In this document: piece by piece, positions 1-64,000 of the stretch
Numbering within the stretch: the first letter of the stretch is position 1
How the letters are laid out: each line of letters starts with the position of its first letter
From: Pyropia yezoensis
Lineage: Eukaryota > Rhodophyta > Bangiophyceae > Bangiales > Bangiaceae
DNA length: 64,000 nt
Direction: 5' to 3'
Assembly (NCBI GenBank): GCA_009829735.1
Contig: CM020618.1
Coordinates: forward strand, 15,296,568 to 15,360,567
Made by a program: the position numbers and the translations under genes
The notes under the pieces: generated by a model
Databases searched by the model: none
Told to the model about the DNA's origin: nothing
What the model saw: only the letters and a program-made list of their open reading frames with translations

Positions 1-2205
1 GTGCTCGGTCGTGGAAAAGTTCTTCTCAGCTGGATTCAAGACGCGACTGTAGTAGCCTATCGGGAGAAAGTGCCCATCAGGTTGCTGCTGGAGTAGTGAG
101 CACCCCACCTGGACGCCACAGGCATCCGTCTCCAGAACAAACTGGCCCTCCCGCTTGGGTAACGCCAGTACTGGAGTGGTGGTCAGGCGCTTCTTGAGCT
201 CTTCGAAGGCCGCGGTCTGCTTCTCGTCGAACACCGGGAGTTGTGCGGGAAGCTTCTTGCTGGTCAGCTTGGTCAGTGGCCGGGCAATCAGAGCATAGTC
301 CCGTACGAACCGGCGATAGACGTTGCACATACCGAGGAAGCTCTTGAGTTCCGTCTGGGTTTTGGGTTGCCGTGCATGCCGGAGGGCCTTGATGTTCTTC
401 TCATTGACTCGGAGCTCCCCCGGACTCAGCACATGCCCCAGATACTCCACCTCAGTCTCAAACAGGTGGCACTTCTCGGCCTTGAGGGTAACTCCAGCCT
501 TGGACAGGAGGGCCAGGACCTCCCGAAGGTGCTCCAGGGGTTCCGCTGGGGTCTTGGAGAAAACGATAATGTCGTCCAGGTAGACCAAACATGTTCTCCA
601 CCTTAGCCCGGACAGGATGATGTCGATGGCTCTTTGGAAGGTTGCCGGAGCATTGGTGAGACCAAAAGGAAGACGCTTGCACCGGAATAGTCCCAGGTGG
701 CACGTGAAGGTGGTCTTGTCCTTGTCCTCGTCAGCCAGAGGGATCTGCCAGTAACCGGCATTACAATCCAGCGTCGAGAAGAGGGTGGCATCACCAAGAA
801 AGTCGAGGCAATCATCCATCCGGGGTATCGGGTATACGTCCTTGACTGTCATCTCGTTCAGGCGCCGGTAGTCAACGCAGAAACGGAAGTGACCGCCGGT
901 TTTCGGGACGACTACCACCGGGAAAGCCCACTCGCCATCAGACGGCTCGATAACATCCATCTTGAGCATCTTGTTAACCTGCTTCTCAATCTCATCCCGG
1001 CGATGAGGTCCGGCCCGATATGGTTGCATGTGTACTGGCTTAGCTTCCGGCTTGAGTTGAATCCGGTGTAGAGTGGCGTCCATCTTGCCCAGCTCTCCCG
1101 ACCACAGGTGCCGATAATCCTGGAGAAGCTTCTCCAGTGCCTCCTTCAAGTCGGGAGGGACATTTTCTTGCTTGACCTTCGGCATCCCGGGTGGTGCTTG
1201 TTCGGGTTTCGGAGTAGCGCTGCCAGCCTGCTCTTGGTTCGCAGGTACGTCTAAGGCCGTCAAGTTGGATGCCAGTTCTTGTTGCAGGTTCAGGAGGTCT
1301 TCCTTGCTCATAGCACGGGCGGATCCCCGGTAAGGCTCTGCTGTACCAACTCGGGTGCCCTTGGCGAGGGTTATTGGCTTCCGGCTCACGTTGACGATTA
1401 GCACCGAGAACGGGGTGTGCCTTTCTACCTTCTTGTGATGTCCGTGGGCCAAGTATAACCGGTGTTTCGCCAGAAATTCCTTACGTCCGTAGATCAGGCA
1501 TTGACCTGCAATCCGGGTCGTTACTTGAACCTTGGTCTCCGAGCGAGGAGGTAGGAGCACCGGTTTGAAGAGAGTCAAGGTAGAGGGTGGGATGCGTTCC
1601 CTCTTGCTCTTGGCTACACGAACCTTGGCGTCCAGATGTTCCAATACCGGTGACAAAAACCCATGGTTGAACTGGACCTTCCCTTCTCCGGGTAGGATGC
1701 TCTTGACATGCTGCTTCTGGAAGTCCCAGCCTAGGATGAGGGGGACTGATAGGGTCTTGACTACTAGAAAGGGAAAAAGCATTGGTTCATTGTTGACATA
1801 GATGGCGACAGGAAGACGGCCAAGCGGTCGTAGGGTTTGACCCGAAGCGTCGACGATATGGGTCCGGGTAGGCGCTCTCCAGGCATGTCGACGCCAGCCC
1901 GGAGGTAACAGGTTCTCAGTGATGACGCTTGGTCCGGCTCCCGTGTCAACCACCGGCGTAACAGCTTGGGGGAGGCTATCCCCCACACGCATACGAGCAT
2001 TAATCTTGAGGTTTTCTTTACGCAGGACGAGCAATGTCCCCTTGAACAAACAGGGTGTCCAGGCGGCTACCGGTTGAGCAGGTAACCGCCGTCCTTTCTC
2101 CCGGCACGCAAGGGGGGAACAGGTAGAAGTACCCTGCCGTTGGAGGTTCGGGAAGACACTTGGGGAGAGCGCCTGCCCTACTCGTTTCCCGGGTCCGAGG
2201 AGTCC
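1..2205 (-). CDS. pol: pol polyprotein (protease, reverse transcriptase, RNase H), partial
   Basis: The frame opens at 2205, overlaps the gag end by 28 nt and sits at minus 1 relative to gag. It runs toward base 1 with no stop in the segments I translated (about 2205-1650 and 1200-1), and the frame is the same at 2205, 2100, 600, 360 and 120. Near 1945 is the aspartic protease motif VVDTGAGPSVI, followed by a flap-end motif LILGWDF. Reverse transcriptase follows, with FCVDYRRLNEM, STLDCNAGYWQIP, LPFGLTNAPATFQRAID and the catalytic LVYLDDIIVFSKT near 580. The RNase H start is near 120 (DACGVQVGCSLLQQQ). Synthesis most likely needs ribosomal frameshifting from gag. The product copies element RNA into DNA inside virus-like particles. 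Integrase is outside the window. Confidence 0.88.
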
Positions 2206-3938
2206 TTAGAGGTTTCGGTCTCCAGGTCACAGTCCGTAGGAGCTTCCCTTGCCAGAGCCTCCGTGATGCTCTGTAAGGTTGCCACTCGGATTGCGTGTAC
2301 CTGTGCCTTGTCCACCTTGGAGGGTGCCCGCCGGTCAGCCCAGTTGACCGCCTTTGCAAACACCAGTCCTTGACGCTTGAGTTTCTCCTGGAGGTCCTTG
2401 GGAATGGTCGGGCACTGGTAGGACATGTGATCCTCCTTCTGGCACAGCCAACAAGACCGGAACCGCTGGTTCTTGACTTGCTTGGGGGCGACCAGGGATG
2501 GTTGCTCCTTAGAAACGAAGCCGCCCCACTTGTCCCCTGACCCCATGGGTGAGGCCTCGCCAACTGCGAGTACTGGTACAGGGCTATCACCTCCCTTATA
2601 CTTGTCGGGTCCGGGTCGAACTCGCGACAACGGCTTGGGAGTTGATACCATGGGAGCTTGGAGGGCCCTGGCTTGCCGGTACTTGCCCTGGGTGTAGGCC
2701 ATCAACTGCTGGAAGGTATGTTCTTGATGTTCCTGGTTGTAGTTCTCCGCATCCACTTGAAGATATTCAGGAAGCCCTTCCGAGAAGATCATCTTGAGCC
2801 TGTCCTCAGGGTAAACGTTGCCACAAGCATCGCTCATCTCCCGGACACGACGGGCGAACGCCTCTGGAGTCTCTTGTCTTTCCATGGTTGCCCGGTTCAG
2901 CCTGCCGACTGCTTTACGCAGAGAGTCCGCGTCAGCGTAGTTGGACAGGAGCCAGTTGACCGCTTCCGGATAACTCGCGACGGTACGTCCGACAATGTGT
3001 CCGGCAGAGTCTGGTAGAACCTGTGCAAACCGCTGTTCCGCTTCTCCGGTCATGAAGTTAACCAGGAGGTAGAGAGCCTTGCCCTCGGACACATCGTTGT
3101 CATTGCATGCCTTGACAAACCGGCGCAGGAAGGCAAAGATAAGCGCCGGTCTCTTCCCGGAAAACTTAGGATGTCCCCCGAAGCTCGGCTGCATTCGCCG
3201 GTTCAGGGACGCCATCTTCTTGGCCATCTTCCGGGTGTAACCTTGGTCTTGGTTCTCCAGCCGGTAGTTACCCCAATACGTGACCTTGTTCAGGGTGGCA
3301 TCTCCCACTTGGTGGGCAGGGAAGTCAAACTCGACTAGCCTGCGCCGGGTGGGACCGGGAGATGCATCCCAATCATATCCCTCCTCAGAGCTGGAGGAAC
3401 TGGTCTCGCTGGTGCTAGAGCGACGGCGATGACGCCGACGCCTTCGGCTGCTCCGGTTACCGGTCTTGGAGCTCCCCGCCCCATAGGATGCAAGGGGAGG
3501 AAAAGCTTGGCCGGTCCCAGGAGTCGAGGTCTCAGGGAGACCCGTAGAACCAGTCACAACGGTGCCTCTGGCATCGCTAGTGCCCACAGGAAGAGGTGTA
3601 TACACCCAGCTGCCATGTGTGGGTCCAGGAGTAAACACACCAGGGGCTATCCCTGGAGGTTGAGGAGTAGAACCGACAGGAGGGAGACGTCTGCTGCGAG
3701 CGGACTCAAACGCCGTTGACCCCGGGGTGGCTCCCACAGGAGGAACAGCTGGAGGAACGGGAGCAGGTGGTGCTTGGCCGCCTGTGGACTCCAGTCCGCT
3801 ACCGGATGTCACGCCCAGGTCTGCTTCACCCGTAGGGAGAACGCCGGGTTGGGCACCGTCCCCCGCGGTCACCAGGGATGCGTCAAGGGACGCGGGGTCT
3901 ACCCCTTCGGGCACCGTCGTGCCAGGGAGGGTAGCCAT
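2178..3938 (-). CDS. gag: gag polyprotein of a Ty3/gypsy element
   Basis: 586 residues from the ATG at 3938. I chose this start because it has the same CCAACATGGC context as the gag start of the element at 36730. The open frame extends upstream to 4061 but without a better start. The first 200 residues are Pro/Gly/Ser/Thr-rich, then a serine/arginine stretch (SSRRRRRHRRRSS) and an acidic serine run. The retrotransposon gag (capsid-like) domain follows, with the motif FAFLRRFVKACNDNDVSEGK, and a CCHC zinc knuckle (CWLCQKEDHMSYQC; C-x2-C-x4-H-x4-C) near residue 510. The protein should form the particle and bind genomic RNA. The stop is TAG, one sense codon after a slippery heptamer. Confidence 0.9.
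   Translation of the reverse strand: MATLPGTTVPEGVDPASLDASLVTAGDGAQPGVLPTGEADLGVTSGSGLESTGGQAPPAPVPPAVPPVGATPGSTAFESARSRRLPPVGSTPQPPGIAPGVFTPGPTHGSWVYTPLPVGTSDARGTVVTGSTGLPETSTPGTGQAFPPLASYGAGSSKTGNRSSRRRRRHRRRSSTSETSSSSSEEGYDWDASPGPTRRRLVEFDFPAHQVGDATLNKVTYWGNYRLENQDQGYTRKMAKKMASLNRRMQPSFGGHPKFSGKRPALIFAFLRRFVKACNDNDVSEGKALYLLVNFMTGEAEQRFAQVLPDSAGHIVGRTVASYPEAVNWLLSNYADADSLRKAVGRLNRATMERQETPEAFARRVREMSDACGNVYPEDRLKMIFSEGLPEYLQVDAENYNQEHQEHTFQQLMAYTQGKYRQARALQAPMVSTPKPLSRVRPGPDKYKGGDSPVPVLAVGEASPMGSGDKWGGFVSKEQPSLVAPKQVKNQRFRSCWLCQKEDHMSYQCPTIPKDLQEKLKRQGLVFAKAVNWADRRAPSKVDKAQVHAIRVATLQSITEALAREAPTDCDLETETSKDSSDPGNE
2184..2190 (-). other. programmed minus-1 frameshift site at the gag/pol junction
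   Basis: In the gag frame the reading is CCG GGA AAC GAG TAG, giving the X XXY YYZ heptamer G GGA AAC. A minus-1 slip here enters the pol frame, which is open from 2205. The same heptamer lies at the same distance from the gag stop in the element at 38664. Slippery heptamers of this class are established in retroviruses and luteovirus-like RNAs. No obvious pseudoknot is visible directly downstream. Confidence 0.8.
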
Positions 3939-4129
3939 GTTGGTCTCTTGACAGCCACAGTCCAGTTGCCTGCGTGTCCAAAGATCGTCAGACCACAAGA
4001 GAGGGGTTGGAGAGCCAGGAATGGGATTCCCGTGAACGGGTGCAAATAATTCCCAAACCACAGAAAAAAACAGAACAGGAACAACCCAACCGCTGCTCCC
4101 AAATGTCTCTTCTCAAACACTCCAATCAT

Positions 4130-4146
4130 CCCCTGCTGCTCCACCA
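4130..4146 (-). other. primer-binding site of the minus-strand element
   Basis: TGGTGGAGCAGCAGGGG on the minus strand, 4 nt inside the LTR end. It is identical over 17 nt to the site at 36613-36629 in the complete element. Read as the complement of a tRNA 3' end it gives CCA, discriminator A, a 7-nt acceptor strand and a T-stem with the conserved C61, so a real tRNA primer is plausible. I cannot name the tRNA. Confidence 0.8.
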
Positions 4147-4150
4147 AATA

Positions 4151-4473
4151 TGTGGTATAAAACTCGATCCTCTCAGACACGTGTCTATATCCCTCGGGGG
4201 AAAGGGACAGGTAACATAGAAAGTGGAACTACGAGAATGGTATGCCTGTTGCCTCACGTGCCTGCTCGCAGAGCAAACAGATACGCACGGTAGTGCACAC
4301 GGGGAAGAGGAAAGCAAACGCGCAGTTGTCTTTTTCCTGAGGGCGCGGGCCAAGGGCGCCTCGCTGTCCCTCTTAACGTGCATCTGGGGGAGCCTCGGCA
4401 CGTTGGCCAGGTAGCCCCCCCATAACCCCGAGTGGCCCCGACCCGAGTCTAACCTCGTCAGGTCGGGGGCCAC
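4151..4473 (-). repeat. 5' long terminal repeat, outer edge approximate
   Basis: The inner edge reads CCACA before the primer site, like the ACA end of the LTR at 45523. The likely outer edge is a TG near 4473 (4500 is possible). The repeat contains a palindromic AGACACGTGTCT at 4175-4186 next to a TATA-like stretch, and a second CACGTG at 4255-4260. Its partner LTR is outside the window, so the length of about 320 bp is an estimate. Confidence 0.55.
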
Positions 4474-4713
4474 TATCACTACTAATTCTATTCCCACTCA
4501 CTAATCTCACACTCAAATTCTCTCAAATCAAGTCCCTCACAAGTATGTAAAAACCCATCAGCAATCCCTCTCTCACGTGTGGATAGTGTAGTCCACCGCA
4601 TCCCAGTGCCGGGCACGGGCCACGGCCGCCAACCATCACCACACGGCGGGCGTGTTCTGGCACCTGGTGCCCTCTGGTTGTAGTCCCGGGTCGGCGCCAA
4701 GTCGGGGCCAGGG

Positions 4714-5891
4714 ATGCTACAGGGCACCCTGGGGCCCCTACCGGAGACATATAGCGGCAACCTTTTCCTGCTCATTATTTGTGACCGGTTCTCCAAGTTC
4801 ACTTGAGCAATCCCACTGAGGACCATTACGGCCCTGGATGTCACGTCGGCCTTCTGCGAGTATTGCATAGCTGTCTATGGCTCTCCGGACTCCGTCTTGA
4901 CTGACAACGGTCCCCAGTTTGCATCCATGTTCTTCCAAGGAATCTGTGACCTGATGGGTATCAAGAACTTGTTTCCTAGGACGTACCACTCTCAAACGAA
5001 TGGTCAAGTGGAACGATTCAACCGGACCCTGGTGGACATGCTTCGTCACAACGTTGAGGAGCATCAAGAAGACTGGGACGAGCTCCTGGCCGTCCTCACT
5101 CCAGCCTACAACTCTCGTGTTCACTGGACGGCCGCGGTAGCTCCTCAAGACTTTGTCACCCCGAGGCGGCTGACCAACTTCTCCCCGGAAAGAATACCGG
5201 AAGGTCTCCAACCTGCCCTGAGGCCGGGTCCCAAGGCGAAGGACGAGTTCCTGGAACAACTGAAGCTCCATCTCCCACAAGTCAAGGAGTCAATCGCGAA
5301 GACCCATGAGCGATCAAGCGGGACTTTGACAAAGGTTTCCGGGAGCAGAACAAGGAACTGGGTGATGGCGACTGGGTTTTTGTGGATAACCACAGCAAGA
5401 CCCGGGGGAAGCTGGACCCCAAGACGGATGGGCCCTACGAAGTACTGAGCACGGAAGGCTGGACGGTCCTTTTAGACGTGGATGGCTCCCCGTACCGGGT
5501 GAGTAGTGATCACGTCACTCGAGCTCCACCGCCAAGCAAGCGGGACCTGACCCGGCGTAAGCGCGCCGCAGTACCCTGGTTGTCCCGACAAGAAGGCCGA
5601 GAATACGTCTACTTCAAGTTTGTAGACCATGCCTGGATGGAGGGACGCCTGTACCTGCGCGTGCGCTGGCTCGGCTTCGACCCATCTGATGATACCTGGG
5701 AGCCATCCAACCGGTTACCCATTGCTGATGTCTGTGCCTAAGCCCGGCGGAATGAAACTGAAGGAAACCCAGTGGCCAAAGCTAACAAGATCCTGGAGTC
5801 AGACTCGGAGGACGACGAGAAGGAAGAAGCTGACCGGGGCCTGTCGGACGAGTCGAGCTCGGCAACAACGTACGAGGAACATGAAGATTAA
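4714..5891 (+). pseudogene. decayed chromovirus integrase and chromodomain fragment
   Basis: A truncated pol tail that starts inside the integrase core (LGPLP, then FLLIICDRF). It keeps the second catalytic Asp (TDNGPQFAS) and the Glu (TNGQVERFNR), but the first Asp is not preserved at the truncated edge. A TGA interrupts the frame at about 4804, an indel shifts it near 5310, and the chromodomain follows (YVYFKFVDHAW, LYLRVRWLGFD, DDTWEPSNRL). A TAA at 5739-5741 then stops it, but the same frame continues as an acidic tail (SDSEDDEKEEAD) to the TAA at 5889-5891. It is related to the pol tail at 41099-42661 but diverged. It lies head-to-head with the 5' LTR of the minus-strand element, so it is a separate, older insertion. 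Confidence 0.85.
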
Positions 5892-6037
5892 GAAAAGGGA
5901 ACAGGTGTATGAAGGAATCAAGCACTACAAGCATGGAACTACGAGAAAACAAGCAAGCACCCGTTCGAGCAACCCTTCTCTCCGCCTCTTCCCTCCTCCT
6001 TTTCCCCCGTGACTACCACCTTCCTCGCCCTCAAGTA

Positions 6038-6958
6038 TTACTCCCGGCGCGCGCGCTGCGCCGCAGATGCATCCTCCAGCGCCTCACCAGCTGCACGACG
6101 GGACCCCGAGAATGAAGGGATGGCGTAATATGGCGGTCGAGACACCCCGGCATACTCCGCCACCGGAACAACACTGGTAGCAGCCAGACGCTCCCGCTAC
6201 TCCAGGTATGCCCGCCGGCGCTCCTGGAAACTCATAAAGGTCCTTGACCAGCGCTGGGCCAAGCCATGCCGAGTCGAGGTCGCAAGGAGCTCGCCGACCA
6301 CCGGACTGTCCGACATCTGGCCGCTGTCCGCACAAGCAAATACCTGGTCAACCACGTCGTTCAAGACGCTGGCGTACGTGCCCAGCGCCAAGGAAGATCC
6401 GACGCCCTCTACCTGTACCGGAAGTCGGTCCTGCTGGTCCTCGATCATGCCCACGTCCTACCGGTCACAGGAGGGGCCACCTTGAGTCAGGTACCAGTCA
6501 GGCACCCGGAAGCGGGAAAGACGCAGCGTCGGAACCGGAGTCTCGAACCGACCGGACGGCGCCACACCGGGACGGCTAACACCGACGCCAGAGACAGGAG
6601 TACCAAGCTCCAGCTTAGGCACGGAACCACCTCCAGCCGTAGACGCCGCAGGAGGAAGGGCCCCCGAGGTAGAAGGCGACCGGGTGGTGCTGCCCGGAGC
6701 AACGCCAAGAGCAGAAGCCGGCAAACGCGGCGCCGGAGGAGCCTGAAAAACCGGTGCAGGAGGAGCCTGATGCACAGGCGCTGGCGGAGGCGGGGCCAAC
6801 GGTGCAGCAGGAGCAACCGGAGGAGCTTGACCACCCGTTGAAGCCCGACCAACCGCTGCAGCCCACCCCGTCTCTTGAACCGGCGGACCAGATGGCAGCA
6901 GGTCCAAGGCGGCCAGCGCAGGAAGACCTCCCGGCTGCGGCCACGCCGGCAACGGCAT
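6038..6958 (-). pseudogene. decayed minus-strand ORF convergent with the chromovirus fragment
   Basis: One frame runs from an ATG at 6958 to a TAA at 6038-6040, broken by TAG codons at 6458-6460 and 6194-6196. The first half is Pro/Ala/Val-rich (APPAPVFQAPPAP and similar). The second half looks like a real folded segment (DQQDRLPVQVEGVGSSLALG, QRWSRTFMSFQERRRAYLE). It ends 146 nt after the end of the plus-strand integrase/chromodomain fragment. That is the same place and orientation as the antisense ORF in the complete retrotransposon (187 nt after pol), so it may be that element's own antisense ORF. The sequences are too different for me to call them homologous by eye, and a gag-like origin is also possible. 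Confidence 0.4.
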
Positions 6959-7986
6959 CGCCAGCTGCACCTTGGCGGGAGAAGCCTGGGAATGGGACAG
7001 CTGGCCTTGGGGGCCGACGTGGTCGACCAGCCAGCGGTCGGCCGCTCGTCCATGGTGCTGAAAGAATGGGTTAAACAGGGGGGGGAGGGGTGGGAGGGGG
7101 GGGGGAGGAGGCCGCGGGAGCAGGCACAACAAGAAAGAGAGATGGTGCAGGGTGGGGTGCGTGGTCGGCCGGTGCGCGACAGTGCAGTGGTGGACAATGG
7201 GAACCAGGCATGACAGGGGCGCATGCGCGGCCACTGCTGGGACCCGCGTGCGGCTCAGATCGCGGCGCGGCAGTCCAAACGAAGAGAAGCGCGCGCGTGC
7301 CATCGGTGAAGCCTCTGTAGGTCGGGCACCTTGCTCTCTGGGCGCTCCGGAGCGCGGTTTGGGCGGACGCTGCACCGCCGGGAACCGTTCCTTGGCGTGG
7401 AAGAAAAGGCGCCAACCGATGGCCGCCCATCGTCGTTGGACGCACTCCGTTTCCTTCGATGGCAAACAGACTGCGCTTAGTCCGTTTCTGGCGTCAGAAT
7501 CCTCGTCTGGCACGCGGAAGACCTCCAAAAATGGCACCCAAAAACCGCCTCGAATGAGGCGAATCGCCTCAAATGAGGCGGTCAGTAGAATAGACACTAG
7601 CCCTGCGATTTGATCACATAACACCATGTGTCACCGCTCCGACCGTGACCTCGTTGGTTCTGACATTGGTGTGCGTCAGAGAGACTAACGTCCTCGAATC
7701 GAAACGGCCAAACACGTCGGGTTCCGAAAGAGAGGATGACTGTAGCCCCCCTCACGACAACAAGTCCTTCGTCCTCGTTTGTCCCGATAGTACGACGATA
7801 GTCCGACCACTCAGAGGCATACACGTAAGCACACGTGGCGTTCTAGATTGAATCGCTTAAGACCGATAGTCGACATTGGTGGCTGTGCCCGAAGTGCTAT
7901 AAGTCCTGCATGGCGGAAACTTCTGCGCGGCTGGGTACTTGAAATCGTCGACTTTCTTGAGCTCAATGAGCTGTTGCTGGCCCTAA

Positions 7987-8008
7987 AGTGGCTTTTGCAA
8001 AAGCCACT
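7987..8008. repeat. perfect 22-bp palindrome
   Basis: The arms are AGTGGCTTTTG and its exact reverse complement, with no spacer. It lies 24 bp upstream of a second inverted repeat, so the two may belong to one small fold-back element. Confidence 0.7.
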
Positions 8009-8031
8009 CCGTGCCGCATCCCGCGGCAGCT

Positions 8032-8122
8032 TGAGTTCGCGGCAAAAGACACGGGACACGTGGACTGCAACAGCCAATTCCAGAGCGCCACGAAGTGCCG
8101 CGAACTCGCTGCCGCGAACTCA
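8032..8122. repeat. 13-bp inverted repeat
   Basis: The left arm TGAGTTCGCGGCA (8032-8044) pairs exactly with the right arm at 8110-8122. A second, slightly shorter copy of the right arm lies just before it. The spacer holds a CCCG-containing imperfect inverted pair. It could be a relic of a small fold-back transposon. Confidence 0.6.
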
Positions 8123-8420
8123 GATGTGTCCCGGAACGGCCGTTAGACTGGTACTGCGGCGGCGGTGGCGGCCGCGCGCGGCGGCAGCGGCGGCGGTAGC
8201 GACGGTCTGGGCGGCGGCGGCCCGCGTGGCGAGCGACGCCAAATAACCACAGTGGAGCACAAGGGTTTGGAAACTGGCTAAACCTTACCCCTGTAGCCGC
8301 CCAGCAATGAGGATTGACAATGCGGCAAGTGGCGACGCCCTCCGCCGGTCTGACCAGCAGAAGGGCCCAACGAGGGGGTCAGTCGCTGCTATGGCAGAGG
8401 CTACGTCAGCTGCCGCCGCG

Positions 8421-9920
8421 GCTTGAAAAAAAAAAAAGAAAAAAGCCACGCTACTCTCGCGCCGGCTGTCCGCCCGGTCTTTGACCAGGTGGTGCAGCTG
8501 CAGCCACTCAGCTCTGGGAAGAAACCAGCAAGGAAGTCGTCAACGAGCGGGCGGGAGGGGGGTAATAACGCGGCGCGAGGGGCACGGTGTGAGCCAGTGG
8601 GTTGAGCGGGCCCGCGCAGGTGTTCTACGGGCGGCACGCCTTGCCCTGCCGTGCGTGGTAAGATGCGCCATCCACTGCGGCGGTTTTCACGGAGGCTCGC
8701 CCCTGAGGGCGGGGACAATAAGGATTGGAAGGAAAGCGGGAGCGTGTACATACGTCCCTCGACAGGCGACGGGGGAGAACCTGTGAGTGGGGGGGAGGGG
8801 GTCGGTCTGACACAGTGACCCCTGCCGCCAAAAGGACCATCGGCCGTGGCCCCCGTCCAGGCGGGTGGTGCTGCTTTGGCGGCAGTGGCCGCAGCAGCAA
8901 CAGCAGTCACTGTGTAGCGGGAGCGACCTGGGACACTGACGTGGCGAGTCCGCCGACCGCGACCGTCGACAAAGGGTGTGGTGGGGGGGGGTGTTTGGGT
9001 CGGACGCGCCTCGTCCTTCCCGTACGGATCAAAGGTCAGGGCCCACCATTTTCCTGCCCATTTCGTTCCCATAATGCCTGGCGTCCGCGTGTATGTATGT
9101 ATGTACATACACGTGTCGGTGCAAGAGCGCGTGCCACTGGGGTTGACGACGCGTCATCCTGGTCGTCGCCGGCTGATCCCTCCCCTCCCGCCCCCCCCCC
9201 CCCCCCCCCCGGCAGTAGGGTGGTGGACAAGTCAACGCCACCACCACGACGACCGGCCCCGAGTGTGGGCAGCCTGCTGCGGCGGTGGGCACGAGGCGGG
9301 GGTCTTCTCCTCCCTCCCCCCCCACCCCCCCCCAAACCCCCCCCCCCGTCCATTCGTGTACCCCACACCCGTGCTGCGCGCCTGCCGCCGTCCCCCCGCG
9401 CCAGCGCCCCGTCACTGCTGCCACTGGGACCACCCGTGGCGGCGCGGGCCCTCCTCTCCCCTCACCCCCACCCCCACCCCTCACCCCCACCCCCAACCTC
9501 CCCCGCCGGTAGGTAGGTAGGTAGGTAGGTAGGTAGGTAGGTAGGTTGGCGGGCGCCCTGGCACGCGGGGGTGCACTCCCCCCCCCAAGCCGCGGTTGGG
9601 TGGCTGCCGCCCCTTGCTGCCACCCCCACCGCCCCCCCCCCCCACCCGCGCGGCGGCCGCCGCACGCGGCCGCACCGCGGCGGCGGTGGCACCACCACAC
9701 CCCACCCCGGCGGCGCCCAGCGCCTCCCCCCCCCCCCCCCCCCCCCCGCCTCTTTTTGGCCGCTGGCCACACACCCACGTGCGGCCGCCCGTCCCCTCCC
9801 ATCCACGCCGCGTCACGGACGAGGCGTGGCAGCCCCCCCGCTTCCCCCCCCCCCCCTCTCCCCCTCGCGTGTGTTGCACGCCGCGCTGAGCAGGGCGCAC
9901 CGCCGGGGACACCAAGACGT

Positions 9921-9958
<38 letters not shown>

Positions 9959-10102
9959 ACGGCGCCAGTCCCCCGGCCGGGCCGGTGGCTGCCGGCCCGG
10001 TTCGGGCGGTCAGCCTTTGCAGTGGCGCCCCCCCACCCCAACGGTGGGTGGGCGGGAAGCTTTGGGGAGGGGGGGGGGACGGGGGGGAGAGGCGAGCAGC
10101 GA

Positions 10103-10133
<31 letters not shown>

Positions 10134-11179
10134 ACCCCCCACCCTTGCAGCTGCTGCTGCTGCCGCCCGGCTGGGACCCCCGGCCGGCGCGCACGTCCCG
10201 CGCGCGCAACGACGGCAGGGGGCCGCGGGACGCAGGCCGCGGCGGCCGGTGGCGCCACTGGCGGCGGCGGCCCGCGCGGCGGTGGTGGGCCGGCCTCGGT
10301 CGGCCACACCGCCCACCCCCACCCACACGGCCCGCCGTCGCCTCCCCCCCCCCCCCCCCCCCCCCACCCCCCCCCCCGCCCCCCTCCGCCCGTAGCCCAG
10401 AGGGCGCCCAGCAGGGGGCGGCCGCTTGGCCGCCCGCCGCCGCGGTCGGCAGCGGCGGCGGGCGTGCCAGGGGCCCACCACCCTCTGCCTCCCGCCGCCG
10501 GCCTGCCGTCTCCCCCCCCCTCCCCCCCCCCCCCAAGAGCCCGCCGCCAGTCGCGGCGGCGGCGGCGACGGCGGCGGCGGTCGGTCAGCAGCGGCGCGCA
10601 CCCCCGCCCGCCCCCCCACCTCACCCACCGCCGCACGGCGGGCTGACCGGCTCGCCTTGTCGTTGCCGGAGAGGGGTGCAGGCGGGGAAAGGGGGGGGCG
10701 GGGAAAGGGGGGGGGGGCGAGGGGGGGGGGGAGGGGTCAGGAGGGGGGTGCACGGGGGGGGGGGGGGGGGGGCCCCCCCCCCCCCCCCCCCGCCCGCCCG
10801 GGGGGGGGGGAAGCGCCGGCCGGGGGGGGGGGGGGGGGAGTGGGCACGGTGACGGCCCCCGCTGCGGCGGCGGGCGCGCCCCCGCCTGGTCGCGCCCTCC
10901 CCCACCACACACACGCAGCCCTCCGCCGCAGCCCACAGGGTTTCCACACACACACACACCCCCTCCCCCCCTCCCACCTGCTCGCCTTGGGCCTGCCTCT
11001 GCCGCCGCCGCCGGCCAGTCCCTTGGCCTTGTCCTTGCCCCCCCCCCCCCCCCCCTTGGCCTGCCTTGGCCCCCTCTGCCCCACCCGCCAGCCCAGTCGC
11101 CCACCGTCTTGCCGCCCCTCCCCCTCCCCCATAGTGGGGAGGCGCACCTCCCCACCCCCCCCCCGCCCCCCCACCGGCC
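8421..11179. other. low-complexity C/G-rich region, no supported gene
   Basis: Starts with an A-tract and then becomes extreme low-complexity DNA: many runs of 8 to 25 C or G, a (GCC)n block near 9919-9957, and mixed CG-rich repeats. Long open frames exist in all six frames only because stop codons are rare at this composition. None shows a domain, a sensible start or continuity. The downstream half may be promoter and 5' UTR of the gene at 11180. Confidence 0.5.
9508..9546. repeat. GGTA tetranucleotide microsatellite
   Basis: About nine to ten uninterrupted GGTA units. In the reverse frame it reads as a Pro-Thr-Tyr-Leu repeat, an artefact and not a gene. Confidence 0.9.
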
Positions 11180-12312
11180 ATGGCGTCGTCGTCGTCGTCC
11201 CCCCCCCGACCCGCCCTGTCCACCCCCCCGCCGCGTGGCCGCCGCGCGCCGTCGGGTCCGCTGCTGCTGTCGCCTGCCGCCAACGGCGCGGCGGCGGCCG
11301 CCGCGGTGGGCGCCGGCGCGGCGCCGCGCGTGGCGCTGCCGCTGTGCTCCTTCCGGCCCATCCGGTCGGCGGGGTCCATCCGGAGCACCACCGCCACGTC
11401 GGCCGAGACGGCCGCCGGAAATGACCGCGGTGGCGGTGGTGGTGGCGGTGGCGGTGGTAGAGGCGGCGGAGGCGGCGGTGACGGTGGCGGTGGCGGTGGC
11501 GGTGGCGGTGGGGGGGGGGGTGGTGGCAGCGCCGACGACGGCCACGACAGCGGCAGCGGGACGGACCGGCGGTCGCCGCCGCCGCCAACGCCGCCGCTGC
11601 CGACGGCGCCGTCGCTATCCCTGCTGGGCGCCGCCGCCGCCGCGGCCGGCGGGCGTCTGTCGCTGGGCGGCGCCTGCGGCGACGGCGGCGGCAGCGTGTC
11701 CACCCTCGGCTCCGCGCTCACCGTCTGCGGCAGCAGCGACCGCGTCGGCGCCGCCGCGGGCGCGGCGGCGCCCGTCGAGGTGGCCGTCGACGCGGCGGCG
11801 GCCAGCGGGCCGGGAGGGGAGCGGGGGGGGGCGTGGGGGGGGACAGCCGCCGCCCCACCGGCCTTGCCGCTGCCGCCGCCGCCGCCGCAGCCGCGGCCGT
11901 TGCCGCCACCACCGCCGCCGCCGCCGCTGCTGCTGCCGCCGCCGCCGCGCCGGCGGGGGGGGGGGGGGGCGCCGCCGCGCCGGCGGGCGCGCGGCGGTCA
12001 CGGCGGTTGGGGGGGGGGGGGGCGGGGGGGCGGCATCGGCGGGGGGGGGGCGCCGCAGCCATGGACCCAGCGGCGGCGGCGGCGGTGGCGGCGGCAAGGG
12101 GGGGGGGGGGGGGGGGGGGAGGTGGCTGGCGGCGGCGGCGGCAGCGGCCGCCCGCTGCCGCCGCGCTCGCCGCTGCCGCAGCTCGACTGGGGGGCGACGG
12201 CGGGCCCGCCCGCCGGGGGGCGGGCCCCGCCGTCGTTGCCCGCCCGTCGGCCGAGCGGCCGCCCACCTCCCCCGCGTCGCCGCCGGGTGGACGGACGGGG
12301 CGGCTCCTGGGC

Positions 12313-12348
<36 letters not shown>

Positions 12349-12788
12349 AGCCGCCGCAGCCGCCCCACCCTGCGGCTGCTCATGGCGGCCGACGGGGGCG
12401 ACGCCGACGGGGCCGCCGCGGCCGCCGCCGCGGCCATGGGAGGGGCGGCGGCCAGCCCGCCGCTGTCGCCCGGCGGCCTGGCGCCGCGGGCGCTGTGGCC
12501 GCCGCCGCCGCCGCTGCCGCTGCCGCCCACCGGCGGCGGCGGCGGTGACGGCGGCGCCGTCCCCGCCCCCCACTGGCGGCCCATTGGCCTCACCGCGTGG
12601 CCGGCGGGCGCCTCGCCGGCGGCGCCGGGCGGGGTCCAACGGCCGCTGGTGCTCCGCCCCGTTGCCCGGCTGGCGGGCTCCCCAAACGGCGGCGGCGGGG
12701 GCAGCGAGAGCGGCGGCTCGGCGTGCGGCTCCCCCGCACCACCCGGCGGGCGTTCCCCGTGGCGGCCACTCCCGACCGCCGCCGCTGC

Positions 12789-12830
<42 letters not shown>

Positions 12831-14710
12831 GCCCACCGGGCGGTCGGCGTTTATGGTGCCGACGCGGTCGTCGTCGTCGTCGCCGCCGCCGGCGCTCACC
12901 GCCGTTGCCCTCCGCCCCCGCCCAGGGGGAGACACCGCAGACGGTGGGGTACTGCCGCTGACCCCCTTCCCCCCACCCCCCTTCCCCTATGCACCGCACC
13001 AGCCGCTGCAGGCGGCCAATGCCGCCACGGGAGACCGCCACGGCGGGTCCCCCCCCCCCCACCGGCGGCCGCCGTGGCGGGCGGGCGACGGCAGCCTGCC
13101 AACGCCGTTTGGGGGCGCCCACCCCACCGACGGCGCCGGCGCCGGCGCCGCGGGCGGCCGCCCCGCGGCCGGCGGCCGCGGAAGCGCCGGCAGCAGCCGC
13201 GGCGCGGCCGCAGCGGCCGCCGTGTCGACCGCCGCCGCCGCGGCGGCGGGGGTGGCGGCGCTCCCCCGCTCCGTCCGGGGGCGGCTGGTCGCGCTCGTCG
13301 CGGCAGCCTCCCCGCCACCGGCGGCACCCCCGCCGTCGGCGACAGCGGCCGCAGCGGCGGCAGCGGCCGTGGCGACAGCAGCGGGGGTGGGGGGGGGGCG
13401 CCGCTGGGGTCAGCCGCGGGGCCGGGCGACTCGCTGTCCCGCCCAGGGGGGGGGGGGCGCGCCGCCGACGCGTGGGCGGCGGCGGGCTTTGGGGGGGCCC
13501 CCCGTGTTGGCGGCAGCGGCGGCGGCGGCGGCGGCAGGGGGGGTGGGGGGGTGGGCGGCACCCCCAGAGGGGGGGGGGGGGGCGGCGGCGGCGAAGGGGG
13601 GGGCGGCAGCAGCCGCGGCGGCCGCCGCCGAAGCTGGCGGCTGAGCGCCCCCCCCGGGCTGGCCTGCTTTGCCGTCCCCGACGACGATGCGGAGGATGCG
13701 GGCGCCCGCGGGGGGACCCCGCCCCCCCCCCCCCACCGCGGCGGGGGAGGTCGGCTCGGCCGCGGCGGCGGCCTGCCGCCCCCCCCGCGGTACGGCTCGC
13801 CCGGCCGGCCGCCGGCGGGCGCGACGAGCGGCGACGACACGGACGACGCCGCGTCGTCGGTGGCCGCGTCGGAAGCAACGACGGCGGCGGGGAGCACGGC
13901 GGAGCAGCAGCAGCAGCCGCCGCCGCCGCCGCGGGGCGGCGGCGGCGGCGGAGGGCACCCGCGCCCCCACGTGTGGGGGCGCACCCTCTCCACCCGCCTC
14001 CGCGGGCGGCCGGCGGCGGCGGCGGTCGCTGCCGCCACCGCCGCCGCCGCGGCGGCGGTGGCTGCCAAGGCCGCCGCCGCCGGTGGGGGGGAGGAGGTCA
14101 CCCTCCCTGGGGGGGGGGGGGGGGGTCGCCGCCGCCGCCGGCCGCCCACCCCCACCGCCCGGCGTCAGAAGGGGGGCGTGGCAAGGGCGGGTGGCCGGCC
14201 GTTGGGCGGGACCAGAGCGTGGGCAGCGGCGTGGAGAGCGTCGCCGGTGAAGGTGGGGGTGGGGGTGGCGGCGGCGGCGGCCGCCGCGGTGGCAGCGGCT
14301 GCGGCGCCCGCGTGCGCGGCCGGCGGCTGGTGTCGCTGCCGCCCGCCGCGCCGTCCGCGGCGGCGCTCATCGCGTCCGTGTCGGCCGACGCGGTGGGGGC
14401 GGCGGCGGCGCCGGCGGCGGTGCCGCCGCTCGTCGCCCGCACCGCCACCGGCGGGTGGGTCAAGAGCGGCGGCGGCGGTCCTGGTGGCGGGGGTGGGGGC
14501 GGTGGGGGCGGCGCCGATGGCCGGGGCAAACCCCCCCGCGACGGCAGCGCGACGGCGCCGACGGGCGGCGCCGACGGGGGCGGCGACAGTGGCGGCGGCG
14601 GTGGCGGGCCCGTCCGGGGCCTCGCCGCCGCCGTCCGCCGCCGCCGCAGCCGCCGGTGGGCGAGCGTCGGCGGCGGGGAGACGCTGGGGGGGGTGGGCGT
14701 GTGGGGGTAG
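11180..14710 (+). CDS. large Ala/Gly/Pro/Ser-rich protein of unknown function, frame interrupted
   Basis: Starts at an ATG in good context (MASSSSSPPRPALSTPP) and ends at the TAG near 14710 (ETLGGVGVWG). About 1,175 residues if read through. No single frame spans it. The sensible frame steps back by one at poly-G runs near 11821-11843, 13385-13460 and 14106-14127. Between steps the composition stays coherent: poly-Ala and poly-Gly blocks, short sequence-like islands such as LPLCSFRPIRSAGSIRST, LTPFPPPPFPYAPHQPLQ, LACFAVPDDDAEDAG and SGDDTDDAASSVAASEATT, and a poly-Gln run near 13905. I recognise no domain. Introns are an alternative to missing bases but I saw no consistent splice signals. It may be a largely disordered regulatory protein, but I assign no function. 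Confidence 0.5.
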
Positions 14711-15520
14711 GCGCCGCGCGACGGTGGGCCGGGAAGGCAAGAGGGGGAGGGGAGTGGGGGGGGGGGGGGGGAGGGGGGTGAGCAAGAAAGCGGGGAACGG
14801 CGGCAGGCAAAGAGTCAACAAGAGTGGGGGGCGGGTCGGCGGGCGCGGGGAGAAGAAGAATAAAAAAAACAGAATAGGAGCGAGGGGGAGGGCGGGGGGG
14901 AAGGGGGGGGGTGGGACACGGCGCGGGAACGCGGCCGCTGCCCACACTCACCCACCCACCCTCCCCACCCCCACCTCCCCCCCCCCCCCAACCGTGGCCG
15001 CAGCGACCGTGCAACGGGGCGGCACCCCGCGAGCGGCACCCCGCGGGCGCCGCCCATCCCCCCCCTCCCGCTGCCCACTGGCGCTGGTGAGGGATGACCG
15101 CCGCGGCGGCGCGCGGCGGCACCCCCCCTGCCTCCACCCCCTCGCTCCCCCCCCAACCGACGTCCGTCACGCTCCCCCACCCACCCTCTCCCCCCCCACC
15201 CGCCCCCCCCCCCCCCGCCACGCCGCCCGTGCCCTGCGCCACCCTCCCACGGCAAAAAGTGGGGCGGCGGCTGCCGAGCGCAGCCCGCCACCCCCCCTAA
15301 GAGGCGGCGAAACAGCGGTGAGCCCGCGGGTGGCGGGCACAGGCACACGCGCGCGGGCCGAAGGGCGGCGGCGCGTCGGCACCCCCAAGAGCGACGGCAA
15401 CGGCGGGGAGCGGGGCCCCCGGGGGGACGCGACGCCGTCGACTCTCCCTCCCAGGCGGCAGCGGCCAACGTCCGAGGCAGTTTGGCAAGGCCCATTGCCA
15501 CCGCCGCCGCCGCCGCCGCA

Positions 15521-15553
<33 letters not shown>

Positions 15554-15839
15554 CGCCGCCGCCGCCCGCGGCCACCGCGGGCCCGCCGTTGCCGCCGCGG
15601 CCGTCACCGTCGTCCGCCGCCGGGGCCGCCACGCCATCGCGATAGGGCGTCCCAGCAATGGAGGGGGGGGGGTGGGGCGGCTGGCTCAGCACTGGGAGGC
15701 ACAAAAAAAAACAGCCGTGTCGCTGGCTCGGCCTCTCCGCCTCGCCGCACACCCCGCCCCTCCCCAAACAATGGGCAAAACTCACCTCCCGCACACCCCC
15801 CCCCCACTCCGGCCACCTCCCCTGCCCGGGGCGCTCTCC
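14711..15839. other. spacer between convergent genes
   Basis: G-rich then C-rich low-complexity DNA with an AAGAAGAAGAATAAAAAAAAC stretch near 14852 that could serve polyadenylation of the upstream gene, and a (GCC)n block at about 15490-15560. No gene supported. Confidence 0.5.
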
Positions 15840-16649
15840 TCAAATGTCGCTCGTCACGACGCGGCACAGCTCCTCGTAGCCCGGGTCCGTCCCGATGGGC
15901 CGCCGCACCAGCCCACACACCGACGCGAGCACCTCCGCCCCGTCCCCGGCGCCCGAAAAGAGCCGCGCCTCCACCGCCGCCATCCGTCCCGCGTCGCGGG
16001 CGTCCTCGGCCAGCGTCGGGCCGCCGCCGCCGGGCACGCCCGCGGCAGTACCGCCCAGGGCGGCGCGGCCCGCCGCGCGGGCCGTCCGCTCCGCCACCCG
16101 CCGCTCAGCGGCGGCGGCAGCGGCGGCCGCCGCCGCCTCACGCCGCCGCTCCGCCGCGCGCGCCTTTTCCGACGCCGACGCCAGGCCCGTGTCATAGACG
16201 GCGGCCAGCCCCCCCCTGCCATTGGCCACCGCCGCCAGCCCGCCGCCACCGCCGCCGCCGCCGCCACCACTGCCGTCGGCGGCGGCCGCGGCGGCTGCGG
16301 CGGCCGCTGCCGTGGCCGCCGCCGCCAGCCGGCTGCCAGCCGCGGCGGCGGCCAGCCCACCGCCGCCGCCGCCGCCGCCGTCGCGGCCGTCGCCGAGGCC
16401 GCCATCCTCCCCGCGCTCCAGCTGCCCCCGCACACGTGCGCGTTTGGCAGCCGCCACCCCCGCCGCTGACCGGGGCGCCGAGATCGACTGGTCCTTGAGG
16501 AGAGACGCGAGGACGCTGCCGCCCCGTAAAGGGCCACGCCGGCGGCCGCCTGACAACAACCTGCCGCCGCCGATGCCGATGCCGCCGCCGCCACCGCTGC
16601 CGCCACTGCCACCGCCGCCGACGATGCTGCCGCCGAAGACGCTGCCGCC

Positions 16650-16696
<47 letters not shown>

Positions 16697-17117
16697 CACC
16701 CCCGTCAGCATCATCGCCATAGGCCGCAGCTTCCCCCCCGCCCAAGCCGCTGCCACCCGGCCGCTTCACGCCCACCCGCACGCCCGGGCGCTTGCGGCCA
16801 CTGGCGACGGCGGCGGCGGCCGCCGCCGGCAGCACCGTCCGGGGCACCAGCGTCGGCTCGACCACCACCTCGGCGGGCGGCCGCGCCGACAGGGGCGACC
16901 GCGACCGCGGCGGCAGCAGGGGCGACCGTGGCCGCCGCGCCGCCGCCGTGCCACCCGCCCAGGGCGGGGTGGGTGCCGACGGCGCCGACGGCAGCGCCGG
17001 CGGCGGTGCCGGGGCCGGCCGCGGGGCCGCCGCCCAAGCGGGGAGGGCGTTGGCGCGGCCCCGCCCGCGGGGGCCCCGCGGCGGCTCCCGCCCCACGCCC
17101 GCGCCGCCGCTGCCGCT

Positions 17118-17165
<48 letters not shown>

Positions 17166-17475
17166 CCACCGGCGCGGGGGCGTCCCCCAGCCGGGTGGCG
17201 GGGCGGTGGGGTAACCCGCCCCCGACGATGGACCGCCGCCCCCCCGGACGGGCGGGGGGGACCGCCCGCCGCCGCCGCCACCGCCGCCGCCATAGCCGCC
17301 ACCGCCGCCAACGTCACGAGCGGGGTCGCCCAATACGGGCAATCCCCGGACGGGGGGGGGGCGCCCCCAGTCGCCCCCCCCCGCCAACACGCGGTCACCC
17401 CCACGGGGTCGGCCGCCGCCGCCGCCGCCACCACCGCCGCCGCCCCCGTACCCCCCCCGCCCCCCCCCCATGGGG

Positions 17476-17513
<38 letters not shown>

Positions 17514-17713
17514 CGGGGCCCGCCGGCGCCACGCCCCCGCCCCCCTGCCCCGCCGAGCGACGACAGCACCGGCGGCGGCGGTGCCGGTGGCGCCCGCGGT
17601 CCCGACGAGCGGAACGCCGGCAGCACCCCGGGGGTGAGGTAGGAAAAGCGGGTGGGCGCGCGGGGGGGGGACGGCGGCGACGCGGGAGGGGAGACGGGGT
17701 GTGCCCGCTCCAT
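15840..17713 (-). CDS. glycine/RGG-rich protein with an Ala/Arg/Glu helical C terminus, unknown
   Basis: I place the start at the first in-context ATG, 17713 (MERAHPVSPPASPPSPP, then RFSYLTPGVLPAFRSSG). The frame steps back by one at the long poly-C run near 17478-17512 and then stays open to the stop at 15840. The middle is Gly-rich with RGG and RGGY elements (PPMGGGRGGYGG, GGRPRGGDRV), typical of RNA-binding disordered regions. Later come basic patches (ASGRKRPGVRVGVKRPGG) and a long Ala/Arg/Glu segment predicted to be helical (SASEKARAAERRREA). The tail is ordered in character (GTDPGYEELCRVVTSDI). The RGG content suggests RNA or nucleic-acid binding, which is inference. It is convergent with the gene ending at 14710. 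Confidence 0.55.
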
Positions 17714-19652
17714 TGGGTGGACGGGGAAGGAGCGGGGCAAGCCAACGGGCGGGGAGCGGGCCAAGAGCAGGCAGAAAGCGGCAACGGTGGGCTAAATCCA
17801 ACACCGGCGGCAACCGCCGCAGCACTGCGAGCGATGAGAAGAAAAACAAGATGCAGACCACCGCCGCAGGGCAAGCTTTACCACGGCCAAGGCAGAACAG
17901 GGCACCTCGGCCTCAGAGAACGAGGCACCACGGCCGCAACGGCGGAGGCTGCGGAGGTGGTGTGGGGGGGGGGGAGGCACGAGGCGGGCGCATGGCGCGG
18001 TCATGACCGCTTGACGTCAAGCCCCACCCCCACAGCGTGCGCGCGGCGGCGGATTGGGCGCGCATTGAATTTCTACATTACATCACCCAAGTACAATGAG
18101 GACATTATGAATTTCATTGAATGAGTGATAGTGGCGGACGAGTACCTATGGGGAATCGTCTTTTCTTTGGAGCACCTGGCACAGCTCGTCTACTATTTTT
18201 CACTCCTGGGATGAGCAGTTCTTGAACGCAGAGCAGCTCAGGAGGGCACACGCCATCATAGTGAGGAACATGGAGACTGGTCATGGTGTGTCTGTGACGG
18301 TCTCTAAGGGAACCACAAGGGATCAGAGCAGCTCTTGCTCAAGGACAATGTTGGCGGCAACACTGGTACGGTGCAGATCCACAGGCTGCACTAGACAATC
18401 TCTCGGAGACGAGGCTACGCAATGGAGCACATCCAGTGTGAAGTAGCTGTACGATAGCTGTTCTACGAGCCCGAGAAACACGCATTGCAACTGTCTCACA
18501 GTTTCGCCTCTTGGACACGAGTCTCTCGTGGCGGTGGAAAGACAAGACCTCCCAGGACTCTGTAGGTAGCTACTCCTACCCATACTCTGGCAGCTTCCGC
18601 TGCCCGCTTCACCCCCCCCCCGGCCCGGCAGCGCCCCACTGTTTAGTCGACGCATCTCCCTTTCCCGGCGGTGGTTGCCCCGCAGGTGGGCTGCGTGGTG
18701 GGGTGACGCTGGGCACCACCACGCGTTGCTGCGCTCGACGTCGTTGGTCGTCGCAGCGGTGCCACGGTATTCCCCCGCGCTGTGCGACCAGCGAGAGCTC
18801 CGCAGATAGGCCGACGCGATGCAAGCATCGGCTGTGGCTTGAGGCTACCACGAAGGCCATCGGAGACCACTCTGAGAGACAACCCTCAGAAACATCCTTC
18901 AGAGACAACCCTCAGAGACAACCGTCGATTAGGAGGCCTCGTGGCCTACGCGTTGAAAGAGGTGACCGCTTGGAGGAGGGCCGCCCTGGACCAGGGACGC
19001 GATGCATACGGAGTCTATTTATCTAGGGCAGTGTGTGGATGTGGTAAGAAAGCCAGGAATCAACAGTTCAGTTGCCTCCGCTTGTGGAACCCCCACTACA
19101 TACCAAAACATATATTTGGGACGGCACGTGCAGGATCGGCAGACCCGCACGCCGCTGGCCGGATCAGCGGGCGGTCGAGGGGTGACACCAGCGCGGGGCC
19201 CTCCACGGTGCCAGCGCGGTTGAGCTGCCAGCGGCGGTCGCCAGCGGGAGCGGTTGGGGGGAGAGCGGGGAGAGGCGGCGGGGGGGGGGGTGGAGATGAG
19301 CCGGTATGGCCCACACCGGGCCAACGTGGGGGGTGGGGGGGGCCCTCAGTGGAGCCTGCCGGCCATGACGCACCCGGCGTCCTCCCCCCCCGGCAACGGC
19401 AAACCTCACCCATGTCTGCCCAGCCGTAGAGGCGCCCCCGTCGTGGCGGTCACCAAGACGACGCCGCTCCGCAGTGGTGCCCCTCTGGCCGCGGCCGGGC
19501 CAACCTCTGCACCCTCACCGCCACCTCCCTTTCTCCTGCTGTGACGACGGGGCACAAGCAAGACTGCTTGGGCGGACCCCCCTCTTCGCTCTCCTACCCC
19601 TTTTGCCTCCTCTCTTCCCGCCTCTGCCCGTCGCCCCCCCCCACTGCCTCCC
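17714..19652. other. intergenic region between divergent genes
   Basis: Contains a relatively AT-rich island near 18060-18500, unlike the surrounding DNA, and a short direct repeat around 18870-18925 with the unit CCCTCAGAGACAAC repeated imperfectly. The last 100 bp before the MATE start are pyrimidine-rich. No ORF shows a domain. Confidence 0.5.
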
Positions 19653-21116
19653 ATGGGGGCCGCCAAGGCCGAGGCGCGCGCCCTCCTCGCCCTCTCGTGG
19701 CCCATCTTTGCGGCGGGCGTGGCCGAGGCGGGCATGTCGACCGTCGCCGCCCTGTTCCTAGGCCGGGACCCCGACGCGGCGCTCCTGGGCGGCGCGTACG
19801 TGGCCATCAGCGTTTTTAACGTGGCGGCGCTATCGCCAATGGCGGGCCTATCGTCGGCGGTTAGTACGCTCGCTGCGACGGCCATTGGCGCCGGGGAGGC
19901 ACATAAGGTGGGGGCGTATGTGCAGTTAGGGGTGGCGATCAACTGGGTGTACGTGGGAGTGCTCTGTGTTGCTCTCGTCGGCTGGCCGGGGCCGCTTCTG
20001 CACCTGGTACTCGGCGGGGGCCAGCCGCGGGTGGCGGCCGTGGCGGCTTCGTACCTGCGTGTATATTCGGTTGCGCTCTTCCCGTACGCGGTCATGGACC
20101 CCATCCAGCGGGCGCTGATGGCACAGAGCGTGGCGTGGCCAATGGCCGTCTCGTCGGCGGTCGGGGTGGGGTCCAACGTGGTCCTCCACGCGCTGCTGGT
20201 GACTGCCGCGGGAGGGGGCGCGGTGGGGTCGGCCGCGGCGTCGGCGCTGGCGGCGACGCTGCAGCTGGGCGTCCTTGCCGGCCTGGTGCGCCTCGTCGGC
20301 CTTGGCCCGACAGTGTGGGGCGGGTGGTCGCCGCGGGCGGCGGCCGCCGCGGCGCGCTCGTACGGGCGGCTGGCGCTCCCCGGCGCGGCGGTGCTGGTGG
20401 CAGAGTGGTGGGCCCTCGAGGTAACGACCTTTATGATGGCACGCGCCGGCAACGCGCCCGCCCTGGCCGCGCACGTGGTGGCCATGAACGTAGCGTTCCT
20501 CTGCTACATGGCGCCGGTGTCGGTGGGCATGGCCGTCATGACGCGCGTCGGCAACGCGCTCGGGGGGGCGTCGCCGGCGGGCGCCCGGCGGGCGTGCTGG
20601 GTTGCAGCCGGCCTTGGCACCACCGCGGGGGGCGCCGCTGCGGCCGTCCTGCTGGGCGGGCGCGCCTTCTGGCCTCGCCTATACAGCGCGAACGGGGTGG
20701 TTGTGGGGCTCCTCCGCGGGGTGGCCCCCGCGGTCGCGGCCTTTGTTGCGGCGGACGCCGTTTTGGCCATCTTTGGTAGGGTGCTACGGGGGAGTGGGCG
20801 CCAGCGGCTGGGCGCCGCCATATACCTGGTGGGCTACTGGGGGGGGGTCCTCCCGCTGGCGTCGTGGTTGGCCTCGTCGGCTGCCGCCAAGGAGGGGGGT
20901 TCGCCAGGGGGGGCGCTGGGTGGCATGTGGACGGGGCTGGCGGTGGGCAAGGCTGGGCTGGTCGGCGTAATGGCCGCCGTGGCCGTCCACACTGACTGGG
21001 AGGACCAGTCCCGTCGGGCACTGCGGCGCCTGGGCCTGCCACCACCCCTGTCCTTGTCCGTGCCTTGGGCTGGGGGGGAGGTGCCAGGGGGGTACGGCAG
21101 TGTGAATGGCACCTGA
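19653..21116 (+). CDS. MATE-family multidrug and toxin extrusion transporter
   Basis: 487 residues in one uninterrupted frame from the ATG at 19653, a normal length for the family. It is strongly hydrophobic with about twelve membrane segments. The second-half signature VGNALGGASPAGARRACW corresponds to the conserved MATE segment after the seventh helix, preceded by AMNVAFLCYMAPVSVGMAV. The first half has GLSSAVSTLAATAIGAGE in the place of the family's first-half signature. MATE proteins export organic cations and secondary metabolites using a proton or sodium gradient, at the plasma membrane or an organelle membrane. The substrate cannot be read from sequence. The gene is convergent with the VHL-like gene. 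The last bases of this gene are included in a duplicated fragment at 26562. Confidence 0.9.
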   Translation: MGAAKAEARALLALSWPIFAAGVAEAGMSTVAALFLGRDPDAALLGGAYVAISVFNVAALSPMAGLSSAVSTLAATAIGAGEAHKVGAYVQLGVAINWVYVGVLCVALVGWPGPLLHLVLGGGQPRVAAVAASYLRVYSVALFPYAVMDPIQRALMAQSVAWPMAVSSAVGVGSNVVLHALLVTAAGGGAVGSAAASALAATLQLGVLAGLVRLVGLGPTVWGGWSPRAAAAAARSYGRLALPGAAVLVAEWWALEVTTFMMARAGNAPALAAHVVAMNVAFLCYMAPVSVGMAVMTRVGNALGGASPAGARRACWVAAGLGTTAGGAAAAVLLGGRAFWPRLYSANGVVVGLLRGVAPAVAAFVAADAVLAIFGRVLRGSGRQRLGAAIYLVGYWGGVLPLASWLASSAAAKEGGSPGGALGGMWTGLAVGKAGLVGVMAAVAVHTDWEDQSRRALRRLGLPPPLSLSVPWAGGEVPGGYGSVNGT

Positions 21117-21474
21117 GGGGGCGCCGAGCAGGGGGTCGGCGCGACGGCACCTGTGGAGAGGACGGGGAGAGGAGCGCAGAGAGGGACGGGTGCTGGCGGC
21201 GAGACGAGAAACAAAACAATACAATCGCGAAGGTGGGGGCGGCACAGGCCCCAAAAATGGAAAGAACTGTTCACAGAAACAAACAAAAGAAAACCCAGCA
21301 ACGGCTCGCACGCCTACCCTTCGGCACGCCCTGGCCCCATGGGCCAGACACTGCGCTTTTCCCCCCCTGGGTAGGGAATATGTACATGCAACGGGGGAGG
21401 GAGAGGGAGTCACGGTCCTCGACCAGTCGCGCACCCCGCGGACCGCGAGCGGGAGACTGCCCCCCCCCACCCCC
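21117..21474. other. shared 3' spacer of the convergent MATE and VHL-like genes
   Basis: 358 bp without a gene. The first 125 bp and the last 55 bp recur in the duplicated fragment at 26562-26956. The central part, about 21241-21420, does not. Confidence 0.7.
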
Positions 21475-22359
21475 TCACAAGCTCCTCCCCCCCTCCCGGG
21501 AGGCCACTGCCAGCGCCACCCGCAGCGCGTCGAGGCGGTTGACATTGGCGGGCCCCGACGGCCCAAACCCCCCCTCCTCCCCCCCCTCCCCTCCCCGGCG
21601 GGCGCCCTGAATATCCCGCGCGCCCTCTGCAAACAGCCGGATGTACTCGGGCGTCACGGCCGCGGAGCGGCCGCGGATGGAGCGCTCCTCCACGGCGCCC
21701 ACGCCCCCGGCGGCGGCGGGGGCGCCCACCGGGTCGGCGACAACCAGCGCCAGCGGGTCGGCACCGCCCACCACCATCCCCAACACCGCCGACGTGTCGT
21801 GGGCGCGCACCACCCACACGTGGGACGCAAACGTTGGCTGGATGTGCGTGGCGCCCGGCGCCAGAGACGCGTACGCCACCTCCTTGCCGTCATAGCCGAC
21901 CCACCAGAGGCCCACAACTGTCGACGGCGTGTCGTTGGTGATGAGCAGCAGCGTCGCCTCGGTCGAGGTTGTGGAGCGGAGGTCCCACCGGGGACTCAAC
22001 GCTTGTGGTGAGCGCGCCGCGATGAAGGAGGTGGCAAACAAGGGCGGAGGCTCCGCAACCAGCGCCGCCGCGGGAAGGGGGGGGGGGGCAAACAGCACCA
22101 GGGACATGGCCGCAGCTGCCGCCGCCGCGGCGGCCGCTGCGCGTTGCAAGGGGGGGGGGGCGGAGCGCCCACCGCCGCCGTTGCCGCCGACGCTGCCGCC
22201 ATGCCCGTGGCGGGCCACCATCGAAAAAGGCGGAGACGCGGCGGCCGGGGGTGGCGGCTGCCGATGCCGCAGCCGCGGCCGGCGGCAGCCGCCCGGCGAA
22301 GTCGCGGCGAGTGGGGTGGCCACCGCCCACGCCAGGGGGGAAGCGCCGGGGCCAGCCAT
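21475..22359 (-). CDS. VHL beta-domain protein
   Basis: 294 residues from the ATG at 22359. After a low-complexity N terminus of about 125 residues with poly-Ala comes a clear von Hippel-Lindau beta-domain pattern: DLRSTTSTEATLLLITNDT, VVGLWWVGYDGKEVAYASLA, PGATHIQPTFASHVWVVR. This matches the order LRS, N-x-(S/T), W-x-x-(F/Y)-D-G, Y-x-x-L-x-P-G, H-x-W-x-x-R of pVHL. The tail NVNRLDALRVALA resembles the second alpha-domain helix, but a Cys-containing elongin-binding box is not evident, so ubiquitin-ligase assembly is uncertain. In animals pVHL binds hydroxyproline in HIF. The role here is unknown. An internal ATG (MSLVLFAPPPLPAA) near residue 85 could give a shorter, possibly secreted or targeted form. 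Confidence 0.75.
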   Translation of the reverse strand: MAGPGASPLAWAVATPLAATSPGGCRRPRLRHRQPPPPAAASPPFSMVARHGHGGSVGGNGGGGRSAPPPLQRAAAAAAAAAAAMSLVLFAPPPLPAAALVAEPPPLFATSFIAARSPQALSPRWDLRSTTSTEATLLLITNDTPSTVVGLWWVGYDGKEVAYASLAPGATHIQPTFASHVWVVRAHDTSAVLGMVVGGADPLALVVADPVGAPAAAGGVGAVEERSIRGRSAAVTPEYIRLFAEGARDIQGARRGGEGGEEGGFGPSGPANVNRLDALRVALAVASREGGRSL

Positions 22360-24661
22360 GCCGGGTCGCCCCGCGTGGGTGGGGGAAGCAGAGCGGCAGT
22401 GGGGCGCCGCGCAGGGAGCCGACGACAGCCAAAGTAGCCGGGCCCGCGGCCCGCACCGCAGCGGTCAAGATGGTGAGTTTGACACGGGCAGCATCAACCG
22501 CGCGGAGTGGAGGTGAATAGGCGATGGCGGGCAGGACGGGGGGTGGGTGGCCGCAAGGCCGACGGCGACAGCCTCCGGCAAGTCGTGAGGGGGTAAGGGG
22601 TATGCAGACACCAAGAAAAGAAGAAGGGCGGCGACCAAGACAAGGAAGAAGCCGGCGGGTTGCACGGTTGCGCCACCGGGCGCCCGTCAGTCGGCAAGCA
22701 AGCCGCGGGGTTGAGTTGATGCGGACGACGATGGCGCGACGCGTCGGGCACGTCCCGGGCACGGATGCGCTGAAGGGCAGTGCGGCGGCTGTCGGCGCGC
22801 TGGGCCAGGGCGCGCGCCACGGGGCAGTGGGGGCGGGGCCGCGCGCTGACGGGCGGCAGAGTGGAAGCAGCTGCCCGCCACGCAGCGAACGGCCGAGGGC
22901 GAGCCACGTGGGGATATCATTTCCTGAGTGGCGCGGTGTGCCACTCACCGCGGCGAAGCGGGCGCCCATTGGCCGGCTGCACTCGCCAAAGGCAAAGGCG
23001 GCCGCCTGTCAGCCGGATGACGACGTGGCAAGAAAAGTGGAGCGTCTGCCCGCGGTCTCGTCACCGGCCCCGCTCCAAGCGCACCCTGACGCAGCCCCTT
23101 CCAGATGGACGCGCCTCTACAGCCACGACGAAAGTGCCAGAGGGTGTTCGGGTGCCAAGCGCGGCAGCAATAAGAGGACAGGAAAAGTGGGAGGAGTGGA
23201 AGCACAAGTCCGCAGGACTCATGGTCATCGTTGGAGCCGGGTGGCCCCACCCACCACGCCATGCTCTTCTCCCCCCCCTTCATCCTTGCAACTGACAAGG
23301 CCCGTCCTTCTTTCGACCCCGTCCATTTCTTTGTACCACCACCCCCTCTCGTCGCCTGGGGGTCTTTCCCGCTCGCCCCATATATCGCCCAGAGGGCCGC
23401 GTCGACGCTCCCGCTGTCTAATTACGGGGGAAGCCCATGCCCCCGCCTCGGCCCCTGCCGCACACGATGCCGCCTGTGTCACCGCTTCCGGGACCGCCCT
23501 GACACTCCTTCAGTCTTGTCTCATCCAGCGCAGTGGGCGGGATCGGCCGCGGGACGACCGCGACCCACGCCGCCGCACCCGACGGCCCCGCTGCCCACAA
23601 TATATCACTTATTACTACATTGATGAGCGCCTCCCTACCTCCCCGCACCCTCACTTTTTCGAGTCGTTCTCCTCGAGTCATCTGCGAGAACTGCGCGAGG
23701 AGGGCACGCGCCAACGCCACCCTCAAAACCTCGTTCATAATATGGTGCCTCCTCCTCACCCCCTTAGCGGTCCCTCTCCGCTCTTGTACGTCCTCATCTA
23801 AAATGCACCTCGTAGAGGTCCAACAACGTCAGTCATACAGAATGACGCCGCTCTCTCCACGGCCTCCTGAACGGCGAGCAGAGAACATTTAAATGTTTTA
23901 AATTTTTTCAGATAGCACCAGTAGCGCTAGTCAAACTTTAAAAGAATCCCTAATCTGTATGTGCATGGCCCCCGAGCCGCGGACGACGACAGAAACCTCA
24001 TTGCATATGACTTTTCACTTTTCGAGTGAGTGCGCCTTGATGAGCTGACAAACCTGTATCACTGAAAGGTTTCAATGTGCACGAAAGTGGATAACATTCA
24101 CCAGCCCGAGCAATTCGTCACACTTTCGACGACTTTAGAAGGCCAAGTAGTGATATAGCCCGGTGAAACCTCAGGTGCTGCGTTTCTCCCTTTCGAAGCT
24201 CGCAGAACTTAGAGAGCAAGCCCCAGAGAAGTCATTGGCACACACGTGCCAACGCGCCCATACTGTGTGAAGAGCACCTGGGGTGCGTCTGTTGTCGACT
24301 GGGTACGGGACTGGAGGCTACAGGGCTTTTACGTCTTCTGCGAGTAGGGGGTGTAGGGTGGGAGGGGTTGCGGGGGGGAAGCCGCACCACGTTAGGATGT
24401 CGAAACGGTTTGTACGCCCTGTCTTGGCGTCCTGTGTTGGTTGCCAGCACCCACGGTGGGTTGGACGTGCCACGGTGTGTTGCCACTTTCGGAGAACCCC
24501 CTCCAAGGTCCCCTTATGAGCGCCTATAGACACCTTGACACCACCGGTTTGGCGACCAACATCACTGACTGTTTTTTTTTACGGCATCATACTGTACGCA
24601 TGATGCGCACCCAGGCTCTACAATTTTATGGTCTGGCTGCAGGGGGAAGGGCTTGGTTACA

Positions 24662-24728
24662 TGCAGTTACTGAACAGAAGGGAACAGCTGTTCCCTTTTT
24701 TATCAGCTGCTTTAGTAACTGCAGTTAC
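24662..24728. repeat. nested palindromes
   Basis: The outer arms TGCAGTTACT (24662-24671) and AGTAACTGCA (24714-24723) enclose a perfect 20-bp palindrome at 24678-24697 with arm AAGGGAACAG, followed by a T6 run. The right outer arm is itself part of the palindrome GTAACTGCAGTTAC (24715-24728). Possible fold-back element or terminator-like hairpin. Confidence 0.7.
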
Positions 24729-25145
24729 TACTACCTTCCCGCCTCTGTTTGGGTGCGTTTTGCACAGGGCTGTGATGCCCCCATGAAGGAGACCTCATTT
24801 CCGTTGCCAGTTGCCTGTTTCACCGGCACACTCTCGGCATGGCGTGCTTGCTCTTTTCCCTACACCCCCCCCCCCCAGAGCCCCTCGTAGCGCATGTCTC
24901 TTCCGAGCGAAATCCGTACGTGGGTATAATTTCGGTGATAAATATGCTTCTGTGTCACGACTGCTCCAGATCCGCCAGAGGACTCCAGCTGTCGACCGAC
25001 TGGCAGGCGTCCAACGATCGTAGGGATCGGCCCACCGGCCGGGTCTTCGCCTGCATGGCCTTTGGGTCACTTTTGACTGGGTGGTCGCGTGCATACGCTT
25101 TGGGTCACCACCGCCGCCACCCAAGTCAGTGCGGCCGGTCGTCCA

Positions 25146-25298
25146 GCGCAGTGGGTCTAAAACCGAGTACCTACATTTTCGTGCAAGACGGCCCTCAGGG
25201 GGTCGTGAGGGCCTGCTTACAGAAGCCGACCCCCCCACAGAGGCCGTAAAGGCCATCTTGCACGGAAATGTAGGTACTCGGTCTTAGACCCACTGCGC
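25146..25298. repeat. 48-bp-arm hairpin (MITE-like or small-RNA precursor-like)
   Basis: The arms at 25146-25193 and 25251-25298 are reverse complements at all but three of 48 positions by my reading, with a 57-nt loop that can itself form smaller GGCC stems. The arm begins GCGCAGTGGGTCTAA. It codes for nothing. It could be a miniature inverted-repeat element or a microRNA-type precursor. Confidence 0.8.
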
Positions 25299-25465
25299 AG
25301 GTGGGCTCGGGTCGTCGTGCGAAACGCACGTGTCGGGTCACAGTCCTCGTCTCCGTTTAGCACCCTGACACGCCTCCCCACCGGCCCCGCTCCATCGACG
25401 CCCACACCCAGCGCTTCACGGAGCTGCATGAGCTAGTATGGAGACGTCTGGGATAGGGGAGAGGG

Positions 25466-25760
25466 GGTAGTGCGGGTAGCGTGGGGGGTTGTGCGGGGTG
25501 AGGCTGGTGCGCCTCTGCACGCCGGGTGCCCGTCTTTCTTCTCGTCTTCTTTGTGGTGGTAGTGCGGGTAGCGTGGGGGGTTGTGCGGGGTGAGGCTGGT
25601 GCGCCTCTGCACGCCGGGTGCTCGTCTTTCTTCTCGTCTTCTTTGTGGTGGTAGTGCGGGTAGCGTGGGGGGTTGTGCGGGGTGAGGCTGGTGCGCCTCT
25701 GCACGCCGGGTGCTCGTCTTTCTTCTCGTCTTCTTTGTGGTGGTAGTGCGGGTAGCGTGG
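25466..25760. repeat. 92-bp tandem repeat, three copies plus a partial fourth
   Basis: Units begin GGTAGTGCGGGTAGCG at 25466, 25558, 25650 and 25742, so the period is exactly 92 bp. Copies are nearly identical (one C/T change seen). The fourth breaks off after about 20 bp. As 92 is not a multiple of three, the repeat proteins seen in the reverse frames are not real. Confidence 0.92.
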
Positions 25761-26561
25761 GAGGGGGTGGGGAGGTATAGGTGGGGTTTGGCTGTCTGTT
25801 GGTGCACGTCCCAGTGCTGCTGCGACACAAGGTGCCGGTGGGCAGGGATGGGAAGGGCGGTGCGGTGGCAGAAGTACAGGTCTACAGGCTGTGTTGCTTC
25901 TCCTTGAGGTGCTCTGCCGTTCCTCGTGCTACATACATATGTACACAAAACGGGTCAGGTAGTAGCCAATTGGGATGGGGGGTGGGGGGTGGAGGCGGTG
26001 GCCGACGCGGTGTTGGTGTGTGGGCTGCCCATTGTTCGTCGCGTTGCCGCGCCCCATCGGAATAGTTCGTTGCGATTGCGCCCCAACGGCACCCCGCCCC
26101 GCACCCCTAATCCGACGCGCCAAGCCCACCGGCGGTCCGCCGTGGACGCCCCAGCCCGTGTGGCCGGAACTGCCCGCCACCCCTCGGCGGTGCATGCCTG
26201 GGTAGCGCTCCTGTCGAGGAGCCACCAGAATCAGGATATCCATCAGGGCAGTACGGGCTCTCCCGTATGGCACCTCTCCAGTGCTCTGACGGTGCGTACA
26301 GCGCAAAACGTACTGCACGGCCCTGTTCCACCCCATGGCCGTTTGGTTACGCTCCCCCCCGATAGGTGATCTGTACCGGCTGCGATTGGCACCTCTCGCT
26401 GGCCCGGGCGCTTGCGCGGTCGCCCCAGGGCCCAAGTGCCGCCACTGCCCTTTCGGCTCTCCAAGCGCCTTCACACTCCCCTGCTGAGCGTCGTTCCAGT
26501 ATATATTCAAGGTACTACTGTACGCCGCCCTGTCGGGGCTCGACGGGCCCAGTCGCCGGGC

Positions 26562-26956
26562 ATGGCACCTGAGGGGGCGCCGAGCAGGGGGTCGGCGCGA
26601 CGATGCCTGTGGAGAGAACGGGGAGAGGAGCGGAGAGAGAGATGCGTGCAGGCGGCGAGACGAGACTCACACAAGAATACAAGCGCGCAGGTGGGGGCCG
26701 AGTCACGTACCCCGCAGAGCACCGACAGGAGACTACCCCCCCCCCACCCCTTCACAAGCCCCCCCCTCTCCCGGGAGGCCACTGCCAGCGCCACCCACAA
26801 AGCGTCGATGCGGTTGACATTGGCGGGCCCCGACGGCCCAACCCCCCCCTGCTCCCCCCCATCCCCGGCGGGCACCCTGAATGTCCCGCGCACCCTCTAC
26901 AAACATCCAGATGTACTCGGGCGTCACGGCCGCGGAGCGGCCACTGATGGAGCGCT
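26562..26956. pseudogene. truncated duplicate of the MATE/VHL-like convergent junction
   Basis: Begins with the last codons of the MATE gene (ATGGCACCTGA, as at 21106-21116), continues through the spacer, and ends inside the VHL-like coding region at a point matching 21686. It lacks about 180 bp corresponding to 21241-21420. Most other positions match by eye. The VHL-like part keeps the 3' end only, so it is a non-functional fragment. It lies 4.2 kb beyond the source VHL-like gene in the same orientation. Confidence 0.85.
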
Positions 26957-27092
26957 TCGACGATGCTCTCGCTCTGGGGTCGCAGAGATATGGTGCTTGC
27001 AGAGCCCCTGTTCCTGAGTAATCATCATCGCAGCCACCCACCCACCACCCACCCCGTCCACCCTACTTGACTTGCCCCCCATCCTGTCCACA

Positions 27093-27524
27093 CTACTCCG
27101 GTCGACCTTGGGCGGACGGCGTCGTACCGACCGCCCCTACAGCCGGGTCCTTCCACCCCGGCATCAGGGACTGCTTCGGGACCGTGGGAACGTCCACCGC
27201 CGACGACAGCTTGACGTAAAACCGCTTGGTGTCCTTCTCCTTCTTGATCGTTCCTCGGCTGTCGCCCGGCTTGAACGCGATGCGCTGTCGGCTGCCCATC
27301 ATGTTGAGCGACGCCACCTGGTCAATATGCATCCCGTAGACGGAGGAGAGGAGTGTCTTGGCCTCCACCTTGGTCAGCTGAGGAGGAGTTTCCACGACGA
27401 GCGTCTGCGTGCGGAACGTGCCCTCCATCCCAGCCTCCGGCATGGTCACGCGGCCCGCCTCGGAGGGCGCCGGCCGCAGCTTCAGCCGCATCCGCACATT
27501 AGGCATCCAAATGCGGGGCGGCAT
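27093..27524 (-). CDS. mitochondrial large-subunit ribosomal protein uL23m
   Basis: 143 residues from the ATG at 27524 (MPPRIWMPNVRMRLKLRP). An upstream non-consensus extension to 27548 is less likely, since the ATG has a CCCACC context. The protein has the uL23m pattern: an N-terminal PNVRMRLKL strand, then TLVVETPPQLTKVEAKTLLS, VYGMHIDQVASLNMMGSRQR and a C-terminal KKEKDTKRFYVKLSSA strand. It would bind 23S-like rRNA near the exit tunnel of the mitochondrial ribosome. The N terminus is short and basic and can act as its own import signal. It sits next to the duplicated MATE/VHL fragment. The stop is TAG. Confidence 0.85.
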   Translation of the reverse strand: MPPRIWMPNVRMRLKLRPAPSEAGRVTMPEAGMEGTFRTQTLVVETPPQLTKVEAKTLLSSVYGMHIDQVASLNMMGSRQRIAFKPGDSRGTIKKEKDTKRFYVKLSSAVDVPTVPKQSLMPGWKDPAVGAVGTTPSAQGRPE

Positions 27525-28289
27525 GGTGGGAAGGAGGGTAGGGTGCAAGGAAGGAGGGGGAGGAGGACGGCCGCTTCAAGGAAAGAAGAGAGGGGATGCG
27601 CACGTCCGAGTGCCCAACGACAAGGAACGCGGCGAAGAGCTCGTTCGCCACTCGGGCCCGAGTGTGTGGGGGCCCGAATGTGCTGTCGCTCGAGGTAGCG
27701 TAAGTACATAGGCCAAAGGACTCTGTCATTTTTCACGGTGCTGCGCCTGGCTACTGCGAACTCTTTAAGCCACGGTGAGATCAGAGTGCACGGCCGAAGT
27801 GACCCTGGGCACCGCATCCACCATCCACCCTCATGCCCTTTGCCGTGCCCCGCCGCCCCGTCCGTGTCCATGTCGGCTGATGCCCCACATGCCGCGTCAG
27901 TAGCTGTGGCGAAGCGCGCGCACCGCGTCCCCGAGAACAGGGCGGCAAGAACAAGAAAAGAAAAGGGTGGGTGGGGGTAGGGCGGATGCAAGCATGAGCC
28001 GCCTGGGCGGCCGCCGCCGTGGCCACCGGCTTTTCGCGCTACCGCTGCCTCTGATACCATACATCCCTCTCCTACCCATCATACACCGTCATGGGGACGG
28101 ATGGCTCGTGTCGTGGAGGAGGCTCGAAAAAAGCGCATGGCCCAGGCTCCGTGCACCTTTGTAACCATCAACCGTCGGTCACCGCCATCCCTCCCTGCCC
28201 CCCCCACCACCCCGCGCTCTCCATCATCCCACCCCCAACCACTACCCCATTTCTACTGCCCACCACCCACCGCCAGCCCCGCTATTGTT
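27525..28289. other. intergenic region upstream of the uL23m gene
   Basis: Pyrimidine-rich on the minus strand just before the ribosomal-protein start, then mixed sequence. No ORF with a domain. Confidence 0.5.
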
Positions 28290-29502
28290 TCAGCCAAGCC
28301 CCGCCGCGGCCAACGCGGCGGCCGTACTCGGCACCGCGTACTCCCGCACCACCCCCCCGTCGACGACGCGGAGGAGGCAGCTGCCGTCGCCCAGGACGGC
28401 AAGATAACCCTGCGGCGGCGCAGACGGTGGCGCACCGCCGCCGGGGGGAAAGTGGGGGGGGGGGGCGCCCTCGTCGCTGCCCGCTGTCCGGCCTGGGGGG
28501 GGCGCTGCGGTCGCTCCGGGGGGCGGGGCTCCGGAGCCCGCCGCTGTCGCCGCTGCCGCCGCCGCGCCTCCCGCGGCAGCGGTCGCGTCTACCACCACAG
28601 GCTCCTCGGCGGGGGGCGGGGGAGGTGGCGGCGGCGGCGGCGGTCGCCGCCGCCGCTGTCGCGGCGCCGACGCCGCAGTTGCCGGTGGCGGCGCGGCGTG
28701 CGCACCCGGCCATCCCTCCCCCCCCCCCCCCCCCCCCCGGCCGCTGCGGCGGCCGCCGCCCCCGCCGCCGCCGCCGCGACAGTTGGCGACGCGATGGGCG
28801 ACGCGGTCGCCCCCCCCCCCCCCGCTCAAGAGCGTCGAGCACCCCTGCGACGGCGGCGCCGCCCAGGCGCCACCCCTTCACCACCGCCTTGGCTGGCACC
28901 CGCGCCGGCCGCCGCCGGTGCCACCGCCGCCCGCCGACGGCGCCGGCGTTGTCGGCGGCTGCGTCGCCCATGACCACATCCCCGTCATGGGGGTCCACCG
29001 CGGGCGCGCTGGGCAGCAGGGGGGGCGCGGGGGGGGGGGGTGCCGTTGCCGCTGCCGACGGCGCCGCCACCGCCGCCGCCGCCGCCACCCGCCGCCGCCG
29101 CCAGCGGTTGGAAGTAGACGGCACGGGCGGTGATGCGGCCATCGACGCCGCGCCGGCTGCCGCCGGCGGCGGGGGTGTCACGGGATCCCGCCGGCGCTTG
29201 CGGGCGCCCGCCCCCGCGTTCTGGTCAGGGGGGGGCGGGGCGGTACGGCGGCGCTTGGCCGCTGGCGCTGCCGACGGTGAGGTGGTGGGTCGCGTGTGCG
29301 GGGCGGCGGTGGCGGCGACGCCGCCGCCGTTCATTGCCGCTGGCGCTACCGCGCCGCCGTGGCGCCGGCGCTTAGGATGGGGGGGGGGCGGGGAGGCAGC
29401 CGACGCGGCCGGCCGGCCACGGCGGCGACGGCCGCCGGCGACAGCGGCAGTAGTGGTCGCAGCGGTGGTATCGGCGGCCAGGGGGACATGTCGGGATGCC
29501 AT
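28290..29502 (-). CDS. basic, Ala/Pro-rich protein with several KRRR clusters, unknown
   Basis: Starts at the ATG at 29502 (MASRHVPLAADTTAATT) and ends at 28290 (CLLRVVDGGVVREYAVPS, then a poly-Ala tail). It carries three nuclear-localisation-type clusters, PKRRRH, AKRRRT and RKRRRD, an acidic element PHDGDVVMGDAAAD, and a short ordered segment AVVKGWRLGGAAVAGVLDAL. The reading frame changes at poly-C runs at about 28808-28822 and 28717-28739. The segment between them reads most sensibly in the third frame (SPIASPTVAAAAA), which means two successive minus-1 steps. The clusters suggest a nuclear protein, which is inference. I recognise no family. Confidence 0.5.
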
Positions 29503-30069
29503 TCGCAAGGGGAGGGCAGGTGGACGCGGAAGGAGAAAGGGGGGAGGAGGGGGGGAGCACAAGACACAAATCGGCAGGGACTGGTAGGAGCAGCGGTGGC
29601 GGAGGCAGCCACGGCGGCGGGTGGGGGGGGGGGCTGGCGGCAGTGGGCGCGCCCGCCTTGCGGGCAATGTTCCGATGGGGGGAGGCAGCAGCGAAAGGGG
29701 CGGCGGCCGCCGAAAGAGAGGCGGGGCAGGCCGGCCGCGGGACAGAAGACAGCGGTAAGGGCAATGACAGCGTCACGGGTGGTCAGGGTGGCGACTGGCG
29801 GCACTAGTCGACGGAGGAGTGAAGGGGGGGGAGGTGAAGGGGGTGAGGAAAGGTCACACGGCAGGGGGGACTCGGGCAGGTCACGCCACAAGCCGCTCTA
29901 GTGAAGCGTGAGGCCGGCGGCGGCCGCCCACTCTCCCTTCCCCCGTGGGGAGAAGGAAGAGTGGGCCCCACCCGCTCCGACCGCGGGAGCCCGACTACTG
30001 GTCAAAAAAGAAAAACGGAACGCGGAGAGGCACCCCCCCCCAAATAATAGGGTTGGTTTGACTCTTTTT
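29503..30069. other. spacer, G-rich
   Basis: Upstream of the basic protein on the minus strand. G-rich on the plus strand near 29520-29870, then a mixed stretch. If the 30070-30252 exon is real its following exon should lie here, but I found no convincing acceptor. Confidence 0.4.
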
Positions 30070-30075
30070 GCTCAC

Positions 30076-30252
30076 GTCGACACCCAGGTACTTGACGCAG
30101 TACAAAATGCCCCAGTCTGCCTGTGTCGTACGGTACGACCTCATGTACATTTCGTACAGCGAATTCACGCCCAACAGATGGCCGTGACGTGGGTGGAAGC
30201 CCTCTTCGTCTGCCATCATCGTGGCGCTCCGGGCGTAGCACAGCCACCGCAT
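30076..30252 (-). CDS. possible first exon of an unrecognised gene
   Basis: An ATG at 30252 opens a segment unlike its low-complexity surroundings: MRWLCYARSATMMADEEGF, HGHLLGVNSLYEMYMRSY, DWGILYCVKYLGVD. It is immediately followed by GTGAGC at 30070-30075, a strong splice donor, after which the frame degrades into low-complexity sequence. I read it as an exon end, although the open frame continues to 29995. It lies divergently, 157 bp from the AIF-like gene start. I do not recognise the protein. Confidence 0.4.
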
Positions 30253-30409
30253 CGCCCTTGTCCTTCCTTTGTCGTCTTGCCGCCACGGGCTAGCCCTGCT
30301 GGTGGTGAGGGCACCCCCTCTTCCCCCCTCCCGCATCCCTACAGTGGTGCGGATCTCCCCCACCCGCTTCCGTCCCCCTACCCCCGCCTCTGGGTGGCCG
30401 GCCGGAGCC

Positions 30410-32918
30410 ATGCTCGCCGCTTGTAGCCGACCTGCCGTTGTGACGGCGGCGGCCGCCGCTGCCGCCGCTGCCGGTCGGTCTGCCACGCCGGTCGCCGCCG
30501 CGGCAACAGCAGCGGCGGTGGCCGCCGCTGCGACGTGCGGCGGCGACGGCGGTAGCGGCGGCCGGCGGCCGCCGCGGCCGCGGCTCCACGTGTCGTCACG
30601 GGCGGTGGGCACGTCGGCGACCGTGGCGGCATTGGCGGCCGGCGACGGCGGTAGTGGGGGCGGCGGTGGCGGTGGCGGCGGTGGCGGCGGTGGCGGCGGT
30701 GGTGGCGCGGCTGCGGCGGCGTCCCGGCAGCAACGCGGGCGGCACACGGCCGCCGTGGCAGTAGCTGCGGCCGCCGCAGCGGCGACCGCCCCCTGGTGGT
30801 GGGCCACCCCACTGGCGGTGGCGGACGCCCCCCCCCCACCCCCCCGCCTGCCCCTTCTGAAAAGTCACGGCGAGACGCCCCCACCCCTCTTCCCCCGCCC
30901 CCGCCCGTCGCCGCACCCTTTTCCTCATCCGCCAGCGGTGGCGCTGACGGTTCTGCCGCCCCGCGCAGTGGCGCCGCGGGTCCCCCTCCCCTCCCTATCC
31001 ACCCCCACTACACCTACGCCATTGTCGGCGGCGGCCCCGCGGCGGGCGCCGCGGCGGCGGCGCTCGCCGCCGCCGACCCACACGCGTCGCTGCTGGTCGT
31101 GGCGGCTCGCGTCGGCGGCGCCGTGCCCACACTCACCACCGCCACGGCCACAAACACCACGGCCGCCGCTTCCGCGACCGCTGTCCCTACCGCCTTTCCC
31201 ACCACCCTCTTTGCCGACGACGCGCTGCACAGGACGCTGGTCCGCGGGGGGGTCGCCACGGAGCTGTGCGCGGCGGAGCGGACGCTGTCGTTTTGGGTGC
31301 CCGCGTGGTGGGGAGACGGGGGCGGGGGAGGGGTCGCCACCCCCCCCCCCGCTCCCCCACCAGGTGCTCATCTCGCTCACCGTGGCAGCGCCGACGCCCC
31401 TGCGAGTGGGCTCCCCGCTGGGCGTGATCATCCTGCTGCGCCCCCCCCCCTTCTAGCCGCCCCCCCCCCCCCCCCCACGCTTGTGACCGTCACGTATGGG
31501 TCACTGCTGCTGGCGGTGGGCCCGCCCACCCCCCCCCCCCCCCCAACCTCATTGCCCCCCCCGCGGCGTCGCGCGTCGCGGCGTGCCCCGACGCTGTCGC
31601 CGCCGTCGTTGCCGCCCTCACATCCACCCCCCCCGACGTTGCCGGGGGCGTCTCCCACGTGACGGTGGTGGGCGGCGGCTGGGCGGCCGCCGCGGCTGCG
31701 TCGGCGGTCGCCGCCGCCGGCTACCGCGTCACGGTGGTGGTGCCTGGCCCGGCGCTTCTGGGGGGCGTTCTCCCGCCGTGGCTGGCCGCAGCGCTCACCC
31801 GGCGCCTGCGGGGGGGGGGGGTGGGCGTGGCGCCCTATATGCGCCTGCGGCACGTGCACTGCCGCCCTCGGCGAGGCGACGGGGCGGCGGTGCAGGGCGC
31901 AACGGATGAGCTCGCCGTTCATACCATTTCCACGTACGATGGGGGGGTGACGGGGAGCTTCCGCACCGACTGGGTGCTGCTCGCCGCGACGCACCCCGGG
32001 GGGGGGGGGGAGGGCGCGGTGGCGGCACCACTCTCCCGGGCCGGGCCGGGGGGCACTCCCCTTCCCTCACCCCCAACCCTTCCCTCCCCACCCCCAGCCG
32101 TCGGCGGCGGTGACGGCCGTACGCTCCCCCCCCCACGTGTGGCCGACACGTCGTCGCTGCTGTCCTCCACCCCCGGCCCCGAGCTCACCGCCGCCCGCGA
32201 CGTGTACGTGGCGGGCGACGCGCTGCCACCGCCCGGTTGGGGTGTCCGTGCGGCGGCCGCCACCGGCGCGGCAGCGGCGGCCAACATGGCGGGCGGCCGC
32301 GTCGCGACGCGACTCCCACCGCCGGCCGCGGCGGTGGGCGTGGCGGGCCTGTCTCTGGGGGTGGTAGGCGACCCAGACGGCCGGGCTGAGACGGTGGGCG
32401 TGTGGGCCCCTGGAGGAGGGCGCGGCGTCGTCTTTTACTTGAATGGCGGTCGGGGGGGGGGGGGAGGGGGCGCCGACCGCTCCATCGTGGCCGTTGTCGT
32501 GTGGGCCGAGGAAGAGGAGGAGGAGGAGGGTGAGGGTCAGGCGGGCACGGCCGCCGACGCGCCCGGCGCTGTGGACGTGGCCGCCACCGCCGAGGCAGTG
32601 TGGGCGGCGGTGGGCGGCGGGGGCCGCCTGGGGGGCCTCCCGCCGGGGGCGGGGGCGCTCAAGGCGGCGCTCGCCGCGGCGGCGGCGGGTGCGGGGCGGG
32701 TGCCCCCCGGGGGCGGTCTCCGCCACACCCTCCCCCGCCGCAGGACGGGTGCGGACGCTGCCGCCGCTGACGCCGCTACCGCCGCGGGAGGGGGGGGGGG
32801 GGAGGTGCTGTGGGCGGCCGGCCCCGTCGTGGGTGTCGGGGGGGTGGACCCCAAGGCCGACGCGTACACGTGGGTGCTGTCGGGCGGGCGGCAAGGAAGC
32901 CCGGGACGGGTCGAGTAA
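30410..32918 (+). CDS. AIF-like FAD/NAD(P)H oxidoreductase, frame interrupted
   Basis: Starts at an ATG at 30410 with an import-like N terminus (MLAACSRPAVVTAAAAAA, RLHVSSRAVGTSA), a hydrophobic segment (AAVAVAAAAAAATAPWWWA), then an FAD-binding Rossmann motif YAIVGGGPAAGAAAAAL. A central TVTYGSLLLAVG follows, then a second NAD-binding Rossmann motif VTVVGGGWAAAAAASAVA and the FAD-site motif ARDVYVAGDALPPP. This order (targeting peptide, membrane anchor, FAD, NAD, VAGDA) is that of apoptosis-inducing-factor-type flavoproteins, which sit in the mitochondrial intermembrane space. The frame steps back by one near 30826-30846 and again between 31330 and 31550, both at poly-C tracts. Monodehydroascorbate reductase-like flavoproteins are the main alternative. 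Confidence 0.65.
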
Positions 32919-33224
32919 TATTGGAGGGGCGGGGGGTGGCGCACATGCCGTGGCCTGTTGTCTGGAGGTGGCGGGCCTGGCGCCCCACCAGGGCGATGAA
33001 AGGGGCTTGATATCCCTCTGCACGAGGGCGGCGGCAGCTGTCTTGCAACTTCCTCCCCTCCCCTTACGCCCGCCCCTCTCCTGCTCTCCTCTGATACAAA
33101 GACAGGGGCTTCTCTGCTGTATAGTACACGAGCGCGCCTTCAGCACTCCTCCATGCCCACCCCGCCGCTCCATCCCCCTCTCCTCCCAACCTGTCTCACC
33201 CCGCACCCCCACCCGCAGGCCCCC
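32919..33224. other. spacer between convergent genes
   Basis: 306 bp, moderately C-rich, no gene. It separates the 3' ends of the AIF-like gene and the glutathione S-transferase gene. Confidence 0.6.
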
Positions 33225-34061
33225 TCACGCGTCCGCCGCCAGCGTCCCCGGGGTGCTATACCTGTGGAACTCAGCGTCGTTATCAAACGCGTTGATGAGC
33301 ATCCCCTTTTGCACCACTGGCAGCGCCGCACACGCCGCCATCCACCGCTGCACGTGCTCCCTGTCGGCCAGGCGGGTCTCCTGCGCGGCCTTGTAAAACT
33401 TGTCCACGCACACCACCCACGGGTAGGCCGCGCAATCGGCAACCCCAAAGGCGTCGCCGCCCAGCCACGCCGAGGCGCTCAGTCGCCGGTCCATCACGTC
33501 GAGCAGGCGGCACGCCTCCATCTCGTAGCGGCCCTCCGCGTAAGGGATGCGCTCCTTCGCGTACACCTTGAAGTGGCCGTACTGACCAAGGTAGGGGGCC
33601 GCACCCGCCACCCAAAAAAGCCACTGCAGCGCCACCGACCGGGCGGCGGGGTCCCCGACGGGCAGCAGGCCCGCCGCGGGGAACTTTTCCGCAATGTAGA
33701 GCAGGATGGCGCCCGACTCCATGACGGGAAAGTCGGCGGCCGACGCCGCGCCGCCACCCGCCGTGCCATCCCCCGCCGCCGCGGGGTCACCCGCCGTCGC
33801 CGTGCCGCCGCCGCCCGCCGGCCCGGTCGTGTCGATAAGGAGGGGGATCTTTTGGTTCGCACAGGCCGCGGTGAACTCCGCGCCAAATTGGTCTCCCGCA
33901 AAGATGCTCGTAAAGTGGGCGTCGTAAGCGGCTCCCGCCGCCTCGAGCGCTATGGTCACCTTTTGACCGTTGGGCGTCGCGCACGAGTAGAGCTGCAGCG
34001 GCTGGGCGCCGCGCGGGAGGGGACGCTCGTGGCGGGGCGCCGCCGTCGGGCGGTTCTCCAT
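33225..34061 (-). CDS. glutathione S-transferase, YghU/YfcG (Nu-class, Ure2-like) type
   Basis: 278 residues from the ATG at 34061. The N-terminal thioredoxin fold has LQLYSCATPNGQKVTIALEA, with the ATPNGxKV signature of the YghU/YfcG group, then CANQKIPLLID and ESGAILLYIAEKFP (the glutathione-binding ESGAI loop). The helical domain has QWLFWVAGAAPYLGQYGHF and RLLDVMDRRLSASAWLGGD, ending in VADCAAYPWV. A Gly/Ala-rich insert of about 30 residues sits between the KIPLL strand and the ESGAI motif, typical of low-complexity expansion in this genome. Members reduce disulfides and organic hydroperoxides with glutathione. No targeting peptide is obvious, so it is probably cytosolic. Confidence 0.9.
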   Translation of the reverse strand: MENRPTAAPRHERPLPRGAQPLQLYSCATPNGQKVTIALEAAGAAYDAHFTSIFAGDQFGAEFTAACANQKIPLLIDTTGPAGGGGTATAGDPAAAGDGTAGGGAASAADFPVMESGAILLYIAEKFPAAGLLPVGDPAARSVALQWLFWVAGAAPYLGQYGHFKVYAKERIPYAEGRYEMEACRLLDVMDRRLSASAWLGGDAFGVADCAAYPWVVCVDKFYKAAQETRLADREHVQRWMAACAALPVVQKGMLINAFDNDAEFHRYSTPGTLAADA

Positions 34062-35813
34062 GGCAGCGGCGTCCGCGACAGTAGGGCGAGTGGAGGGGGA
34101 GTGGGAGGGGGGAGGACGAGGGAGGAGGGGGGAAGGGGGTGGGCAGGAGAGAGAGGCGAGGGCGAGGGGGGAAAGCTGGGGGTAAGGTGGGAGGGGATGT
34201 GAGGTTGGTGGGCGGGAGGGGGGGGGTGCACGAGGGAAGGAGCGCGTCGAACAAAGCTCAGGGGCAGGATAGTAGCCGTGGGGCACGCGCGGACAGCGGT
34301 AGGCGATACGGCTGTGGACGCGGCCAGGCGGTGGGCCCTAAGTAGTAGCAATGCGGCCCAAGACCGCCCGCGGGGGCGACGAGCAGGTCAGCCCAGGGGA
34401 GAGGGACGCGGTTCCATAGCGGCGACGAAGTGGCTGGCGGCCGCTCGCGATGTAGCCGTGAGTGGCTCCATCAATGATCCTCCGAGCCACGTCGCATCTA
34501 TTTACTCACGCGCGGCGCGCACACAGTTCAGTGACAGAGAGCCGCACATGAACCGCACATGTCGTCGAGATTTCGGGAAGTACAGTACAATTTGTACTGC
34601 AGGTCGAGCCTTTTCGTGTTCGCGTCGGGAACGGCAAGGGTGTCCAGAGACATTGTGTTGACTTCGTGAAGGGCGACCGAGGCGTAGACCAGCATGATGG
34701 CCAACTCAAAAAGTAAGTCTGTGAAAAGGAAAGTAAGAGGCTACGGTGTTTTCGCGAACGCGCTTACAGTATTCTGTAGTTTTGGGGCGCTGTGACGCCA
34801 CAATCATCGTCACACAGCTGTACCTGAACAAACTGCCTTTGCTAGCACCCTCGCCGTCTCGGCTACCGCCATCCGTACGGACGTGGCTACCGCCATTCGC
34901 AACTTGGCGCCGCCGCTCCGCCACAGCCACCCGTGAACCCAACGTCCGCGGCCGCGTCTTCCTCTGGCCGCCGCTGGTACCACTTCCTCGCCTCAGGCGT
35001 CCCTTCACCCTCTTCCACGCTGCTCTCCATTCCACTACCTTGCTGTAGAGAGCGTGCCCCTCCCCCCCCCCCCCGCGCCCATAATGAGGTTGACGGCAGC
35101 GTTTCTTCCACCGGTTTCTCCGTCTTTTGAACGTGCCCGGCATGGTAAGGTCGTTGGACCTGCCAGAACGAGCGCGAGCAGCCCGATGCGTGGGGCCTCA
35201 ATGGTGGCGGGGGGTCGTCCCGCGGCGGCCGCGGCACTCCGCTGGCAGCAGCCGGCGGCGGAGAGTCAAGTGACGGAGGCACATAGGCAGCAGCGGTCGA
35301 GGATGGCTTGGAGGTGGCGGCACGGGGCCGGGTGGCAACGACTGTGGGCAGAAGTACGACAGACACGCCAACAGTTGCAGTCTGGGTGATGAAGGGGACG
35401 AAGGTGGGCGGGCGGGCTGCCGCGGCCACGCGCCGCGTCCGCACCCGCAGTGGCGCTCCTGGACCGCACGGGCGTCGTGGCAGGGGGGCCAAAATCTCCC
35501 GCCTCCCACCACCGCAGGGTGGCGCGTGGCGATGTGACCCCCGGCGGCAAGAAAGGGGCGCCGACCGAGGCGCGTTAGGAACAGGAGATAGCTTGCGAAC
35601 GGGATGCAAGCGTGGTCCGGCTGGTACCCAGCGGCGGGCGGTGCGAGCACCAGTGATTTTTTGAGGGGGGACGAGGGGGGGGGGAATGAAGAGAACGAGT
35701 TGAGGAGACGGGCGCAGAGGGACGGTGCCATCGTGATGGATGCGAGTCCGGAGAGAGGGGAGCAATTAAATAAATCGAGCAGCCGAGCAATAGCGGGACA
35801 AGCGGGCACCCAA
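34062..35813. other. intergenic region with one doubtful minus-strand ORF
   Basis: The first 400 bp are probably the GST promoter. 34450-34800 is more AT-rich and gene-free. On the minus strand 34887-35765 is open for 292 codons and includes a hydrophobic segment (FITQTATVGVSVVLLPTV) and a tail EARKWYQRRPEEDAAADVGF, but it has no ATG near its start. An overlapping frame with an ATG at 35732 (MAPSLCARLLNSFSSFPPP) is equally open. I cannot decide between them and call no gene. Confidence 0.4.
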
Positions 35814-36141
35814 TCAGGCGCTACCACCGGGGGCGGAAGCACCCTTGCCAAAGAAGCGCTTCAGGCCATCATCGCCCATCCGGATGTCCACGACGAACTG
35901 CCGCAGCGAGGCCAAGACGGAGGGCACAACCAGATCCGCTCCCTTGGGACAGTCCATCGACGCGCCACTCACCTGCCCGGCCGTGAACTGCCGGCTCGTG
36001 ATAAAGCACCAATTAAACAGCATGTCCGGGCCAACAAAAGCGGGCAGAGCACCCCTCACCTTGGCAGTTACTGGCCCTTGCGGTATTTGGATATACCGCA
36101 TCGCCGCCCGCTTGAGCTGCTCTCCCGTGGCGTCAAAGTAC
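35814..36141 (-). pseudogene. 3' part of a minus-strand gene split by an LTR retrotransposon
   Basis: From the 5' LTR edge the minus strand reads FDATGEQLKRAAMRYIQIP and LPAFVGPDMLFNWCFITSRQ and on to a TGA at 35814. The other half lies beyond the element, at 45524-46618, where the frame ends GFTHPY at the shared GTAC target site. The two halves are in register if the element and one target copy are removed. I do not recognise the protein. It could be a host gene or an older mobile-element ORF. Confidence 0.7.
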
Positions 36142-36610
36142 TGTGGCAGTATTGACCCCCAGGTAGGGGGGCAACACGTGCCATGCAAGGGGCGGCAGGC
36201 CACTAGCCTGACCCGTTCCTCCCCCTGCATTTGGGTCCATATTCCCTAAGTTTGGGATAGTTAGCTTAGTAGTAAATCCAACTTGGATTTGAGGGTTTTC
36301 TGCATTTATCGTCTTGAATTTTCGTGTGGCCCGGTGGGCAGGTGCTGGGGTGGGAGATTCTGAGTGGCGAGATTCTGAGGGGACCCTGGGGGGATAAGGG
36401 GAGGGACAGCGGGGCTTGGCCTCGCTTCCCCGTCCCGACCAAGAAACTGTTGGACCACACACCATCTTCTTGTTTGTCAGTGGGGGGATTGCCCCACAAC
36501 AGGGATAGAGTGTGTGCGACTTGCACTTCTTCCGGTTCCCCCGACACGGGAGGCAGCCCTTGTGCACCGCCCCAACTTGGGTGTCGCGTGTGCAAGAGGT
36601 TTTTGCCTCA
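36142..36610 (+). repeat. 5' LTR, 469 bp
   Basis: Starts TGTGGCAGTATTG and ends GTTTTTGCCTCA. Contains CACGTG at 36175-36180. Identical to the 3' LTR except for T versus A three bases from the end. Confidence 0.95.
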
Positions 36611-36612
36611 TT

Positions 36613-36629
36613 TGGTGGAGCAGCAGGGG
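36613..36629 (+). other. primer-binding site
   Basis: TGGTGGAGCAGCAGGGG begins 2 nt after the LTR. It is identical to the site of the other element at 4130-4146. Its complement has the geometry of a tRNA 3' end including the conserved T-stem C61. Confidence 0.85.
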
Positions 36630-36729
36630 ACAGAGGTAAACTTTACCTCCGGGTGCACCCGGGTGTAGGGGGCCCTCTGTCTCAGAGGAACGGTGGACTT
36701 GGACCGTGTCATACGGATCGTTAGCCAAC

Positions 36730-38676
36730 ATGGCCGGTTCGGACCCCCCGTCGTCTGGGGAGTACACGGGTGACGCACGTACTTCAGTGCCTTCTAATAC
36801 TGGTGAGACACAGGTAGGTTTACCTGGGGTCGCCGAGGGACTGGAGGTCCCTCAAGCCAGCAGGACTGGAAGTGCGGGCGGGCAACAGGCCACCCTGACT
36901 CAGTCGGGAGTTCATTCGGGTGACACTTCTGATGTGGGTGGGCCGAAGTCTGGCCACCGCGTGGTATACTCAACGGGAACGTCCCAAGGTGAGAGGACTG
37001 TCCCCGCGGGTTCCACCCGGGTTGGAGCCAACTTTGGCATGGAGCCGTCGCCAACTAGGCTTTCGGAGGACGGCGGACCTCCGTTGGTCGGCGATGGGCT
37101 CGCGCCCATGCCCCCGGTTGAGACCCCTGAGGATCGTGGTTACCCCTCAGGTGGACTCCCGGAGGCGGACCGAGACTCAACTGGAGTCGACAATCCACTC
37201 CTCACGGAAACTGTCCGTCGGGAGGCGACCAATGTGTTACGGCAGACTTTGCCGGACCTGGTGGTCACGATGACGAATACTATTCTGAATCAGATTGTGG
37301 CGAGTTTGCCAGATGGCCTTAATGTCCAGACCGGATTGGGGCTTTCGAGCCCGCAGGCACAGGGGGAATCCCTCCTTACGCCTATCTCGGGTCGCCCCGA
37401 ACAGGGGGCGACCCCCGTGACACCCAACGAGGGAGCCACACCATTCTCGGTGGGGCGTACGCCCTTCACGGGGGAGTTCCCCTCGGAAACGCCGGCGGCT
37501 ACACCAAGCTCGCCGCGACAGACAACAGGCACTGCGGGTCAACTCACCCCAGTGCCTCAGCGGCTTTTCCCTCAACGTGAGGTGCCGCCCAAGATCCAGG
37601 TAGCCAACCCGGTCTACCAGAGGATCTTTGACTGGGAGACCTACGCTCTCCACAACAAGTCGGTGGCGTATGGCCCTGTCCAGGCCCGAGCCATGGGTCG
37701 TGCCAAGAAGATTGCACTTCACTCTTTTGGGCACAAAGCGGAGTGGGATGGAACTCCCCCCCTCCGTGTCTTTGAGTTCCTACGTCGTTTCACAAAAGCC
37801 TGTGACGACAATGCCATAAGTGAAGGCATGACTTTCTATATGCTACAGGAGTTTACGAAGGGCGACCTCCGGACCGAACTTATGTCCGTCGTGCCCAGTT
37901 CCTCAAGTGGAGGCGCTGGTGAGGTGACGTCCTATTTGGAGCTCGTCAACTGGTTGTTGAGAGCCATGGTGGATAAAGCAGCGTTGGCTTCTCAAGTTGA
38001 GGAGTTTACCCAAGCTCACCAGGAAGAAGCTGAGGACGAGTTGTCCTTTGCGGAGCGAGTTCGTACGCTCAACAATCTTTGTGGGTTTCTTCATCCACAA
38101 GCTGTGGTGAAGAGTCGGTTTGTGGAGGGACTCCATTGGTCAGTCCGGATGGAGACCCGGGAGCATACCACTGCCCGGGCGACCCTGGCCGAGCTGGCTA
38201 GGTTGGCCTACCGCAGAGGTGAGGCCTACCGCAAGTTTCGGGAGGAACAACGCCAGGAGCGTCAGACCAAGTTGGCCAAGGAACGCGAGGAGGCGCGCCA
38301 GGCCAGAGAGTTGAGAGAGACACGCCGAATCCGCAAGGAAGGGGTAGTAGCTGCCGTGGGAACTTCCCAGGGTACCTCTTCGTCTTCCCCAGTCGGGAAA
38401 ACCTCTCCGGGAACTGACAACCGGTGTTGGAACTGCAACTCCGATGGACACTGGGCATGTGATTGCCCCAAGTTGAGTAAACGCATTCAACAACTTGTTA
38501 AGAATGTGAGTAAGAAGTCGGCTACGAACGAAGTACGTTCACGCCGCGAGGGTGGACCTCGACCGGTAGTGGCAGTCGCCACACCCTCGGCGGGGGGGGC
38601 GGACACGTCGTCCTCGGACTCGTCGTCTTCCCCTTCGCCCTCAGATTCGGACGCCAAGTCGGCGGGAAACCAATGA
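36730..38676 (+). CDS. gag: gag polyprotein of the complete element
   Basis: 648 residues from the ATG at 36730 (MAGSDPPSS), 120 nt after the LTR. The first 270 residues are Pro/Thr/Gly-rich and low in structure. The gag domain follows, with the motif VFEFLRRFTKACDDNAISEG at about residue 340, equivalent to the capsid domain of the element at 2178-3938. Then comes an Arg/Glu-rich coiled segment (REEQRQERQTKLAKEREEA) and a CCHC zinc knuckle (CWNCNSDGHWACDC; C-x2-C-x4-H-x4-C) near residue 570, then an acidic Ser/Asp tail. It is open throughout, in contrast to pol. The gag stop TGA overlaps an ATG of the pol frame, but the conserved feature shared with the other element is the slippery heptamer just before it. 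Confidence 0.92.
   Translation: MAGSDPPSSGEYTGDARTSVPSNTGETQVGLPGVAEGLEVPQASRTGSAGGQQATLTQSGVHSGDTSDVGGPKSGHRVVYSTGTSQGERTVPAGSTRVGANFGMEPSPTRLSEDGGPPLVGDGLAPMPPVETPEDRGYPSGGLPEADRDSTGVDNPLLTETVRREATNVLRQTLPDLVVTMTNTILNQIVASLPDGLNVQTGLGLSSPQAQGESLLTPISGRPEQGATPVTPNEGATPFSVGRTPFTGEFPSETPAATPSSPRQTTGTAGQLTPVPQRLFPQREVPPKIQVANPVYQRIFDWETYALHNKSVAYGPVQARAMGRAKKIALHSFGHKAEWDGTPPLRVFEFLRRFTKACDDNAISEGMTFYMLQEFTKGDLRTELMSVVPSSSSGGAGEVTSYLELVNWLLRAMVDKAALASQVEEFTQAHQEEAEDELSFAERVRTLNNLCGFLHPQAVVKSRFVEGLHWSVRMETREHTTARATLAELARLAYRRGEAYRKFREEQRQERQTKLAKEREEARQARELRETRRIRKEGVVAAVGTSQGTSSSSPVGKTSPGTDNRCWNCNSDGHWACDCPKLSKRIQQLVKNVSKKSATNEVRSRREGGPRPVVAVATPSAGGADTSSSDSSSSPSPSDSDAKSAGNQ
38664..38670 (+). 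other. programmed minus-1 frameshift site at the gag/pol junction
   Basis: The gag frame reads GCG GGA AAC CAA TGA. G GGA AAC is the same X XXY YYZ heptamer as at 2184-2190 and stands one sense codon from the stop in both. A minus-1 slip enters the pol frame directly. An alternative is termination and restart at the overlapping ATGA, which the other element does not have. Confidence 0.8.
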
Positions 38677-41600
38677 CCGTTGGAGCTGGCCGTCCTAAGC
38701 TCACAACGGCAGCCTCGGCCAAGTGGGCCAAGAGGACGAATCAACCGTGCCGGATACTGCGGCGACCTAAGGGAGTCGGCCCACCTCGGGTAGGACTCCC
38801 CAAGAACGTAAACCCACGTCGGGTCATCGCGGTGCTGACGGGTGAGAACTTCCAGGTGGCTGGACGGGTGCAACTAGCCCCCGGCCGTGCCTGTTGTGCC
38901 CGTATCGTAATTGATACCGGGTCAGGAGCCTCCTTGATACGCAAGTCGCAATTACCAAAGGAGATGAAGCTCCAACGCTGGAAGTCAAAAGCTGACCATC
39001 TGATCGACATGAATGGTGGGGTACTTCCCATCGTTGGTGCCGTGACCCTACCAACTAGGTTGGGAACCCATGAGGTCGACGTGACCTATGGAGTAGTCGA
39101 GAATATATCGGTACCCCTGCTTCTGGGTACCCCTTATGTTGTAACACAAGTGCCTTTGATTTGTGGCCCTGAGTATTGGGTCAAGTTGATGAATGGGGAG
39201 ACCATCCCCATCCTTGGTAAGGGAAAGTCTGTGGCTCCTGTGACAGTCTCACAGTCGAAGCCTGTTTGCTCTGTGAGAGAAGGGTTTACTGCTACCCTGC
39301 GTTTAGCCCGTAAAGTCACGTTGCCCCCCAACTCGGTGGCGCACGTTGACGTTGTAACTGACTATACGGGCAACGGGTTGGTTCACCCTCACCCCCGTCT
39401 TGCTCGCAAGCACCAAGTGCATGTTGCCCTTGGCACGATGGACTCCAAAGCCGGGGTTCCGTGGAGGATCCAGGTTATGAACCTGAGCTCGACGCCCAAG
39501 TATTTCAAGTCGGGAGCCAAGTTCGGCTATATCGACCAACATGAGGGACCGGTAGTAGCGGTCACCCTCAATGCGGGCGCGAGTAGCGACCCGAAGTCCG
39601 GAAAGGAGAAGCACCAAGCCAAGTCGGCCGCCTCTCCTCGGCCCCATGTGAACATGGAGAGTGTTCCACCCAGGTTGAGGGTTCAAGTGGAACGCCTCTT
39701 GGACCAATATCACAAGTTGTGGGATGGTCAATTGGGACTCATGAGAGCCACCCAACACCGGATCGAGTTGAAGCCCGGTGCACCCCCTATACGCCAACAA
39801 CCGTATAGGGGACGACCCCGTTCAAGGGCCCTCGTTAAGGAGCAAGTCGCTCGCATGGAGGCCCTCGATGTGATCGAGGCCAGCAACGCCGAGTGGGCGA
39901 GTCCGGTGGTTATTGTCCCCAATGTTGATGGGACCCCCCGGTTCTGTATCGACTACCGTAAGCTCAACGAGAGCACGGTGAAGGATATCATCCCCTACCT
40001 AGGATGGACGACTGTCTGGACTCTCTGGGGGAGGCAAACGTGTTCTCAACCCTGGACTGTAACGCGGGGTACTGGCAAATTCCCATTGCCCCGGAAGACA
40101 GGCATAAAACTACCTTTACCTGTCACTGTGGTACCTACCAGTGCAAGCGACTACCGTTTGGACTGTGCAACGCGCCGGCAACTTTCCAGCGCGCCATAGA
40201 CATGATTCTGGCTGGAGTACGGTGGCAGATCTGTCTCGTGTACCTAGACGATATCATTGTGTTCTCCCGAAGTCCGGAGGAGCACATTGGCCATCTTGGC
40301 CAGGTGTTCAAGCTACTTGCTGACGCCGGTGTGTCACTGAAGGCGAGTAAGTGCCACCTCTTCACTCAAGAGGTGGAATACTTGGGACATGTTGTCCGTC
40401 CGGGGCGCCTCAGTGTCAACGAGAAGAACTTGAGGGCCATCCGTAAGGCTCAGTACCCTCGGACCCAGACCCAGACCCAGATGAGGAGCTTCCTCGGGAT
40501 GTGTAACGTGTACCGACGTTTCACCAAGGGCTTCGCCAAGGTGGCGAAGCCGCTGAATGAGCTAGTTAGCTCAACACTACCGAAGCACCTGCCTCCCCCA
40601 AGTCGGGTGGAGCAGGAATCCTTTGAGACTCTTCGGGACCTTCTGCTGAAGCCCCCTATCTTGGCTATTCCCAGGTTGGGAGGCTACTACATCCTGGATG
40701 TGGACGCTAGCTACGACCAACTTGGTTGTGTGTTGCTTCAGCAGCAGCCGGACAAGGAGTACTTGCCGGTGGGATACTTCAGCAAGGGGCTGAACTCGGC
40801 TGAGAAGAACTACGGAGTCACCGAGTTGGAAGGACTCGCAGTGGTGTGGGCGGTGACGTCACTTCGTCACTACCTAGAGGGTGAGAAGTTCCTCATCCGC
40901 TGTGACCACCGCGCGTTGCAGTTCATCTTCAAGATGGATTGCACGAACACTCGTCTCAACCGGTAGAGGGTGCGACTGGCACCCTTCAACTTTGATATTT
41001 AGTACCGACCTGGCAGGCAACATGCCCTTGCCGACGGCCTTTCTCGGGTACCTACCGAGGCGCTGGACACTAACTCAGTCGATGAGGACATCCCCATCGT
41101 GGGAGTAGTCACGCGCTCGGGTCAGGCGTTGGACCCCGAGGCGCCAGGGAACAAGAAGTACTTGCCCCTGTCCCTAGACGAGGTGGTGAAGGCCCAGGCC
41201 GAGGACCCCTTCTGCAAGTCGCAGAGGGATACGCTGGATACGGTGGCGGAGATGCAGTTCTTTATCGGAGACGATGGCCTCCTCTTGAGGAGGGGGGTAT
41301 TCCAGGGGACCGAAGAACTTGTCGTCCCCGCATCCCTCAAGGACAGTATTCTTGAGAGGGAGAATAATGCTCCCACAGGTGGACACCTGGGGTCTAGTAA
41401 ACTGTACCAGACCCTGAGGACCAGGTACTACTGGCCGTCCATGGTGGTGGACATCTACAGTTGGGTGGCTGCCTGCACAAGTTGTGCGCAGAACCGTCTG
41501 ATGGAACGGCGGCCTACTACGGCTATGTTACTGTTCCCGGCCAAGGAGCCCTTTGCCGCGTTGGCAATGGACATCCTTGGGCCACTGCCGGTGACCGAGG

Positions 41601-42661
41601 AGGGCAACCAGTTCCTCCTGGTCATCTGCGATCGCTTCACGAAACTTACGCGAGGGATCCCTCTGGCGGAGATCACGGCCATGTCGGTCGTGTCAGCCTT
41701 CCTCGATCACTGGGTTGCCGCGTATGGCATCCCGGACAGTACACTATCGGACAATGGACCGCAATTTGCGTCCGTACTGTTTCAGGGAGTGCTGGATATG
41801 TTGGGGGTTAAGGCAAACTATGCCACCCCTTACCACCCACAAACTAATGGGCAGGTGGAGCGCTTCAACAAAACTATTGTTCGGCAGCTGCGCCACTATG
41901 TGAGTGAGCACGTGAAAACGTGGGACCAATACATTTCTATTCTTACGACTGCCTACAATTCGCAGGTTCACTCATCTACCGGGGAAGTACCCCTCGCTTT
42001 TGTGACCCCCCGTCGCGTGCGGTCTATCGACGTGCGGCGGCCGCTCCCAACTAGGGAGGATGGTGGCAGTACGCCTACTCCTACTGAGAGTAAGGCGGAG
42101 TTCGCTGCTAGGCTTGAAAAACTCATCCCTAAAGTCAGGGCTGAGATGGACAAAGCGCAAAAGCGCTACAAGCGTACTTTTGACAAAAAGGTGCGCAATG
42201 CTAAGCATGTCCCCGAGCAGGGTGACTGGGTACTGGTTCACTCACACACCCCAACTGGGGGTAAGTTGGTATTCCAGACGAAAGGGCCGTACCAGGTCCT
42301 TCGTACTGATGGGCGGCGCTTCACCATCGAAAGTGACGATGGGGTCCGCACAGTAAACGGACAGGACGTGGCCAAAGTTGCACCACCGCCTGCAGACGAC
42401 CCAGCTTGGGCGCGTGCGCTGGAAGCGTGGCGCCTGCCCTCGCTGCCTGCGGCCAAACATGGCCCGCAGGAGTACGTGTTCGATAAGTTCATCGACCACG
42501 GATGGGATGAGGACACTAACCGCCTCATGTTGAGGGTGCGTTGGTTCGGCTATAAGGCCAAGGATGATACGTGGGAATATATGGAGGACCTTCCCGCTGA
42601 GAAGGTCCGGGCATACTGTGTCCGGAATGATATATACCCTAACAGCCCCCCCTCAACGTGA
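38673..42661 (+). pseudogene. pol: pol polyprotein with three disabling lesions
   Basis: Domains in order: aspartic protease (VIDTGSGASLI, then LLLGTPYVV), reverse transcriptase (FCIDYRKLNES, LDCNAGYWQIP, LPFGLCNAPATFQ, LVYLDDIIVFS), RNase H (LDVDASYDQLGCVLLQQQ), integrase and chromodomain. The integrase core has LAMDILGPLP, SDNGPQFAS and TNGQVERFNK with all three acidic residues. Its zinc finger keeps GHLG and C-x2-C but lacks the usual first His. The chromodomain ends the protein (YVFDKFIDHGW, LMLRVRWFGY, DDTWEYMEDL). Breaks: a one-base shift at the C run 39992-39995 between RT motifs, and in-frame TAG codons at 40964-40966 and 41000-41002 in RNase H and the linker after it. The frame is open again to 42661. 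Confidence 0.9.
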
Positions 42662-42847
42662 GGGAAGGCCGAGTAACAGTGCCAAGAGAGTGCTTCAAGT
42701 CGAAGTGGTACGCAGGGTGGCTTTTAGCTACACCCCTAACCCTCACACTCTCACAACGAAGGCAGCTGCCAACTAGGCATGCATGCTAGACTCTCCAACC
42801 CCACGGCCCTCGCCCTCACGTGGAGGCGAGCGGCGAGACTCCCGCCG

Positions 42848-44716
42848 TTAACGTTCCCCACCAGTCGGCGGGGCCGGCGGCTCCAAGTCGGAACCGTCGC
42901 GCCCCTCACGGTCGCGCAAGTGGCGACGACCGCGGCTACCCTTCTGCTTGGTCTTGCGCGCAAGTTGGCGACGCAGACGCCGGACCGACTCCGACTCTGA
43001 CGGGGTAGAGGACTCCGAGACGGAATAAGACAACTCGTCTCCCGACACGGAGGGAGAGCGCCGCGAGCGTCGGCGACGACGGCGAGGAGGCGAGTATGCC
43101 CGGCTCGCTCGACGTTTGCCACGCCCAAGCGGGGCTGGCTGGGGCACAATAGCCCCGATGCGAGCCAACTCGGCCGTCATAAACCCCGCCACAGACTCGC
43201 AACTCGCGGTCGCCACCGCAGTACGAACGCGCTCCTCAAGTTGAGGAGTCTTGGAAGCCTGAAGGGATGCGGTCGACGCGGCCAACCAGGAAATGGTGCG
43301 CACCAACGTGGTGATCATCATCTCTGAGGTCAGAGGCGTGGCCGGTAACACCAACTTGGGATAAACCGTCAGGAGAGTGGCCCCCAAGTTGGGGGACACC
43401 GGGGTGGACGACTCAACGGCCACGCTTATCGGGATGTCCCCGTGCGGCTGGTAGGGGACAGGAGGAAGCGGAGGGGCACGCCGAGGTGGCGGTGCCCGAG
43501 TGTAACTGCGACCCTTACTCGGGGCCCCCGCAGTGGGTTGAGTCATATGGTCATCGTGAGAGGGCACGGCCATCACTATGGCCTTGTCCGGGGGCGGCGC
43601 AGTGTGGCGATCCACTTCCGGGGCATACGGGTAGTCCCGGATGCCCAGCCCCTCTCGTAGTACCACACGGCCGTCGTGAAGTTCACGACCGACCCATACG
43701 AACTGGCGAAGTGCGCCATCGTCCTTCGGCCCGCGGGTGGGGCGGCGCAACTTGTGCTCGACACTCTCCCACTCGATGAACTTGTGGAGACGGAGCATCT
43801 CCTCAAGTAGAGTGAGTTGTCCTGATGAGCACCCCTCAGCAACTAGCTGAGGGGTGAGCTGTTCCAAACCTTGGATAAGCCGAAGGGGAAGATGCCAGAG
43901 CATCCCCCGCCGCTGGACACAAGACACCCAGGTCGACATGACCTCGAGGAGCCACTGGGTTTCCAACATGGCCCACACCAGGTGATCCGGGCTAGCCGTC
44001 AACATGACGGAGCCGAAGTGGTCGAGCAACCGTGGTAGCAACGCAGGGAACCCGTAGGGGACCTCAACTTGAGGCCACCACTCGGGCTTCTTGGGGTAGT
44101 ACTGCTCCTTACTAGCAGCGGACTGCTGCGTAAACTCAAGTTGAGCCGAGGTCACCAAGTAGGGACCTCGCCGGAAGTCCTTCTCCATCCGCACATCAAA
44201 GTGATGAGTGTGCGGATCGGCCTCGTGAAGGTACGGGGGGCGAGTTGCCACCGCGTCCCAAGTAAAGGTCGGCAAGTCGCCGGGACCCGGGGTAGTTCCC
44301 CCGCGGTCCACCATGGCCTTGGTCCGCTGCAAGTCTTCGACTTCGTCATCGTCCAGGAAGGCAAACTGGTCCGTCCTGAAGCCGGCAGGGAACCCGACCC
44401 AACGGGGATACTTCTCCCATAGGCGGTCCCATACTCGACTCATCGCTGTGCCAAGTCGGCCACAGCGAAGAACCGTCAACCCCTCCTCATATAGAGGCCA
44501 AGCGGGGTAGAACCACCGCCCCAAGGCCTCCCGTGGGATGACCCGGGACACCTCCGGGGGAGATCCCGCCGCCAACTCAACGTCGGGTGGCGCGGGAGTC
44601 CCATCCCCCGGAGCAACCGCGGAGCCCCCGCTGGAAGTCCCGGCGGGCGCTACACCGTAGGAGGCGTCCTCCATACGTTCATCCAAAGAGTCAGTCTCCA
44701 CCCCCGGGGTCACCAT
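42848..44716 (-). CDS. antisense ORF inside the retrotransposon, unknown 622-residue protein
   Basis: On the strand opposite to gag-pol, between the chromodomain (187 bp away) and the 3' LTR. The frame is open from 44887, and I take the ATG at 44716 (GAGCCATGGTGACC). After 90 Pro/Gly/Ser-rich residues comes a long ordered, probably helical domain with many Trp and Leu, for example GRWFYPAWPLYEEGLTVLR, MSRVWDRLWEKYPRWVGFP, LLPRLLDHFGSVMLTASPD, HLPLRLIQGLEQLTPQLV. The C terminus is basic and RS-like (RRRRRRSRRSPSVSGDELS) with an acidic serine run and a final Arg/Lys segment, so nuclear localisation is likely. No known domain is recognised. A transcript would have to start near or in the 3' LTR in antisense. 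Antisense ORFs at this position are known in some plant Ty3/gypsy families. Confidence 0.8.
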   Translation of the reverse strand: MVTPGVETDSLDERMEDASYGVAPAGTSSGGSAVAPGDGTPAPPDVELAAGSPPEVSRVIPREALGRWFYPAWPLYEEGLTVLRCGRLGTAMSRVWDRLWEKYPRWVGFPAGFRTDQFAFLDDDEVEDLQRTKAMVDRGGTTPGPGDLPTFTWDAVATRPPYLHEADPHTHHFDVRMEKDFRRGPYLVTSAQLEFTQQSAASKEQYYPKKPEWWPQVEVPYGFPALLPRLLDHFGSVMLTASPDHLVWAMLETQWLLEVMSTWVSCVQRRGMLWHLPLRLIQGLEQLTPQLVAEGCSSGQLTLLEEMLRLHKFIEWESVEHKLRRPTRGPKDDGALRQFVWVGRELHDGRVVLREGLGIRDYPYAPEVDRHTAPPPDKAIVMAVPSHDDHMTQPTAGAPSKGRSYTRAPPPRRAPPLPPVPYQPHGDIPISVAVESSTPVSPNLGATLLTVYPKLVLPATPLTSEMMITTLVRTISWLAASTASLQASKTPQLEERVRTAVATASCESVAGFMTAELARIGAIVPQPAPLGRGKRRASRAYSPPRRRRRRSRRSPSVSGDELSYSVSESSTPSESESVRRLRRQLARKTKQKGSRGRRHLRDREGRDGSDLEPPAPPTGGER

Positions 44717-45041
44717 GGCTCTCCCCAAGTTAGGGAGAGACGACCTGGCTGCAACTGCACGAGACACGCCTCGAGTTGAGGGGGGCTCGGATCGTGGGTA
44801 GATGGGTGGCCTCCCCAGCGTGGGGCGGCCCAGGGGAAGGTGAAGGGGATGTGTTGGTGATGGTGAAGTGAGAACCGGGGAGAGCAAGCTGCCGAGTGGG
44901 CAAGCTTGAGGAGAGGGGCGGTCAACGTGACCGGCTCCACATCCACGTTACGTACCCTAGGGGGGACAGCAAGTCGCGCCCCCCAACGCCGGACGTGCGT
45001 TTACGCACCCCCTCACAGGGCCGACCGGGTCGGTCGGAACT

Positions 45042-45054
45042 GAGGAGAGGGGAG
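45042..45054 (+). other. polypurine tract
   Basis: GAGGAGAGGGGAG directly abuts the TG of the 3' LTR, the expected primer site for plus-strand DNA synthesis. Confidence 0.85.
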
Positions 45055-45523
45055 TGTGGCAGTATTGACCCCCAGGTAGGGGGGCAACACGTGCCATGCA
45101 AGGGGCGGCAGGCCACTAGCCTGACCCGTTCCTCCCCCTGCATTTGGGTCCATATTCCCTAAGTTTGGGATAGTTAGCTTAGTAGTAAATCCAACTTGGA
45201 TTTGAGGGTTTTCTGCATTTATCGTCTTGAATTTTCGTGTGGCCCGGTGGGCAGGTGCTGGGGTGGGAGATTCTGAGTGGCGAGATTCTGAGGGGACCCT
45301 GGGGGGATAAGGGGAGGGACAGCGGGGCTTGGCCTCGCTTCCCCGTCCCGACCAAGAAACTGTTGGACCACACACCATCTTCTTGTTTGTCAGTGGGGGG
45401 ATTGCCCCACAACAGGGATAGAGTGTGTGCGACTTGCACTTCTTCCGGTTCCCCCGACACGGGAGGCAGCCCTTGTGCACCGCCCCAACTTGGGTGTCGC
45501 GTGTGCAAGAGGTTTTTGCCACA
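45055..45523 (+). repeat. 3' LTR, 469 bp
   Basis: Same sequence as the 5' LTR except ...GCCACA instead of ...GCCTCA at the end. Followed by TGTAC, against AGTAC before the 5' LTR. Confidence 0.95.
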
Positions 45524-46618
45524 TGTACGGGTGGGTGAAGCCAATAACCTCCTCCTGCAGTGGGACACTGGCCTGGGGAGCACCAGCCTCCCGCAACCGC
45601 CTCTGCAATGCACCACGCGCACCACCAGCATACCGCGGTCGCTAAGCCAGGGCGTCCTCGAATGCGGCCGCCGCCGTCTGACGCCCTTCCGCCACGTCGA
45701 TGGCTCCAAGAGGGCCCGGCGGCGGCTCGGATGGGCCAGCAGCACCGGAGGCGGCGCTGTCAGCAGCAAACGCTCCCAAAGAGCGCGCGACTGGTCCGCT
45801 CAATCCTTGGTCTTGGAGATCAGCAGCCACACCAGCCGCGGTGCGGACGTGAACGGAGGCGGCGGCACCCCCGAGGCCAGCTCCATCGACCACAGCGGAC
45901 TGGGTCAAGTGAGCCCTCAAAGGTCCTCCAGCTCGGGGGACAATGTCCCCCAAGCGGCGCTTAGCCACCTTGGCGCGCTCCTTCCGCTGGCGCACCGTCG
46001 GCGCCAACTTCTCCAACGCCGCCGCGACACGCTGCTGCATGGCCGCAGAATCGTGGCTCGGACAAGAAAAATGCACAGGACGCCCAGGTTTCAAGGGCGC
46101 CGCCAACGTGTCCACGGAGTGCCCCTTCCCACCGCTATGAGCGCAAGCAATCATGCAGGCGGCGCACGTGGCCGCCAGGCAACCGCAGAGGTAGTCCCCA
46201 GGGTGCAATAGAGGGCAGCGACGGGCATCGTGCCCCACCAGGCGGCATGCTCGGCACTGGTGCCCTGGCATGGCCCCTGCCAGAACAAAATAGGAAAGAT
46301 CGGATCACAGAGACACACCAAGGCACGAAGGAGCACAAAATCGGACGGTCAGGGGCTCGTGGACAGTTAGGTATCACGTCAGAGGTGCCTGCAACTGATC
46401 CCGCCCCGCTCTGTTTCGTCGTACGCCGACGGCAAGAAAGAGGAGAACGGGTGCACAGGCATATCATCTTGGGATGATCCAGCGGAGGACGCGTCGTAGG
46501 CGTCGGCGTCCGACATGATGCGCAACTGGTGCACGTCGTCGATGCCAAGGCGAGGATTGTGCGCGACTCGAGGTGGTCCGGCGATGGATCCGGCGCCAGC
46601 GACGGCGATGGCCGTCAT
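45524..46618 (-). pseudogene. 5' part of the split zinc-knuckle gene
   Basis: A first piece opens at 46618 (MTAIAVAGAGSIAGPP) and ends near 46380. A second piece from 46271 (MPGHQCRACRLVGHDARRC) has a CCHC knuckle (C-x2-C-x4-H-x4-C), a further Cys/His-rich stretch (CGCLAATCAACMIACAHSGG) and a basic helix (RQRKERAKVAKRR). A good splice acceptor, TTTTGTTCTGGCAG, precedes the second piece, so an intron of roughly 100 bp is likely. A TAG at 45642-45644 interrupts the frame, which then continues open (RPRYAGGARGALQRRLREAG, GFTHPY) to the retrotransposon edge. With the insertion and the nonsense codon it is not functional. A CCHC knuckle fits either a nucleic-acid-binding host protein or an older element's ORF. 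Confidence 0.65.
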
Positions 46619-48104
46619 TCAGACCGTCGTCGATCAGTCGCCATCCGTCTCGAATATCTTTCGGTCAATGTCAAACGGGAAACTTCCTGAAAAGCAGAGT
46701 ACATAGCACTTATATCGTTAAAACGAAAAGTTATTTTTGAAAGTGTAACTCCCACTGTTGTTCTTGTTCTTGTCCGGATCGGCCAAAACTGGGATAACAG
46801 CAATATGTAGTGTCCACTCAAGAACGCAGAGAAGGACGCTCCCTTCCATGGATTGGATCCAATCGCCCTGCATCGATCCCCTGACACCTCTCACCCACCG
46901 CCCCCCTCCAGTTCTCACCCCCAGCGTGGGGTCCCCCGTCGCGCCCACTGCCGCTGCTGAGCCCCTTGCTGGCAACCTGATTGGTGTGCGTGGTTGCACC
47001 ACCCCCCGCGGGCGCCCCCCCCCCGCAGGCGCACCCGCGCCGCGCCGCCGTTGCCGCTGCCGCAACGGCCCCCACCCCACCCCCTCCCAACCCCCCCCCC
47101 CGGCCCACTACCCGCCCGCCCGTCGGCCGCGGCCGGCCGGCGGTCTGCTTCGGCCGCGGCGCTTCACCCCGCCCCTGGCGGGCGCGCGGCGGCGGGCGCG
47201 TGCAGCGTCTCTTGTGGCCAAGGCGGGGGCCGACCGTGTCCCTGCGCCGCGCCCGCAAGAACAGTCTGGGCGTCGAGCGTCGGCCGCCCACCGCCCACCG
47301 CCCAGTGCATCCTTTCCTCTGCCGCCAACCTCTCCCTGTGCATCCTGCTCTCTGCCCCCCCCCACCCCCCGTTCCGCGCCTCTCCACCCCCCCTGCCGGC
47401 CACCCTTGTCCCCCCCCCCCCCCCCCCACCTGCGTCGGGTACCGGTACCCCCGCCCCCCCCTTCCTGCCATAGTACCACCACACCACCGCTACATACCCA
47501 CTCTGGGAGCTCCCCCCCCCCTCCCCCCGCAGGCAGTTGCACCAAGCGGGGTGGTGTGGCCACCGCCCGCCCGCCGTGACGGTCCGCCACCCGCCGCCAC
47601 GGAGGTAGCTGCGGCCCGCGGGGGCCACCACGCTGGCAGTGCGCCGGGCACGCGCGGGGGCGCGCGCCTGGACCGGCTCGCCGCCCCGCGGGCGTGCCGC
47701 CCACCCGCCCCCTCGGGGAGGGTGGCGGTGCCTAGTCCCTCTGCTGTGGTCGTTGGCGGTGGCGGGTGCGCCCCCCGCCTTTCCCCCCCGCCCGCTCCGC
47801 CACCCCCCATCCCCTCCCCATCCCCGCCCCATCCAACGGCCCATCCCGTTGTCCCGCCCCACCCCCCCCCCCCCCCTTCGCAGCCGCCCCTGGCCCCCCC
47901 TCGCTCCCCCCCTCCCGCTCCACCCCCCCACTTCGTCCCCCTCCTTCCCCGCCCCCCCTTCAACCCACCCCCCCCCCTGTCTCCTTCCCTCGCCGCTGCT
48001 CGAGTTGGGACACGCCTGCCGACGGGGGGAGCCAGCTGGTCCCCCCCCCGACTGCGCGTCCGTGGGGTGTGTGGGGGTGTGTGGTTCCCTTGCCACCGCC
48101 GGGC
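46619..48104. other. intergenic region, AT-richer then C-rich
   Basis: 46640-46800 is comparatively AT-rich (GTTATTTTTGAAAGTG). 46990-48090 is C-rich with many poly-C runs and is probably the upstream and 5' UTR region of the bHLH gene. The long frames here have no domain and are composition artefacts. Confidence 0.5.
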
Positions 48105-50056
48105 ATGGGTTACGGCTACGGCTACTTTAAGGAGTTTTACGTGGCCCCCGACGGCATCGTGTCGTCCCGCCAGCCGCCGCCGCCGCGGACCAAGCGGGGG
48201 AAAAAGTCGGTCGCCGCCGCGGCCGCGGCCGCCGCGGCCGCCGCGACCGCCGCGGCAGCGACGGCGGCGTCGACGACGGGGACGGGGACGGGGTCGGCAG
48301 CCGCCGCCTCTGGCGGGGGGGGCGCACGGGGGGCTGGCAGCGGCAGCGGCGGCGGCGGCGGCGGCGGGGGTGGCGGCTGCGGCAGCAGCGGTGGTGACTC
48401 GCCGTCTGCGGCCATGGCGGGGGGTGGCGCGGCCCCCACCGCGGGCGCGAATGGTGGCGGCAGTGGGGCTGGGGGTGGGGGTGGCGGCAGTGGCAGTGGC
48501 AGCGGCAGTGGCGACGGTGGCGGCGGCGGCGGCGGCGGCGGCGCGGACGGGGCGGCAGACGCCATGGCCCGCGCAACGTGCGCGTCGGCGGCGGCGGCGG
48601 CGTTGATGCAGGCGACCGCGCCGCCGCCGCCACCGCCCGCGTACAGGCGCGAGGGGGTGGGCGGCAGCGACGGGGGCGATGACTTTGACGATGACGACGA
48701 CGGGGGCGGTGGGGGTGGTGGCGGTGGCGGTGGCGGCAGCGGCGGCGGCGTCGGCGGCTGCGGCGGCGGGGGTGGCGACGGCGGTCCGCCGAGCGCGCAC
48801 GGCAAGCGCCGCAAGAAGGAGCTGCACCGGCAGCACTCGAAAAAGTACCGGGACTCGCTGACCGGCCTCTTTGAGGAGCTGGAGCAGGTCATCACGTCGG
48901 TGCTGCCCGCCACGCGCATCCGGTCCAAGTCGCACCTGGTGTCGGCGGCGGCGGTGGCGATGGAGCAGCTGCGCGTCCAGACGGTGGGCCTGGAAACGGC
49001 GGTGGTGTTTGCGTCGCGCGCCAACCGGGCCGCGTGGGTGGACCGCGTTTGCCACGCGGCGGGGAGCGTGGCGGACGTCCTCGTCCCGTTTGTGCGGCTC
49101 ATGTGCCGCGCGGCTGGGTGGACGTTTGGGGAGATTTGGGTGCGCCGCCAGGGGGGGGGGGGGGGGGGCGCGCCACCGTCGGCGGTCAGCGCCGCCGCGT
49201 CAACGGGGTGGGGCGCCGCCGCCGCCGACACCGCCACCGCCGCCACGGCCCCGACCGACCCCCCAGGGGCGGCAGCCAACAGCCGGGGCGTCGTCCCCCC
49301 CCCCTCTTCCCCCCCCCCATGGACGGCGCCGCCCACCTGACGCTGGACCGGCTGGTCACGGCGGCGGCGGACCCCCCCCCTCCCCTCCCCCCCCCCCTCC
49401 GCCGCTTCTACGACCACTCCCGCGCCGTCACCTTCCCCGACGGCGGGGACAGCGTGGTTGGCCAGATCAGCTGGGGCCTCAACGTTGAGTGGGTCGACAT
49501 CCCCGCCGTTGGCCGCGCGGGCTTTGCCCGCCACGACGCGGCGCTGGCGGCCGGCCTCGCCACCTGCCTGGCCGTGCCCATCCTCATCCGCGGCCGCGTC
49601 GCGGCGGTAGTGGCGCTGCTGGACACGGCCCGCCGGGTGGACCGCGCCGCCGCTGTTGCCGTCGCCGCCGACCTGGCGTGTGCGATTGGCAACTGCTACG
49701 GGGCGCTGCAAGAGGAGCGGGGGGGGGCGGAGGGGGGGCACGCTGCCACCGCCGCCTCCGCGGCGGCCGGGCCGACCCCGCCGCCGGCCGCCACGTCGTT
49801 GTCGGCGCCGCCGCCGCCGCCGCCGCCAGTGGCGACGGGCCTGGCTCCGGCCGCGCTTGCCCCCCGCACGCCTCCGCCGCTGCCGCTGCCACCATCCGAG
49901 GCGGCGGCGCCGCTGCCGCTGCCGCTGCCGCGGCTGCCCCCACCGCCGCGGCCGCTGCCCCGCGAAGCGGTCGTGGCCGCCACGGCCTCGGCGCACCGGG
50001 GCGTCTGCCCGCGACAGCAGCCGCCGCCGATCGGAGCGGTCACCCACGATACGTGA
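48105..50056 (+). CDS. bHLH protein with a GAF-like domain, frame interrupted
   Basis: Starts at the ATG at 48105 (MGYGYGYFKEFYVAPDGIV). Basic patch PRTKRGKKS, long Ala/Gly/Ser runs and an acidic run DDFDDDDD. Then a basic helix-loop-helix: KRRKKELHRQHSKKYRDSL, LTGLFEELEQVITSVLP, RIRSKSHLVSAAAVAMEQL. After it comes a GAF-like sensor domain, AAGWTFGEIWVRR, then FYDHSRAVTFPDGGDSVVGQ, EWVDIPAVGRAGFARHDAAL and GLATCLAVPILIRGRVAAVV. The frame steps back by one at the poly-C run near 49297-49320, inside a spacer of the GAF region. The tail is Pro/Ala-rich to 50056. It is probably a DNA-binding transcription factor whose GAF-like part dimerises or senses a ligand. The basic region lacks the usual ERxRR, so E-box preference cannot be assumed. 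It is convergent with the CCCH gene. Confidence 0.72.
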
Positions 50057-50504
50057 GCGGCGGCGCCGTGTCGTGTGTACATACGCGGGGGGGGGGGGCG
50101 GGGGGCGGCGCCGAGGGGGCGCGCTCGCTGTGGCCGCGGCGGCTTGCAGCGGCAGCTGGGAAAAGGGGAGATTGCGGCGGGGAGGGGGGGGGCGGGTCGG
50201 CGGCTCGGCGCGGCGCGGCGCACCGTGCCGCTGCAACTGGCGGGGGGGCGGGCCGCCCGCACGGGGGCCACCGCCACCGCCACCGCCGCCGCCGCCGCCG
50301 GCACATGAAGGGGGCGTTCATAGCTGCGGGGGTAGCGCTGGGGGCCATGTCCGTGCATGTAATGTTTTTTTTTTCTTCTGTTTCCCTTCTTGCGCGCCGG
50401 CACGGCTCTCCCTCTTTGTGTGCCGGCACGCCCCCCCCCGTGCGTGGCGCGGCGGTGCGCCGGGGGCGGCGCGCAACGTCGCCCCGCGTCGCCCCGCTCG
50501 GGTG

Positions 50505-50625
50505 GTCTCGGCGAGTGGTCTCGGCGGGTGGTCGCGGCGGGCGGTCGCGGCGGGTGGTCGCGGCGGGTGGTCGCGGCGGGTGGTCGCGGCGGGGGGTCGC
50601 GCCGGGTGGTCGCGCCGGGGGACAC
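50505..50625. repeat. 15-bp minisatellite
   Basis: About seven units related to GGTGGTCGCGGCGGG, drifting to GGTGGTCGCGCCGGG at the right end. GC-rich and direct. Confidence 0.85.
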
Positions 50626-51055
50626 CTGGGGTTAGCAGGCTCCGCCGACACTGGCGCCCGTGGCCACCCCTGCGCGGCGACCGCCCCCCCCCTCCCTTGC
50701 CCCTCTGACGCGCGGCCGTCTGCCGCCGCGGCACCGGGGTGGCGGGCGGCGCGCGCCGGCGCACCCCCACCCACCCACACGACCACCCGCACGGGGCGGC
50801 CAGGCGGCGGCCCCCACCCCCGCACGTCTCGCGCACAACCGCCTGGGCGTGTGCCCACGGGGGCAGCGCGGCACACCAAAGACTGGGCGACAACAACAAA
50901 AAAAACCACAAAGTGCGCAAAAAAAAAAAAAAATAGCCCCACGGCGCTACCCCTACGGAAAAAAAGAACAGAAAAAAACAAGACCACAGACACGGGGGGT
51001 GGTGGGGGGAGGGAGGGGAAAAAGGGAAAAGTTCGCGACACGCGCCCATCTACAA

Positions 51056-51117
51056 TCGGCTGGTGCACAGGAGAGGCGTGCCAGGAAAAAAATAAGAACA
51101 CGCGATGCACCAGCCGA
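51056..51117. repeat. 12-bp inverted repeat in the convergent spacer
   Basis: TCGGCTGGTGCA (51056-51067) pairs exactly with 51106-51117 across a 38-nt loop. It could form a 3' UTR hairpin for one or both convergent transcripts. Confidence 0.6.
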
Positions 51118-51385
51118 GCCCTACGGAGGTAAAAAAAAACAGAAGAGCAGAAAAACAACACAGAGTGAATAGAGAGGGTAAGGGAATAAGGGATCAAAGG
51201 GGTGAAGAGAGGGGTGGGGGGGGAGGAGAGGGAGGGGTCAGGGGGGGGGGGGGCGCCGCGTAGTGTGCCGCGGCGCTACCCCCATCTATTTCCCTTCCGC
51301 GTTTCCCCCGCCGCCTCCCCCTCTACCGGTGGCTCACCCTAGCCAGCGTGTGGCGCGGGGTGGCGGCAGTGGCGGCGGCAGCCGC

Positions 51386-53203
51386 TCACGACCGCACCCG
51401 CCCGAGGTCATCGACCGTCGGGCGGCCGCCCGGCCGGGGCCCCGGCCCGTCGGGCGGCCGCCGGCCGCCGCCAGTGACCATGGGCGTAAACGGCTGGAGG
51501 TCGGCCCACACGGGCGACGACGCCACCGCCGCGGGCGCCGCCAGCCCAGCGCCGCCCCCGCCGCCCCCGCCGCCGCCGCTGCGGTAGCTCATTGGGTTGA
51601 AGCTCCCGCCGTCGCCGCCGAGGCTGCCGCCACCACCCCCGCCGCCGCCGCCGCCGCCGCCGCCGCCCACCCCCGGCGACGCCGCGTCCACCCACGACCG
51701 GCCCGGGAGGGAGCCCCCATACGGGGACCCCGGCAGGCCGCCCGCGTCGCCGCCCACCGCGTGGCGGGGCACGCCCGTCGGGCGGCCACGCCCACCGCCC
51801 CCACCGTCCCCGCCACCCCCACCACCCCCGCCCCCGCCGGGTGCCCCTCCCACGGGGGACCACCGGCGGCCGCCGCCGCCAGAAGCCCCCCCGCCCATGC
51901 CGGGCAGCGCGGGGTGGTGACCCCCGCCGCCGCCCCCCCCTCCCCCGGGGGGCGGCGCAAACCGCCGTGCCCGCGGCGGGAGCGCCCACTCCTCGTCCGC
52001 ACCGGCGGGCGGTGGGGGCGGGCGCCCCCACGGCCCCGCCCCGCCGACCGGCACTGGCCGCGGGGGGGAGATGGACAGGGAGGGGAGGGAGCCGCCCCAG
52101 GGGCTCGTCGACAGCTCAAACGACACGGACGACGGGTGCGCCGACAGGCTGGCGGGCCAGCCGCCGCCGCCGCCGCCGCCGACGCTGAGGCCGCTCCCCC
52201 CCCCCCCCCCCCACCACCGCCACCAAGCCCAACGCCGCCGCCCATACCGCCACCGCCAATGCCGCCGCCAACGGCTCCGAGGGAGGAAGCCAAGCCGCCG
52301 CCGCCGCCACCGCCACCGCCACCACCCCCCGTGCCGCCACCACGTGACGGGTAGCCCCCCCCCCCCCCCCCATACACCGCGTGGAGGGAGCCAGTAAGGC
52401 CCGACGACCAGGACCGCCCCGCCGTCGAGCCGCCCACCGCCCGCGATAGGCTGCCGGGGGCGGCTGCCCACGGGCGGCCGCCCGCGTCAGCCCACCCGCG
52501 GGACGCGTCCGCCACCCCCCCGCCCCCGGGGGGTCCAAACCCGCCGCCCCCGCCGCCGCCAGTGGGACCGCGGCCCGCCACGGGGATGGGGGCGGTGGCA
52601 GTGGTCGGGCGGCGCACCCCCCCCAGGCCGACGCCGCCCCCGCCGCCTCCGGGGGCGGCACTCCACGGGGAGCCCCCCCCCGTGCCGTAGCTGGCGGGCG
52701 CCGCAGACGCCACGTCGTCATCGTCCTCGAGCAGCTGCTCCATCGAACTAAACCGCCACGCCGCCTCGTCGGGGGAGGGCGACCGCCGGGGGAGGCTCCC
52801 GGCGGCGGCGGCCGCCGCAAGCGGGCCCACCGCCCCACCGCCGGGAAGGGAGTGGGAGCCAAACGGGAGGTACCCGCCGCCGCCGCCACCGCCACCCCCA
52901 CCCACCCCACCACCGACGGCGCCGCCACCGCCGCCGTTGCCGGCGGCGGAAAAGGCGCCACCGCCGCCACCGCCGCCGCGGTGCAATGACCCCGCAGACA
53001 GGGGTTGCCACGGAACGTCGGCAAAGCCGCCGTTCCCCACCCGGGGGGCGGGGTGGGCCCCCCACGGGCCGCCCGGCCCCCCTCCACCAGGCACCGACCG
53101 GGACAGGTGGTGGGCGTGGCCGGCCGCCGACCGCCCCAGCGGCGGCGGTACCGACCGGCCCGCCGAGCGGAATGGCCCCCCGCCACTGCCGCCGCCCCCG
53201 CCC

Positions 53204-53235
<32 letters not shown>

Positions 53236-53669
53236 CGAGACGCCCCCGTCGTGGCCGCGAAATGAGGCACCCCCCAGCAGGGCGTCGGCCGAGCTGTACG
53301 GCCGCCCCCCGTCAAGCGGCCCCACCGACCGGCCCCGTCGCGCCGCCGCCGCGTCGCGGACCGCATCGGCGTACGCGGCGGGCCCGCCGCGGCCGACAGG
53401 GGAGCCACCACCGCCATGGCCACCACCACCAGCACCCCCACCACTGCCAACGCCGTTGCCGCCACCCCCCCCGCCACCAATGGCAGAGGGGGCGCCCGCG
53501 TCGACGCCCAGGGAGAGGAGCAGGGCGACCTCAAGGCTGGGCGCCGACTGGCCCGCGTGGAGCGACGGCGACGGCGGTGGCAGGGCCGACGATGGCACCG
53601 CGCCGCCGCCGCCGCCGCCAAGGGCAGGGAGGGTGGGGAAGTGGGGTGCCGCGGGGGGGGATGGCCCGC

Positions 53670-53703
<34 letters not shown>

Positions 53704-54649
53704 GCTGCCACCACCACCAACCCCATTGGCGCCGCCGCCATGGGCAACGGCCGCCCACCTCCCACTGCCCCCTCCGGCCGGGTGCGCACCCCCGCCGCTG
53801 CCACCTCCGCCCGGCGTGACGCCTCCAACGCCACCGCCACCACCACCACCGCCACCACCACCACCACCACCGCCACCACCACCGCTGGTGGAGGAGGACC
53901 CCCCCCCCCCCCCACTGCGCAGCAGCGGCCCCGACGGGTGGTTGTACTTGCACGCCGCCTCGTACGGGCAGCGCCCCGTCTGGACAAAGTCAAAGCAGTC
54001 CCGCCGGTTGAGCGCCGACACCAGCCGGTCATCCCGCGGCGGGTGGTTCCACTTGCACCGCCCCCCATAGTTGCACTTGCCCGTCTTCATCCAGTAGAGG
54101 CAGTCTTGCACGCCGGGCCGGACGGGGTAGGCGCTGCTGACAGCCCCACCCGGCCCGCTGCTGCCGCCGCCACCGCCACCACCACCACCACCGCTGCCGC
54201 CACCGCCACCGCCACCACCACCGCCACCGCTGCCGCCACCACCTCCGCTGCCACCGCCAAGGCCGCCGGGAGTGGCGGCCGCCGTGGAGGACCCGGGCGT
54301 CGTTACCGCGCCGGGAGACACGCCGCCGCCGCCCCCCCCGAAGCCCGTCAGCGCCCCCAGGGGGCTCCCGCCGCCCCCCTCGGGCGTCCCGTACACGCCA
54401 CGCCCCCCAACCCCTCCCCTGCCCGGGCTCCCCCCCGCCCACCCATCGTCCGCGTCCGCGCCGCCCAGCCGCGACGGAGAGCAGCTGGACGAGGTGGACG
54501 GCAGTCGCCCGCCGCCCCCGCCGCCATTGCCGCCAGCCCCCCCCCCACCACCACCCCCCGACCGCCGCGGGTGGGTGTACTTGCACTGGTCGCCATAGTG
54601 GCAGCGGCCCCGGAGGTACAGCTGGCACTCTGGCCGCGCCTTTCCCGCC

Positions 54650-54713
<64 letters not shown>

Positions 54714-55055
54714 TTCCACCACCACCACCACCACCACCGCCGCCGCCGCCGCCGCCGCCGCCACCGCCGCGGAGTCCACCACCACTGTCGCCGCCGCCAC
54801 TGCTCCCACCACCACTGCCGCTGCCGCCGCTGCCACAGCTGTCCCCCCCCCCCCCCCCCCCCCCCCCCCCGCACCACCACCGCCGCCGGCGCGCCCGCCG
54901 CGCACCGCCAGCGGCGCCGACACGGCCGCCGATACGGTCGGCGGCAGCGGCTCGTCCGCCTCCCCATCCCCGGCGGCCGACGCGCCCAGCGACACGGAGC
55001 TGCCGGCGGGGCTCGGCGACGACCCAGCCGTGCTGCCACCACCACCACCGCCACC

Positions 55056-55120
<65 letters not shown>

Positions 55121-55400
55121 CATCGTCGGGGGGCAGCGGGGGGGCGGGCGCGAGCAGCTCCCCATCGCGACCGCCACCGCCAGCACCACCACCGCCGCCG
55201 CCGCCGCCGCCGCCGCGTTTTCCACCGCCGCCAGACGCGGCCGCCGCGGCCCACCCGCGGCGTGGCACAGATCGCTCCCGGCTGGCCGGCCCGCCGCGCC
55301 CCCCCCCAAACGTAAGGGGCGACGTGCCGGCGGCTTCCTCGTCCGAGGGCGCCGCCGCCGCCGCGACCCGACCGCCGGGCAGGCGGCGGGTGGTGTCCAT
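51386..55400 (-). CDS. three-finger CCCH zinc-finger protein with very long poly-Gly segments
   Basis: Starts at the ATG at 55400 (MDTTRRLPGGRVAAAAAPS) and ends at 51386 (ADLQPFTPMVTGGG, TVDDLGRVRS); about 1,335 residues. Three CCCH fingers: CQLYLRGRCHYGDQCKYTH (C-x7-C-x5-C-x3-H) near 54610, CLYWMKTGKCNYGGRCKWNH near 54090 and CFDFVQTGRCPYEAACKYNH near 53970 (both C-x8-C-x5-C-x3-H). The spacing and YG/YxxxC pattern are those of plant-type CCCH RNA- or DNA-binding proteins. Fingers 1 and 2 are far apart, separated by Gly-rich DNA, while 2 and 3 are close. Short islands such as SSMEQLLEDDDDVASAAP sit in the Gly-rich body. The frame steps back by one at poly-C runs near 54842-54870 and 52196-52212. 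It probably acts in mRNA control, which is inference from the family. Confidence 0.72.
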
Positions 55401-55898
55401 GATGGGAGGATGAATAAAGAAAACAACAGGCGGGGGGCCGGGAGAGGTGAGAAGCGGGGGGGGGGGGGGGGGGGAAGGGAACGGGAGGGTGGTGGGATAA
55501 GAAAAAAAAAAGAAAAAAAGAGAGGAGGGGAGGAGGTGTGCGCCGGGGGCTGCTCCGCCAGGTGGCGAGCAGCCGCTGTGGCTAGACGCCGGCGGTGGGG
55601 GGCGTGACGGCAAGCAGTGCCGGCAGAGCTGTGGGGTGACAATCACAGCGCGAGGGGGTGGCGGCAGACGCAGCCTGCATCTGGGGCGACGGCACAGCGG
55701 GGGGGTGGGGAAGGGGGGGGGGGGTAGCGGGAGGTGGGCGCAGAAGGGCCGACGCATGTGCAGTACAATACCATGGTGAGCGGGCAATGCCAGGAGGCGG
55801 GCCAGTCAGTCTACCGCCACACACACACACAAAAAAAAAAAAGAAGACACAAACGTCCACTGGGAGGCGCCGCAGCTCTGCCGAGGCCAACCTTCCTT

Positions 55899-55930
<32 letters not shown>

Positions 55931-56201
55931 AAATCCTTCCCTCCCTTCCACCCCCGTCCGCCCTCCCCCCCCACCCCACCCCCCGCCAAGCAGCCGTCCG
56001 TGTCCCCCCAACGTACCAATGCCACACGTCACCGCGGCGGGTTGTCGTTGACGCACCAGCGCCCCACACAGCGCACGGCGGCCGCTGCCCCCCAGCGCCA
56101 CCCCCCCCCCACCCCCCCCCCCGCCTCGCTGGTGGCCGCAAGCCGAGAGCAGCAGGGCGAGCGCCGCCCTGGTGGGAGGGACCACGAAGAAAAGAAAAAA
56201 A

Positions 56202-56701
56202 NNNNNNNNNNNNNNNNNNNNNNNNNNNNNNNNNNNNNNNNNNNNNNNNNNNNNNNNNNNNNNNNNNNNNNNNNNNNNNNNNNNNNNNNNNNNNNNNNNN
56301 NNNNNNNNNNNNNNNNNNNNNNNNNNNNNNNNNNNNNNNNNNNNNNNNNNNNNNNNNNNNNNNNNNNNNNNNNNNNNNNNNNNNNNNNNNNNNNNNNNNN
56401 NNNNNNNNNNNNNNNNNNNNNNNNNNNNNNNNNNNNNNNNNNNNNNNNNNNNNNNNNNNNNNNNNNNNNNNNNNNNNNNNNNNNNNNNNNNNNNNNNNNN
56501 NNNNNNNNNNNNNNNNNNNNNNNNNNNNNNNNNNNNNNNNNNNNNNNNNNNNNNNNNNNNNNNNNNNNNNNNNNNNNNNNNNNNNNNNNNNNNNNNNNNN
56601 NNNNNNNNNNNNNNNNNNNNNNNNNNNNNNNNNNNNNNNNNNNNNNNNNNNNNNNNNNNNNNNNNNNNNNNNNNNNNNNNNNNNNNNNNNNNNNNNNNNN
56701 N
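56202..56701. other. assembly gap of exactly 500 N
   Basis: Flanked on the left by an A-rich tract and on the right by a run of about 18 C. The round length marks a scaffold gap of unknown true size. Confidence 0.98.
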
Positions 56702-57140
56702 CCCCCCCCCCCCCCCCCGACGCACTAGAGGCGGCTGCCGCCTTCTCTCTCTTCCTTCCTCAGACGTCACCCCCACCTGCCAGGCACAGACCCGTGGCCG
56801 ACAGTCGGCCCAGCGACACACAGCGCGGCGCGGCGGGCGTCCCGCCGTCGGTGGGTCGTCCTCACCCCACCGCCCCCCAGCCCGTCCGCATGGGGGACGC
56901 CCCCCCCGGCCCCCGCCGCCGCTGCCGCTGCCGCTGCCGCTGCCGCCGCCGCCGCGCGCTCCCGTACCCGCAGCCGGGCGGGGGGGCGCAAAAGGAGCAA
57001 GGGGCGTGGCAGAGGAGGAAAGGGGAGGGAGGGCGTGGGGGGACAGCACAGCCCCACTGGCACAGGGGAATAGGACAAAAACCAGGGGAGGAGGTCTGGA
57101 AGGGGGGGGGGGGGGATACGGGGGATGGGATGGGGGGAGG

Positions 57141-57180
57141 CACCACCACCACCACCACCACCACCACCACCACCACCACC
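57141..57180. repeat. CAC trinucleotide microsatellite
   Basis: About 13 uninterrupted CAC units. Reads as poly-His, poly-Thr or poly-Pro depending on frame, none supported as coding. Confidence 0.9.
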
Positions 57181-58856
57181 GTGCAGACGGCAAGGGGCGG
57201 TGGGTGGGAGCGCCACCGCGGGCGGGCGGGGGGGGGGGGAGCGGCGGGCACAGGGACCGCGGGGGCGCCGCGCCGGTCGGGCAGGCAGCCGCCACGCGCT
57301 GCCGGTGGCGGCCGCCGCCGGCAGCGGCACCGTGTGCTGGCAGGGGGGCGGGGGGTGTGTCGCGGAGGCGGAAGGGGGCGGCGGGGGGGGGGGGGGGGGC
57401 GCTCCCAGCTGGGGGCGGCTGCCGCCCCTCCCCCCCCCCCCCCCCCCCCCCCCCCAGAGGCCTCCCACCCCCCCTTTCTCCCCCACTTGCCCCCTGCTCG
57501 CGAGGCGCCCGTGGGCCCTGCGCGCCGCCGCCTCGGGTGCGGCCCGCGGTGGCCCCCCCCCCGCGCGTGTGGCCGCTGGGGGGGGGTGTGGGAGCGCGGG
57601 GGAGGGGAGCGGTGGGCAGACGCGGCGGGTCCGCGCCCGCGGTGCGGTGGGGCGGGGGGGGTGGGGGGGGGGGGGGGAGGAGGCCCCCAGAGCGCCCCAC
57701 ACCTCGTCCTCCACCGGCCGGTGGTGTCCCTAGCGGCGAGCGCGCGCGCGCACAGGCACAGCGTGCCTGGGGGGGGGGCTCGCTGCCGGGGGTTGGGGGG
57801 GGGGGTGGGGGGGGGTGGGGGTGGTCTGGAACCACCGTCACCCGGGGTCCTGACCCCCCCCCCCCCGCCCCCGCCAGGCAGCCACCCGCCAGGCAGCCAC
57901 CGCGCCCCTCCGGCTGTGGGTGCTCACAAAGAGTGGCCCGGCAGCAGCAGCCAATGAGGGCGGCGAGACGGGGGTGGGGTGTCCACCCCCATCTGCAGGC
58001 CCTACATAGCTATGTACCACCACGCCCCCCCCCCCCCCCCCACCACCACCACCGTGACGGTGGGGTGCCGTTGGCGGGGATGGGCGGCTGGGAGGGCACC
58101 TTCCCGCGGCAAGAGACGCACCGGGCCATCGATTGGTAGACTGGGGGGGGGGGGGGGGGGGGGTGGGGTGGTGGTGGTCACCCCCACCCCCACCCCCACC
58201 CCCCCACCCCCAGTCTCTCACGGTGACGGAGGGTGGGTGGGGGTGAGTGGGTGGAGAGGGGGGGGGGGGGGGCGGCTGCGTTGCTGCCGCCCGGGGAGGG
58301 CAGGCGCGACGGGCCGCGGGTGGGCTCCTGGTTTCACACGCGCCCGCGCGGGTGGCCGGGCCACTGGCGGCGGCTGTGGGCGGGTGCTGCTGCCACCGGG
58401 TGGGAGCGTTGGCAGCTGGGCCCCGCTGGCAGGTTGGTGGGGGGTAGGGGTGGGGGGGGCCCGGGGGGGGGGGGGGGGGGAGGCAGAGGGTGGTTGGTGG
58501 TGGGGTGGGGAGGCAGAGAGGGTGGTGGGGGGGTGGGGGGGGGGGGGGGGGGGGGGGGGGGTCGTCTTGCGGCACCGGCCCACAAGCCCCCCCCACCCCT
58601 CCTCCCCCCACCCCCCCCTTCCACTGCACGGAGGGGGGGCACGCTGCGTCGGTGCCGTCGCTGCGGTGGGTGACGTGGATGAGCGGGCGCCCAGAGAGCG
58701 CACGTGCAGAGGGGGGGTACGCGGCCGGCCGTTGGCCGTGGACGGTCCAGGCCTGCGGTGGGGGAAGGGGGGGGGGGGGGGGTGCCCAAGACGGTCATTG
58801 GGAGGCAGGTGTAAGGAGATCTCCATGTGCTGGTCGTGGTGGTGCGGGGGTCGGCG

Positions 58857-59031
58857 GGGGGGTTGGCGGGGTGGGGGGGCTGGTGGGGCGGGGTGGGGCT
58901 GGTGGGGCGGGGGGGGAGGGTAGGGCGGGGGGGGAGGGTGGGGCGGGGGGGGGAGGGTGGGGCGGGGGGGGGGGGGGGGGTGGGCGGGGAGGGTGGGGGC
59001 GGGGGGGAGGGTGGGGCGGGGGGGGGTTGTC
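58857..59031 (+). repeat. G-run minisatellite, G-quadruplex-prone
   Basis: Units of about 12-20 bp built on GGGTGGGGCGGGG with runs of 4 to 12 G separated by single A, T or C. The density of G runs on the plus strand would permit many overlapping quadruplexes. Confidence 0.75.
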
Positions 59032-59908
59032 CCTACCCACCCACCCCCCGGGGGGCGCCCCTCCTCACGGGGACGCGCACCCCACCACGGGGATGCACGC
59101 CCAGATCGAGATGGTCCTGGCGGCCACCCGCTGCAGACGCCCACGAGGGGAGAGGGGCGGCCGGCCAAGGGGGTACACCGACGGCCAGGGGTTCTCGACA
59201 GAGAGGAAGGGGAAGGAGAGGGGGAGGGGGGGTGGGGGGGGGGGGGGGGAGAGACGGACCCCGATACCTACGAGACGTGAGGGCAGAGACTCACCCTCCC
59301 CCCCCCCAGCCCCCTCCCCCCCCCCCCCCCCCCCCCCCCCCGGCAAACATCCCTACTTGGTTGCCCGTGTGTGTACAGTGGATACAGTCCATGGATACCT
59401 AGGCAGCGGCGCTGGGACAGACCCGCGGCCGCCCCTCCACGGCGGCGAGGCCGCCCTCCCGCCCGCCCGCCCGCGGCCGCCGTCGCGCGGCGGCCACGGC
59501 AGCGGCTTCCCCAACCTCCCACCAGGCGCGCCGTCGTCGCCGCCACCAACGGCGGTGCGTCGGGCGGCGCGCTAGGGTGTGGGGCGCGCTCGTCGGCGCC
59601 GCGCGGCGGGGCGCGCTCCCACCAGGGGCTGCGCCCCCACGCATCCCGCCGCCGCCGGCACTCGCGGGACGCGGCGTGCGGCGGCACCGGCCAAAGGCGG
59701 CGCCCCCGCCGCGGCGTCGTCCCCCGCCGCGGCGTCGTCCCCTACCGCGGCCCCGGCAACGCTGCTCCCGACCCCCCCGCCTCGCCTCTGGGGGTCGTAC
59801 CGGCCCCCCCGCCCTCCCCCCGACACGCTGGCACGCAGCGCGGATGGGTGGCGGCGGGGTGCCCGTCAGCCGTCGGCTGCCGGCAGTGGCACGGCTGCGC
59901 CGGCCCCC

Positions 59909-61750
59909 TCACCCGCCGCCGCCGCTGCCGTCGCGGCGGCTGCCGCCGCCGCCGTCGCCGCGGCTGCCGCCGGCGGCCGCCGCCACCCCCTCGCGCTCCC
60001 CACGCGGCGCGGTCACGTCCACACGGCACGACCACGGGGCGGCCATGTCGTCGCCGTCTGCTCCGTCCACACAACGCACACTAACGGCGAGCGAAAAACG
60101 TACGCCGCCGCCACCCCCACCACCAACAGCACCACCACCGCCGCCGCAGCCGCCGCCCCCCCGCGACGCGGCGGCGGCGGCAGTGACAGTGCGGGCAGAC
60201 GACGGCGCCCCGCCGGCAGAGGGGGTGGTGGTCACCGCCGCCCCCACCGCCACCAGCGGGATGGCCACGACGACGCGCCCCCCCCCCGGGTGGGCCGTAT
60301 CGACCGGCGGCGCCGTGGCGGTGGCGGGGTCGTCGCGCGCCCACGCGGCGCCGCCGACGGGGGGCTCCCCCGCCGCGGGTGGCGCCGTGACGGTCACGCC
60401 GGCGGGGGGCAGCGCCGCCACAGCAGTGACGGCCCAGCCGTCGGGGGCGGCGGTGGCGGCCATGTCGTCGGGGGGGACGGGGGACAGCGTCACGTCCATG
60501 GCGTAGACCATTGGGTTGACCACCGTCACCGTCGCGACCGCGTCGGGGGGGGGCAGCGGGACGGGCGGTCGCGCCGCCGCCACCGCGCCGGTGGTCCCAT
60601 TGGCGCCGCCGTCGCCCGCCGGGGTGACCGCCACCGCTCCGCCCGCCGCCGCCGCCGCCGTCGTTGCAGCGGACGTTGGGGCAGGGGCGGCGACCGTGAC
60701 GAGGATGGTGGGGAAGAAGAGGGCGGCGCCCATGAGGATGTCGTACTCTGTGGGGGAGCCCGCCGCCAAGCGCGCGACGCAACGGCCAGAGTAGGGTGAG
60801 TTGCGCTGCAGACGCGGCGCCAGCCGCCGCCGGGGTGGCCGCAGCGCGGCGACGGTGGTGGCCGTCGCCGACGCGGCCGCCGCCCGCCGCCTCTGCGCCG
60901 CCGTGGCCACTGTCGACGGGTCGGCCACGGGTGGCGGCGGCGGCGGCGGCGGCACCGCCGCCGCACCCGTACGGGCCACCGACGGGGGCGCAAACATCGC
61001 CGCCTCCCGCTCGGATACGGCCGCCATAAACGCGTCCAGGGTCGGGCCGTCGGCGGTGCCCGCTGCCGCCGCGGCCGCCGCCACTGCCGCCGCCGACGCC
61101 GCCGTCGCGGCTGCCGTCCCCTTTGCCGCCGTCACAGCCGCCGCCGTCACAGCCGCCGCCGGCAGCGCGTCTACGTCGGCCGCCGCCGGTCGCCGGCGGG
61201 CGGCGGCGACGGCGGCGGCGACCGCCACCGCGGCCGGGCAGGTGCGCTCGGCGGCCGCCTCGGACGCGACGAGCGCATCGGCGGTGCGTGCCACAGTCCC
61301 GGCGGGCCGCGAGTCCCACCCACACGCGGCGCAGCGGAAGAAAAAGGTGCGCGCCGCCGCGGCGGCCGCACCCACGCCCACACCCCCGCCTGCCCCCGCC
61401 GCCCCCGCGCCCCCGCCCGTGGCGGCGGCGCCCCCCCCCGCCCCCCCCGCCGCAATGTGCACAATCCGCGCCATCCGCCCACACGCCGGGCAGTCATAGG
61501 CGTAGCGGGAGCGCCCCGCGTACCCGCCGCCCCCCGCGCGGGCGGGGGGGATGAGCCGCCGGCTCTGCGGGCACACCCACCCTTCCGCCACCACCACCGC
61601 GTCAACGTCGTGGAAGAGGCGGTGGGTGGAGGGGCAGCCCCACAGCAACCCCAGGGAGGGGGCCCGCCAGACGGCGGGCTGGTGCGCCGCCGCGGGGACT
61701 GCATAGTGGACGACCGCCGGTGGGGTAGGGGGGGGGGAGGGGGGGCCCAT
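59909..61750 (-). CDS. dynactin subunit p62 (DCTN4)-like protein
   Basis: 613 residues in one frame from an ATG in a strong context (CTCCACCATGGG). The N terminus has HDVDAVVVAEGWVCPQS, then YDCPACGRMARIVHIA and RTFFFRCAACGWDSRPAG, matching the HEVDS...CPSC, FDCPxC and C-x2-C-x-W-x-S-R zinc-ribbon elements of dynactin p62. Farther on, PRRRLAPRLQRNSPYSGRC with ALFFPTILVTVAAP, and VATVTVVNPMVYAMDVTLSP, match the C-terminal beta domain (PRxxxLxxxxSxRC, then T-N-P and V-T-L). Ala-rich inserts separate these blocks. Several zinc ligands of the first ribbon are missing. In animals and fungi p62 caps the pointed end of the dynactin Arp1 filament and helps cytoplasmic dynein bind cargo. It is divergent from the 62645 gene. 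Confidence 0.68.
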   Translation of the reverse strand: MGPPSPPPTPPAVVHYAVPAAAHQPAVWRAPSLGLLWGCPSTHRLFHDVDAVVVAEGWVCPQSRRLIPPARAGGGGYAGRSRYAYDCPACGRMARIVHIAAGGAGGGAAATGGGAGAAGAGGGVGVGAAAAAARTFFFRCAACGWDSRPAGTVARTADALVASEAAAERTCPAAVAVAAAVAAARRRPAAADVDALPAAAVTAAAVTAAKGTAAATAASAAAVAAAAAAAGTADGPTLDAFMAAVSEREAAMFAPPSVARTGAAAVPPPPPPPPVADPSTVATAAQRRRAAAASATATTVAALRPPRRRLAPRLQRNSPYSGRCVARLAAGSPTEYDILMGAALFFPTILVTVAAPAPTSAATTAAAAAGGAVAVTPAGDGGANGTTGAVAAARPPVPLPPPDAVATVTVVNPMVYAMDVTLSPVPPDDMAATAAPDGWAVTAVAALPPAGVTVTAPPAAGEPPVGGAAWARDDPATATAPPVDTAHPGGGRVVVAIPLVAVGAAVTTTPSAGGAPSSARTVTAAAAASRGGGGCGGGGGAVGGGGGGGVRFSLAVSVRCVDGADGDDMAAPWSCRVDVTAPRGEREGVAAAAGGSRGDGGGGSRRDGSGGGG

Positions 61751-62644
61751 GGTGGAGCTTTAAGGAATGGCGTCAGGTGAGGGGTAGGCGGAGGGAGGCC
61801 GAAGGGGATCAGGCCATGGCCGCGCAACCATCCATCGAGGCGGGGGGGCACGCGCCGATGGGGTTGAACTGGGCACGACGCCGACCGGCGTCGTCCAGAG
61901 AGTGGACGCTCTCGCGTCGGTAGCCGATGAAGTGCCAGGCCCTTCGAGTTATCACAATTACACTTCAGAAAGTCTGAAATTGATACTTGCCAAGATGGGC
62001 TCTGTCAGTTGAGCCTGCAACGGGTACAGATCTCGCAACACTCCCTTCCATTCAAACATCTGAAACCGCCGCGTTTCCTCCTGTATCCGGTCGAACCGCT
62101 ATCTCGCCCGCGAGGCGGGAGAGGCACTCGTGCTGGGCAGGCCACCCCCAGAGGGCACTCGTGCCGGGCTGGCCAGGCCACGAAGCGCCTGCCGGTCGGG
62201 CAGGTCCGCCGCCAGCAGATGCTGCCGCTGGGGCCACACCCCGCCTACGCCACTTCCCGAGGGCGAGCGTGTGCCCGCGGCCGACCTCACGGCGCTTTCT
62301 CTTTCGCAATCCACCTTTGCTGGGTGGCGTGGCGTCGCCCTACGCCGCGCCCACCCCCGCCCGCCCTGCTTGCCGTTCCGAGCTTGGGCAGTGCCCGCCA
62401 GTGTGCCTGCAGTGATTGGGTTGCGGTCTAGTCGTACTGGTCTTGCTCTCTATTGTTCTTGTTGGCGGCGTCGCACCGCCCCCGGGCGGCATCACGCGGC
62501 CCCGCCGCCACCCCTAGTTTTTGACCTGCTGGTCGCGGTCGGACGCACTCCTCCCCCGCCCTGCTGTTTTTTTTTGTCTCTCCTTGCTCCCGCCAAGCAA
62601 ATCCCCCTCTTCCCCCTGCCTTGCGCCCCTCGACCATAGGCATC
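61751..62644. other. divergent promoter region
   Basis: 894 bp between two divergent starts. A more AT-rich stretch is at 61940-61990. Near 62123 and 62154 the sequence GGCACTCGTGC(T/C)GGGC is present twice. A T-rich and pyrimidine-rich stretch (CTGTTTTTTTTTGTCTCTCC) is at 62562-62585, upstream of the plus-strand start. Confidence 0.5.
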
Positions 62645-63583
62645 ATGTCCCGTGGCGGGGCCGCCTTTGCCACCGCCGGCACCCTGCTGCCCTGTGGCCC
62701 CCGGTCGGCGGTGGCCCCCTCCCCCGGCGGCGCCACCGCACTGCCCTTCCCGACCGCCCAGCGGCTGCCGCGGGCGGGCGGGCGGCGGCGGGTGCGGGCG
62801 CCGTCCCCCACCTGCGCCGCTGCTGATCCCCCTGACGGGGACGGCTGGCGGTTTGGCATCTTCCGTGCCGCCGACGGGGGCGGCGGCGGTGGTGGCGGCG
62901 GCGACGGGGGCGCTGACGGCTGGGTGCCGCTGGACGACGCTCGGCTGCCCCTCGCGCGGCTGCCCGCGCTGCCCCCCGCGGGGGTGTCGGCCGAGGCGCG
63001 CCTCGCCGCCGCCGCTGCCGACGTGCGCTTCAAGGGCCTTGCCGACGGGGGTGGCGCGGCCACCGGCGCCGCCGGAGGGGACGAGCAGGACGGTGCCGCG
63101 GCGGCGGCGCCCCCCGCGGGCGCCCCCGCCCGCGTCGTTGCGTCGGCCTATGAAGAGGACGTGCGGCGGCTGGTGGTGTGCGCGGCGGGCACCTCCCTCC
63201 TCTACGCGTCGGTGGTGCAGGCGGTGAAGGAGCGGCGGCGGCTGTGGCTCCGCCCCCTGGCGGTGCTGGTGTTGGACGCGACGACAACGGGGGTGCCGCC
63301 CCCCGGCGGGGGGGACGCGGCGGCGCTCGGTTGGGCCGCCGACGCGGGGGCGGGGGCGGGGACGACGCTCCACGACGTCCGGGGGGGGGCGGACATGCTC
63401 GTGGATGATGCGGGGTGGGGGACGGTGGACACGGTGACGCGGGCGGTGGTGACGGCGAGCCTCGCCGCACGGCCTCGCCCCTTCTTCTCCGCCTATGTGG
63501 AGGGCGTGGGGGGGGAGGGGGAGGCTGCCGCGGCCGAGCGGGCGCTGCAGGATGTGGTGCGCAAGCTCGGCCAGCAAATGTGA
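62645..63583 (+). CDS. unknown protein with a plastid-transit-like N terminus
   Basis: 312 residues from the ATG at 62645 (MSRGGAAFATAGTLLPCG), preferred to an upstream in-frame non-ATG start at 62621. The first 55 residues are Ala/Pro/Ser/Arg-rich, with one early Phe and almost no acids, which suggests organelle import (plastid in a red alga). The mature part has a WRFGIFRAAD segment, a Gly-rich insert, VASAYEEDVRRLVVCAAGT, VVQAVKERRRLWLRPLAVLV, DMLVDDAGWGTVDTVTRAVV, and a helical end ERALQDVVRKLGQQM. One frame, no break, TGA stop. I do not recognise the family. Confidence 0.65.
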   Translation: MSRGGAAFATAGTLLPCGPRSAVAPSPGGATALPFPTAQRLPRAGGRRRVRAPSPTCAAADPPDGDGWRFGIFRAADGGGGGGGGGDGGADGWVPLDDARLPLARLPALPPAGVSAEARLAAAAADVRFKGLADGGGAATGAAGGDEQDGAAAAAPPAGAPARVVASAYEEDVRRLVVCAAGTSLLYASVVQAVKERRRLWLRPLAVLVLDATTTGVPPPGGGDAAALGWAADAGAGAGTTLHDVRGGADMLVDDAGWGTVDTVTRAVVTASLAARPRPFFSAYVEGVGGEGEAAAAERALQDVVRKLGQQM

Positions 63584-64000
63584 GGGGGGGGGCGGTGTGG
63601 GCGCCGCCTGGGCATGTTAGAGGGGGGGTGGCGCTTGCCTGCCGCGTCGGTTGGGTGGACGCCGGCCGCTGTGGACGCGAACGACGGGGCTGCCGTTCTG
63701 GAGCTGTCCTGTGTCTGAGCCGGCGGTGACTTGTCGCCGCGTTTGGATGGGTAGGGGTGCGCACTTGTGCCCGCACGGGGTGTGCCGACCCCGTGTGATG
63801 GTCTCGTCACTTTTGTTCTGGTTTTTTGTGCTACCTCGCCTTGTGTATGACCCTGGCTGTACAGGTGGCTGCCATCTTCTGTGGAGGGTAGTTTCCGCCG
63901 CTCCCCCGTACAGGGGCAGCCCTGCGCACGCTTGGGGGAGAGAGAAGTGAGTGGGTGTGCGCCTGGCAGCGGGGTCCACCCGCCACCCGGTGGCTTCTAT
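63584..64000. other. downstream region, no gene seen
   Basis: G-rich for 60 bp, then mixed and comparatively T-rich sequence (63790-63850), consistent with a 3' flank. Nothing codes convincingly. Confidence 0.5.

Follow-up and report, generated by a model that had tools for sequence, protein, structure and literature searches.

An antisense accessory gene under purifying selection in a chromovirus of the red alga Pyropia yezoensis, with a counterpart in a distant second family

Chromoviruses of the red alga Pyropia yezoensis possess a protein-coding accessory gene that lies antisense to gag-pol, between the chromodomain and the 3' LTR. It is under purifying selection in one family (family 1) and occupies the same slot, in the same orientation, in a distant second family (family 2). 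The gene was recognised in a stretch of 64,000 nucleotides (the window), which harbors a family-1 element and the 5' part of a family-2 element. Taken as a whole, the explanation towards which we lean is that of a selected accessory gene, ancestral to both families, whose product would serve as a nuclear regulator of its own element.

The family-1 element is organised as follows:
36142-45524, plus strand: chromovirus element, family 1 (LTRs, Pfam domains)
36142-36611, plus strand: 5' LTR, 470 nt, preceded by GTAC
36706-38676, plus strand: gag, with a zinc knuckle just below the Pfam cut-off
38673-40199, plus strand: first pol frame, ending in the broken region, with a weak aspartyl protease match
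40004-40966, plus strand: RT and RNase H frame, ended by a stop
41099-42661, plus strand: integrase with a C-terminal chromodomain (about 42482-42616; Pfam)
45055-45524, plus strand: 3' LTR, 470 nt, followed by GTAC

This element is young, as its description in the initial annotation as a recently inserted chromovirus implied: the two LTRs differ at 1 of 470 sites and GTAC flanks both ends. The RVT_1, RT_RNaseH and rve matches are above the Pfam cut-offs and follow the Ty3/gypsy order, with RT and RNase H before integrase, and the Chromo match (E 3.7e-5, residues 462-506 of 520) scores 24.0 bits against a cut-off of 25.1, hence 1.1 bits under it. The pol of the window copy is broken, its RT frame being 334 codons long instead of 1,380 in many other copies. 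Of the three pol lesions announced, two were seen, a frame change before 40004 and the stop at 40964-40966.

On the opposite strand, the antisense gene and its parts are:
42848-44716, minus strand: antisense gene, most likely CDS, from Met58 to the stop, 622 amino acids (dN/dS, codon usage, intact copies chosen by RT)
44717-44887, minus strand: open codons 1-57 of the 679-codon frame, probably 5' untranslated (pN/pS 1.04, bootstrap 0.59-1.84; dN/dS given below)
43583-44287, minus strand: most constrained core, codons 201-435, overlapping the stretch common to family 2 and the database protein P0004
42851-43117, minus strand: basic, serine/arginine-rich tail, codons 591-679, none being seen in family 2 or P0004
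42773-42847, minus strand: equivalent of the extra C-terminal codons of most copies

The frame as first reported (42848-44887, minus strand) counts 679 codons from a TTG and is stop-free for 699 codons. High GC favors long frames, and others exceeding 300 codons are present in the window, so a frame opened by chance or by base composition, or one that is the passenger of an antisense RNA acting in double-stranded RNA silencing, has to be considered. However, among 1,500 simulated sequences (500 each from order-1, -2 and -3 Markov models of 42662-45054), the longest run is 416 codons and none reaches 679, and the five remaining frames of the stretch contain 14-25 stops each. The initial annotation also stressed that the frame stays open despite the pol lesions. 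It does, but this is weak evidence: at a rate of three lesions per 4 kb or so, about 1.5 would be expected over 2 kb, and the chance of finding none is about one in five.

Codon statistics, another test set by the initial annotation, fit those of a coding sequence. When gag and pol pieces serve to train a codon table, the antisense frame is the only one to score positively (0.028 per codon), within the range of 0.019-0.070 obtained for these pieces when each is left out in turn, whereas the values of the five others lie between -0.08 and -0.17. Likewise, its synonymous codon usage correlates with that of gag-pol at 0.77, against 0.45-0.66 for the other five.

Selection was measured on the best 30 (L001-L030) of 65 scored genomic copies, forming 435 pairs. 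From Met58 on, dN is 0.024 and dS 0.0995, a ratio of 0.24, distributed as 0.28 for codons 58-200, 0.17 for codons 201-435, 0.33 for codons 436-590 and 0.22 for codons 591-679, while codons 1-57, upstream of Met58, reach 1.05. The shifted frames of the antisense strand yield 1.31 (+1) and 1.82 (+2), and the sense-strand frames, each of which holds 14-25 stops in the window, 1.11, 0.33 and 2.08; the value of 0.33 is expected, since that frame mirrors the antisense codon positions. Integrase gives 0.36 in the same loci, where some rows are poorly aligned and the largest distance is 0.29.

A second sample was chosen by RT and comprises 21 copies: 20 hand-picked across the 125 best RT rows, plus C1:15270714. 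These copies are young, as they are among the best RT matches. Conservation of the frame among copies, which the initial annotation had set as a test, is observed in 19 of the 21, where the frame measures exactly 724 codons from stop to stop; the exceptions, left out of the pN/pS set, are L047, which is frame-broken, and L049, which is partly lost. At one stage L047 was taken for a third, 50%-identical antisense family, an assignment that was rejected as it is a decayed family-1 copy. The 19 intact copies display a pN/pS of 0.22 for the antisense gene (codon bootstrap 0.13-0.40) and 0.11 for integrase (0.03-0.25), and comparing the window copy with them gives 0.22 (0.16-0.31) and 0.12 (0.07-0.18), respectively. 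From the pN/pS values in these RT-chosen copies, constraint on the antisense gene is about half of that on integrase. The upstream codons of the same copies are at 1.17 (0.57-3.75).

An earlier comparison had used P0001, a protein 92% identical to the family-1 product. It differs from the window protein at 47 of 576 positions, and the probability of meeting no stop is about 0.1, which is weak evidence of selection and is superseded by the genomic copies. The core holds 7 of these differences instead of the 14-16 expected (P 0.002-0.006), with P 0.056 when scanned over all windows. Altogether, the antisense frame is almost certainly a selected protein gene. With a dN/dS of 0.24 confined to this frame and 19 of 21 copies intact, a chance or passenger frame is extremely improbable; an RNA role alongside the protein is possible.

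The family-1 translation start is most likely Met58 (ATG 44714-44716, context GCCATGG), because selection begins there and the relative P0001 begins at the same residue. The ATG is separated by 338 nt from the inner edge of the 3' LTR. At the other end, the frame of the window copy is shorter by about 25 codons than that of most copies: 26 of the 30 copies end at codon 705, allowing for the 1-2-codon offset of L003 and L010. The 2-kb extent originally proposed is thus retained as an open frame, with a start that is more likely Met58 than the TTG.

The genome analyzed (G000) is 107,475,971 bases long in 11 contigs, the large ones being of 43,592,136, 34,331,705 and 29,385,039 bases. The Pyropia yezoensis genome is described as having 65% GC (PMC7423979); the DNA of the window is at about 74-80%, except for a drop to 38% at 56001-57000. 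At least 65 copies of the family-1 antisense gene are present (65 of 13,044 candidates scored), those besides the window copy being 90-94% identical and nearly full-length. Forty-one of the 65, window copy included, are free of stops and 24 have at least one. No antisense homologue of their own was detected in the downstream stretches of three other chromodomain families (L053-L055), in a sampling of 150 scored among 2,351 candidates that is not a survey. L055 does contain an antisense gene of family 1, located on the opposite strand, and in L054 LTR and gag sequence of family 1 is recognised by eye. In another chromodomain family, copies are found about 6.6 kb apart on the same strand, in a tandem-like arrangement (G000 C2:32826304, 32832910, 32839553). 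Rows of some chromodomain families, spaced by 5.7-6.6 kb, would leave little room for an antisense gene.

The family-2 element occupies the minus strand of window positions 1-4730, its remainder being in locus L051:
1-2049, minus strand: family-2 chromovirus, part of pol, continuing in L051
2178-4061, minus strand: family-2 gag, 29.7% identical to family-1 gag over 320 amino acids
4150-4730, minus strand: family-2 5' LTR, 98.6% of 581 nt identical to the 3' LTR
L051:5071-5651: family-2 3' LTR
L051:5635-7944, plus strand: family-2 antisense gene, 769 codons
L051:8090-10000, minus strand: family-2 integrase-chromodomain

The antisense proteins of the two families share 23% identity over 166 amino acids of the core (E 9e-9), as compared to 61% for RT, 46% for integrase and 30% for gag. 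This core similarity, together with the position of the genes, suggests that they very probably share a common ancestry, and the simplest reading would be descent from a common ancestor with the antisense gene diverging slightly faster than gag. Just inside the 5' LTR, at the place of the primer-binding site, 21 nt are identical in both distant families (36610-36630 and 4129-4149). Family 2 comprises at least 58 full-length copies (58 of 23,572 candidates scored), 97-99% identical besides the query, among which 42 lack a stop and 16 contain one. Its pN/pS values, from three copies only, are 0.74, 0.30 and 0.40. By analogy with family 1, its start may be at Met 5827, which is a guess; the codons before 5827 also yield 0.43 and 0.51 (two computable pairs of the three copies), hence selection settles neither this start nor strong constraint. 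At 6041-6988 of the window, minus strand, lie fragments that match the C-terminal half of the antisense protein of family 2 at 73% and 81% identity and are apparently the remnant of a related element.

When 5.8 billion proteins were searched, four homologues were among the matches listed: P0001 and, with the two-family alignment as query, P0002 (98% identical to family 2), P0003 (56%) and P0004 (34% to family 1 over 284 amino acids). Viral contigs scanned with the antisense protein and with RT revealed no relative. These matches bear on the proposal, raised in the initial annotation, that a host gene was captured by the element. Transduction is known in retroelements (PMC7264820), and the gene is large and devoid of a recognised domain, as a captured gene could be. 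Conversely, all four proteins among the matches listed are homologues of the two antisense proteins, and none bears the name of a host gene; according to the same source (PMC7264820), sense orientation is the usual one for captured genes; and since the gene is common to families whose RTs are only 61% identical, capture would not be recent. We consider this origin very unlikely, although a distant relative in the host could have escaped these capped candidate lists.

The protein itself has few recognisable features. For six members of the antisense protein family, no Pfam family is matched at E<=1, PF04195 included, and no PDB chain at E<=1 with either the six-member alignment or the single protein, in agreement with the statement made at the outset that it matches no domain. 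Neither Pfam nor the comparison with gag reveals a zinc knuckle or a gag match. AlphaFold2 models, computed twice, are poor (mean pLDDT 37.5 and 45.8) and mostly helical, at low confidence. The basic, RS-like tail described initially exists in the family-1 proteins (window and P0001), but the alignment reveals that it is absent from the family-2 protein and P0004.

In the mechanism proposed here, the antisense gene would already have been present in the common ancestor of both families. It would be expressed from a dedicated antisense transcript initiated within the 3' LTR or close to it. The protein would be nuclear and would adjust how the copies of its own element are transcribed or silenced, as proposed for plant antisense ORFs. 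Among the conceivable roles, the countering of host silencing included, regulation of the element ranks first as the most likely one, by analogy, and the arginine-rich tail of family 1 and the nuclear location of the product of the maize Grande antisense gene, gene23 (PMC7264820), may both support it. A nuclear regulator is nevertheless put forward only tentatively. Several observations count against the overall explanation: no recognised DNA-binding domain, the poor models, the tail missing in family 2 and P0004, the many decayed copies, and family-2 selection values based on three copies.

The protein could instead be an accessory structural or trafficking component, involved in particle assembly, RNA packaging or nuclear import. 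The mostly helical, low-confidence models, the basic tail of family 1 and a between-family divergence near that of gag (23% in the core, 30% for gag) would agree with such a role. The lack of any zinc knuckle or gag match does not, and the antisense orientation would uncouple its expression from that of gag-pol. We regard this role as conceivable, only slightly less likely than that of a nuclear regulator.

A regulator of its own element might recognise a DNA word, and the odd palindrome CAASTTG is a lead in this direction, though only a lead. It occurs 21 times in the window, for 5.0 expected and a maximum of 13 in 100 shuffles, and 19 of the 21 sites are inside the 9.4-kb family-1 element (e.g., 36279, 41478, 43237, 43385, 44065, 45192). 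The coding pieces of the element hold 15 sites versus 3.1 (largest 10) in 1,000 synonymous shuffles, and the antisense gene alone 7 versus 1.0. The sites are often accompanied by longer self-complementary arms that differ in sequence. Odd palindromes with arms of at least 6 number 12 versus 2.9 (largest 6), whereas even palindromes are at 33 versus 34 for arms of 4, 9 versus 8.9 for arms of 5 and 5 versus 2.6 for arms of 6. Copies L032, L033, L045 and L005 have 2-3 further sites each, including perfect palindromes of 19 and 21 bp; that of 21 bp ends 2 nt before the antisense ATG and is lost in the window copy.

In a first analysis, divergence was 4.5-fold lower at the motif sites than in the remainder of the gene (0.016 versus 0.071); this result was dropped because the window copy itself had served to select the sites. 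When other copies are taken as reference, motif diversity is not significantly low (P 0.18-0.64), nor is the number of shared sites significantly high (P 0.08-0.33), and family 2 exhibits no comparable palindrome excess. When all 6- and 7-mers of the coding pieces are compared with synonymous shuffles, CTCAAC (family-1 gag-pol) and CTCCAG (family-2 gag-pol) exceed the maximum of each of the 100 shuffles. For the antisense gene of family 1, CAACTTG passes the 95% point without attaining the largest shuffle maximum. No word emerges for the antisense gene of family 2, nor for two pol genes taken as controls, which are shorter and differ in power. A mutational origin of the palindromes is possible, for instance through template switching in reverse transcription. 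The antisense protein could be imagined as a factor, probably dimeric, that binds DNA sequence-specifically and has an anti-silencing or transcriptional role in its own family. It would recognise CAASTTG in the LTRs, gag, pol and its own gene and co-diverge with its word by family, as VANC does in VANDAL elements; we judge this reading unlikely.

Antisense accessory genes of LTR elements have been described mainly from flowering plants, and the same slot is used here in red-algal chromoviruses; no report of an antisense gene in the latter was found among the open-access papers listed. A 2011 survey by Steinbauerova and colleagues reportedly placed chromovirus extra ORFs only in the 5' regions of grass elements. 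The protein family that fills it here has no recognised domain, its purifying selection can be measured, and this selection locates the start codon. With its many young copies, the 107-Mb genome lends itself well to studying the role of such a protein.

HBZ of HTLV-1, a bZIP domain protein, is likewise encoded on the antisense strand at the 3' end of its retroelement. The likeness concerns position and orientation only, as no homology or domain was detected here and Pfam reveals no bZIP. VANC of the Arabidopsis VANDAL elements is a fast-diverging anti-silencing protein associated with a short DNA word that differs from family to family (PMC5735166). The parallel would be a family-specific enriched word, for which CAASTTG, in excess in family 1 and not in family 2, is a candidate; however, VANDAL is a DNA transposon whose motifs are described as residing mainly in non-coding tandem repeats (PMC5735166), whereas the candidate word here is dispersed and mostly coding. 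As for the elements themselves, the REXdb survey records that many Ty3/gypsy elements carry extra ORFs, and describes Chlamyvir, a clade of chromodomain Ty3/gypsy elements from algae (PMC6317226). That survey covered green plants (PMC6317226), and the present elements are likened to this clade by chromodomain type, not by clade membership.

The closest parallels are the plant antisense ORFs found between pol and the 3' LTR, as the initial annotation rightly pointed out. A review lists antisense ORFs in Grande, RIRE2, Retand, PvRetro13 and the fungal element Boty, with function unknown (PMC7264820), and in Retand elements, which such ORFs characterise, TRP28 is given as encoded by 97% of clusters (PMC11963269). 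Retand aORF-3R (TRP28, PF04195; maize Grande gene23 and rice RIRE2) resembles the present gene by its slot and by being kept in most copies of a family, but belongs to non-chromovirus elements of flowering plants, whereas here a chromodomain match, a red-algal host and the lack of PF04195 are observed. Boty of Botrytis cinerea carries an antisense ORF in the same slot outside plants (PMC7264820), in a fungal host, and is likened by description, not by sequence. Sequence searches suggest, short of proof, that the red-algal antisense protein is unrelated to those of plants. If so, this slot would have been occupied on at least two occasions, and antisense accessory proteins would be a recurrent solution.
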